Origin: a virus
Direction: 5' to 3' (one strand)
Virus record (IMG/VR): IMGVR_UViG_3300037549_000144
Location: 1-36,328 of that record
DNA length: 36,328 nucleotides
Numbering within the stretch: position 1 is the stretch's first letter; each line of letters starts with the position of its first letter. Positions 1-36,328 of the stretch are shown one piece after another. The notes under the pieces were generated by a model. It saw only the letters and a program-made list of their open reading frames with translations, was not told where the DNA came from and ran no database searches. Made by a program: the position numbers and the translations under genes.

Positions 1-5
1 CTGAG

Positions 6-551
6 ATGGTCAATCAAGGGCTGATCTTCGACGACGGCGGCGGCTTCGAGTTGCTGGCGGCGCGCTTCAAGGCGGCGGATCGCAAGATGCGCAACCTGAT
101 GCTCGACGTCATGGAACGCGAAACATCCGCGGTGCTCGATGTCGCCAAGCTGCGGCTGGCTGAGCTGTTTCCTAATCCGGCGCGGATGCAGGCGGCTTTG
201 CAGACGGAAGTGACGATCGGCGCGGGCAATACGGTCTACGGGCGCGTGTTCGCGACCGGCTTGCCTTATCTCGCGATCCACGAGTTCGGCGGCCGCACCG
301 CGCCGCATGAGATTTTTCCCGTCCACGCCAGCGTGCTCGCGTTCATGTCGCAGGGCTTCTTTCGCGGCAAGGGTGTGGGCAAGGTGACGTTCCGCACCGG
401 CGCGGTGAATGACATGGTGTTCGCCAAGAGCGTGCAGCATCCCGGCTCGCAGATGCCTGAGCGATCGTATCTGCGCTATGCGCTGGCGCAGCGGCGTGAG
501 GCGCTGGTCGCGGCATTCGGCGCGGCGGCGATCCAGGCGGTGCAGGCATGA
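6..551 (+). CDS. HK97 gp10-like neck / tail-completion protein
   Basis: 181 residues, ATG start directly after an upstream stop at bases 2-4. The composition and the central segment around IHEFGG (residues ~92-97) resemble the HK97-gp10 family of small head-tail joining or tail-completion proteins. That segment is followed by a C-terminal PERSYLR motif typical of this group. Position fits the assignment: it sits two genes before the major tail protein, where siphophages encode the connector and tail terminator. It overlaps the next gene by 4 bases (ATGA), so the two are probably translationally coupled. Family by motif and synteny only; the exact role (connector or tail completion) is inferred. 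Confidence 0.7.
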   Translation: MVNQGLIFDDGGGFELLAARFKAADRKMRNLMLDVMERETSAVLDVAKLRLAELFPNPARMQAALQTEVTIGAGNTVYGRVFATGLPYLAIHEFGGRTAPHEIFPVHASVLAFMSQGFFRGKGVGKVTFRTGAVNDMVFAKSVQHPGSQMPERSYLRYALAQRREALVAAFGAAAIQAVQA

Positions 552-988
552 GCGCCCCGACTCGCGAGACGGTCATGCAGGCGTTGTTCGCGCGGCTGCA
601 GAACGTGCCCGGCATCGTCTCGACCTCGCGGCGGATGACGATGCCGCAGCTCGTCGCTCCGGCCGATCAACCCTGCCTGATGCTGTGGGAACAGCCTGAG
701 ATCGCGAAGAACCGCACCGGCCTGCCTGACCTGCGTCAGTGGGAGGCATGGATCGTCGTCGTGTTCACCAACACCGACGCATCGATCGCGGGCGCGACGA
801 TCATCAATCCGATCCTTGATGCGATCGAGACGGTGTTTGCGCCCGACGATCAAGGCCGGAACTTGTGTAGCCTGGGCGGTTTGGTGCATTACGCACGAAT
901 TGAAGGGACCGTAATAAAGGAAACCGGCGACACTGACACGACGGGGCTTGGCGGAGCCGTAGTGCCTATCAAGATTTTGCCGCCGTAA
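548..988 (+). CDS. tail terminator-like protein
   Basis: 146 residues. It lies between the gp10-like gene and the major tail protein, the usual place of the tail terminator that caps the tail tube and joins it to the head. The sequence is a compact alpha/beta protein (LFARLQNVPGI near the N-terminus, WEAWIVVVF as a central beta strand, VVPIKILPP at the C-terminus), similar in style to minor tail protein U-type terminators. No catalytic motif. Start ATG 548 is set by the ATGA overlap with the preceding stop. Function rests on position and fold-like pattern rather than a diagnostic motif. Confidence 0.6.
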   Translation: MSAPTRETVMQALFARLQNVPGIVSTSRRMTMPQLVAPADQPCLMLWEQPEIAKNRTGLPDLRQWEAWIVVVFTNTDASIAGATIINPILDAIETVFAPDDQGRNLCSLGGLVHYARIEGTVIKETGDTDTTGLGGAVVPIKILPP

Positions 989-1000
989 CAGGAGCTTTCC

Positions 1001-1741
1001 ATGCAATTCGGTTTCGGCTCGGGCCTGCTCTACGCCAACCGCACGGACATCGCCAACCAGGGGCCGTTGCGCTTCGGCGCGTTCCAGGATCTTCAGCTTA
1101 GTTTCTCAGGCGAGATCAAGGAACTGTTCGGGCAGAATCAGTTCGCGCTCGACGTGGCGCGCGGCAAGGTCAAGATCGAGGGCAAGGCAAAGATGGCGCA
1201 GATTTCCGCGCCGGTCTTCAATGCGGTGTTCTTCGGCGGCGCGATCGCGGCCGGTCAGACGCTCAGCATCTATCAAGAGGCTGCCACTGTTCCCGCCCTC
1301 ACGACCTATACGGTGACCGTCGCCAACGCGGCGCACTTCGTCGCTGACCTCGGCGTGCATTACCTCGCGACCGGGCAGGCGTTCACGCTCGTCACGTCGC
1401 TCACCGCAGCGGGTCAGTACACCGTCAACGCCGCGACCGGCGTCTATACGTTCGATTCCGCCGATGCATCCGCCGCGATCCTGATCGATTATACCTACAG
1501 CGCGACGACCGGCTGGACGATGCAGGCGGGCAACCCGCTGATGGGCAACACGCCGAAATTCAGCGCGACGTTCACTCAGCAGTACGGCGGCAACCAGATG
1601 ACCGTGCTGCTGCCCTACTGCGTCGGCAGCAAGTTCTCGCTGCCGACCAAGATCGATGATTACGTCGTGGAAGAGTTCGATTTCCAGGCGTTCTCGGGGC
1701 CGGGCGGCAACCCGATCTCGATCTCGACGACTCTCGCATGA
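1001..1741 (+). CDS. major tail (tube) protein
   Basis: 246 residues, preceded by a good Shine-Dalgarno AGGAG at 990-994, 6 bases before ATG. This is stronger than at neighbouring genes, as expected for an abundant structural protein. It is rich in Ala, Thr, Gly and beta-prone stretches and has no signal peptide or membrane segment. It begins with FGSGLLYANRTD and contains KVKIEGKAKMAQISAPVFNAVFFG, a pattern seen in tail tube proteins of alphaproteobacterial siphophages. It is followed immediately by the chaperone frameshift pair and the tape measure gene, which is the canonical order major tail protein - chaperone - tape measure. Confidence 0.75.
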   Translation: MQFGFGSGLLYANRTDIANQGPLRFGAFQDLQLSFSGEIKELFGQNQFALDVARGKVKIEGKAKMAQISAPVFNAVFFGGAIAAGQTLSIYQEAATVPALTTYTVTVANAAHFVADLGVHYLATGQAFTLVTSLTAAGQYTVNAATGVYTFDSADASAAILIDYTYSATTGWTMQAGNPLMGNTPKFSATFTQQYGGNQMTVLLPYCVGSKFSLPTKIDDYVVEEFDFQAFSGPGGNPISISTTLA

Positions 1742-2253
1742 TCGAGGACCCGATCAGCGTCGTCATCGGCGGGGAGGACTATCTCTGCCCGCCGATGTCG
1801 TTCTACTGCCTGGAACGCGCGTGGCCGCACATCCAGCGGCTGTCGCGAATGGCGACGCTCAATCAGGTGGTGCAGCAGGCGCAACGGCGCCTCGCGGCGG
1901 CGGAGGCGGGCGATGGCCTTGCCAGCGCCAGCGCGGTAGCCGCGCAGGCAGCACTCGATGATGCGCAGGCGACGGTCGAGAAAGCCGGTGGCGACTTCAT
2001 CGGGCAAACGCACGAAGCGCTGGCGGTGATCGCCGCGGCGCTGTCGCTGCGCACGCCCGCGCCGTCGCTTGAGGACCTTGCCAAGCGGCTGCGAGCCGAT
2101 GAGATCACGGGCATTCACGAAGCCTGTACGTTGCTGATGAACTCGTCAGGGCTGATCGGTCGCAGCACCCCGGGGGAATCCGCGGCGATGAGCCGGACAC
2201 CGGCCCTGTTGAATGGGACCGGCTCGTCGCCGAACTCGCTGCTCACGGCGTAG
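1738..2253 (+). CDS. tail assembly chaperone, short form (lambda gpG-like)
   Basis: 171 residues in the zero frame, overlapping the major tail gene by 4 bases. The start reads MIEDPISVVIGGEDYLCPPMSFYCLERAWPHI in order (initial residues 1-20 MIEDPISVVIGGEDYLCPPM), followed by an Ala-rich probable coiled region at ~residues 50-75. The position between major tail protein and tape measure is that of lambda G. In the family this protein binds the tape measure protein during tail assembly and is absent from the virion. The last ~25 codons look less protein-like than the alternative -1 frame, consistent with a programmed frameshift near codon 146. Confidence 0.7.
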   Translation: MIEDPISVVIGGEDYLCPPMSFYCLERAWPHIQRLSRMATLNQVVQQAQRRLAAAEAGDGLASASAVAAQAALDDAQATVEKAGGDFIGQTHEALAVIAAALSLRTPAPSLEDLAKRLRADEITGIHEACTLLMNSSGLIGRSTPGESAAMSRTPALLNGTGSSPNSLLTA

Positions 2254-2498
2254 AAGGCGGGTCATGGGACGCGGTGTACCGGCGCACCACGATCCCGCGC
2301 TACATGGCCTTCCAGCGGCACTGGCGGCGGCATCCGCGTGTCGAGTGGCTGGTCGCCGGATATCTCGGCTTCAAGCCAACGCCTGAGCCCGACGCGCGGC
2401 CTGCGGCGGCGCGCATTCCCCCGCCCACGGGCGCGATCATGCAGCTTTACCAGAGCCTTGGCGGAAGCCAGGGCAAACCGGCGGTGCTACGGACATGA
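1738..2498 (+). CDS. tail assembly chaperone, frameshifted long form (gpGT-like)
   Basis: If ribosomes slip -1 at codons CCG-GGG (2170-2175), translation continues in the other frame to the TGA at 2496-2498. This gives 146 + 107 = about 253 residues. The -1 frame is open well upstream of the slip site. After it, the frame encodes WDRLVAELAAHG, then RYMAFQRHWRRHPRVEW, a convincing protein segment that has no ribosome-binding site of its own; its only in-frame candidate start is a GTG at 2274. This is the G/GT arrangement of lambda. The long form ends by overlapping the tape measure start at 2495. Confidence 0.7.
2169..2175 (+). promoter_or_regulatory. -1 frameshift slippery heptamer C-CCG-GGG
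   Basis: The heptamer CCCGGGG fits X-XXY-YYZ exactly in the zero frame (CCG at 2170, GGG at 2173). Both tRNAs could re-pair with CCC and GGG after moving back one base. It lies about 80 bases before the zero-frame stop at 2251, as in other tail chaperone pairs. The stimulatory structure was not computed. Confidence 0.65.
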
Positions 2499-5400
2499 GC
2501 GGCAGCAACGACAGCGTGCGGATCAGCATCAACGCCGACGCCGCCGACTTCTCCGAGACGATGGTCTCGGCGATGACGGATGCGCAGAAGTTCAATGCGA
2601 TCCTGAAAAGCGTCAACAACGACCTCGCCAAAGCCGCCGCGATCTGGGACCAGGGCAGCGAGGCGATCACGAAATACGCCTCCGCGCTGTCGGGCAGCAG
2701 CAATGCCGCCAAGGCCGCGCAGACGTCGTTCGCCAGCTTGACGACGGCGGCGACATCGACTGAGGGCGGCTTCAAGAGCGCCGCCGACAGCGCGACGGTG
2801 TTCATCAAGGCGCTGAACCCGACGCCGCTGCAAGCGCTGCGCTCGCTGATGGGTGCGGAGATGCCCGCCGCGTTCCGCATGACGCAGAACGCGACGCTCG
2901 GCGTCGTCGAGGAAATGACCGGGCTGAACCGCAACTTCGCCTCGGCGGCGCTGAGTGCGGCGGCGTTCACGCGCGCGCTGAACCCGGCACCGGCGGCGGC
3001 GTTCCGCGCGGCGCTCAATGAGATCGCGGCGGGTAATCGCGTCGTCTCGACGACGATCGGCTCGGTGATTGCGGAACAGACCGGCCTTGGGCGTGCGTTC
3101 ACCAGCGCCGCAGAGAGCGCGCGCAGCTTCATGGCGGCGCTGAACCCGACACCGCTCGCCGCCTTCCGCGCCGCGATGAGCGAGCAAATTCCCGCCGGTT
3201 TGCGCACCACGCAAGTCACGATGGAACAGGCGATCGCGGCCTCGACCGGGCTGGGGGCGACATTCAAGTCGGCGGCTGAATCCGCTGAGATATTCAAGCG
3301 CGGGCTCGACCCGTCGCCGCTGATGCAGATGCGCGACCTGATGGGCGACGCGGTGCCTGCGGCGGTCACGCACACCACGACGACGATCAATGAACTGATC
3401 GACGGGATGACGCGTGAGGGACAGGCGACGAAATCCGCCGCTGACTCCGCGCAGGTCTTCGCCAGGGGATTGCGCGAGGTGATCGGTCCACTCGCGCAGA
3501 TGCGCGACCTGATGGGCGAGAGCCTGACGGGCAGCCTGCGGCAGACCGAGACAACGATCAACGAACTGGTTGGAGCACTCACTCGCGAAGGCCAGGCGAG
3601 CAAGAGCGCCGCTGAATCCGCGCAGGTCTTCGCCGCCGCGCTCGGGCAGGTGCAGACGCCCGCACAGCGGCTCCGCGCGATGATGGCAACCGAGGTGCCG
3701 GGCGCGTTCAAGCTGACGCAGCAGGCAACGCGCGAGGCGATCAACGACCTGACCGGCGTCAGCCGCGAGTTCAAATCCGCCGAGGAGTCGGCGCGCGCGT
3801 TCAATCAGGCGCTTGATCCGTCGCCGTTGCAGCGCACCAAGCAATTACTCGACGAGACCACGCACGGCGCACACGGCGCGAGCGGCGGCTTCTCGATGAT
3901 CACCCACGAAGTCATCGTGCTCGGGCACGAGGCGATGATGGGGAATTTCTCGCGCATCCCCGGCTCGCTGCTGGTGCTGACGGAATACTGCGGCAACTTC
4001 AGATCCAAGGTCATCGAACTCGCGGCGTCGATGACCTCGATGGGCTGGGCCGGCGTCGCGGCGATCGGCGCGGTCGCGGGGGCATTCGTCGCGCTGATAA
4101 TCCGCGCGCACGAGGCAACGGTCGCGGTGCGCGAGGCGATGAACGCCGCGACGATGGGCGGGCGCGATCCGAAAGAGGCGGCGGCGGCGGTCAAATCCGG
4201 GGCCGAGGGGATGAAAGAGATCGGCGTCATGGGTCACCATGCCGCCTACGAAGTCTCCGCCGCGATCGAGAGCCTGGGTGAAGTCGGCGAGGCTGAGAAA
4301 AAGCGGCTGCAAGCGCTCGGCACGCAATTCTTTCTTAACTGGGGCAGCGACGCGAAGAAGACGGCGCAAGAGATCAACCAGATTTTTGCGTCCGATTCAT
4401 CGCTGAAAAGCTATCTCGACCAGCAGCATCTCCTGTCAAGCAAAGCCGCCGACGCCTGGGCCGACACGACAAGCTCAGCGAAGCACTACGAGATCGGTAT
4501 CAAGGCGATCGAGGACCGGCTCGGCTCGATCGGGCCGAAGATCAAGCAAATGGTGGACGATGCGTCGTTCAACCGCGCGCAGTACATGGTGGGCGATGGC
4601 TCGCCTCTGATGCCGGTTGCCGGAACGGGCAACGTCACCGGCCCGCAGTCGGGGCTCGGTGACTTCGATCCCGGCAGCAAACGGCGCAGCGCGGCAACAG
4701 AAGAAGAGGACGCGGCGGTTCTCAAGCTGACCGCGCATAATCGCGAACTCAAGACGCTGACCGATGAACGCGACTCTGCGACCCGCGCACTGGCGCGCGC
4801 CGAGGCGGATCACGATGCGGCGGGCGCTGCGGCGGCGCGGCAGGCGATCGAAAACGGCAACGTGCTGATCGCGCAGTGGAAGGCGCAGGGCGACGCGTCG
4901 TGGGCGCAGAAGCAACAGGCGGCACTCGATCAGATACTCGTCAAGGTCGGCGCGACGGCGACCAGCGTCAGGGCTCGCGACGAGGCGCTGAACAGAGAGC
5001 GCATCAAGTTTTGGGAAGATGCCGCCAAGAACATCGCCAAGACGCCCGAACAGATTCAAATGGCCGAGGAAAAGGCCAATCAGGCGCGGCTCGCCTTGCA
5101 GGGCGAGGTTGTCGCGGGCAACGCGGCGGCAGCGCGCGCGGCGACGGCGGCGGCGCGCAAGAGCCTGGAGGAACGCCTCGCGGAACTCAGCACCGAGCAG
5201 GCGGCGAACCGCGACGACTACGCCAAAGTCGCGGCGCTGGAGAAGCAGAAGCTCGACCTGATCCGCGCCAGCGTCGGCGAGAAGTCCAAGCTGTATCAGG
5301 ACGAACTCAAGCGCCAGGAGATGATGGAGCGCGCCAACACGCTCGAAATCGCGAAGGTCAAAGAACAGGAACTCCAACAGAAGCGCAGCCAGGATCAGGC

Positions 5401-6418
5401 GGCGTTCCAGATCAAGAAGGATCTGGACGATGAGGCGGTCATCGAAAAGAAGATGACGCACGAGCAGGAACTTGCCGACCTGCGCGCGCTTGCCGCCAGC
5501 CAGCACGCGATCGAATTGCAGATGGCGAACGACGTGCTTGCCGGTCTCGACAAGCAGTCCAAAGCCTATGAGGAATATTACAACAAGATCCAGACGATGC
5601 AGGCGCAGTGGGCGGCGCAGGACGCCAAGCTGGTGCGCGACGTCCGGATGAAAGAGGAACAGGAGTTCAACAAGCTGGCGGCACCCTTCGAGAGCGCGAT
5701 CTCGGGCCAGGTCAGTGCGATGCTGCGCGGCACCGAGACGATCGGCCAGGGCGTGCAGAAGATGGCGGCGAACATCGTCACCGAATACGCGACGATGGCG
5801 GTCAAGACGATGATGCACTCAGCCGCGATGGCGGCATGGGATGTCGCCAAGCAACTCTGGTCGCAGACGACGCAGACGAGTGCTGTCGTCAGCGGGCAGA
5901 CGGCGCAAACGGCGGCGGTGGTCACGGGCGAGGCGGCGCGGCAGACGGCGAAGACGGCGGCGCATGTCGCGGGATCGGCGATGGAAGCGGCGAGCGGCAC
6001 CGCCTCGGTGATGAACGCCGCCTACAAGGCCGCCGCGAACACCTATGCCTCGGTCAGCGCGATTCCCTATGTCGGCTGGATTATGGCGCCGGTCGCCGCC
6101 GCCGGCGCGTTCGCCGCGGTCGCCGCCTACAACGTGATGACCTCGCTCGATGTCGGCGCCTGGAACCTGCCGCACGACATGCCGGCGAACCTGCACGCGG
6201 GCGAGATGGTGATCCCGCAGAACTTCGCCGAGGGCCTGCGCTCGGGTGGCGGCATCGGCGGCGGTCCGATGACGCAGAACATCAATTACTCGCCGACGAT
6301 TCACGGCGGCGGCGGCGGCGACATGCACGCGCTGATGCAAGGACAGGCTGCAGCGTTCAAAAGCTATATCTGGCACGCGACGCGCAACGGCTCGCTGGCG
6401 CTGCCGAAGGGGCGCTGA
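2495..6418 (+). CDS. tail tape measure protein
   Basis: 1307 residues, the longest gene here, starting at ATG 2495 within the stop region of the chaperone. It sets tail length and is threaded through the tube. The N-terminal third (residues ~93-450) is a series of seven ~55-residue repeats with the motif KSAAESAxxFxxAL. A hydrophobic, probably membrane-active segment lies at ~511-538 (AGVAAIGAVAGAFVALII). Long charged coiled coil covers ~700-1060, a second hydrophobic stretch ~1189-1215, and the C-terminus (HAGEMVIPQNFAEGLR) is typical of tape measure proteins. There is no obvious muralytic domain. At 1.5 angstrom per helical residue the full length would correspond to a tail near 190-200 nm (inference). 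Confidence 0.9.
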   Translation: MSGSNDSVRISINADAADFSETMVSAMTDAQKFNAILKSVNNDLAKAAAIWDQGSEAITKYASALSGSSNAAKAAQTSFASLTTAATSTEGGFKSAADSATVFIKALNPTPLQALRSLMGAEMPAAFRMTQNATLGVVEEMTGLNRNFASAALSAAAFTRALNPAPAAAFRAALNEIAAGNRVVSTTIGSVIAEQTGLGRAFTSAAESARSFMAALNPTPLAAFRAAMSEQIPAGLRTTQVTMEQAIAASTGLGATFKSAAESAEIFKRGLDPSPLMQMRDLMGDAVPAAVTHTTTTINELIDGMTREGQATKSAADSAQVFARGLREVIGPLAQMRDLMGESLTGSLRQTETTINELVGALTREGQASKSAAESAQVFAAALGQVQTPAQRLRAMMATEVPGAFKLTQQATREAINDLTGVSREFKSAEESARAFNQALDPSPLQRTKQLLDETTHGAHGASGGFSMITHEVIVLGHEAMMGNFSRIPGSLLVLTEYCGNFRSKVIELAASMTSMGWAGVAAIGAVAGAFVALIIRAHEATVAVREAMNAATMGGRDPKEAAAAVKSGAEGMKEIGVMGHHAAYEVSAAIESLGEVGEAEKKRLQALGTQFFLNWGSDAKKTAQEINQIFASDSSLKSYLDQQHLLSSKAADAWADTTSSAKHYEIGIKAIEDRLGSIGPKIKQMVDDASFNRAQYMVGDGSPLMPVAGTGNVTGPQSGLGDFDPGSKRRSAATEEEDAAVLKLTAHNRELKTLTDERDSATRALARAEADHDAAGAAAARQAIENGNVLIAQWKAQGDASWAQKQQAALDQILVKVGATATSVRARDEALNRERIKFWEDAAKNIAKTPEQIQMAEEKANQARLALQGEVVAGNAAAARAATAAARKSLEERLAELSTEQAANRDDYAKVAALEKQKLDLIRASVGEKSKLYQDELKRQEMMERANTLEIAKVKEQELQQKRSQDQAAFQIKKDLDDEAVIEKKMTHEQELADLRALAASQHAIELQMANDVLAGLDKQSKAYEEYYNKIQTMQAQWAAQDAKLVRDVRMKEEQEFNKLAAPFESAISGQVSAMLRGTETIGQGVQKMAANIVTEYATMAVKTMMHSAAMAAWDVAKQLWSQTTQTSAVVSGQTAQTAAVVTGEAARQTAKTAAHVAGSAMEAASGTASVMNAAYKAAANTYASVSAIPYVGWIMAPVAAAGAFAAVAAYNVMTSLDVGAWNLPHDMPANLHAGEMVIPQNFAEGLRSGGGIGGGPMTQNINYSPTIHGGGGGDMHALMQGQAAAFKSYIWHATRNGSLALPKGR
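2771..3868 (+). repeat. seven ~55-codon modules inside the tape measure gene
   Basis: Six full and one partial module of 54-57 residues each begin with (F/T/S)(K/A/T)SAAxSAxxF, followed by AL(N/D)P(T/S)P and a helix ending in TGL or TREG. Modules begin at residue 93 and the last begins near residue 426. The modules are degenerate at DNA level, so the duplication is old or has been diversified. Confidence 0.8.
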
Positions 6419-6420
6419 GC

Positions 6421-7248
6421 ATGAAACTGGTGATGACGCTGACGGTGCGCGACGAGGCGGACATCCTCGAAGCGAACCTCGATTTCCATCTGGCGCACGG
6501 CGTCGATCATGTCATCGCGACCGATAACCTCTCATGCGACGGCTCGAGCGAAATCCTCAGATCCTATGAAGCGCGCAATGTTCTCAGCTATCTGCGCGAC
6601 GACGACGACACCTATCCGCAGTCGGCGATGACAACGCGCATGGCCCGCCTTGCCGCAGGTATGCGCGCAGATTGGGTGATCAACGCCGATGTCGATGAGT
6701 TCTGGTATCCGCATCACGGCGATCTCAAGGCGATGCTGGCGAGCGTGCCCGCACGCGCCGAGGCCGCGGCGGCGCCGGTGCTGAACTTCGCCCCCGTCGC
6801 CGAGCCGGGCTACTTCGCCGACGTGATGACCGTGCGTCATCCCGCGCCGCGCGATGAGTTCGGCGATCCGCTGCGCGGCAAGGTGTGTCATCGCGCACTC
6901 GCCGAGGCGCAGGTTTTGCCGGGCAGTCATATCGTCCGGCGCGGGATGCGCGTGATGACGTCCGAGCGCGCGCCGATCTCGATCCTGCATTTCCCGGCGC
7001 GCTCATACGCGCAGTTCGAGCGCAAGATCGCCACCGGGGGTGCCGCGATGATGCGCCGCCTGACGCACCCGCTGGCGAGCGTGCTGCGCCTCGCGCGGCT
7101 CTACGAGATGCAGCAGCGAGGCGATCTGCGCGCGCTCTATGACGGCATGACCTTGAGTGACGCGGCGATCGCGGCGGGATTGCAAAGCGGGGCGCTGCTG
7201 CGCGACGAGCGGCTGCGCACGGCACTGGACAAGGCGAGGCAGGCATGA
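6421..7248 (+). CDS. glycosyltransferase, family 2-like (GT-A fold), in the tail operon
   Basis: 275 residues, starting at ATG 6421, two bases after the tape measure stop. An in-frame upstream extension is open but runs antisense-like through the tape measure gene and is rejected. The N-terminus MKLVMTLTVRDEADILEANL and the segment HVIATDNLSCDGS match the nucleotide-sugar binding start of Glyco_tranf_2_4-type enzymes. The acidic motif D90-V-D92-E-F-W (residues 90-95) is the expected metal-binding DxD. It has no signal peptide or membrane segment, so it should be cytosolic. It overlaps the DUF2460 gene by 4 bases and so is co-translated with tail genes. Possible substrates are a virion protein, or host cell-surface or nucleotide-sugar acceptors; the sequence does not decide. 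Confidence 0.8.
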   Translation: MKLVMTLTVRDEADILEANLDFHLAHGVDHVIATDNLSCDGSSEILRSYEARNVLSYLRDDDDTYPQSAMTTRMARLAAGMRADWVINADVDEFWYPHHGDLKAMLASVPARAEAAAAPVLNFAPVAEPGYFADVMTVRHPAPRDEFGDPLRGKVCHRALAEAQVLPGSHIVRRGMRVMTSERAPISILHFPARSYAQFERKIATGGAAMMRRLTHPLASVLRLARLYEMQQRGDLRALYDGMTLSDAAIAAGLQSGALLRDERLRTALDKARQA

Positions 7249-7901
7249 CGGTCTATCCGGTCTATTACCCCGACCTTCCGGGCCTGACGTTCAGCGTCAT
7301 CAAGCGGCCGAAATTCTACAACAGCATCGCGATCGCCGCGTCAGGCCGCGAGGTGCGCGTCGGCTACGCGCAGTTCCCGCGCTGGGAGTGGGACCTGACG
7401 TATGACTATCTGCCCGACAAGCAGACCGGCTCATCGGCGACGTCATCGGATTTGCGCGATCTGCTGGGCTTTTATCTCTCATGCACCGGCACGCTGAGCG
7501 GCTTCGTGTTCCTCGATCCGGACGACTGCACGGTGAGCGCGCAGTTTCTCGGCACCGGCGACGGCACGACGACGACGTTTCCGCTGATCCGCAGCTTCGG
7601 CCTCAACGGCTTTTATGAGCCGGTCGGCTATGTCGATCCGACCGGCTTCGTCGGCTATGTCAACGGCGTCGCCTCGGCCTGCGGCATCGACAGCTCGATT
7701 CCCTGCAACCAGACGGTGACGTTCAGCACGGCCCCGGCGTCGGGCGCGATCGTCACCTGCGATATGAATTATTATTTCTATGTCCGCTTCAAAGAGGACA
7801 CCACGGAGTATGAGAAGTTCATGGACAAGCTGTGGTCGTCGCGGCTCATCACCCTGATCTCGCTGCGCGACGGCCCGCCGTTCGCGGGTAGCTGCGGCTG
7901 A
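7245..7901 (+). CDS. DUF2460 distal tail protein (GTA gp12-like)
   Basis: 218 residues, ATG start overlapping the glycosyltransferase stop by 4 bases. The N-terminus (PGLTFSVIKRPKFYNSIAIA, then REVRVGYAQFPRWEWDLTYDYL) carries the recognisable DUF2460 signature: removal of an offset, Arg/Tyr-rich strands, then GFYLSCTGTLSGFVFLDPDD. In the GTA and related siphophages this is the distal tail protein forming the ring between tube and hub. It is followed in order by DUF2163, NlpC/P60 and the large tip protein, the standard GTA-type baseplate cluster. A local insertion rich in G, T and F (residues ~105-145) is typical of this family. Confidence 0.85.
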   Translation: MTVYPVYYPDLPGLTFSVIKRPKFYNSIAIAASGREVRVGYAQFPRWEWDLTYDYLPDKQTGSSATSSDLRDLLGFYLSCTGTLSGFVFLDPDDCTVSAQFLGTGDGTTTTFPLIRSFGLNGFYEPVGYVDPTGFVGYVNGVASACGIDSSIPCNQTVTFSTAPASGAIVTCDMNYYFYVRFKEDTTEYEKFMDKLWSSRLITLISLRDGPPFAGSCG

Positions 7902-8749
7902 TGCGCGCGGCCTCGGACGCGCTCAAGGCGGCATTTGCGGCACGCACGCCGATGTGGTCTGCGGACCTGTTCACCCTGTCGCTGCGCAACGGCTACGACT
8001 ATCGCTTCACCGGCGCCGACGAGGCGGTCACCTGGGGCGGGCACACCTTCGCGGCGGGCGGACCGGCGGTCGAGCGCACCACGTGGTCGTCGAAGAACAC
8101 CACGGAAATCCCGTCGATGACGGTGCAAATCTATTCGACCGGCAGCGACTTCGCGACCTCCAACCCGATGAGCGACATCATCAACGGCCTGTTCGACGGC
8201 GGCTATTTGCTGCTGCAACGCGCCTTCATGCCGAAGTTCGGCAATACCTCGCTCGGCGCGGTGACATTGTTCGGCGGCATGATCGGCGACTGCGAGGTCA
8301 ATGCGCAGGGTGCGAAGCTGACGATCACCGCGAGCAACGTCGCGCTGGAACAAAACATTCCGCGCCGCACCTATGAGGCGAGCTGCCTGCACACACTTTA
8401 CGATGGCGGCTGCACGCTGAACTCGCACGCCTACCGCAGCTACTTCAACGTTGCCTCGGCGAATGCGATGTTCATCGCCCTGGTGTCGCCGCCCTCGGAT
8501 ATGTCGATCTACTTCCAGGGCATGGTCGATCTGGTTGACGGCCTGGGCAACCAGCAGTCGGCGACGATCACGGGGTATAATTCCAGCGGCATCGCCTTCA
8601 GCTATCCGCTGCTGATTGTGCCAAGCCCGGGCGATGCGGTGCTGATCTATCAGGGCTGCGACAAGACGATGGCGCGCTGTCAGGCGTTCGGCAACATCCT
8701 CAACTATGGCGGATTCCCCTATGTGCCGCCGCAATCGTACGGGATCTGA
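7901..8749 (+). CDS. DUF2163 / BR0599-type tail hub protein (GTA gp13-like)
   Basis: 282 residues; its start overlaps the preceding stop by a single base. The N-terminal half has WSADLFTLSLRNGYDYRFTGADE and GGHTFAAGGPAVER, the DUF2163 pattern. The C-terminal part has CLHTLYDGGCTLN, CQAFGNILNYGGFPYVPPQ, the BR0599-like cysteine-containing end. Cysteines at the CLHTL and CTLN positions are characteristic; in the GTA structure the hub protein binds an iron-sulphur cluster through conserved cysteines (known of the family). It sits between the distal tail protein and the peptidase, as expected. Confidence 0.85.
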   Translation: MRAASDALKAAFAARTPMWSADLFTLSLRNGYDYRFTGADEAVTWGGHTFAAGGPAVERTTWSSKNTTEIPSMTVQIYSTGSDFATSNPMSDIINGLFDGGYLLLQRAFMPKFGNTSLGAVTLFGGMIGDCEVNAQGAKLTITASNVALEQNIPRRTYEASCLHTLYDGGCTLNSHAYRSYFNVASANAMFIALVSPPSDMSIYFQGMVDLVDGLGNQQSATITGYNSSGIAFSYPLLIVPSPGDAVLIYQGCDKTMARCQAFGNILNYGGFPYVPPQSYGI

Positions 8750-8752
8750 GCG

Positions 8753-9286
8753 ATGCGTGTGACCGGCGATCTGCCGCACGACCTCACGCCGGGGCCGGGG
8801 ATTCTACCGCTCGACGCGGAGAAGGAGGCGATGCTGCGCCGCGCGCTGGTCGACGAGGCGCGCACCTGGATCGGCACGCCGTACCGCCAGCTTGGCGATG
8901 TCAAGGGGATCGCGTGCGACTGCTCGATGCTACTGGTGCGCTGCCTTGTCGATACCGGCATCGTCGAGGCGTTCGATCCGCGTCCCTACCCGCCGACGTG
9001 GTTTCTGCATCAGGCGGATGAACGCTACATCGACTGGCTCAGCATCGTCGCGGTCGAGGTCGAAACGCCGCAGCCGGGCGATTTCGTGACGGTCAAGATC
9101 GGACGCGCGTTCGCGCACAGCGGCATCGTCAGTGACGCCGAGCATCTGATCCACGCGTTCGCCGATGAGGGCCAGGTGCGCGAGAGCGTGCTGCGGCATC
9201 CGCGCCTGTCGTTCATGGGGCATGGCAGCCGGACGGCGCGGCCGCGGCGGTTCTACGACCTGTTCGCCCGCCTCGGGGGGCGCTGA
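8753..9286 (+). CDS. NlpC/P60 tail-tip cell-wall peptidase (GTA gp14-like)
   Basis: 177 residues, ATG three bases after the hub gene. It shows the NlpC/P60 signature: ARTWIGTPYRQLGD, then CDCS with the probable catalytic Cys at residue 57. PQPGDFVTVKIGRAFAHSGIV follows with catalytic His122, and a third polar residue is likely in EHLIHA (131-135). It cleaves peptidoglycan peptides during DNA entry in phage and GTA tail tips. No signal peptide, consistent with a virion-borne enzyme. The C-terminus reaches the large tip-protein gene with a one-base gap. Confidence 0.85.
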   Translation: MRVTGDLPHDLTPGPGILPLDAEKEAMLRRALVDEARTWIGTPYRQLGDVKGIACDCSMLLVRCLVDTGIVEAFDPRPYPPTWFLHQADERYIDWLSIVAVEVETPQPGDFVTVKIGRAFAHSGIVSDAEHLIHAFADEGQVRESVLRHPRLSFMGHGSRTARPRRFYDLFARLGGR

Positions 9287-9287
9287 C

Positions 9288-11324
9288 ATGGGCTTCCTGC
9301 ATTCAGGCAGTAATGCCTCCAACCCGCCGCAATACACCAACGTGCAGGTGCAGACCTCCGCCGAGGGTATGGTCGTTCCCGTCATCTACGGGCGCAACCG
9401 CGTCGCGCCGAACCTCGTATGGGCGGATAATTTCCAAGGCAAGAACGGCGGCAAGAAGGGCGGCGGCAAGGGTGGCGGCAAGGGATCGGGCAACAAGACC
9501 TATTACACCGGCGTCGTGCTGGCGGTCTGCGAAGGTCCGATCAGCTACGGCTTCATCTTCATCGACAATTCGACGGTCGGCACCTTCGGCTATCTCAACC
9601 TGACGCCTTATATCGGCACCTCGACGCAGACCCCGGCTGATCTGATCAGCACGATCGGCTCCGCGTTCGTGCCGATGGCCTATCGCAACACCGCCTACCT
9701 CGCGTCGAACAGCTACGATCTCGGCGCGGCGGCGACCTTGCCGCAGCACAACTTTGAAATTCACGGCTTCTTCGATTCCAGTTGCAGCATCAGCGGCTTT
9801 CCCGACGCCAATCCGGCGACGTTCATCACCGATCTCTGCACCAACACTCGCTATGGCCTCTCGATGCCGTCCGGGCTGATCGCCGACACGACGCAATACG
9901 CGACCTATTGCCTTGCCAGCAACCTGCTGATGAGCCCGGTGCTCGACAAGCAGGAACAGTTCATCTCGACGTTGCAGCGCTGGGCGGAGTTATCGAACAC
10001 CTGGATTTTCTGGTCGGAAAACCAGATGAAGTTCGTCCCGCTGGGCACCTATGCGGTGAGCGGCAACGGCGTGACGTACACGCCGGTCACGACGATTCAG
10101 TACGACCTCGGCTACGACGACTTCATCGTCAAGTCCGGCGAGCCGCCGTTGACCGTGCTGCGCGGTGACATCAGCAAGGCGTATAACTGGGTCAAGGTCA
10201 ACGCGCGGCATCGCATCAATCTCTACAACGCGGTCACCGTCGAGTGGAAAGACCTTGCGTCGATCTCGCAATTCGGCGCGTTCCAGGCGAAGGAAGTGCA
10301 GGCCGATGAGGTCTGCGATCGCAACATCGCGCAAGTCATGGCGACGTTTCTCGGCGAGCGTTCGCTGTACCTGCGCAATGAATACAAGTTCACCCTGGGA
10401 TGGAATTACTGCCTGCTTGAGCCGGGCGATATTGTCAGCCTCAACGATCCGGCGCTCAACCTCGTGACGCATCCGGTGCGGATCAAGGAGGTTGCCGAGG
10501 ACAAGGACGGCAATTTGACGATCACCGCCGAGGAATGTCCGACCGCGTTCGGCGCGGCGGCGACGCTGACGCCGCAGCCGAGCACGCCGGCAAGTTTCCC
10601 GTCCTCGGACGTGGACCCGGGATCGGTCAATCCCCCGGCGATCTATGAGCCTGATACCGCCGTCACGGCGGGGCAGTCGCAGATATGGGTCGGCGCGTCG
10701 GGCGGCAGCTATTGGGGCGGAGCGACGGTCTACGCGAGCATCGACGACGTGACCTATGCGGAGATCGGCGCGATCGACAATCCGATCCCGCAAGGCGTGC
10801 TGCTGAGCACGCTGGCTTCGCACGCTGATCCTGACACCACGGACACGCTCTCGATCGATCTGACCGAAAGTCTGACCGTGCTGAGCGCGAGTGTGACCGA
10901 TGCGGACGCCGATGCCGGTCGCACGCTCGCGCTGGTCGATGGCGAACTGATTGCCTACGGCGCGGTCGCGCCAAACATCACCAACAGCTATTCGTCGGAC
11001 CTGACGTATCTGCGGCGCGGCTTCTACGGCAGCCTGATCGGCGCGCACGCGGCGGGCTCGGCGTTCTCGGCGCTGACCCCCTCGGCGATGCTGAAGGTGA
11101 CACTGCCGGCGTCCTATGTCGGCAAGACGGTGTATCTCAAGCTGACCAGCTTCAACCTCTTCGGCAGCGCCGAGCAGGATATTTCGCTCGTGACGCGCTA
11201 TTCCTTCGTCCCTGTCGGGCGCGTGCTCGCGGCGACCGCGGTGCTGCTGCCGCTGGTCAACGGCGATATGCCGGTCGGCGTCGTCACCAATTCATCCGGA
11301 GTGCCGATCTATGTGGCTCAATAG
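9288..11324 (+). CDS. tail tip / host-attachment protein (Phage-tail_3, GTA gp15-like)
   Basis: 678 residues from ATG 9288, chosen because it directly follows the peptidase stop; the frame is open further upstream but only as a shadow of the peptidase. The start MGFLHSGSNASNPPQYTNVQ, with QTSAEGMVVPVIYGRNRVAPN, is the typical opening of this family. A Gly/Lys-rich linker lies at about residues 48-66. The middle contains the Phage-tail_3-like segment (YNWVKVNARHRINLYN, RSLYLRNEYKFTLGWNYCLLEPGDIV). The C-terminal ~200 residues are beta-rich and probably carry receptor-facing domains. It is the last of the four tip genes. Confidence 0.85.
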   Translation: MGFLHSGSNASNPPQYTNVQVQTSAEGMVVPVIYGRNRVAPNLVWADNFQGKNGGKKGGGKGGGKGSGNKTYYTGVVLAVCEGPISYGFIFIDNSTVGTFGYLNLTPYIGTSTQTPADLISTIGSAFVPMAYRNTAYLASNSYDLGAAATLPQHNFEIHGFFDSSCSISGFPDANPATFITDLCTNTRYGLSMPSGLIADTTQYATYCLASNLLMSPVLDKQEQFISTLQRWAELSNTWIFWSENQMKFVPLGTYAVSGNGVTYTPVTTIQYDLGYDDFIVKSGEPPLTVLRGDISKAYNWVKVNARHRINLYNAVTVEWKDLASISQFGAFQAKEVQADEVCDRNIAQVMATFLGERSLYLRNEYKFTLGWNYCLLEPGDIVSLNDPALNLVTHPVRIKEVAEDKDGNLTITAEECPTAFGAAATLTPQPSTPASFPSSDVDPGSVNPPAIYEPDTAVTAGQSQIWVGASGGSYWGGATVYASIDDVTYAEIGAIDNPIPQGVLLSTLASHADPDTTDTLSIDLTESLTVLSASVTDADADAGRTLALVDGELIAYGAVAPNITNSYSSDLTYLRRGFYGSLIGAHAAGSAFSALTPSAMLKVTLPASYVGKTVYLKLTSFNLFGSAEQDISLVTRYSFVPVGRVLAATAVLLPLVNGDMPVGVVTNSSGVPIYVAQ

Positions 11325-11326
11325 TC

Positions 11327-12031
11327 ATGGCTGAATCGACCCTGCTGACCGACTACCTCGGGCGCGGCCTCGCCTCGGCGCGGCCCTCATCGCTCACCGT
11401 CGCGGCGAACGCGCTGGCGCTCTACTACGCGACGGACACCACCACCTGGTCCTACTGGAACGGCTCGGGCTGGACCAACATGACGATGGCGGTCAACAGC
11501 GTGACCGCCGGAGCCGGGCTGAGCGGAGGCACGATCACCGCGTCGGGCACGATCGCACTCGCTCCGGTTGCGGCTGGCGCGATCCTGGCGAACACCGGCA
11601 CAGTCTCGGCGGTGCCCTCGGCGACGGCGCTATCGGATCTGTTCGCGATCAACACGGGCACGATCGACGTCGCGACCGCGCTGCGCAGCGTGCCGATCCC
11701 TTTCGCGTTCTCAGGCAAGCCGCTCGCGGGGCAGATGGAGCACGTCGCGCAGATCAGCGACGCGCTGCTCAATATCCCCGCCACGCTGGCCGGCACCGCG
11801 ACCTATGTCGGCACCAATCCCACGGCGACGGCGGTGTTCACCTTGAGCAAGGTGCATTCCGGCACGGTGACGACGATCGGCACGATCTCGATCGCGACCT
11901 CGGGCACCGTCACCTTGAGCGGCAGCGCCTATACCGCCGCCGCCGGCGATACGCTGCGGCTGACCGCGCCGTCGCCGCAGGACAGCACGCTCGCGGATGT
12001 CTGCATCACCGTCGAGGGCAAGCTGCCTTGA
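11327..12031 (+). CDS. probable tail fibre or tip-associated protein
   Basis: 234 residues, ATG two bases after the tip gene. The N-terminus includes ALALYYATDTTTWSYWNGSGWTNM in two overlapping parts (YYATDTTTWSYWNGSGW). This Trp/Tyr-rich motif recurs in fibre and decoration-type proteins of alphaproteobacterial phages. The rest is low-complexity beta-rich sequence dominated by Gly, Ser, Thr and Ala (GTITASGTIALAP, SGTVTLSGSAYTAAAGDTLR), as in trimeric fibre shafts or carbohydrate-facing domains. No enzymatic motif. It is the last gene before the lysis module. Fibre function is inferred from position and composition. Confidence 0.55.
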   Translation: MAESTLLTDYLGRGLASARPSSLTVAANALALYYATDTTTWSYWNGSGWTNMTMAVNSVTAGAGLSGGTITASGTIALAPVAAGAILANTGTVSAVPSATALSDLFAINTGTIDVATALRSVPIPFAFSGKPLAGQMEHVAQISDALLNIPATLAGTATYVGTNPTATAVFTLSKVHSGTVTTIGTISIATSGTVTLSGSAYTAAAGDTLRLTAPSPQDSTLADVCITVEGKLP

Positions 12032-12084
12032 CGACCGCACTATTTCATTCGCGTAGCGGTCGATCACGCGCGTATTAGTTTTTT
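12032..12084 (+). terminator. hairpin with distal T-run after the fibre gene
   Basis: Arms CGACCGC (12032-12038) and GCGGTCG (12056-12062) are perfectly complementary. A run of six T is at 12079-12084, but 16 bases separate arm and T-run, so this is at best a weak or partial terminator between tail and lysis genes. Confidence 0.3.
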
Positions 12085-12108
12085 CCGCCAAGCAGGGACT
12101 ATTTCCTT

Positions 12109-12534
12109 GTGTCAGGAGTAAGCGACTCCTCCGCGCCGCTCCGCTCGGCGCTCGCCCGCGTGCCGATCATGGCTGTGCTCAACGCACTGGTCCTGCTGGT
12201 CGGCCTGACGGCCTGGGCGGTGTCGGTGCACAACCAGGCCGACACCGCGAGCCGTGATCTGGTGCGGCTGGATGCGTCGATGACGGACAAGATCGCCGAG
12301 TTGCGCGCGGTCACCGCTGCCGGACTGAGCGAAGTACACACCCAGTTGAGCGTGCTGCCTGATCAGCGCGCGCGGATCGAGGTGCTGGAGCGGCACGCCT
12401 CGGACGCCGATGCGCGGCTGACCGCGATTGCCGCGATCGTCGCCGGGCACACCGAGGCCGAGGCGCAAAGTCGCGCCGATATCAATGCGTTGCTGCGCAC
12501 GATCAATCAGCCGCTTGAGCGGCGCGTGCGATGA
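12109..12534 (+). CDS. inner-membrane spanin-like protein (Rz type)
   Basis: 141 residues from GTG 12109, with AGGGA at 12094-12098 as ribosome-binding site; a shorter form could start at GTG 12160 or ATG 12169. One transmembrane segment (residues ~20-40, IMAVLNALVLLVGLTAWAVS) is followed by ~100 residues of Ala/Arg/Glu-rich probable coiled coil facing the periplasm. This N-in topology, plus the lipoprotein gene that overlaps its last four bases and the adjacent endolysin, fits an i-spanin. A holin-like role cannot be excluded because no other clear holin is visible. Confidence 0.55.
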   Translation: MSGVSDSSAPLRSALARVPIMAVLNALVLLVGLTAWAVSVHNQADTASRDLVRLDASMTDKIAELRAVTAAGLSEVHTQLSVLPDQRARIEVLERHASDADARLTAIAAIVAGHTEAEAQSRADINALLRTINQPLERRVR

Positions 12535-12818
12535 GGCCGGTGCTGGCGCTGTTGTTGCTCGCAGGCTGTGTCAGCCAGCAGCAGATCAGCGCGCGCGATT
12601 TTGATCCACCGCCGACCACGTTGACGCAATGCTATCAGCCGCATCCGCTGCCCAAGCCGCCGCCGCCGCCGCGCAGCGCGCAGGCGGTGATCGACTGGGC
12701 ACGCGCATTGCAGGAAGTCGCGATAACGAACAGTGCGAACCTGATTGATTGTGCGGAACGCATCGCTCATCTCAACGCCTGGATCAACGACCGGACCGCC
12801 AGGGAGCGGCCACAATGA
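12531..12818 (+). CDS. outer-membrane lipoprotein spanin-like (Rz1 / LysC type)
   Basis: 95 residues. A short signal peptide ends in the lipobox L-A-G-C with Cys13 as lipidation site. The mature part is proline-rich (DPPPTT, PKPPPPPR at ~42-48), as in Rz1-type proteins. It ends with DWARALQEVA, then DCAERIAHLNAWI, similar to the W..CA pattern of P2 LysC-like o-spanins. It overlaps the preceding membrane gene by ATGA and the endolysin gene by ATGA, a compact lysis cassette. Outer-membrane anchoring is expected because no Asp follows Cys13. Confidence 0.7.
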   Translation: MRPVLALLLLAGCVSQQQISARDFDPPPTTLTQCYQPHPLPKPPPPPRSAQAVIDWARALQEVAITNSANLIDCAERIAHLNAWINDRTARERPQ

Positions 12819-13405
12819 CAGACATGAAACTGGCGCTGGGCTACGCCGCGACCTGCGTCTGCGGCTCTGAGGGCTTCGCCAAGACGGCGTATCTCGACAA
12901 GCTGGCGCGCGTGCCGGTCTGGACGATCGGCTACGGCACGACGCGGATCAACGGCGAGCCGGTGCGCGAGGGTATGACCTGCACGCACGATCAGGCGCTC
13001 GCCTGGGCGGCTGCGGATATGCAGGCGGCGGCGAATTTCGTGCGGCGCGCGGTGAGCGTGGAGCTGAACGATTGGCAACTCGCCGCGCTGATCTCGTTCT
13101 GCTACAATATCGGGATGGGCAATTTCGCGCGTTCGTCGGTGCGCGCGGCGCTCAATGCCGGGTGCTATGCGTGCGCGGCGGAGAAGCTGCTTGAGTATGA
13201 CGAGGCCGGCGGGCACGTCATCGGCGGACTGGAAACCCGGCGCAAGCGCGAGCGGGCGCTATTTCTGATCGGTAACGGCAATATCGCGTTCCACACCTGT
13301 CCCGCCGCGCCCGCCGCAGCGTGCGGCATTGATCCCGACAATGAAGCCGATTTGCTTAATCAGCAGGAACTCGACCGCCTGCATCACCAAGGAGACCCCG
13401 CATGA
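12815..13405 (+). CDS. GH24 endolysin (phage lysozyme, muramidase)
   Basis: 196 residues from ATG 12815, set by the 4-base overlap with the lipoprotein gene. It hydrolyses the glycan strand between MurNAc and GlcNAc. Glu19 (in GSEGF), Asp28 (in AYLDKL) and Thr37 (in VWTIGYGT) form the GH24 triad. E-x8-D spacing is canonical, while D-x8-T is three longer than the usual D-x5-T. CYNIGMGNF and GLETRRKRERALF in the second half are also typical. The N-terminus (MTDMKLALGYAATCVCG) is only weakly hydrophobic, so a signal-arrest-release type is possible but not convincing. The C-terminal ~40 residues extend beyond the usual domain. Confidence 0.88.
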   Translation: MTDMKLALGYAATCVCGSEGFAKTAYLDKLARVPVWTIGYGTTRINGEPVREGMTCTHDQALAWAAADMQAAANFVRRAVSVELNDWQLAALISFCYNIGMGNFARSSVRAALNAGCYACAAEKLLEYDEAGGHVIGGLETRRKRERALFLIGNGNIAFHTCPAAPAAACGIDPDNEADLLNQQELDRLHHQGDPA

Positions 13406-13710
13406 GCATCGCCGCCGCCTTCGCCGCTGTCGAGAAGGGTGCCGCCAGCGTCTATCATTCCGTGCTCGCCACCGGCAGTCAGGTGCTCGCCTGGGAGCAT
13501 GATCCGGCCGTCGCGCCATTGCTCGACGTCGGCGTCGCCTATGCAAATTCGGCATTGACCCGCTTCGGCGTGCCCGCCGGGACGGTATCGATCGTGGCAC
13601 AGGACGTCGTCGTGGCGCTCAAGGCGCTGGCGGCGATCGATCCGACCGTGCCCTCGGTCGCGACATCGACGACGACGACGACGGAAACCATCGCGACCGG
13701 AACGGAATAG
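13402..13710 (+). CDS. small lysis-region protein, function unknown
   Basis: 102 residues, overlapping the endolysin by 4 bases. It is Ala/Val-rich with moderately hydrophobic helices (VAPLLDVGVAYANSALTRFG, GTVSIVAQDVVVALKALAAI) and a Thr-rich tail (TSTTTTTETIATGTE). It lacks a long enough hydrophobic run for a confident transmembrane call. The position after the endolysin and before the terminator could fit a holin or an accessory lysis protein, but the sequence itself does not show this. Confidence 0.6.
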   Translation: MSIAAAFAAVEKGAASVYHSVLATGSQVLAWEHDPAVAPLLDVGVAYANSALTRFGVPAGTVSIVAQDVVVALKALAAIDPTVPSVATSTTTTTETIATGTE

Positions 13711-13780
13711 GGCTGGTCAGCGCAACGGATTTGTGCGCAACGTATCGGCGTTTCCTACCTGGACTATTGCAACTGGCGCG

Positions 13781-13818
13781 CTCCGGCCTCGAGTCCCCCT
13801 CTGAGGCCGGGGTTTTTT
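13781..13818 (+). terminator. strong rho-independent terminator of the late operon
   Basis: CCGGCCTC (13783-13790) pairs with GAGGCCGG (13803-13810), extendable by two outer pairs including one wobble, and is followed by GG and six T (13813-13818). It lies between the convergent lysis genes and the - strand gene ending at 13817. Confidence 0.9.
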
Positions 13819-14146
13819 ATGCGTAGCCCGCCGAGGTGTCCTGCGCCCATTCCAGAATGATCCGCGAGTGCATTTCGTCGGCATCATCCTGGGCCATCGT
13901 CGCGGTGTCGATCGCGTCGCTGTTGCGCATGACCAGCAGCACGACGGGCAGTTGCTCCATCGCCTTGTCCGACAGCGTGTCCCATTCGACGCCCTCGACC
14001 ACCAGTTCGCGGCTCTCGCGCGGCAGCGGCATCAGGTGGGGCTTGCGGCCGGCTGACAGGCCGACGATGCGATACCCTGGCGGGATCGGCACGCACACTT
14101 CGACGGTGCCGACGACGACATAAGCGGCAAAGGGAATGACGGTCAT
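13817..14146 (-). CDS. hypothetical protein
   Basis: 109 residues, last gene of a - strand chain (15121 to 13817). The start ATG at 14146 overlaps the stop of the upstream gene by 4 bases. The sequence is acidic and mixed alpha/beta (YVVVGTVEVCVPIPPGYRIVG, ELVVEGVEWDTLSDKAMEQLP, MAQDDADEMHSRIILEWAQD). No membrane segment, metal site or known motif. Its stop lies inside the T-run of the late terminator on the other strand, so transcripts converge here. Confidence 0.65.
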   Translation of the reverse strand: MTVIPFAAYVVVGTVEVCVPIPPGYRIVGLSAGRKPHLMPLPRESRELVVEGVEWDTLSDKAMEQLPVVLLVMRNSDAIDTATMAQDDADEMHSRIILEWAQDTSAGYA

Positions 14147-14688
14147 GCAAGCCCCCGTTCGAGATCGGCTGAGAACGCATCGAGTTCGCCCGACCAGCCT
14201 GACATGCGATCGAGATCGGCCTTTGTCGGCTCATCACCGGCATCGCTCTGGCTCATGATCAGGCGGAACAGCGAGGCGGCACCGCCATAGAACGCGCGGC
14301 GGCATTCGGTGCGCTGCACCTCGGACGTCTCGTCGTTGAAGATCGCGTCCGACAGGCTGGCCCACTCTCCGGCGATGGTCGGCGGATAGGTCTCAGGCTC
14401 GCGCCTGGGCCTGGGCGGCGCTTGCGCCTCGGCCTTGCTCTGCGGGCCGCGCTGCTCGGGCGGCACCCGGCGCAGCGCCTCGACGGCGAAGCCGATCAGC
14501 ATGACCATATCGTCGGCGGTGGAGCGCTGGCCGACGACATGGACCGTGCCGTCATGCAGTTCCGCGACGACCATACCGTGCATGATGCTGCCTTTGCGCG
14601 CGAGATCGGCGAGTTGCTGATACGCCTTGTTCGGGTCTTTCGCCGACATCAGGCGGATGAATCGCCCGCCTTCGGTTTCTGCTGTCAT
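14143..14688 (-). CDS. hypothetical protein
   Basis: 181 residues from ATG 14688, set by ATGA overlap with the upstream gene; the frame remains open farther upstream but without support. The N-terminal part (FIRLMSAKDPNKAYQQLADL, MHGMVVAELHDGTVHVVGQR, DDMVMLIGFAVEAL) looks like a compact regulatory-type alpha/beta domain. It is followed by a Pro/Arg linker (~100-125) and an acidic helical C-terminus. I do not recognise the family. Translationally coupled to both neighbours. Confidence 0.6.
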   Translation of the reverse strand: MTAETEGGRFIRLMSAKDPNKAYQQLADLARKGSIMHGMVVAELHDGTVHVVGQRSTADDMVMLIGFAVEALRRVPPEQRGPQSKAEAQAPPRPRREPETYPPTIAGEWASLSDAIFNDETSEVQRTECRRAFYGGAASLFRLIMSQSDAGDEPTKADLDRMSGWSGELDAFSADLERGLA

Positions 14689-14864
14689 GGTTTGACCTCG
14701 GGTTTGACGGGCGGCTCGCTGACGCCGATGACGCGGACCAACTTGCCCCGGCTGAACATCGCCACCCGCTTGCCCTCTCGCAGTGCGTCGCGTATGCGCA
14801 GCGCGAGTGCCGCCATGCGGCCCTGGTGCTGGCTTTCGACGGTGATCAGGACCTCTCGGCTCAT
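14685..14864 (-). CDS. small hypothetical protein
   Basis: 59 residues from ATG 14864, which overlaps the stop of the upstream gene (14861-14863). It reads SREVLITVESQHQGRMAALA, then RIRDALREGKRVAMFSRGKLVRVIGVSEPP: basic, with a strand-helix-strand feel and a Pro/Lys tail. The ATGA junctions at both ends are the main evidence that it is expressed. No family recognised. Confidence 0.55.
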   Translation of the reverse strand: MSREVLITVESQHQGRMAALALRIRDALREGKRVAMFSRGKLVRVIGVSEPPVKPEVKP

Positions 14865-15121
14865 CGATATCCCTTTCGCCGCTTGCGCGCGGCGAGGGCA
14901 TCCATAGCGGCAAAGGCTGCGTCGGGAGAAGCGTGCGTCTCCGCACGGATGGTGCCGGGCGATCCGATGCGGCCCCACTCGCGCACCAAGGAGGTCCGCC
15001 GAGACGCAAGCGGCGCACCCGAATCGTCCGGCGGCGACAAGTCTAGCGCATACTGCACCGACAGTGCATACGAGCGTGCCATGTGTCGGCCCGGATCGCG
15101 TTTGTGCAGGATCATTCGCAT
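14861..15121 (-). CDS. small hypothetical protein, first of a - strand chain
   Basis: 86 residues from ATG 15121 (a second ATG is at 15115). It is Arg/Ala/Ser-rich and contains MARSYALSVQYALDLSPPDD and ETHASPDAAFAAMDALAARK. It has no clear ribosome-binding site but is joined downstream by a 4-base overlap. It diverges from the small + strand gene at 15165 across a 43-base gap. Function unknown. Confidence 0.5.
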   Translation of the reverse strand: MRMILHKRDPGRHMARSYALSVQYALDLSPPDDSGAPLASRRTSLVREWGRIGSPGTIRAETHASPDAAFAAMDALAARKRRKGYR

Positions 15122-15164
15122 GGCGGCGATTGTGCATCACGTTAAACGCGAAGGAAAGCCACCT
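15122..15164. promoter_or_regulatory. divergent intergenic region with a weak operator-like site
   Basis: The gap separates divergent genes. TTGTGCA-TCA-CGTTAAA at 15130-15146 has a perfect left half but only 4 of 7 matches in the right half of the 17-bp dyad described elsewhere in the window, so it is a weak candidate. AAGGA at 15151-15155 serves the + strand gene. Confidence 0.3.
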
Positions 15165-15356
15165 ATGATCGAACCCGGCCCCTGGCAAGGTAATCTGCGC
15201 AGCGACGGCGCGAAAGTCATCAAGGGTAACGGCGGTTATATCGCGATCGGTCCGGAGGGAATCGAGGTGTCGTTCTGTCCGCATTGCGGCCTGCCGCTCG
15301 AAGACGCCGCGACCGCGCGCCTGCTCGCCGACAAGCTGTTCCCGATGCCGCTATGA
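15165..15356 (+). CDS. small protein with a CPHCG knuckle
   Basis: 63 residues from ATG 15165 with AAGGA nine bases upstream. It reads MIEPGPWQGNLRSDGAKVIK, then GGYIAIGPEGIEVSFCPHCG. Cys39 and Cys42 form a single CxxC knuckle, so metal binding would need a partner or dimer. It is the only + strand gene inside a - strand block and converges on the gene ending at 15351, overlapping its last bases. Function unknown. Confidence 0.6.
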   Translation: MIEPGPWQGNLRSDGAKVIKGNGGYIAIGPEGIEVSFCPHCGLPLEDAATARLLADKLFPMPL

Positions 15357-15569
15357 CGGCAGCCGCTCGACACCCGCCTGCTGCGACGGGAACGGCCATT
15401 GCCGGGTCGCTTCGAGAAACAGCACCATTTTCTTGAGTTCAGCCGGATCGGTGATCCCGCGATCGTACCAGACGAAGAAGCAGGCGGGGCAGATCCGTGA
15501 CGTGCCGTGCCACAGGCTACCGCGAACGTGCGCGACGGTGCGCTCGCAGCAGTCGCAGACGGCGCTCAC
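15351..15569 (-). CDS. small cysteine-rich protein (two Cys clusters)
   Basis: 72 residues from GTG 15569, overlapping the upstream stop by GTGA. The N-terminal CDCCERTVAH and a later ICPACFFVWYDRG form two cysteine clusters typical of a small zinc ribbon. It ends in an amphipathic helix (DPAELKKMVLFLEATR). Last gene of the chain 16475 to 15351. Probable nucleic-acid or protein-binding adaptor; no specific family recognised. Confidence 0.6.
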   Translation of the reverse strand: MSAVCDCCERTVAHVRGSLWHGTSRICPACFFVWYDRGITDPAELKKMVLFLEATRQWPFPSQQAGVERLPS

Positions 15570-15907
15570 GACGGTCTGATCTCGGTCAGACGGCAGGTCT
15601 CACCGGCCTCGGCGTCGCAGATCAGGCAGTGTCCCAGGGTGCTGACCGCACCACCCCGGTTCTTGCAGCCCGGCTCGTTCATCTCAGGTCTGACCTCGAA
15701 GTGGCGCAAGCTGGGCGGGCCGGGAATGGTTTGCAGTTCCGCCTCGAGTTCGGCGAGCGCTGAGAACGTCCCGCCCGGCTCGATGCCGACGGCGGCGATG
15801 AAGGCGACGACGCGCACGCCCTTGCCGGTCTCGCCCTTCCAGGCGCGCACCGGAAAGCCGTCATCGGTAAGAAAGAACTCTGGCGTCGGCTCGATGATCA
15901 GCTTCAT
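15566..15907 (-). CDS. hypothetical protein
   Basis: 113 residues from ATG 15907, chosen because it overlaps the upstream stop by ATGA; six further in-frame codons upstream are possible. It begins MKLIIEPTPEFFLTDDGFPV and has GKGVRVVAFIAAVGIEPGG in the middle. At the end are a Cys/His-containing segment (HCLICDAEAGETCRL, cysteines spaced CxxC plus one more) and the closing TEIRPS. Opening residues resemble small alphaproteobacterial phage proteins of unknown role. Confidence 0.6.
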   Translation of the reverse strand: MKLIIEPTPEFFLTDDGFPVRAWKGETGKGVRVVAFIAAVGIEPGGTFSALAELEAELQTIPGPPSLRHFEVRPEMNEPGCKNRGGAVSTLGHCLICDAEAGETCRLTEIRPS

Positions 15908-16227
15908 GTCTGCTCGTCGCTCCACGGCGGCTGCGGCGGTTGGTCGGCGACCAGCCGGAACTGGCGCAACTCGACGTGCATGTCGCGTCCGGCCTGGCGC
16001 AGCGCCTCGGCGCGGATGCGCTCGGCGACGGGGCGCAAGGCGGCGGCGGTGGCGTGCTGCGACGACATCAGCGGCATGTGGCGCACGGTGGCCTCGAAGG
16101 GCACGTCAGCCGAGACGATGCCCTCGCTGCCGTCAGCATAGACCGCGATCCAGACATAGAGCGCATGAACGCGCTGGCGCAGCGGCGGCGGATCGTCGCG
16201 GTAGACGTCGCGGTAGACGTCGGTCAT
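15904..16227 (-). CDS. hypothetical protein
   Basis: 107 residues from ATG 16227, fixed by the ATGA overlap with the upstream gene. The start MTDVYRDVYRDDPPP contains a four-codon tandem duplication (VYRD twice; a 12-base DNA repeat in 16198-16221). The rest (RVHALYVWIAVYADGSEGIV, RPVAERIRAEALRQAGRDMH) is mixed alpha/beta. No recognised family. Confidence 0.6.
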   Translation of the reverse strand: MTDVYRDVYRDDPPPLRQRVHALYVWIAVYADGSEGIVSADVPFEATVRHMPLMSSQHATAAALRPVAERIRAEALRQAGRDMHVELRQFRLVADQPPQPPWSDEQT

Positions 16228-16475
16228 TGCGCGTGCTTCTGCGCGTGGCGGATCGCGCGGCTGACCGCATCGCTCAGAGTGTGGCCGCATGGCATCCGCT
16301 GGATCGCTGTGCCCTTGGGGCTGATTGTGCCGAGCATACAGCGCCAGTTGGTGGTGAATTTCAGCAGCGTGAAGTGACCGTCGTGGTGCAGTGCGGCGTG
16401 TTCAGCAAGGCGTGCGAGTGCCTGACTATCGGTTTCCGCTGCGGCGTAATCCGCCGTGACGACGTTTTGATCCAC
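16224..16475 (-). CDS. hypothetical protein, GTG start after a conserved leader
   Basis: 83 residues if translation starts at GTG 16475; the frame is open to an ATG at 16556 (110 residues). The GTG is preferred because two bases upstream of it (16478-16488) sits AGGGACACCAC, a one-step variant of the GAGGACACCAC leader seen before other starts here. A 17-bp operator-like dyad also lies just beyond (16488-16504). It reads DQNVVTADYAAAETDSQALA, with CMLGTISPKGTAIQRMPCGH near the C-terminus. Function unknown. Head of a four-gene - strand chain. Confidence 0.5.
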   Translation of the reverse strand: MDQNVVTADYAAAETDSQALARLAEHAALHHDGHFTLLKFTTNWRCMLGTISPKGTAIQRMPCGHTLSDAVSRAIRHAQKHAQ

Positions 16476-16477
16476 AG

Positions 16478-16488
16478 GTGGTGTCCCT
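16478..16488 (-). promoter_or_regulatory. start-associated leader variant before GTG 16475
   Basis: On the - strand it reads AGGGACACCAC, then CT and GTG. Spacing to the start codon (2 bases) is the same as for the exact GAGGACACCAC copies. Confidence 0.45.
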
Positions 16489-16504
16489 TGTGCGTGATGC
16501 GCAG
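16488..16504 (+). promoter_or_regulatory. 17-bp operator-like dyad
   Basis: TTGTGCG-TGA-TGCGCAG matches the consensus TTGTGCR-N3-YGCGCAA except for the last base. It lies 13-29 bases upstream of the proposed start at 16475, but would be coding if the gene starts at 16556. Confidence 0.45.
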
Positions 16505-16686
16505 GAAACTCGCGCAAAACGAGCAGGCCGTCCAGTGCGGCGAACACGTTATGCACCGAGTTATCCCCTGATCTGTGGATGAAAGCGCGGGACGGTTGTG
16601 CTACGGCTGTCGGTGTCGAGCCTGCTGCGGCGCCCCTTGCGCGGCGACTTTGACCTGCGGCGGGCTGGTTGCTCAGCCCGCCGCCA
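16505..16686. other. stretch without a supported gene
   Basis: If the gene below starts at 16475, this stretch holds no reading frame with a plausible start on either strand. A basic open segment follows in frame after the TGA of the gene ending at 16687, but it lacks a start codon. No terminator-like hairpin with T-run was seen. Confidence 0.4.
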
Positions 16687-16902
16687 TCAGTTCAGCGAGC
16701 CGTCGCTCGGCGTGCGCGCCAGCGACTCCCATTCATCGACATCGAACACCCAGGGAAAGTCATCGCCGTTGCGCGCCATGATGAAGCCCTCGGCGCGGGC
16801 GATCTCGCGGAACGGCTCGGCAGGTCCCGCACGCCTGCGGGTGGAGTTGCGATAGGGCGAGACGTAGCGCAACTGGCCTTTGGTAATCGTCCGTTCACGC
16901 AT
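16687..16902 (-). CDS. small hypothetical protein
   Basis: 71 residues from ATG 16902. The N-terminus is basic (MRERTITKGQLRYVSPYRNS, then TRRRAG) and the C-terminus acidic and aromatic (MARNGDDFPWVFDVDEWESL). An extended -10-like TGG-TATATA lies only a few bases before the ATG, so either the mRNA is nearly leaderless or the real promoter is elsewhere. Diverges from the gene at 16998. Function unknown. Confidence 0.5.
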   Translation of the reverse strand: MRERTITKGQLRYVSPYRNSTRRRAGPAEPFREIARAEGFIMARNGDDFPWVFDVDEWESLARTPSDGSLN

Positions 16903-16953
16903 TATATACCATCCCGTAGTCTGTTCTCACACACACGGACTTGTCAACGTCGG

Positions 16954-16979
16954 TTGAACCTGCATAGCTGCCGGTTCAA
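16954..16979. promoter_or_regulatory. 26-bp palindrome in a divergent intergenic region
   Basis: Arms TTGAACC-n-GCA and TGC-n-GGTTCAA around a four-base centre form an interrupted perfect dyad (16954-16960 with 16973-16979, 16962-16964 with 16969-16971). It lies 19-44 bases upstream of ATG 16998 and 52-77 upstream of ATG 16902. It is unrelated in sequence to the 17-bp dyads and is a candidate site for a different regulator. Confidence 0.5.
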
Positions 16980-16997
16980 TCACCGGTCAAACCGAGA

Positions 16998-17510
16998 ATG
17001 GTTACTATCGTCCACGGAATCGAGCGGCAGATCGGCTCTGCGCGCAGCGCGCAGCGCAACAAGCCGGTCATCATCGCGCTCTCGCCCGCCGAGCGTGCGT
17101 TCCTGCTGTACCGTCTCGCCGACCGCGCCGCGTCGATCGAGACAGTGCTGTATGCGCAGCGCACCGGCCAGACGGTCTCGCCCTGGGATCGCGAGATGGT
17201 CCGCGATCATCTCCACCGGCTGATCGACGCGCTGCGCCGCGACAAGGATCTGATCGTCATCACCGAACTCGACAAATTGCTGGTCGCACAGGCCATCGCG
17301 CACAACCCGTATTTCGCGCAGATGCACGCGTCAGACCCGCGTCTGACCATCGACGGGCTCAAGCGCGCCGACGTGCTGCGCCGCCGGCTGATCGCGCTGC
17401 TGGACCGGCCGATCGGCAAAGTGCCGCTCGGGGCCGGGCGTACTCGAATCAAGGATGGAGGACACCATGAACGACCAGTCGCAGATCATCGAGTTCAACC
17501 GCCCGTCTGA
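16998..17510 (+). CDS. hypothetical protein
   Basis: 170 residues from ATG 16998; no strong ribosome-binding site. Helical: IIALSPAERAFLLYRLADRA, then TVSPWDREMVRDHLHRLIDA, ELDKLLVAQAIAHNPYFAQM. Soluble, no metal or catalytic motif recognised. The last 44 bases overlap the next gene in another frame. First gene of the + strand block that leads to the RlpA and glycosyltransferase genes. Confidence 0.6.
   Translation: MVTIVHGIERQIGSARSAQRNKPVIIALSPAERAFLLYRLADRAASIETVLYAQRTGQTVSPWDREMVRDHLHRLIDALRRDKDLIVITELDKLLVAQAIAHNPYFAQMHASDPRLTIDGLKRADVLRRRLIALLDRPIGKVPLGAGRTRIKDGGHHERPVADHRVQPPV
17458..17467 (+). promoter_or_regulatory. shortened start-associated leader at ATG 17467
   Basis: GAGGACACC is directly followed by ATG. 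It is the + strand relative of the GAGGACACCAC leader but lacks the last AC plus spacer. GGAGGA at 17457-17462 also serves as Shine-Dalgarno. Confidence 0.45.
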
Positions 17511-17931
17511 CGCGCAGTCAGATGCGCCGCAGCCGCCCGCCCCGGCCGCGAAGCCCGTCAAGAAGAAGAAGGAGCGCATCTTCAAGGACGGACCCTGGGC
17601 GCAAAAGCTGATGCTCGGCAGCGACATCAAACTCGCGGTTGAATCGATGGAGCGGCTTGAGATGCGCGTCACCGAATGGCTTGGTGAGGCGATCCGGCTG
17701 CGCGTGGCGCAAGAGCGTGGCGAGATCACCTGGGGCGGCAGTGGTCAGACGTCGGATCAGACCGCGCTCGTGCCGGTCAGCGCGTCATCGATGGCGGTCG
17801 ATGAGATCGATGCGATCGATCGGCTGATCTCTGTCGCGCAGCGCATCGCCGCGATCCAGGGCCGCGACCTCGCGCCGAACAGCCAGGTGCTCGTCGCCGC
17901 GCGCCGGCGGCTGGTCAGGATGCTCGGATGA
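17467..17931 (+). CDS. hypothetical protein, possibly RHH-like core
   Basis: 154 residues from ATG 17467, preceded by GGAGGA five bases upstream. A polar Pro/Ala/Lys-rich N-terminus (~1-40, ending KPVKKKKERIFKDG) is followed by SDIKLAVESMERLEMRVTEW and LGEAIRLRVAQERG. That is a strand-helix-helix pattern reminiscent of ribbon-helix-helix DNA-binding proteins. A second helical part (AVDEIDAIDRLISVAQRIAA, AARRRLVRML) follows. DNA binding is suggested, not shown. Confidence 0.6.
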   Translation: MNDQSQIIEFNRPSDAQSDAPQPPAPAAKPVKKKKERIFKDGPWAQKLMLGSDIKLAVESMERLEMRVTEWLGEAIRLRVAQERGEITWGGSGQTSDQTALVPVSASSMAVDEIDAIDRLISVAQRIAAIQGRDLAPNSQVLVAARRRLVRMLG

Positions 17932-18281
17932 CGAACCGCCCGATGCGCCCCGGGGCCGGACGCGACCGGCCGATGATGTGGCTGATGAACGACGACGGCA
18001 CGATCAAACCGGCTGAGACGATGCGCCAGTGGGCGCTCGACATGTTTCCCAACGCGCACCGCCGCGTCGCGTACGATGCGATCGGCCCGTTCGAGGTCTC
18101 GACGATCTTCACCGGCATCGATGTCGAGATGCGCGGCCCGCCGATGGTGTTCGAGACGATGGTGTTCCGCGATAACGACGTGAGCCGCCCACGCCGCACG
18201 ATCCGCAATCCGACGCGCGAGGAAGCGCTGGAGACGCACGCCGCGCTGGTCGAGGAATATCAGGAGATGTCGTCGTCCTGA
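17928..18281 (+). CDS. conserved phage-type hypothetical protein
   Basis: 117 residues, overlapping the previous gene by ATGA. It has the pattern GPFEVSTIFTGIDVEMRGPP, then MVFETMVFRDN, which I have seen in small proteins of many temperate phages without an assigned role. The C-terminus is an acidic helix (NPTREEALETHAALVEEYQE). Converges with a small membrane gene on the other strand, overlapping by 22 bases. Confidence 0.65.
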   Translation: MTNRPMRPGAGRDRPMMWLMNDDGTIKPAETMRQWALDMFPNAHRRVAYDAIGPFEVSTIFTGIDVEMRGPPMVFETMVFRDNDVSRPRRTIRNPTREEALETHAALVEEYQEMSSS

Positions 18282-18406
18282 CGGCGGCTGAGATCACGCC
18301 GCGATCCCTCGCCGTGCGCGATCCAGACATAGAACAGCGCTTCCAGCAGGCCGCAGGCCGCGATCCATAGCAGTACCCGCCCGAGGGACAGATGATCGAT
18401 CAGCAT
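18260..18406 (-). CDS. small single-pass membrane protein
   Basis: 48 residues from ATG 18406. One hydrophobic segment (LGRVLLWIAACGLLEALFYV) is followed by a charged tail (GEGSRRDLSRRQDDDIS). The upstream region contains a 17-bp operator-like dyad (18440-18456). Converges with the preceding + strand gene. Too short for a family call; could be a phage accessory membrane peptide. Confidence 0.5.
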   Translation of the reverse strand: MLIDHLSLGRVLLWIAACGLLEALFYVWIAHGEGSRRDLSRRQDDDIS

Positions 18407-18439
18407 GACGCGGGAACCCCTGTTGTCTGCGCGGCACGA

Positions 18440-18459
18440 TTGCGCGCGATGCACATAAT
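18440..18459 (+). promoter_or_regulatory. 17-bp operator overlapping a CATAAT -10
   Basis: TTGCGCG-CGA-TGCACAT (18440-18456; on the - strand ATGTGCA-TCG-CGCGCAA) overlaps a -10-like CATAAT at 18454-18459 for the + strand. The same operator/-10 register occurs in the leftward promoter at 29070-29089. No good -35 is visible. It lies between the membrane gene (18406) and the RlpA-like gene (18475). Confidence 0.6.
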
Positions 18460-18474
18460 TTTCACCGATCCGTG

Positions 18475-18930
18475 ATGACTTCCGCAAGCCGTTTCGGTAG
18501 AAACACAACGGGCGGTCCGGTGACTCATGTGTCCTGTTTGCGGGGTGTCGCAGTTGTGCTTGCGGGTCTGGCGGTGGGCGGAACGCTCGCCACAGGACAG
18601 GGCGGCGCAGCGCAGGCGGCACAAGCGATGGGCGGCATGGCGAGCTGGTATGGCGGGCGGTTCGAGGGCAAGCCGATGGCGAACGGCTGTCCGTTTCATC
18701 GTCACGCGCTGACCGCCGCCTCGCGCATCCTGCCGCTCGGCGCGCGCGTGCGCGTCCGCCTGCGCGGCAAGAGCGTGATCGTGCCGATTACCGATCGAGG
18801 CCCCTATCACCGGGGCCGTGATCTCGATCTGAGCGAAGCAGCGGCGGCGCGGCTCGGGATGCTCAACCTCGGGCTGGCGCACGTCGAAATCGAACGCATC
18901 GGCGATGCCGGGGCGTCGGCATGCCGATAA
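18475..18930 (+). CDS. RlpA-like double-psi beta-barrel protein, exported
   Basis: 151 residues from ATG 18475; GTG starts at 18472 and 18520-18529 are alternatives and would sharpen the signal peptide. After a hydrophobic export signal (~24-50) come ASWYGGRFEGKPMANG, then ALTAASRILPLGARVRVRL, ITDRGPYHRGRDLDLSEAAA, the hallmarks of the RlpA double-psi beta-barrel. Some RlpA proteins are lytic transglycosylases acting on denuded peptidoglycan. There is no lipobox and no SPOR domain. It heads a cassette with two glycosyltransferase-like genes. Role may be envelope remodelling or local wall thinning. Confidence 0.8.
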   Translation: MTSASRFGRNTTGGPVTHVSCLRGVAVVLAGLAVGGTLATGQGGAAQAAQAMGGMASWYGGRFEGKPMANGCPFHRHALTAASRILPLGARVRVRLRGKSVIVPITDRGPYHRGRDLDLSEAAAARLGMLNLGLAHVEIERIGDAGASACR

Positions 18931-18961
18931 CCGCAACAATCAGCTAAAGGACCTTTCTGAC

Positions 18962-19921
18962 GTGGACGCCTCGCTCTTGCATGTCGTCACATGCGTCGCA
19001 AACCCGGTGCGGTGGGAGAGCCGTATCCGGCTGGCCAGGAACTTTATCACTCACATGCTCGACAGCGGCGTCGATCTGACCGTGGTCGAAACCGCCTATG
19101 GCGAACGCCCGTTTGAACTCGCTGACGTGCCGCACATTCATCATATCCCGACGCGCGCTCGCACGATGGCCTGGTCAAAGGAATCCGCGCTCAACGTCGG
19201 CATCCGGTCGCTGCCGCCAACGGCCCGTTACGTCGGGTGGCTGGACAGCGACATCGAGTTCAGAGACGCGAAGTGGGCGGAGAACACCGTCCACGCGCTC
19301 CAGCTGGCGCCCGTCGTGCAGCCGTGGAGCGAGGCGCTGGACCTCGGCCCGGACGGCGAAGTCATGACCGTGAAGGGAACGCAGGTGCAGACCTCGTTCG
19401 CCTGGGTGTGGCGCGAGCATGGCGACGTCACGTCATGGTGGAAGAAGCAGCAGAACGGCGAGCCCTATGCCTATCCGCACAGCGGCTACGCCTGGGCGGC
19501 GACGATGGACATGCTGAGCCGGATCGGGCTGCTGCTGGATTTCTCTGGCCTGGGGGCTGCGGATCATCAGATGTCTCTCGGCATGGTGGGCCTTGGTGCC
19601 AATGCGATCCACGGCCTGAGCACGCCGGCCTATGCCAACGCCGTCAAAGCATGGTGCGACCACGCTTTCCGTTTGATCGAGGGGCATGTAAACTATGTCC
19701 CGGGAAGGATCGAACACAGCTTCCACGGCCCCAAGGAGTTGCGCAAATACGTCGGGCGCTGGGACATCCTCAATAAGTGGAAATTTGATCCGCACACGGA
19801 CCTGCATCGGAATCGCTGGGGCATCCTCGAACTCAGCGGTAACAAGCCGGGCTTGATGCGCGACGTCGAACACTACTTCCGCAAGCGCGCGGAGGACGCG
19901 AACTATCTGGGCGCGCCATGA
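18962..19921 (+). CDS. glycosyltransferase, GT-A fold
   Basis: 319 residues from GTG 18962, chosen because AAAGGA sits ten bases upstream (18946-18951) and the preceding gene stops at 18930. The N-terminal strand LLHVVTCVANPVRWESRIRL resembles a nucleotide-sugar binding start. YVGWLDSDIEF carries the DSD metal motif (residues 95-97). The C-terminal part contains IEHSFHGPKELRKYVGRWDI and FDPHTDLHRN, a His-rich segment found in phage-encoded glycosyltransferases of this kind. Cytosolic, no membrane segment. Overlaps the next gene by ATGA. Confidence 0.75.
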   Translation: MDASLLHVVTCVANPVRWESRIRLARNFITHMLDSGVDLTVVETAYGERPFELADVPHIHHIPTRARTMAWSKESALNVGIRSLPPTARYVGWLDSDIEFRDAKWAENTVHALQLAPVVQPWSEALDLGPDGEVMTVKGTQVQTSFAWVWREHGDVTSWWKKQQNGEPYAYPHSGYAWAATMDMLSRIGLLLDFSGLGAADHQMSLGMVGLGANAIHGLSTPAYANAVKAWCDHAFRLIEGHVNYVPGRIEHSFHGPKELRKYVGRWDILNKWKFDPHTDLHRNRWGILELSGNKPGLMRDVEHYFRKRAEDANYLGAP

Positions 19922-20814
19922 CGTACAGCATCCTCACCGTCGCGCACGGCGTTGATCACGGCCTGCTGACGCTGCAAGCGCGTTCGCTGGCGCTCTACTG
20001 CCCGGCTGATCGGGTGCATGAGATCGTCGTCATCGAGAATTTCGACGCCGGACAAACGCTCGATTGGCGCAAGCCGCTGCTGCTCGAGTACGGCCGGCTG
20101 GCGAGCAAGGTGCGCTTTATTCCCGCCGCCGAGGTCGGCCCGATTCCGCCCGGGCACGGCGGCTGGTGGGTGCAGCAGATTCTCAAGATCACCGCCGCAC
20201 GCATAATCCGCACCGAGCGCTATCTCGTGCTGGATGCGAAGAACCATCTGACCAAGCCGCTCACCCTGGACTTCCTCGAGACGCCGGACGGCACGCCGAA
20301 ACTGAACGGCTACGGGTTTGAGAACCACAGCTTACGCGACGCATTGATCCGGGCGCTGGTCTACTTCGAGATTGAGCCCGAGCCGTTTGTGCGGCACTTC
20401 GCGCGCACCTCGACGCCCTATCTGATGATCACGCCGGTCTGCCTGGACCTGATCACTTATGTTGAGCGGCGCGAGGGCGTGTCGTTTGGCGAAGCCTTCC
20501 TGGGCAGACACCTGACTGAATTTTTTCTCTATGCGGGATTTTTGCAGGCGCAGGGGCGGCTGTTTACGACCTATTCGATGAGCCAGCCGTTCTGTCCGCA
20601 GATTTGGGGCTTTTCCAGTGGCCTGCATGGCGTCAACGAGGCGCTGACGAAGGCGCGTGACCCCAAGAGCGGGCCTTTCCTCGCGGTGCACCGGCTGGCG
20701 CTGGCCGAGATGCAGATGCCCGCACGCGCCGCGCTGGCGGATTTCTGGCAGAGTGCGGGACTATTTCCCACGTTGCAGGCGGGTATCGCCTTCACGCTGC
20801 ATCCGAACGGATGA
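19918..20814 (+). CDS. DUF6492-like putative glycosyltransferase
   Basis: 298 residues, start overlapping the previous stop by 4 bases. It begins YSILTVAHGVDHGLLTLQAR and has GWWVQQILKITAA (82-94), then YLVLDAKNH (102-110). These correspond to the DUF6492 pattern in which a helix ending in K is followed by an acidic metal-like motif. Here the motif is D-A-K rather than D-S-D, so metal binding may be altered. HLTEFFLYAGFL is also family-like. Probably works with the preceding enzyme. Activity not established. Confidence 0.65.
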   Translation: MTYSILTVAHGVDHGLLTLQARSLALYCPADRVHEIVVIENFDAGQTLDWRKPLLLEYGRLASKVRFIPAAEVGPIPPGHGGWWVQQILKITAARIIRTERYLVLDAKNHLTKPLTLDFLETPDGTPKLNGYGFENHSLRDALIRALVYFEIEPEPFVRHFARTSTPYLMITPVCLDLITYVERREGVSFGEAFLGRHLTEFFLYAGFLQAQGRLFTTYSMSQPFCPQIWGFSSGLHGVNEALTKARDPKSGPFLAVHRLALAEMQMPARAALADFWQSAGLFPTLQAGIAFTLHPNG

Positions 20815-21062
20815 GCGTGAACGCTGCCCTGGTCGGTGCGGCGTTTCTGTTTCTCGCCGCACTCTGCATGGTCGCCGCCGGCGTCAAGATCGTCGCGTCG
20901 GCACGCGAGACGCGTGACGAGATCGCCGCTCAGGCCGCGATCATCGAGGCGCTGAACATGGATCTGCGGACACGCGACGAACGGCTCGACGCGCAAGGGC
21001 GGCTTCTCCGTGCCGCCAACGACTACATGACCAAGGCGAGACTCAGCGCACCCAAGGAGTAG
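20811..21062 (+). CDS. small membrane-anchored coiled-coil protein
   Basis: 83 residues, overlapping the previous gene by ATGA. One transmembrane helix (residues ~6-28, LVGAAFLFLAALCMVAAGVK) is followed by a charged coiled coil (ETRDEIAAQAAIIEALNMDL, RTRDERLDAQGRLLRAAND). Topology is like an i-spanin or an anchoring peptide, but it is far from the lysis genes and lies last in the glycosyltransferase cassette. Function unknown. Confidence 0.6.
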   Translation: MSVNAALVGAAFLFLAALCMVAAGVKIVASARETRDEIAAQAAIIEALNMDLRTRDERLDAQGRLLRAANDYMTKARLSAPKE

Positions 21063-21074
21063 CTTTTGCTACTC
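21057..21074. terminator. short perfect hairpin between convergent genes
   Basis: GAGTAGC-TTTT-GCTACTC, overlapping the stop codon of the gene ending at 21062. There is no T-run after it on either strand, so termination is uncertain; its location between convergent genes makes it plausible. Confidence 0.35.
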
Positions 21075-21090
21075 GCATCGTACTGAGAAG

Positions 21091-21402
21091 CTACTGCTTG
21101 GTTGGCTTCGTGCCCAGATGCAGATCGATGTCGCTGTCGCTGATATCGGCCGTCTTCGGCGTCAGAGCGCCCGCCATAGCGAGCAGTTGCTTGCCGTGCG
21201 CATAGTCCTTGCAGCGCCCGATGACGACCTGAATGGGAATGCCGACATTGGTCAGGTTGAACTCGTGGCACATGCCGCCCCGCATGTAATCCCATGCCGC
21301 CTCGGGCATCAGAAAGCACAGCATCGGCGTGCCCGAGCCATCGGGGTTGTTCTCGGCGGGGGTATAGGCGAACAGGCATTTGTCGGCGATCGGCGATTTC
21401 AT
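21091..21402 (-). CDS. hypothetical protein
   Basis: 103 residues from ATG 21402, with AAGGA eight bases upstream on the - strand. It reads MKSPIADKCLFAYTPAENNP, then MLCFLMPEAAWDYMRGGMCH and IPIQVVIGRCKDYAHGKQLL. Compact alpha/beta, soluble, with five Met and four Cys but no metal pattern. Last gene of the long leftward block. Function unknown. Confidence 0.65.
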   Translation of the reverse strand: MKSPIADKCLFAYTPAENNPDGSGTPMLCFLMPEAAWDYMRGGMCHEFNLTNVGIPIQVVIGRCKDYAHGKQLLAMAGALTPKTADISDSDIDLHLGTKPTKQ

Positions 21403-21478
21403 CAAAGGCGTCCTTTTGCGATGGCAACCGAAAATTCCAGCGCCGGTCTACGCGGTCGAAGAATGTGGCGAGTCGATA

Positions 21479-21583
21479 TCAGGCGCGGTAAACGATCTGA
21501 GCCGGGGCCGCGCCGTGCTGTCCGGACGGCTTAAACGATCGTAGACCGACGACGCCCGGCCTATTTGCGGCTTCATGCAGCAC
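21479..21583 (-). CDS. possible very small protein
   Basis: 34 codons from GTG 21583, with GGAGG nine bases upstream on the - strand. It reads MLHEAANRPGVVGLRSFKPS, then GQHGAAPAQIVYRA. The ribosome-binding site is good and the sequence is plausible but short, with no coupling to neighbours. The same GGAGG also precedes an ATG that opens only five codons. The rest of 21403-21641 shows nothing else I can support. Confidence 0.3.
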   Translation of the reverse strand: MLHEAANRPGVVGLRSFKPSGQHGAAPAQIVYRA

Positions 21584-21641
21584 CGTGCATCGCCTCCAAA
21601 CGTTCGTTTGCACGCGTCTCCTATGTTTGTACAACCCGCTG

Positions 21642-21920
21642 TCAGAACAGCGTCGGGCGGCGGTAGAGCGGGGCCTCGGCGGCTTCGGCGCGCGCCGCGT
21701 CGATCTCAGCCCGCAACTCGACGGACAGCCCGCCCTCGGCCTCGGCAGTGACGATGCGGGAATGGTCCTCGCGCATCGCGCGGCGGAACTGGAAGCCGTA
21801 GCGCTGCACCGCGCCGTCGAGTGCGTTGATGCTGATGCCGAGGCACGCGGCCATCTGTTCTCGGGTGTGCGTCGCGGCGTCACGGCGAACGCGGGTGATG
21901 ACATCACGGGTCCATTTCAT
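21642..21920 (-). CDS. small HTH-domain protein
   Basis: 92 residues from ATG 21920, overlapping the end of the upstream gene by 17 bases; the frame is open upstream but lacks support there. MKWTRDVITRVRRDAATHTR leads into EQMAACLGISINALDGAVQR, a helix-turn-helix of the type found in small phage regulators. The rest is an Ala/Glu-rich helical C-terminus. Probable DNA-binding accessory protein of the leftward operon. Confidence 0.6.
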   Translation of the reverse strand: MKWTRDVITRVRRDAATHTREQMAACLGISINALDGAVQRYGFQFRRAMREDHSRIVTAEAEGGLSVELRAEIDAARAEAAEAPLYRRPTLF

Positions 21921-22110
21921 CACGCACCACCTTGCAGCGGAACGCGCGCGCGCCGCGCGCCTTGTGCCATGCGATCTCTTCCTCTGAGGGCCAGCCGAGC
22001 GCGATCTGCCACGCCGTCGCCTCATCGCAGTCGCGACCCAGTTCGACGAACACCGTGCCGTCGATGCGCACGATCGCCCAGCCGCGCATCTGCCGATTGG
22101 GTGGGGTCAC
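21904..22110 (-). CDS. small hypothetical protein
   Basis: 68 residues from GTG 22110, which overlaps the stop of the tiny membrane gene (GTGA). It reads RGWAIVRIDGTVFVELGRDC, then ATAWQIALGWPSEEEIAWHK. The pattern GWAIVRIDGTVF...LG..CDEATAWQIALGWP is a familiar short phage protein type with no assigned function. Soluble, mixed alpha/beta. Confidence 0.6.
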   Translation of the reverse strand: MTPPNRQMRGWAIVRIDGTVFVELGRDCDEATAWQIALGWPSEEEIAWHKARGARAFRCKVVRDEMDP

Positions 22111-22178
22111 AGCCGCCCCTTGGCGTAGAGCCGGGCGACGAACAGCAGCGAGACCACCACCAGCAGCCAGAACATCAT
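22107..22178 (-). CDS. 23-residue single-pass membrane peptide
   Basis: ATG ATG start at 22178-22173 overlapping the upstream stop by ATGA, and TGA at 22109-22107 overlapping the next start. The peptide MMFWLLVVVSLLFVARLYAK plus three residues is almost entirely one hydrophobic helix with a basic C-terminal end. The double coupling inside an operon argues that it is translated. Too short to assign; such peptides often modulate membrane enzymes or act in superinfection exclusion. Confidence 0.5.
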   Translation of the reverse strand: MMFWLLVVVSLLFVARLYAKGRL

Positions 22179-22375
22179 TCGCCGTGCTCCCCGGGGCGCG
22201 GCACGATCATGTCGCGCACGACAAAGCGCGCGATCTCGCCAGCCAGGTCGTGCGTCTCGGCCTCGGTGTATTGCAGGCCCATCGCGCGCTGGCGCGCATC
22301 GGCACGCTGCACGTATTTGCGCGTCAGGAACTTGAACAGCCGCGCTTCCAGCGTGGCGATGCGTTCAGTCGGCAT
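22175..22375 (-). CDS. small hypothetical helical protein
   Basis: 66 residues from ATG 22375, overlapping the preceding gene by 11 bases. Helical and basic: MPTERIATLEARLFKFLTRK, then RADARQRAMGLQYTEAETHD. No membrane segment. Followed by the tiny membrane peptide with ATGA coupling. Function unknown. Confidence 0.55.
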   Translation of the reverse strand: MPTERIATLEARLFKFLTRKYVQRADARQRAMGLQYTEAETHDLAGEIARFVVRDMIVPRPGEHGE

Positions 22376-22931
22376 CGACGTGGCTCGGGCGCTCGGCGTT
22401 CAGATCAGACCACGATTGCCAGCCCTTCTCGGTGAAGTCTTTGGAATAGACCTCATTGCGCGGGATGATCGGCTTCCAGGCGCGATCGCAGAACACCCGC
22501 CAGTGGGTGACGCCGATCGCCTTGGCCGAGGGCGTGAACGGGCCTTCCATCCACGCATAGCGGGCTTCGTCGCCGAAGATCGCGCTGACCCAGGCGCGCG
22601 CGATCGCCGGTTCGAACGCCACCGGCCGCAGTTGCCCGGTCAGCATCTTGAAGCGCTCCCAGTTGCCGAGTTCGTCGGCGTCGCGGTTCGGCCACGGCTG
22701 CTGAAACGACAGGCTCAGGTGGCGGCAGCGCTCGTAGTCGGGGTTCTTCATCCAGCCCGACGAGTGATGCCCGGTGTCTTGCGTGAACAGGATCACCGTG
22801 CCGCTCTGCCAGTGAAAGTGCGAACAGCGATGCACGTAATCGATCTCGACCGGGTGCTGCATTCGGCCCGTGGTGACGCCGTAGCGCGCGGTGCGATGGA
22901 TCTGCGCGACGATGCGATCGGGGATGTCCAT
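22365..22931 (-). CDS. conserved phage-type hypothetical protein
   Basis: 188 residues from ATG 22931; start and upstream stop share one base (TGATG). His- and Trp-rich: EIDYVHRCSHFHWQSGTVIL, MKNPDYERCRHLSLSFQQ, GVTHWRVFCDRAWKPIIPR. The spacing of His, Cys, Asp and Glu suggests a metal-binding or enzymatic fold, but I do not recognise the family. Well-formed gene of normal length within the leftward operon, with AAAGG upstream. Confidence 0.65.
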   Translation of the reverse strand: MDIPDRIVAQIHRTARYGVTTGRMQHPVEIDYVHRCSHFHWQSGTVILFTQDTGHHSSGWMKNPDYERCRHLSLSFQQPWPNRDADELGNWERFKMLTGQLRPVAFEPAIARAWVSAIFGDEARYAWMEGPFTPSAKAIGVTHWRVFCDRAWKPIIPRNEVYSKDFTEKGWQSWSDLNAERPSHVDAD

Positions 22932-23245
22932 CAGTGCGCCTTTCGCGGCTTCGCGTCGGGATAGTACGGCGGATTGTCGGGCGCATCCTCCGGTCCGCGA
23001 TACTCGGACGGCGGGCGGCGGAAGTGCCGGGTCATGCCGGACTCAGCCATCGCGACCTGATGCGCCAGCATCATGAATTTCGCCTCGGCTTCATCGACGA
23101 CGGCGACGACGCGCAACAGGTTCGGCAGCGCGCGGACGATGGCGGCGCGCACCGCTTTGACGGCCTCGACGGTATCGACGTTGATCGTCGCGGGATCGAG
23201 TGCGGGGTCGTTGGTGTCGATGACGACGATGCAGGCGAGTTTCAT
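22931..23245 (-). CDS. hypothetical protein with conserved leader
   Basis: 104 residues from ATG 23245, preceded two bases upstream by the leader GAGGACACCAC (23248-23258), which decides the start. It reads MKLACIVVIDTNDPALDPAT, then AVKAVRAAIVRALPNLLRVV, an alpha/beta fold, and ends in a Pro/Arg-rich tail (RRPPSEYRGPEDAPDNPPYY). Function unknown. Confidence 0.6.
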   Translation of the reverse strand: MKLACIVVIDTNDPALDPATINVDTVEAVKAVRAAIVRALPNLLRVVAVVDEAEAKFMMLAHQVAMAESGMTRHFRRPPSEYRGPEDAPDNPPYYPDAKPRKAH

Positions 23246-23247
23246 GC

Positions 23248-23258
23248 GTGGTGTCCTC
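23248..23258 (-). promoter_or_regulatory. start-associated leader GAGGACACCAC (copy 1)
   Basis: Exact copy on the - strand, two bases (GC) before ATG 23245. The context AGAGGACACCACGC-ATG is identical to copy 5 at 36077 over 17 bases. Confidence 0.75.
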
Positions 23259-23307
23259 TTCATGCGTTGATGCGCGGCGCACACGTCATGCGCCGGGCAC
23301 GCATCGA

Positions 23308-23520
23308 TTACCAGGGCCGCTCAGTGATCTCGCGCTGCACGGTGACCTCGCCCGCGACGATCTGCGCCTCGACGTAGATTTTCGCCCGCCCGTCGAACAG
23401 TGCGGTGAGTTCGGCCGTCGGCGTCAGCAGCTTTTGATGCCGCCGGTTCTGATCGTAGGCGAGGATCGGCGAGTCAGATTCGCCCGCGATCGGCCATTGC
23501 AGCTTGAGGATGACGTTCAT
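23308..23520 (-). CDS. small hypothetical protein
   Basis: 70 residues from ATG 23520, coupled by ATGA to the upstream gene. Beta-rich: MNVILKLQWPIAGESDSPIL, then ALFDGRAKIYVEAQIVAGEV. It looks like a small all-beta domain. No recognised family. Confidence 0.55.
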   Translation of the reverse strand: MNVILKLQWPIAGESDSPILAYDQNRRHQKLLTPTAELTALFDGRAKIYVEAQIVAGEVTVQREITERPW

Positions 23521-23801
23521 GCTGATTTGCCTCTGTGCAGATCAGGGCCGTGATAGCCCACGTATGTCCAATCGAGTTCGCCCGCCTTCTCGGCCGGGAC
23601 GGATACGCCGTCCTTGTCGATCCAGCGCTGGATACCGGGACGCCACTGCATCTGTGCGAGCAACGGGAAGCCGTGGCGCGTGCCGGTGCTGATCAGGTGC
23701 CAGGCGATCGTGTTCATGTGCTCAGGCGGCGGCTGGAACAGCACGACGCCGACACCCCTGCGGAGCGCGCGAGCGCGCCCCGAGAGATCAAAGCGGCTCA
23801 C
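23517..23801 (-). CDS. hypothetical protein
   Basis: 94 residues from GTG 23801, overlapping the ParB-like gene stop by GTGA; an internal ATG (residue 29, MNTIAWHLI) is the alternative start. The C-terminal part (RPGIQRWIDKDGVSVPAEKA, LDWTYVGYHGPDLHRGK) resembles short phage proteins with Trp/Tyr-rich strands. Function unknown. Confidence 0.5.
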   Translation of the reverse strand: MSRFDLSGRARALRRGVGVVLFQPPPEHMNTIAWHLISTGTRHGFPLLAQMQWRPGIQRWIDKDGVSVPAEKAGELDWTYVGYHGPDLHRGKSA

Positions 23802-25477
23802 GCCGCGTCGTCCACGTCGTCAGGCTCCCAGGCCGAGGCGACGGCATCGGGCACGTCAGGGTCGTCGTTCATCGCCGCCTTGACGCTATCGGGCGCGTCA
23901 TCGACCTCGGCGAACATCGGATCGTCGCCGCTGCGCGGACCCTCAGCGCCGAACTCTACCGCGCGCCAGTCGGGCAGCTTGCCCACCATGGCCTTGCGCA
24001 GATCGCCCACGGTCTTCTGCGGCTTGATGCCATGCTCTTGCGCGATCTCGGCCAGCTTGTCGCCGCTGATGCCTTTCAGTATCTCGGGCGTGTCGGTGCG
24101 CGGCATCTCGACGGCGATCGCGCGCGCGATCCATTCCGCCCCGGGGCCGGACCCGCGCGCATCGTCAGGCGCATCGAAGCGAATGATCTGACCGATGATC
24201 TGACCGGCGATCTCGCACAGTGCACCGTCATCCAGCGCGCGCGTCCTGCCCTCGCTGTCGATCAGCAGCTTCGCCAGTTCACCCCAGGGCGAGCCGGCGA
24301 TCGGCCCGGCGCTGACGTTGCGCAGGGTAAAGCACAGCAGCAGCAGTTCCAGCATCGCGCCGGGGTTCGCCTCACCCTTGCTGTAGGCGAGCAGATAGTC
24401 GCGCGTCGCCTCGGTCTTCATCGCCGCGAGTTGCTTCTGCACGACCTTGGAGATCGGGTCGCGCGCCTTGATCGGCTCAATGATCGTCGCGCCGCTGACG
24501 TGCCGCTTGTCGCTCTCGCGGGTGTTGTCGTGCGGCGCGCAGACGTCGTACTGGACCTGCCCGATGTAGTAGCCCTGGGTGATGACGCTCGCGAACACCC
24601 GCCTCGGGTCCAGTTTGCGCCAGCGCTTGGGCACGTCGTCGCCGGTCGAATACCAGCCGCTCGGGCGCTTGCCCTCTTTGATGATCTCGATGCGGTCTTT
24701 CGATGCTGCCGCCTGCTTGTTGAGCGCGATCTCCTGCAACGCCAGGAACGCGTCGATGTCGGTCGTCGAGAACCGGTCGCCATCGGTCGGCTCAGCAAAC
24801 AGGTCTTCGTCCCAGGCCAGCAGTGACGTATCGAAGATCGCCCGGCTCTGCGGGATGCGGCGCAGAGTGCAGAGTTCGCTCAGCGTGTACCAGTCGATGT
24901 ACTCGCCCTTCGCGCTCTTGCGCTTGGCCTTGTCGAGCGCTTTGATCTGCACCTCGTGCGGGGCCAGCGCGATCACCCGCAGATAGTTCGCCTGCGGCAG
25001 ATCGCCGGTCCCGATCGCGTCGATCAGAGCCGGGGCCATCGATCCCAGGTGCTCCATGCGGCGTGCAAGCGCGAGCGGAATGCCGAGCGCGGCGGCGGCG
25101 GTTTCCAGATTGTAGCAGCCATCGGCCATCAGCTCGGCGACCGCGCGCCATTGATCGACGGGGTGCATGGCCGCGCGCACCATGTTCTCGGCAGCGCTGA
25201 CAGCGACGGGCGAGCGCTCGCCCGTGCCGTCCGTGGTGTGCTCGATCTCGACGGCCTCGATCGTGTCCCAGCCGAGATCACGCGCCGCCGCGAGACGCCG
25301 GTGACCCGCGCGCAAGTCCCAATGCCCGCTCTCAAACGGCGACGGCTCAATCAGAACGGGTTGAAGCTGGCCGAGCGTTTGCAGCGACGCGCGCAGCGCC
25401 GCGTCCTGTTCAGCCGTGGTCTTGATCTTGCGGCTGTTGCCGGGATCATCGTGGATGGATGTCAGTTGAATACGCAT
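23798..25477 (-). CDS. ParB/RepB/Spo0J-like protein
   Basis: 559 residues from ATG 25477, set by the leader GAGGACACCAC two bases upstream. The N-terminal ParB domain includes LGQLQPVLIEPSPFESGHWD and AGHRRLAAARDLGW (57-70), the ParB box where GHRR replaces the common GERR. A helix-turn-helix follows (NLETAAAALGIPLALARRME, ~123-142). The remaining ~400 residues are unlike chromosomal ParB and include NAAAS-type helices and an acidic C-terminus. ParB-like proteins use CTP and bind DNA; phage versions act in partition, nuclease or regulatory roles. No ParA gene in view, so plain partition is unlikely. Confidence 0.8.
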   Translation of the reverse strand: MRIQLTSIHDDPGNSRKIKTTAEQDAALRASLQTLGQLQPVLIEPSPFESGHWDLRAGHRRLAAARDLGWDTIEAVEIEHTTDGTGERSPVAVSAAENMVRAAMHPVDQWRAVAELMADGCYNLETAAAALGIPLALARRMEHLGSMAPALIDAIGTGDLPQANYLRVIALAPHEVQIKALDKAKRKSAKGEYIDWYTLSELCTLRRIPQSRAIFDTSLLAWDEDLFAEPTDGDRFSTTDIDAFLALQEIALNKQAAASKDRIEIIKEGKRPSGWYSTGDDVPKRWRKLDPRRVFASVITQGYYIGQVQYDVCAPHDNTRESDKRHVSGATIIEPIKARDPISKVVQKQLAAMKTEATRDYLLAYSKGEANPGAMLELLLLCFTLRNVSAGPIAGSPWGELAKLLIDSEGRTRALDDGALCEIAGQIIGQIIRFDAPDDARGSGPGAEWIARAIAVEMPRTDTPEILKGISGDKLAEIAQEHGIKPQKTVGDLRKAMVGKLPDWRAVEFGAEGPRSGDDPMFAEVDDAPDSVKAAMNDDPDVPDAVASAWEPDDVDDAA

Positions 25478-25479
25478 GT

Positions 25480-25490
25480 GTGGTGTCCTC
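25480..25490 (-). promoter_or_regulatory. start-associated leader GAGGACACCAC (copy 2)
   Basis: Exact copy on the - strand, two bases (AC) before ATG 25477 of the ParB-like gene. Confidence 0.75.
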
Positions 25491-25653
25491 TCAGGTAGGT
25501 TGCAGCGGGGTCTGACGCCGAGTTTCCAACAGCGCTTTGACGATCACCCCGCAGACCGGGCCTCTGCCCCCAGGGCATTTCGCGGAATCGAACCGCCGGT
25601 TCCTCCTAGTTCTCGGCCAGCGAGACGGGATTGCACCGTCCTGCCTCATGCGC
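25491..25653 (-). ncRNA. structured untranslated segment with two T-arm-like hairpins
   Basis: Between the MarR-like stop and the ParB-like start, the - strand can form GACGG-TGCAATC-CCGTC (5-bp stem, 7-base loop). It can also form GCGG-TTCGATT-CCGC within GGTTCGATTCC, a canonical tRNA T-loop sequence, then TGCCC-TGG-GGGCA and a longer-range GCGGGGT/ACCCCGC pair. An AGGAGG lies between the first two hairpins without a close start codon. The outer GGCA/TGCC pairing is only four bases, so this is not a complete tRNA. It could be a leader RNA, a processed small RNA or a tRNA-derived element. Confidence 0.4.
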
Positions 25654-26010
25654 CTACGCCGCCTCAGTCACTTGCTTGGGCAGAGCGTCGGCGAAATGCG
25701 CGCGCACCCGCTGGTCGAGCGCGCGCCCTTCCTCGGTCGGCGCGAGCATCGCGTTGCGCCGGTCCTCTTTGCCGTGCGTGCGTTCAAGCAAGCCGCGATT
25801 GACGAGTTTCTCAGCGACGCGGCTGACATGCGGCGACGAGACGCCGAGCAGGGCCGCGACAGTGCCGATCGTCATCGGCGTGTCGTGCGCGATCAGCAGT
25901 GCGATGACTTGCAGGTCGCGCATGTGCAGTTGCCCGGCGATCTCATCGCGCGCCAGCAGAGCGCTGAACGCGGCCAGATGCGCATGGGCGGGAAGCTGCG
26001 CGTGCGACAT
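25654..26010 (-). CDS. MarR-family winged-helix regulator
   Basis: 118 residues from ATG 26010, which overlaps the upstream stop (TGATG) and has GGGAGG upstream. The winged helix is clear: LQVIALLIAHDTPMTIGTVA, then ALLGVSSPHVSRVAEKLVNR as recognition helix, and GLLERTHGKEDRRNAML with the DxR wing motif. APTEEGRALDQRVR follows. It is shorter than typical MarR proteins (~140-150) mainly at the N-terminus. It may regulate this operon or host genes; MarR regulators are unusual between a recombinase and a ParB-like gene. Confidence 0.8.
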   Translation of the reverse strand: MSHAQLPAHAHLAAFSALLARDEIAGQLHMRDLQVIALLIAHDTPMTIGTVAALLGVSSPHVSRVAEKLVNRGLLERTHGKEDRRNAMLAPTEEGRALDQRVRAHFADALPKQVTEAA

Positions 26011-27893
26011 CAGCGGCCTCCCGCACGCGGCAGGGACGCGTGCTTGGCGGAGAACGCGGCATCGGCGCGATCAAACAGCGCGCGCTTGTCCTTACGCAGC
26101 CGCGCCATCAAGGTGCGCACCGCGTTCGATCCGACCAGCGCGTCGAATTCCTCGCGGCTGTCCATCGTCGCAAGGTCCGCGATGCGCGCGTTGACCCAAC
26201 GCTCATCGGCGTCGGTCACCGGCTCGGCCTCAGGCTCGGCCTTCGCTGTCTCGGGCTGCTTGGGCGCGCCGAGATCGACGATCGCTTTGGCCTTGATGAT
26301 CGCGCCGAGCCAGTCGGGTTGCGCGACGCCGAGCCGGCCTGCGGTTTCCGCCAGCGCGCGGATGCAGAGCACCCTTTGCGCCATCGGGCAGGCTTCCAGT
26401 TGCGTCCGCTGCACGCGCGCCCAATCGTGGAAATGCTCAGCCGGGACATCGACGAGCGCGGCCTTGAGCAGCTTGACGAACCCCGCCCACGACACCTTGC
26501 CCCGGTCGGCCGGGGGTTCGATCGCGCTCAGCACGAACTCGGGCAAGGCGCTGTCTTCGGGCTCGGCCTCGTCGAGCGTGCGCAGCAGTTCCGCCGCGTC
26601 GGGCATCACCCGCGCCTCTTCGATGCTGTCGCCGTTGTACTCGATCAGCAGCGCACGCGCCGCGCTGTCAGCCTTGAGCCACAGCCCGACAAAGGCGTGC
26701 GCGAATTGCTTGGCGTTCTCGAAGCCCTCACCGACGACCTCGCCGTGCTCATCGATCAGCACCGCGTCATAGTCGGGCTCACCCCAGTCGGGCCGGTCTT
26801 CGTTGACGGGCACATCGCCATAGGTCGCCGCGGCCTTGCGCAGTTCTTCGGGCGCGGTCGGGTTCGCGGGTGTCGCAGGCGGCTTGTCAACCGCAGCCGA
26901 TTTATCGGCCTTTTTGTCAACCGCAGGCTTCGCGGGCGCGGCTTTATCGGCCTTTTTGTCAACCGCATCGGGCTTTTCGGCAAAGCGTGCGAGTGCGGCG
27001 TTGAACGCGGCGTCGATCTTGAGTCGCATATCCTCGGGCGCCTCGGCGCGGGTGGACTGCACGCTCGGCATATCGCCGATCTCCTGCACGTCGCGCAGGC
27101 TCGGCGCTGCCTTGAGTGCCGCGAACAGCAGCTTCGACCACTCCCACGCGTTGCCCTCACCGATCAGCTTGTTGCGCGTGCCGATGAACCATGTGTCGTC
27201 CCAGCCGTCGGCGTCCTTCGCGCGATCGGGATCGGCGCGAAACTGCGCGCGCTGCGGACGCTCAGCGGGTGTCGACCACGACTTCGCCGCCTCGGTCGCG
27301 GCATCCTCGGCGTCGATCTCGCGCGTGCCGATGCCGCGCAGCACGTCGGGGAAGGCATCGTGCAGCGCGAAGTGCCGCGCCCGCCACATCATCATCCGCT
27401 TGGGGTACTTGCCGTGCGTCGCCTGCCCGAACAGGCCCGCTATCTTCGCGTCCTTCTGCGAGAAGCGCCCGGTCTTGGCTGATGTGCCGCGCCGCTTGGC
27501 GATGCAGACGGCGGTGAATCCGTCGCTGCCTTCGTCGCCCTCGAAGAACTCCTGGATGTCATCGACCTTGCCCGACGAGTAGCACAGCCCGGGCACCGCA
27601 TCGCCCCACACGCTCGGGCGCCCGTTGATGACCGCGATCGACTGCACGGACTGCACCGGCGGCAGGCCAAGCTCGGCACCGAACATCACGGCGAGCACGA
27701 TGTCGTCGGGCTTGTTGCGATATGACGACGGCACCAGTTGCGACTTCGCCGCGTGCATCGCGAAATCGATGATCTCGCCGATCGAGTTCAACCGGATCGA
27801 CATGACCGGTGTGACCGCGCGGCTTTCCTGGCGCACCGCGACGGCGCGGGGTTCCTCGGCGATCGACGCCTGGATCGGGGCGATCTCGTTCAT
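26010..27893 (-). CDS. RecT-like single-strand annealing protein with long C-terminal extension
   Basis: 627 residues from ATG 27893, with GGAG nine bases upstream. Residues ~35-200 carry IIDFAMHAAKSQLVPSSYRN, then LAVMFGAELGLPPVQSVQSI, AVINGRPSVWGDAVPGL, MMMWRARHFALHDAFPDVLR. This is the pattern of phage RecT-type recombinases that anneal single strands at replication forks. Typical members have about 270-350 residues; here a Lys/Ala/Pro linker (~308-338, VDKKADK repeated) joins a further ~290 residues of unknown, mostly helical, acidic sequence. No exonuclease partner gene is recognisable nearby. Confidence 0.75.
   Translation of the reverse strand: MNEIAPIQASIAEEPRAVAVRQESRAVTPVMSIRLNSIGEIIDFAMHAAKSQLVPSSYRNKPDDIVLAVMFGAELGLPPVQSVQSIAVINGRPSVWGDAVPGLCYSSGKVDDIQEFFEGDEGSDGFTAVCIAKRRGTSAKTGRFSQKDAKIAGLFGQATHGKYPKRMMMWRARHFALHDAFPDVLRGIGTREIDAEDAATEAAKSWSTPAERPQRAQFRADPDRAKDADGWDDTWFIGTRNKLIGEGNAWEWSKLLFAALKAAPSLRDVQEIGDMPSVQSTRAEAPEDMRLKIDAAFNAALARFAEKPDAVDKKADKAAPAKPAVDKKADKSAAVDKPPATPANPTAPEELRKAAATYGDVPVNEDRPDWGEPDYDAVLIDEHGEVVGEGFENAKQFAHAFVGLWLKADSAARALLIEYNGDSIEEARVMPDAAELLRTLDEAEPEDSALPEFVLSAIEPPADRGKVSWAGFVKLLKAALVDVPAEHFHDWARVQRTQLEACPMAQRVLCIRALAETAGRLGVAQPDWLGAIIKAKAIVDLGAPKQPETAKAEPEAEPVTDADERWVNARIADLATMDSREEFDALVGSNAVRTLMARLRKDKRALFDRADAAFSAKHASLPRAGGR
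26884..26967 (-). repeat. 25-bp direct repeat in the RecT-like linker
   Basis: Two identical 25-base copies (26901-26925 and 26943-26967) plus a 12-base partial copy at 26884-26895, spaced 42 bases, encode VDKKADK twice. The high DNA identity indicates a recent in-frame duplication. Confidence 0.8.
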
Positions 27894-27894
27894 C

Positions 27895-28677
27895 TCAGCG
27901 CACTCCCATCTTGTTGGTCGGAATCCATTTGACGCCGGGTATGACCGCGGTCGGACGCCCGGCCGCATCGCGCGCCTTCATCGCGGCTTTGATCGCGTCG
28001 TCGTCCACCATCAGGTAGTGGCGGGGCACTTCGTTGACGTCGGCCTCGTAGCCCCAGGTCGTGCGCATCGACATCGTTGCGCCGAATGTGCCGCGTGCGC
28101 GGGTCAGACCCGCTGCCTTGCCGCTCGCGACGGCCTCGGCGGCATCGGCCTGCTTGGCGGCTTCGGCGGCGCGATCGAGCAGCGTGTCAGCGGTCTTGCC
28201 CTTGTCGAGTGCCTTTGCCGCTGCGGCCGCAGCGCGGTCCGCTTCATCCTGCAGCCGCTTTGCCTCGGCTTCTGCCTTGAGCCGCGCCGCCGCCAGCTTG
28301 CGCGCGCCGTAGTCGTCCATGATCGCCTGGACCGCCGCCATCGGCAGCGTCAGCGGGCGATCGAACGATTTGAACCACGCATCGACGGTGCGCCCGCCCA
28401 ACAGGAATGGCTCTTTGTGCTCTTTGCGCCGGTCTTCTCCGGTGCGGCGCAGCGCGAGCGCCATGCGCATGTTCTCGCCGACATCGCCGAGCGTGTCGTC
28501 GTCGTTGATGACGGGGATCGCCGTGACGGTCGCTTGCAGCGCGGCGACGAGCGTGTCGCGCCGTTCGATCAGTTGCGCCAGCGCATAGTCGAGATAGGCG
28601 TCGATTTCTGCGCTCGATAGTGGTGCGGGCGGTAGCGGCGCGTTGGAGCCGTGCGTGACGGCAGTCATCTCGTTCAT
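27895..28677 (-). CDS. conserved recombination-operon protein, coiled coil
   Basis: 260 residues from ATG 28677, with leader GAGGACACCAC four bases beyond (28682-28692) and an ATGA overlap with the upstream gene. A central Ala/Glu/Lys-rich coiled coil (LAAARLKAEAEAKRLQDEAD) is flanked by an N-terminal helical part and a C-terminal domain. The latter contains MRTTWGYEADVNEVPRHYLM and DDDAIKAAMKARD, ending VIPGVKWIPTNKM, a motif common to phage proteins encoded beside recT or exonuclease genes. Specific function unknown; position suggests a recombination accessory. Confidence 0.7.
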   Translation of the reverse strand: MNEMTAVTHGSNAPLPPAPLSSAEIDAYLDYALAQLIERRDTLVAALQATVTAIPVINDDDTLGDVGENMRMALALRRTGEDRRKEHKEPFLLGGRTVDAWFKSFDRPLTLPMAAVQAIMDDYGARKLAAARLKAEAEAKRLQDEADRAAAAAAKALDKGKTADTLLDRAAEAAKQADAAEAVASGKAAGLTRARGTFGATMSMRTTWGYEADVNEVPRHYLMVDDDAIKAAMKARDAAGRPTAVIPGVKWIPTNKMGVR

Positions 28678-29039
28678 GAGTGTGGTGTCCTCGGGATGAT
28701 CGGTTGGAGTTCGTTGGGATTGATCGCCCGCAGCGGATTAGCGGCGGGATGCTGCGGCTCATGCGCGAGCGCATAAGCCTTGAGTGCGATCAGCCAGTTG
28801 TAGGTTGGCGGATCGATGCGCAGCCCGCGCTCCCAGACCTGGGAGACGCCGGTTGCGGCATAGGGATCGGGGTGTGACGGGTGTTCGCAGCCGTCGATCA
28901 CGGCGTGCCAGCCGTGCTCGTCATGGATGATGCGGCAGGGCACACGCCATCCGTTGCGCACAAGGCGCATGGAGAAGTAGCCCGGTTCGATCACGCCAAT
29001 GGCGCGCCGCTGGCTTTCGGCGTGCATTTCCGACGTCAT
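28674..29039 (-). CDS. first gene of the leftward early operon, hypothetical
   Basis: 121 residues from ATG 29039; the frame is open to 29171 but that extension would cross the promoter and operators, so 29039 is preferred. It reads WRVPCRIIHDEHGWHAVIDG, then GLRIDPPTYNWLIALKAYAL and ANPLRAINPNELQPIIPRTP. Soluble, mixed, no recognised family. It lies about 24 bases downstream of the predicted transcription start, overlaps the next gene by 4 bases and would be the first protein made from the operon. Confidence 0.65.
   Translation of the reverse strand: MTSEMHAESQRRAIGVIEPGYFSMRLVRNGWRVPCRIIHDEHGWHAVIDGCEHPSHPDPYAATGVSQVWERGLRIDPPTYNWLIALKAYALAHEPQHPAANPLRAINPNELQPIIPRTPHS
28682..28692 (-). 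promoter_or_regulatory. start-associated leader GAGGACACCAC (copy 3)
   Basis: Exact copy on the - strand, four bases (ACTC) before ATG 28677. Unlike the others it lies inside the 3' end of the upstream coding sequence. Confidence 0.7.
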
Positions 29040-29054
29040 TGCTGTTACCCGTTC

Positions 29055-29099
29055 TTGTGCGTCGCGCGCATTATGTGCATAGCGCGCAAACTTTGTCAA
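29055..29099 (-). promoter_or_regulatory. leftward early promoter with two 17-bp operators
   Basis: On the - strand TTGACA (29099-29094), an 18-base spacer and CATAAT (29075-29070) form a near-consensus sigma-70 promoter. Operator 1, ATGTGCA-TAG-CGCGCAA (29073-29089), fills the spacer and touches the -10. Operator 2, TTGTGCG-TCG-CGCGCAT (29055-29071), covers the predicted start point. Centres are 18 bases apart. This is the arrangement expected of a repressed pL-type promoter. Confidence 0.8.
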
Positions 29100-29156
29100 A
29101 CCGCGCTCAGCACAAGGGTTTGGTAGCGCACAAGGTTCGGCGGGACGGGTACAGCA

Positions 29157-29183
29157 AAACGCCGCCCACAAGGGGCGGCGTTT
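29157..29183 (-). terminator. intrinsic terminator of the repressor gene
   Basis: AAACGCCGCCC (29157-29167) pairs perfectly with GGGCGGCGTTT (29173-29183). Read on the - strand the stem ends in TTTT. It lies between the repressor stop (29209) and the leftward promoter, isolating the two - strand units. Confidence 0.8.
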
Positions 29184-29208
29184 CGGGTCGGCGTTGCGGT
29201 GTGGTGTT

Positions 29209-29850
29209 TTAGGCGGCGTGTCTCATCGGTACGACACGGTTCATGCGACGCTGCACAAACTCGATCGGTGCCGCGGCGACGATCTTCTGATCGAACTGCG
29301 GCGGGGCGTGATAGCAGATCAATGTCGCCTTGCCATCGGGCTGCACGGTGATCTGGCGCAGCAGCACCCGACCGTCAGCCATTTCGACAACGCACTCCTG
29401 ACCGTGCATCAATGCAAGGTCGAACTCGCTGCGATCCAGCGCGCGGTGCAGCACCACGTCGCCGTTTCGGTAGGCTGGATACAGATCATCGCCACAGACG
29501 ACATGCGCTACCATGTCGGCAGGATCGGGCAATGTGACAGTCTGGGCTTGTTTTTCCGTGCGGATCATTGCCTCGATTTTTCCCTCGGCTCCAATCCGGC
29601 CGACGATACGGACGCGCGGTATCGAATGCAATTGTTCACCGTACAGCAACGTGCCTGCCGGTAATTTGAAGATCCTGGCGTACATGCGTGCAACATCGGC
29701 ACTGACCTGACGCCGACCGTTCTCGTGGTGCGAATAGGTCGTCTGATTCAGTCCGTGTGCGCGTGCAAAACCGATTGCGCTGGGCCAGCCGGCCTCGATC
29801 CGCGCTCTCCGTAACCGGTTGGCGACATCGTTCTGGTGAGCCTGCATCAT
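29209..29850 (-). CDS. phage repressor, XRE HTH plus degenerate S24 (LexA-like) domain
   Basis: 213 residues from ATG 29850 or the adjacent ATG 29847. The N-terminal XRE helix-turn-helix (LRRARIEAGWPSAIGFARAH, then GLNQTTYSHHENGRRQVSAD, ~9-64) binds DNA. The C-terminal S24-like domain has CGDDLYPAYRNGDVVL, where the catalytic Ser of GDSM is replaced by Asp122. It also has GRVLLRQI, where the general-base Lys appears as Arg165. So the fold is kept for dimerisation but RecA-stimulated self-cleavage is unlikely. It diverges from the Cro-like gene over a 57-base region holding a perfect-length operator. Confidence 0.85.
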   Translation of the reverse strand: MMQAHQNDVANRLRRARIEAGWPSAIGFARAHGLNQTTYSHHENGRRQVSADVARMYARIFKLPAGTLLYGEQLHSIPRVRIVGRIGAEGKIEAMIRTEKQAQTVTLPDPADMVAHVVCGDDLYPAYRNGDVVLHRALDRSEFDLALMHGQECVVEMADGRVLLRQITVQPDGKATLICYHAPPQFDQKIVAAAPIEFVQRRMNRVVPMRHAA

Positions 29851-29907
29851 CTTTCGTGCCTTTCTCTTATTGACGCCGCTTGTGCGTTGCGCGCAATTGT
29901 CTCATTC
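29851..29907. promoter_or_regulatory. repressor/cro divergent control region
   Basis: TTGTGCG-TTG-CGCGCAA at 29880-29896 is the best match to the 17-bp operator consensus. TTGACG at 29870-29875 is a possible -35 for the rightward gene, with only a poor -10 (around 29893-29899). In that case the + strand mRNA would be almost leaderless at ATG 29908. Confidence 0.6.
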
Positions 29908-30330
29908 ATGCCGTCATCAAACTCCCATGCCCCCGATGCACAAATCGGCGACTGTTTTCGTCCGCTGCTACGGCTTTGGCCCGACATGCGGACGCTCGCT
30001 GCCGATCTCGAACTCTCCTATTTCACCGTCGCCGCCTGGGTGCGTCGCGACTCAGTTCCACCGTGGCGCTGGGATGCGTTAATCGCTTCGGCCCGCCGGC
30101 GACGCCTCCGTGGTGTGACATTCGTAAGCCTCCGTGCGCGCGCCGCACAACGTCTCGCGTTGGACAATAATTCGTCCGATGCCCTTCCGGATGCCCTTCA
30201 ATGGCAAAAAACGTCGATAAAATCGCGATCTAACGATCTCGGTAACGACCTCGCGATTGCGCACGATGCGCAACCGAACCCCCGCACTTCTTCGCCAACT
30301 TCTAATAGGAAGCAGTCTCATGCCGCTTGA
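29908..30330 (+). CDS. Cro/YdaS-like HTH regulator
   Basis: 140 residues from ATG 29908; a longer open frame back to 29836 would overlap the repressor gene and is rejected. PDMRTLAADLELSYFTVAAW, then VRRDSVPPWRWDALIASARR is the short helix-turn-helix typical of Cro- or YdaS-type phage proteins that act opposite a CI-like repressor. The C-terminal third is polar and low complexity (SDALPDALQWQKTSIKSRSN). It contains further operator-like dyads in its coding sequence at 30134-30150 and 30257-30273. Confidence 0.65.
   Translation: MPSSNSHAPDAQIGDCFRPLLRLWPDMRTLAADLELSYFTVAAWVRRDSVPPWRWDALIASARRRRLRGVTFVSLRARAAQRLALDNNSSDALPDALQWQKTSIKSRSNDLGNDLAIAHDAQPNPRTSSPTSNRKQSHAA
30134..30150 (-). promoter_or_regulatory. 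operator-like dyad inside the Cro-like gene
   Basis: On the - strand TTGTGCG-GCG-CGCGCAC, 13 of 14 consensus positions. Lies in GC-rich coding sequence, so chance is more likely than for the intergenic copies. Confidence 0.35.
30257..30273 (+). promoter_or_regulatory. perfect 17-bp dyad upstream of the RMF-like gene
   Basis: TTGCGCA-CGA-TGCGCAA has perfectly complementary seven-base arms. It lies 47-63 bases before ATG 30320, near the end of the Cro-like gene, and may control downstream transcription. Confidence 0.6.
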
Positions 30331-30967
30331 CGCTACCGCCGGTTCTAATACCGCCACGAATGATTCCGCAGCCGAGTGGATGCGCCAATACCGCCAGCAA
30401 AAGCGGCTGTGCGAAGAGGCAAATGGCGTGCTGCGCAACATCGTCAAGCGCGCAAAAGCCGACGGCATGAACGCGAAGGCGATGATCAGCGCGGTCAAGG
30501 CGACGAAGCTCGATCCCGTCGAGGTCGCGAAAGACCTGCAAGACGAGATCCGCTACATGCAGATCATCCGCATCCCGATCACCGCGGAGGATTTGCTCGC
30601 CGCCTGGGATTCCGAGGTCAACAGCAAGACCCGGCGCGAGGACGATCTGTGGGACGCCGACGACAAGGGCTATCGCGCCGGTCGCGCGGGCACCGACATC
30701 TCAGAGATGCCGTACGACGACGCCGAGATGGAGAAGCATTGGAAGGATGCGTGGCACAAGGGCCAGGCGGCGATCGCGCGCGAACTCGGCCAGGACGTGA
30801 AGCAGGGCAACGCTTCGCGCCAGCGGCCCGCTCGCGACGAGCAGCCTCGGCTCGCCGATGTCGCCGAAGGTCCCGAGGACCCGCCCTATGTGCCGGGCGC
30901 GGTGGCGGCGAAAAAGGTCGGCCGGCCGCGTGGCAAAAAGGGGGTCGGGCGGTCCGCCGTTCATTAA
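30320..30967 (+). CDS. RMF-like domain protein with AT-hook-like tail
   Basis: 215 residues from ATG 30320, with AGGAAG seven bases upstream (30307-30312). The N-terminal half is helical (QQKRLCEEANGVLRNIVKRA, KADGMNAKAMISAVKATKLD). Residues ~113-154, ADDKGYRAGRAGTDISEMPY and DDAEMEKHWKDAWHKGQAAI, match the G-x-x-AG-x-G...P...W..GW pattern of ribosome-modulation-factor-like domains seen in alphaproteobacterial phage proteins. The end VGRPRGKKG (200-208) is an AT-hook-like minor-groove motif. Likely a nucleic-acid binding early protein; target unknown. Confidence 0.6.
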   Translation: MPLDATAGSNTATNDSAAEWMRQYRQQKRLCEEANGVLRNIVKRAKADGMNAKAMISAVKATKLDPVEVAKDLQDEIRYMQIIRIPITAEDLLAAWDSEVNSKTRREDDLWDADDKGYRAGRAGTDISEMPYDDAEMEKHWKDAWHKGQAAIARELGQDVKQGNASRQRPARDEQPRLADVAEGPEDPPYVPGAVAAKKVGRPRGKKGVGRSAVH

Positions 30968-30976
30968 GGCCGTGCC

Positions 30977-31516
30977 GTGTCGATTCCGGCCGGCGGAATT
31001 CTCGCGCTCGATCTGAGCAGCTATGTCGGTTGGGCCTACGGTCTGACCGACAGTGCGACCCCGGAGTTCGGTGTGTGGCGTCTGCCGCACATCGGCGGCG
31101 AGGGTGCGAAATACGCCACGTTCGAGAATGAACTCGCCGCGTTCATGCTGATTCGCCAGCCGGGCTCGCTGGTGCTTGAGGCGTCGCTGTCGTTGCAGGC
31201 GCTCGCCGGGGTGTCGACCATCGCGGTCGCGCGTCAGCAGCTCACCCTGCGCGGCATCGCCTATTCCGAGGCTTACCGGGCAGCGATTCCGATCAGCGAG
31301 GTCAGCAGCGACATCGTGCGGCTCGCGGTGCTCGGCACGTCGCGCTTTCCCAAAAAGCAGGTAAAGTACGAGGTCGTGCGCTACTGCCGCGAGCAGGGGT
31401 GGCGCGTGCCTGACCATAATTCCGCCGACGCGTGCCTCGTCTGGCAATGGCAAACCATGCAGCTAAGGGGGACTCGGGGCGCTGCGGGTCGCTTGTTTGC
31501 AGGGCACACACACTAA
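30977..31516 (+). CDS. RuvC-like Holliday junction resolvase (RNase H fold)
   Basis: 179 residues from GTG 30977. ILALDLSSYVGWAYG has the first acidic residue Asp12. LVLEASLSLQ carries Glu68, and DHNSADACLVWQW carries Asp146 and Asp151, giving the four acidic ligands of RuvC-like resolvases. Phages use such enzymes to resolve branched DNA before packaging. Length agrees with RuvC (~170). No strong ribosome-binding site. Followed by a 300-base intergenic region. Confidence 0.75.
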   Translation: MSIPAGGILALDLSSYVGWAYGLTDSATPEFGVWRLPHIGGEGAKYATFENELAAFMLIRQPGSLVLEASLSLQALAGVSTIAVARQQLTLRGIAYSEAYRAAIPISEVSSDIVRLAVLGTSRFPKKQVKYEVVRYCREQGWRVPDHNSADACLVWQWQTMQLRGTRGAAGRLFAGHTH

Positions 31517-31592
31517 TCATCGGGACATCGAAAATGACGACCGCGACTATATTTTTTTCGTTGCGTACAGAGGGCTTGAACCGGTTTGTGCC

Positions 31593-31609
31593 TTGTGTAC
31601 CATGCACAA
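31593..31609 (+). promoter_or_regulatory. 17-bp operator-like dyad
   Basis: TTGTGTA-CCA-TGCACAA; arms complementary in six of seven positions and related to the consensus. Located 208 bases before the nuclease-like gene start. Confidence 0.45.
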
Positions 31610-31670
31610 AGCGAAACGCCCGAAGGTGGGGACCATCGGGCGTCTAGATCGCTAGTAAACCGGGGCGGCT

Positions 31671-31726
31671 GGCTATGGCTACCACGGCAAACAAGGGGCC
31701 TTTGCTCCCCCTTATTTGCCATAGCC
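31671..31726. other. long nested hairpin
   Basis: GGCAAA-c-AAGGGG pairs with CCCCTT-a-TTTGCC around a nine-base loop, enclosed by GGCTAT/ATAGCC with a nine-base bulge on one side. No T-run follows, so it does not look like a terminator. Confidence 0.65.
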
Positions 31727-31816
31727 GAGTCGCCCATGCAAGGGGGCTATGGCTATGATTCTATACAATTTCGTGACGCGCGGATTTAACGCCACGTTCA
31801 ACCGGGGGTGGCGGTC

Positions 31817-32452
31817 ATGAGCGATTATACCATCGCGGCTATCCCGACGCTCTATCGCGGACGCCAATACCGCTCGCGGCTAGAGGCGCGCTGGGCGGCG
31901 TTCTTCGATCTGCTGGGCTGGCGACATGAGTACGAGCCGTTCGACCTGGGTGTATGGTCGCCGGACTTTGCGCTGCGCGCCGAAGAGGAGTGTGCGGAGG
32001 CCGGGCCCTTAGAGCCTGGGTTAATCGAGATCAAGCCGATTGACGGGTGGCATCAGCCGACCGTGCAGAAAATGGCGCAAGCCGCGAAGCGGCGAGCGTT
32101 CGAGGGGCCTTTGTTTCTGTTCGGCACCGCGCCTCAGTTGATGCCGGAAAACGGCTTTGTGCGGTTGGGCTGGCAAGGCAATATGTGGTGCGACTACGAC
32201 GAGAAGACGAAAAGGCACAAGCTGGACAGCGTGCGTCGCTGGTGGACGCCTGCATATCTGCATTGGCTGCAAATGTATGACCGGCCATCGTTTGTGCCGG
32301 ACATATTGCACACGTCGCCTCACCAGCAAATACAGGGCGGCTTCTTTTCCGACCTTACATTTTTGGATGCTAAAACCTACGCCGCACACACAATGAGCTT
32401 GTGGGCGCGCGCGACGAACGCCGTGCAATACCAGCACGGGGGCCGGGCATGA
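31817..32452 (+). CDS. PD-(D/E)XK nuclease-like protein
   Basis: 211 residues from ATG 31817, with GGGGGTGG upstream (GTG 31808 is possible). It reads YRGRQYRSRLEARWAAFFDL, then GWRHEYEPFDLGVWSPDFAL and LIEIKPIDGW. Glu23, Asp50 in SPDF and Glu71-x-Lys73 form a PD-(D/E)XK active-site pattern. The same layout occurs in many small phage proteins encoded next to replication genes. Probable DNA endonuclease or processing enzyme; substrate unknown. Overlaps the initiator gene by ATGA. Confidence 0.65.
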   Translation: MSDYTIAAIPTLYRGRQYRSRLEARWAAFFDLLGWRHEYEPFDLGVWSPDFALRAEEECAEAGPLEPGLIEIKPIDGWHQPTVQKMAQAAKRRAFEGPLFLFGTAPQLMPENGFVRLGWQGNMWCDYDEKTKRHKLDSVRRWWTPAYLHWLQMYDRPSFVPDILHTSPHQQIQGGFFSDLTFLDAKTYAAHTMSLWARATNAVQYQHGGRA

Positions 32453-33384
32453 GCGTCCTCAACATCATCGCGGCGATGCGCTCAAACCGGAAATCTCTGG
32501 CCGAGCGACTGGTGTGGCAGTGCCTTGAGAATCACGCCAACGGCGCACGCTGCTGGTCGATCAGCCGAGCCGAGATCGCGCGCGAACTGAATATCTCGCC
32601 CGATACGGTCAACAACGCCATCCAGGCGCTTGAAGCTGACGGCATCATCCGCGTCGAACTGAACCCGCCCCACAAGGCGAAATATCACATGCTGTTCGAC
32701 GTGTCGCCGAAGCCCCGGTCGCTGTTCGAGGACGCGGTTGATGAGTCGGAATTTCCGACTCATCCGACGAGAACAGAGTCGGAATTTCAGACTCAACGGG
32801 AATCCGTCGCCGAGTCGGAATTTCCGACCGTGAAAGCGACGGCTGAGTCGGAATTTCCGACCGACTCTATAGAAGAATCCACCAGTAAGGAAGAATCCAC
32901 CAGGAAGGTAGTAAGGGAGGGTAGCGCGCGCGCTGACGCGCACGACCCCCCTGTCGTCGGCTCCAATGTTTTCAAGTTTGAAACGGGATTGACGAAGGCG
33001 GGCGAGCGCGAGCGCATCGTCACGGCCTGGAATGCCATCGCCGAGGCGGGCGATCTGCCCGTGGTGATGAAGATGACGAAGCGCCGGGAGCGGGCGATCG
33101 ATCTGCGCATCGCCGAGGTCGGCTTCGACGCGATGTGCGAGGCAGTGCGCAAGGTCGCGGCGTCGTCGTTCTGTCACGGCCAGAACGAGCGGGGCTGGCG
33201 TGCTGACTTCGACTTCCTGCTGCAACCCACGAAGCTGATCGCGACGCTGGAAGGGCGCTACGACAACCGCACACCCAAGGCTCAGCCGAAGCCCGGGGGT
33301 GTCGCGTCGATGCGCGCGAAATACGGGTTCCGTGGGCTGCAACCCACCATCGAACCAGAGCCAGAAGGGAGGGTCGCGCTATGA
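32449..33384 (+). CDS. O-like replication initiator with N-terminal winged helix
   Basis: 311 residues from ATG 32449. Residues ~17-72 (ERLVWQCLENHANGARCWSI, then SRAEIARELNISPDTVNNAI, QALEADGIIRVEL) form a winged helix of the HTH_36 type used by phage initiators. Residues 99-138 hold four ESEF(P/Q)T repeats that are the translation of four DNA iterons, followed by EESTSKEESTRK from a tandem repeat. The C-terminal part (MKMTKRRERAIDLRIAEVGF, GWRADFDFLLQPTKLI) resembles the C-terminal half of phage replication proteins that recruit the helicase. Organisation mirrors lambda O. Confidence 0.8.
   Translation: MSVLNIIAAMRSNRKSLAERLVWQCLENHANGARCWSISRAEIARELNISPDTVNNAIQALEADGIIRVELNPPHKAKYHMLFDVSPKPRSLFEDAVDESEFPTHPTRTESEFQTQRESVAESEFPTVKATAESEFPTDSIEESTSKEESTRKVVREGSARADAHDPPVVGSNVFKFETGLTKAGERERIVTAWNAIAEAGDLPVVMKMTKRRERAIDLRIAEVGFDAMCEAVRKVAASSFCHGQNERGWRADFDFLLQPTKLIATLEGRYDNRTPKAQPKPGGVASMRAKYGFRGLQPTIEPEPEGRVAL
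32743..32863 (+). repeat. four 19-bp iterons: predicted replication origin
   Basis: Copies at 32743-32761, 32776-32794, 32812-32830 and 32845-32863. Each is GAGTCGGAA-T-TTCCGACTC or close; copy 1 is a perfect dyad, copy 2 has one change and copies 3 and 4 end CCG. Start-to-start spacings are 33, 36 and 33 bases, roughly three helical turns. Located inside the initiator gene, as in lambda. Confidence 0.85.
32864..32925 (+). repeat. A-rich flank with an 18-bp tandem repeat beside the iterons
   Basis: Two adjacent 18-base copies (32873-32890 and 32891-32908; AAGAATCCACCAG then TAAGG or GAAGG) lie directly after the last iteron in a purine-rich, relatively A+T-rich stretch. This fits the DNA unwinding element of a lambdoid origin. 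Confidence 0.7.
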
Positions 33385-34277
33385 CGACCAAAGCGCACCT
33401 CGGGGCAGTCACCGCGTGGCTGTCGAGCGTCGCAAATGGCACACGCCCCGTCGCTGACATCGAAGACCGCATCAAGGACATGGCGGTAATGCTCGCGGAA
33501 TCGCTGCCGAACGGCGCGATGTTCTGCACGCAAAGCGCGATCTACGTCTCGATGGAAGCCGAGGGCGGATACTTTCCTAGCGCCAAACGAGCCAAGGAAC
33601 TGCTGGAAACGTGGTGGGCGGGGCACACGCCGCCGACCCCGCTGCTGCCGTCCGCAGCGAACGACGCGGGTCTGAACACGACTGAGCAACTGATGGCGAA
33701 ACACTGGCTCGACCTGCACGCGTCAGGCGCGAAAGACGGCGAACTGGCGGTCGCGCTGTCCGTGGTGCGTCGCTACGCGCACAAGGCGTTCCTCTGGCTC
33801 GCCAAGACGCACCTGTTCGCCGAGCAGATCGCCAAGCGCCACGACTGGCTGCGCGACGAGACGCCGGCGACAGCCGATGAACGCGCAGCGATGCCGCCGC
33901 TCGGCCCGGTCCTGGCCGGGATCGGCATGGTGCTGCACGCGCCACCGCCCTACGCAAAGCCTGATCCGGCGCACGCGTCACCAGAGTCCAAGCCGCCGCC
34001 GCTAAAGTCCACACCCGGAGGGAACTCGCCCGTTGCGGGCGCAAAACCCCCGGAAATCAGAGCAAAACCGCCGGAGGGAACTCGCCCGCTCGGCGCGCTC
34101 AAGCCTGACGATCTGGCGAAAATCCGCGAGGCGAACCCCGCGATCATCGCGGCGCGACACACCCAGTCGATCATCGCCGAGGAACGCGCGCGCGAGCACG
34201 CGGCGGCGTCGCTGTTCACCGACGACGCCGATCTGATCGACGAGCCGCTGGAACCCCTCACCTGGCCGGATGAATGA
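33381..34277 (+). CDS. replication-region protein, unknown (possible helicase-loader position)
   Basis: 298 residues, overlapping the initiator gene by ATGA. The N-terminal ~80 residues (AVTAWLSSVANGTRPVADIE, DRIKDMAVMLAESLPNGAMF, CTQSAIYVSMEAEGGYFPSA) are compact and helical. The C-terminal third is Pro/Lys-rich with a duplicated segment encoded by 34015-34032 and 34071-34088 (PEGTRP/ PGGNSP region). The position is that of lambda P (helicase loader), but no AAA motif or P-like signature is visible. Confidence 0.6.
   Translation: MTTKAHLGAVTAWLSSVANGTRPVADIEDRIKDMAVMLAESLPNGAMFCTQSAIYVSMEAEGGYFPSAKRAKELLETWWAGHTPPTPLLPSAANDAGLNTTEQLMAKHWLDLHASGAKDGELAVALSVVRRYAHKAFLWLAKTHLFAEQIAKRHDWLRDETPATADERAAMPPLGPVLAGIGMVLHAPPPYAKPDPAHASPESKPPPLKSTPGGNSPVAGAKPPEIRAKPPEGTRPLGALKPDDLAKIREANPAIIAARHTQSIIAEERAREHAAASLFTDDADLIDEPLEPLTWPDE
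34015..34088 (+). repeat. 18-bp direct repeat in the C-terminal linker
   Basis: CCGGAGGGAACTCGCCCG occurs at 34015-34032 and 34071-34088, in different reading frames of the same gene. A small duplication in a low-complexity linker. Confidence 0.75.
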
Positions 34278-34686
34278 CATGCCCGATATCAACATCGAAC
34301 AATTCTCGGGCGCAGCCCTGCGGGCGCGCAACATCCCGCCGCGTCCGAGGCGCGGCGATGCGCCGATCTGCTACGACCCGACGCCGGTCCATTGTCGCGG
34401 CGAACCGCTCGATGAGGTCTGGTGGAGCGGCCGACAGTGGGCGGTCACGTCGCACGGCATCGAACGGCGCAACGGCTGCTACACCATCGCCAGCGAACGC
34501 CTGGGCGAAGGTGCGGACACGCAATACGGCTGGCCCGCGCACATGAGCGGCAAAAGCTGGATCGATATCGACGACTTCATGACCGCGTGGCTGATCGCGC
34601 TCACGCTGCACGGCGTCGCGCTGCCCGGGGCCGAGATCAGGTCAGCCCTCGCCCGCGCACAGCCATCCCGGCTCGATGACAAATGA
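34270..34686 (+). CDS. hypothetical protein
   Basis: 138 residues from ATG 34270, overlapping the upstream gene by 8 bases; the internal ATG 34279 is an alternative. It has RGEPLDEVWWSGRQWAVTSH, GIERRNGCYTIASERLGEG and GKSWIDIDDFMTAWLIALTL. Trp-rich and soluble. No family recognised. Coupled by ATGA to the next gene in the rightward operon. Confidence 0.6.
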   Translation: MNDMPDINIEQFSGAALRARNIPPRPRRGDAPICYDPTPVHCRGEPLDEVWWSGRQWAVTSHGIERRNGCYTIASERLGEGADTQYGWPAHMSGKSWIDIDDFMTAWLIALTLHGVALPGAEIRSALARAQPSRLDDK

Positions 34687-34925
34687 CCTGCCACAACACC
34701 GCGGCACTCGAAGCCGCGTTCTTCGCCCGGCGCTGCGCACTCTGCGGCGCACAGGCGGATGTCGTTTGCATCGGCAGCGAGGGTGAGTATCGCAACGTCA
34801 TCAGCGGGCCGCCCGGCAACCTGCGGCCGGTCCGGCGCGTGATCGTCGAGCCGCGCCCCGAGATCAACCTCTGCCTGCCACACGCGGCGGCGAGTTGGGC
34901 TGTGAAACAGGCGACGCGGAAGTGA
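34683..34925 (+). CDS. small zinc-ribbon-like protein
   Basis: 80 residues from ATG 34683 (ATGA overlap). RRCALCGAQADVVCIGSEGE carries a CxxC pair, a later single Cys and a terminal CLPHAAAS with Cys and His. Together these could bind one zinc. Basic C-terminus (AVKQATRK). Such proteins are common at the end of phage replication operons; function unknown. Confidence 0.6.
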   Translation: MTCHNTAALEAAFFARRCALCGAQADVVCIGSEGEYRNVISGPPGNLRPVRRVIVEPRPEINLCLPHAAASWAVKQATRK

Positions 34926-35061
34926 CACTTCATCCGGCTTGGCATGGCCGGGCCCGGCCCCTATGTTCGGCCCGGGTGCGTTTCAGGATGTGGTGTCCTC
35001 GGTTCCACCTGAAGGTCCGGCGGCGTGTGCGTCGCGCTATCGCCGCCGGCGCTTCCTCCCC
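34926..35061. other. intergenic region with an orphan leader motif
   Basis: Contains the GC palindrome GGCCGGGCCCGGCC near 34948-34961. An exact GAGGACACCAC is on the - strand at 34990-35000 with no start codon after it. Neither flanking gene uses the motif, since both are on the + strand. Confidence 0.5.
34990..35000 (-). promoter_or_regulatory. start-associated leader GAGGACACCAC (copy 4, orphan)
   Basis: Exact 11-base copy followed by ATCCTGA rather than a start codon. May be a relic of a lost gene or a recombination scar. Confidence 0.6.
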
Positions 35062-35343
35062 ATGACACTCCGCACGCGCTATGAGCGGCTGACGGTTCCG
35101 GTGCGCGGCTATGATTGGCGTGCTCTCGAAAGGCCGTATTCTATCGGGGATCCGATCGGCTGGGGGTCCACCGAGGCCGAGGCGATCGCGCATTTGCGCA
35201 TCCTGCAGGATGACAAATCGCGCTTTCCCGAGCGCTGGACGAATCACCGCGTCTGGACGAAAGGCTGGGGCGACAGAGCGAGTCCGCGCAGCTACGGCGA
35301 CGTCCCGCTAATCGCGCGCGGCAAGCCGAAGCGCCGTCAGTAG
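35062..35343 (+). CDS. small conserved phage-type protein
   Basis: 93 residues from ATG 35062; the frame is open upstream to 34939 but that part is Pro/Arg-rich and unlike a protein start, and 35062 begins the family-like part. MTLRTRYERLTVPVRGYDWR, then YSIGDPIGWGSTEAEAIAHL follows the pattern I/PVR..DW...D.YD..PIGYG.TEAEAIADL of short alphaproteobacterial phage proteins. Function unknown. No clear ribosome-binding site. Its end overlaps the convergent membrane gene by 36 bases. Confidence 0.6.
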   Translation: MTLRTRYERLTVPVRGYDWRALERPYSIGDPIGWGSTEAEAIAHLRILQDDKSRFPERWTNHRVWTKGWGDRASPRSYGDVPLIARGKPKRRQ

Positions 35344-35502
35344 CGCTCCGGGGTGTGTCCGCAAGCGCCATGCTCGCAGGCAGATGTCCATCATCAGCAG
35401 GTGCAGCAGCGCCGCCCGCCGCATCATCCGCATCAGCGCGAACGACAGGCCGACGTTGAGCACGAGCACGCCCCACAGCAGCCACAAGACGACGGTGTTC
35501 AT
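35308..35502 (-). CDS. small membrane protein
   Basis: 64 residues from ATG 35502, coupled by ATGA to the YkgJ-like gene. The N-terminal hydrophobic helix (VVLWLLWGVLVLNVGLSFAL) is followed by a Met/Leu/Arg-rich amphipathic stretch (MRMMRRAALLHLLMMDICLR). Probably one transmembrane helix, N-terminus out or in undecided. Function unknown. Confidence 0.55.
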   Translation of the reverse strand: MNTVVLWLLWGVLVLNVGLSFALMRMMRRAALLHLLMMDICLRAWRLRTHPGALLTALRLAARD

Positions 35503-36074
35503 CGTCCGGCCAGCTTATCGACGAAGCGGTTGGTGTAGCCCGGCCGCATCTGCGACGTGATCTCTTGCCACTCGCCTGATGTGTTGAGCGAGGGCGCGAT
35601 CAGCACCAGGCCGGTGTCCGGTCCGGTTCCCCGCACCAGCGCAGGCGTTCGGTCGGTCTCAGCGACGCGTTCCAGATAGCGCCGCAGACCCGGATCGCGG
35701 TGCGCGTGCGGAAAGTTCGGATCGACCCAGACCTGCACGACCGCGACGTCGTGCACCGTGCCGTCGTGCTGGTCGATGCCGATCATGTCGGGCATCACGT
35801 CGATCACGTAATGCGACCGATCCGGCCGGTGCAACCCCGCCGTCGCGGAATCGACCAGCCAGCGGCACGACCAGACATGGCACTCCGTCGGCATCCAGCG
35901 CGTCCTGTAGACCGTGCAGCCCTTGCCGGTGCGCTGATGGGCGCAGCGGGTGTTGGCGCCCTTGTCGAGCGCCAGGACGGGCAGCAAGCGACAACAGAGC
36001 TGGCACGACCCGCAGCGGCGGCTGCTGGAACTCAGGTCGATGGTGATTGTATCCGTCTCGGAAATGGTGTTCAT
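35499..36074 (-). CDS. YkgJ-like cysteine-cluster protein
   Basis: 191 residues from ATG 36074, with leader GAGGACACCAC two bases upstream. CGSCQLCCRLLPV (Cys21, 24, 27, 28), CAHQ (Cys44), GCTVY (Cys53), ECHVWSC (Cys65, 70) give the eight-cysteine pattern of the YkgJ/Fe-S or zinc-cluster family. The C-terminal part is alpha/beta with DVAVVQVWVDPNFPHAHRDP. Host proteins of this family are thought to bind a metal cluster; the phage role is unknown. Confidence 0.65.
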   Translation of the reverse strand: MNTISETDTITIDLSSSSRRCGSCQLCCRLLPVLALDKGANTRCAHQRTGKGCTVYRTRWMPTECHVWSCRWLVDSATAGLHRPDRSHYVIDVMPDMIGIDQHDGTVHDVAVVQVWVDPNFPHAHRDPGLRRYLERVAETDRTPALVRGTGPDTGLVLIAPSLNTSGEWQEITSQMRPGYTNRFVDKLAGR

Positions 36075-36076
36075 GC

Positions 36077-36087
36077 GTGGTGTCCTC
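36077..36087 (-). promoter_or_regulatory. start-associated leader GAGGACACCAC (copy 5)
   Basis: Exact copy on the - strand, two bases (GC) before ATG 36074. Confidence 0.75.
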
Positions 36088-36112
36088 TATGAGTTCAGGG
36101 ATCGGGTGAAGC

Positions 36113-36148
36113 CGGCCGGCGGCGTATTTCGGGATGCGCCGCCGGCCG
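36113..36148. terminator. very stable 12-bp hairpin without T-run
   Basis: CGGCCGGCGGCG (36113-36124) and CGCCGCCGGCCG (36137-36148) are perfectly complementary around a 12-base loop. It lies between the 53-residue gene and the YkgJ-like gene on the - strand. No T-run follows on either strand; may attenuate, protect an mRNA end or act as a factor-dependent terminator. Confidence 0.45.
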
Positions 36149-36153
36149 TGTCG

Positions 36154-36315
36154 TCAGACTTTTGGTTTGACCGCCTTCGGCAGCTTCTCGGCGCTGACGT
36201 TGGCTTCCTGCAAGATCAGCAGAGCGCCTTCCTCATCGCCGCCTTTGAGCGTCGCCAGCGCCAGGTCGAGCAACTTTTCCAGCCGATCGACCTCATCGTC
36301 TGCGGGCTTGCTCAT
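36154..36315 (-). CDS. small acidic helical protein
   Basis: 53 residues from ATG 36315 to TGA at 36156-36154. It reads MSKPADDEVDRLEKLLDLAL, then ATLKGGDEEGALLILQEANV and a Lys/Pro-rich end (KLPKAVKPKV). The first 40 residues form an amphipathic, TPR-like helix pair. The few bases left before the window edge allow an ATGA overlap with an upstream gene that is cut off. Function unknown. Confidence 0.55.
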   Translation of the reverse strand: MSKPADDEVDRLEKLLDLALATLKGGDEEGALLILQEANVSAEKLPKAVKPKV

Positions 36316-36328
36316 CGGCTTTGGCCCC

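Follow-up and report, generated by a model that had tools for sequence, protein, structure and literature searches.

The window analysed here, a stretch of 36,328 bases from an IMG/VR virus record with 65% GC overall, may be a fragment of a larger genome. Its left side is occupied by tail genes, the nearest relatives of which are found in phages of Brevundimonas, Acinetobacter, Pseudomonas and Rhodobacter, and a DUF6492 protein (1e-11) is encoded amid the late genes at 19918-20814. On the right side ParB-like and RecT-like genes lie on the minus strand and are followed by the gene of a CI-like repressor (29209-29850, minus). The ParB-like (ParB_N) protein (23798-25477, minus; NF010406 at 2.9e-49, below the cut-off of that family) resembles a plasmid partitioning protein, and together with the CI-like repressor of the same phage it could serve plasmid-prophage maintenance. 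The RecT-like annealing protein (26010-27968, minus; phrog_561, 1e-29) is unusually long, with 652 aa. The gene at 31808-32452, immediately upstream of the O-like gene, matches phrog_21138, a family without assigned function, and the N-terminal YRSRLEARWAAFF...PDFAL...EIKP pattern of its product is nuclease-like (PD-(D/E)XK type) by eye only.

The O-like replication initiator gene is located at 32449-33384 (plus strand, ATG at 32449) and encodes 311 aa. Its product matches phrog_345, "replication initiation O-like", with an E-value of 5.4e-22 (aa 21-276 aligned to positions 49-294 of 297 in the profile), the same profile giving 6.7e-88 for P22 gp18 and 5e-17 for lambda O. The AF2 model (mean pLDDT 75) comprises two ordered domains, about aa 1-85 and 183-270, joined by a disordered linker of about aa 88-178. 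The N-terminal winged-helix domain (32449-32703, aa 1-85), modelled for the most part at a pLDDT of about 90 or higher, matches HTH_24 (6e-8, the best) and HTH_36 (3e-5) and is proposed to be the reader of the iterons described below. Phage_rep_O (PF04492), scoring 5.7e-36 in lambda O and 6.9e-38 in P22 gp18, is not among the 25 Pfam matches listed for the window protein, nor is RepA_N (PF06970) among its listed matches, the control locus L441 giving 3.5e-20; BLASTP detected no similarity between the window initiator and lambda O. A structure search with the model returned only generic winged helices among the listed matches and none with E below 0.001. The C-terminal domain (32995-33276, about aa 183-276) is of the P22 gp18, or replisome-organizer, type, with the motif FxxGxNDRGWxAxFDWxxxP conserved in alignment, and 527 viral stretches encode a relative. 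With the phrog_345 match, the winged-helix N-domain, the disordered linker and the C-domain, the description of the gene as O-like in the initial annotation holds, and its product is classified as an O-like initiator. The following gene (33381-34277, plus), the start of which overlaps the end of the O gene, encodes a 298-aa protein, a candidate P-like partner (helicase loader). It has no Pfam, PHROG or NCBIfam family match and no match to a known helicase loader, and its AF2 model is poor. A homologue follows the O gene also in loci L265 and L262; the pair travels together.

Inside the initiator gene four iterons are found on the plus strand, at 32743-32761 (GAGTCGGAATTTCCGACTC), 32776-32794 (GAGTCGGAATTTCAGACTC), 32812-32830 (GAGTCGGAATTTCCGACCG) and 32845-32863 (GAGTCGGAATTTCCGACCG). 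Repeat and mismatch searches bear out the number and the start-to-start spacing of 33/36/33, about three helical turns, that had been annotated, while the term "near-palindromic 19-bp" suits copy 1 (18 of 19 positions) and less so copies 2 to 4 (16, 14 and 14). Common to all four is a 15-bp hyphenated palindrome, GTCGGAA-T-TTCCGAC, with one mismatch in copy 2; the 19-bp dyad is completed by outer bases in copies 1 and 2 only. At up to three mismatches the window contains eight matches (the four sites on both strands) and no more copies at the repressor region or elsewhere, and dinucleotide shuffles of the whole window gave a mean of 0.01 matches, none of 100 reaching eight. As had been annotated, the iterons encode ESEFPT repeats and, together with the adjoining tandem repeat, fall within the O-like gene (32743-32908); in the protein the iterons correspond to aa 99-138 and the A-rich repeat to aa 142-153, both wholly within the linker. 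The proposed GC-skew check was graded uninformative here, the skew over this fragment being flat, with no turning point at the site. The iteron sequence of the window was not found in any close O relative. The exact 19-mer GAGTCGGAATTTCCGACTC occurs in three related viral contigs (L006:2297-2315, L007:2042-2060 and L008:5242-5260), between late genes and not in O genes; it is possibly a transcription terminator there, because TCCAGTTTTTAAA comes next.

Behind the iterons lies an A-rich flank repeat (32872-32908, plus), the proposed unwinding element, with two 18-bp units, GAAGAATCCACCAGTAAG and GAAGAATCCACCAGGAAG (2.1 copies of the form GAAGAATCCACCAG(T/G)AAG). The GC content of 32865-32915 is 43% versus 65% overall, and just 0.08% of 50-bp windows fall below it. 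The annotation of an A-rich tandem repeat is therefore right relative to this genome, but the flank, with about 57% A+T against about 72% in lambda, is not an A/T tract like that of lambda.

A profile search with the N-domain yielded few close relatives, a scan of genome contigs gave no useful relative, and an N-domain search of plasmids gave no match. The N-domain of the window is about 50% identical to those of L003, L004 and L005, with 55% for L003 and 45% for L094. Like the window, L003 (IMGVR 3300046516_000571) and L094 have palindromic iterons in the linker, mostly in 33-bp steps (66/33/33/45/33 and 33/45/33, respectively), and the same CCACCAGTAAG-type flank, but in other reading frames; their iterons differ from those of the window (TTGACCC...GGGTCAA; TTGACCCATCAAAATGATGGGTCAA type / TTGACCCCCCAAAATGGGGGGTCAA type), and so does their C-domain, which belongs to phrog_270 in L003. 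A full-length relative, L265 (29%), carries palindromic TGAACCTAGTTCA iterons and the homologue of the next gene of the window. In two further sets, 80 loci collected by the C-domain and 80 by the N-domain, linker arrays are common in this class, mostly with a spacing of 17-24 bp. The three-turn spacing may mark a subgroup, since it returns in L003 and L094 and, in part, in L265 and L420. Among 41 genes, iteron similarity rose with N-domain identity (Spearman 0.65; 0 of 2000 permutations in a Mantel test), and with partial correlations of 0.61 for the N-domain and 0.13 for the C-terminal part the iteron sequence follows the former and hardly the latter. This co-variation supports the N-domain as iteron reader, since such a reader predicts that pattern; part of the correlation could be linkage, as the two segments are neighbours.

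The flank behaves in another way. The longest DNA stretch common to the O genes of the window and L003 is the 21-nt AAGAATCCACCAGTAAGGAAG (window 32873-32893), and outside the flank they have no common stretch of more than 11 nt. Its reading frame is 1 in the window and 0 in L003, and L094 has two copies, in frames 0 and 2. A core, CC[AG][CT]CA, first came to notice in about twelve genes (20 genes together have 21 copies versus 2.9 expected); it was chosen after these 20 genes had been seen and was then put to the test on newly fetched loci. Among 31 deduplicated O-like genes retrieved through the N-domain, the 75 bp that follow the last iteron contain 34 core copies, 12-fold more than the 2.8 predicted from the remaining sequence of these genes; the excess does not stand for 31 fully independent events because the loci in the set are related. 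The copies are divided among frames 0, 1 and 2 as 11, 19 and 4, are often 10-12 bp apart, and in five genes (L406, L408, L412, L416 and L418) occupy more than one frame. Because the core is enriched in all three frames and the 21-mer stands in different frames, the flank is a DNA element in its own right, shared where the iterons are not. As bait for relatives the flank motif alone was rejected, giving mostly chance matches, though L094 emerged in this way.

Taken together, 32743-32908 is very probably a theta-type replication origin embedded in the initiator gene of the phage. What the sequence shows is the array, the selection on its DNA, the domain plan, iterons that vary with the N-domain, and a flank conserved as DNA; binding, dimers, melting and helicase recruitment are inferred. 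A dimer of the O-like protein would bind each palindromic iteron through the N-terminal winged helix, and with four dimers in place at approximately the same helical phase the DNA would be bent and wrapped and come under strain. The adjoining 3' A-rich repeats, which contain CCACCA, would then open, and the replicative helicase would be recruited by the C-domain, alone or together with the 298-aa protein encoded downstream. The 33-36-bp spacing suggests a nucleoprotein particle looser than the O-some of lambda.

It could be argued that the repeats are selected as peptide, with ESEFPT serving a function in the linker and the repetition in the DNA arising as a by-product; the spacings are indeed all divisible by three, and the peptide repeats well. 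However, when the same peptides (ESEFPT, ESEFQT, ESEFPT, ESEFPT) were recoded in 100,000 trials with the codon usage of the window, not one synonymous version was equally palindromic (the best reached 56 of 76 positions versus 62 observed), and only 16 had copies equally alike. Codons are fixed where they are free to vary: TTT makes up 20% of Phe codons in the phage, yet is present in all four iteron copies, and the 14-17-bp spacers have diverged and are not alike, in contrast to the near-identical iterons. Moreover, the linker is disordered, and the palindromes of the relatives encode quite different peptides (LTHQND, EPSSPS, HPRT). Since no recoding is as palindromic and no shuffle reproduces the array, selection acts on the iteron DNA, and the fixed codons beside differing spacers likewise mean that DNA rather than protein is conserved; the peptide explanation is the least probable of those weighed here and hardly credible.

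Two other explanations accept the sites as DNA signals. The palindromes might be operators or parS sites of another phage protein, such as the ParB-like or the CI-like one, lying in the O gene by chance. The ParB_N protein encoded in the window speaks for it, as parS sites are short palindromes, and in some mycobacterial phages a parS locus of direct repeats is placed just downstream of repA (PMC7157519). Nevertheless, dozens of O-like genes have arrays at the same place with a sequence that follows the N-domain, the flank element is linked to them, and no further copy exists in the window, the repressor region included, so this explanation is improbable. Slightly more improbable still is that the iterons are true O-binding sites used mainly for autoregulation of the gene, while replication starts at another place. 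It is common for initiators to repress their own genes, and no skew signal is seen at the site, but the sites are about 300 bp inside the gene, no plus-strand promoter was found there, and a conserved AT-richer repeat comes next, as in known in-gene origins.

An origin within the initiator gene is also the arrangement of several known replicons. The ori of lambda lies inside gene O (PMC5043065), the same in-gene layout is on record for phages P22 and L (PMC8022706), and Pseudomonas phage MD8 has repeats in an O-like gene (PMC8508860). Lambda (J02459, iterons 39034-39118) shares with the window four inverted-repeat iterons in mid-gene between N- and C-domains and a purine-rich, AT-richer tract after them, in the same strand and order. 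The initial annotation held that the locus copies the lambda design, and this is true of the layout, with the array between the domains and the A-rich tract 3' of it, but not of the spacing, because the 18-19-bp iterons of lambda are set more tightly, at 20/24/23 (about two turns). The iteron sequence is unrelated to that of lambda, as annotated, the N-domain of lambda O is PF04492, and the next gene of the window matches no known P protein. Gene 18 of P22 belongs to the same PHROG (phrog_345) over most of the protein, with a related C-domain and an origin annotated within the gene; it differs in the N-domain (PF04492) and in its next gene, which encodes a DnaB-type helicase and not a 298-aa protein. 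A similar plan exists in the RepA_N plasmid pSK41, which has a winged-helix NTD, an origin-encoded central linker, a CTD and four in-gene Rep boxes; in this Rep the linker is dispensable in the protein, and in a pPR9-type hybrid initiator a pfam13730 N-domain has been swapped in with the origin region as a block (PMC5703833). RepA_N plasmids differ in having the RepA_N domain, which is not among the matches listed for the window protein, and Gram-positive hosts. As the layout has already been recorded for lambda, P22, L, MD8 and pSK41, that of the window is not unusual. The claim of a lambda-type origin in the initiator gene is supported by phrog_345, the array in the linker, the DNA-level selection and the co-variation, with an N-domain that is not Phage_rep_O, and the locus appears to be a further clear example of an in-gene origin, outside the Phage_rep_O family. 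The in-gene design would thereby be extended to a phage whose N-domain is not that of lambda and whose iterons are three turns apart, and the evolutionary picture would be one in which N-domain and iterons change together while flank and C-domain are separate modules.

In plasmids, Rep proteins recognise repeated 13-mers of the unwinding region on a single strand and in a sequence-specific manner (PMC4081077); the O proteins of lambdoid phages attach to AT-rich single-stranded DNA (PMC7466680). The flank may, by analogy, serve to capture a strand. Rather more tentative, and somewhat short of an even chance, is the proposal that the CCAYCA/CCACCA element is a shared ssDNA recognition site for the initiator or helicase complex, a phage counterpart of the plasmid 13-mers and not just easy-melting DNA. 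No description of a frame-independent CCAYCA flank element was found in the open-access literature, which is weak evidence of novelty. Present in dozens of genes, the element offers a lead on how the opened strand is captured by these initiators, which for lambda-type origins is still a matter of debate.

A possible G+C-rich hairpin of doubtful function (32914-32952, plus; dG -14.5 kcal/mol as ssDNA; z -4.3 and -1.8 under two shuffling schemes) is located 3' of the flank. Strong hairpins directly 3' of the A-rich tract are present also in lambda (L251:858-882, 10-bp stem) and P22 (L252:1148-1169, CCCCCTT...AAGGGGG), and the relatives L399, L404, L405, L406, L408 and L416 have one at that place. 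As a general third origin element the hairpin was rejected: over 31 loci p was 0.008 versus downstream sequence, but the element is not claimed because there was no difference from the N-domain control (p = 0.23).

Several other arrays were noticed on the way. In L441:5674-5738, within a minus-strand RepA_N gene (4939-6108), GAAGTCGGAAATTCCGACC iterons at 22-23-bp spacing are almost the same as the iteron sequence of the window, though the initiator is unrelated; this likeness may reflect convergence or a shared half-site preference. At L420:887-1113 an O-like gene whose N-domain is of the HTH_36 family bears a long series of GTGTCGGAATTCG(A/C)TACAC palindromes, and this gene has the GTCGGAATT core in common with the window. 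No Pfam match was obtained for the L423 and L477 genes and no PHROG match for that of L423. These two and L515 have repeated GGGTCGGAATTCCGACCC palindromes in the linker, which encode (G)RNSDP repeats, and the three genes possibly form another in-gene origin family.
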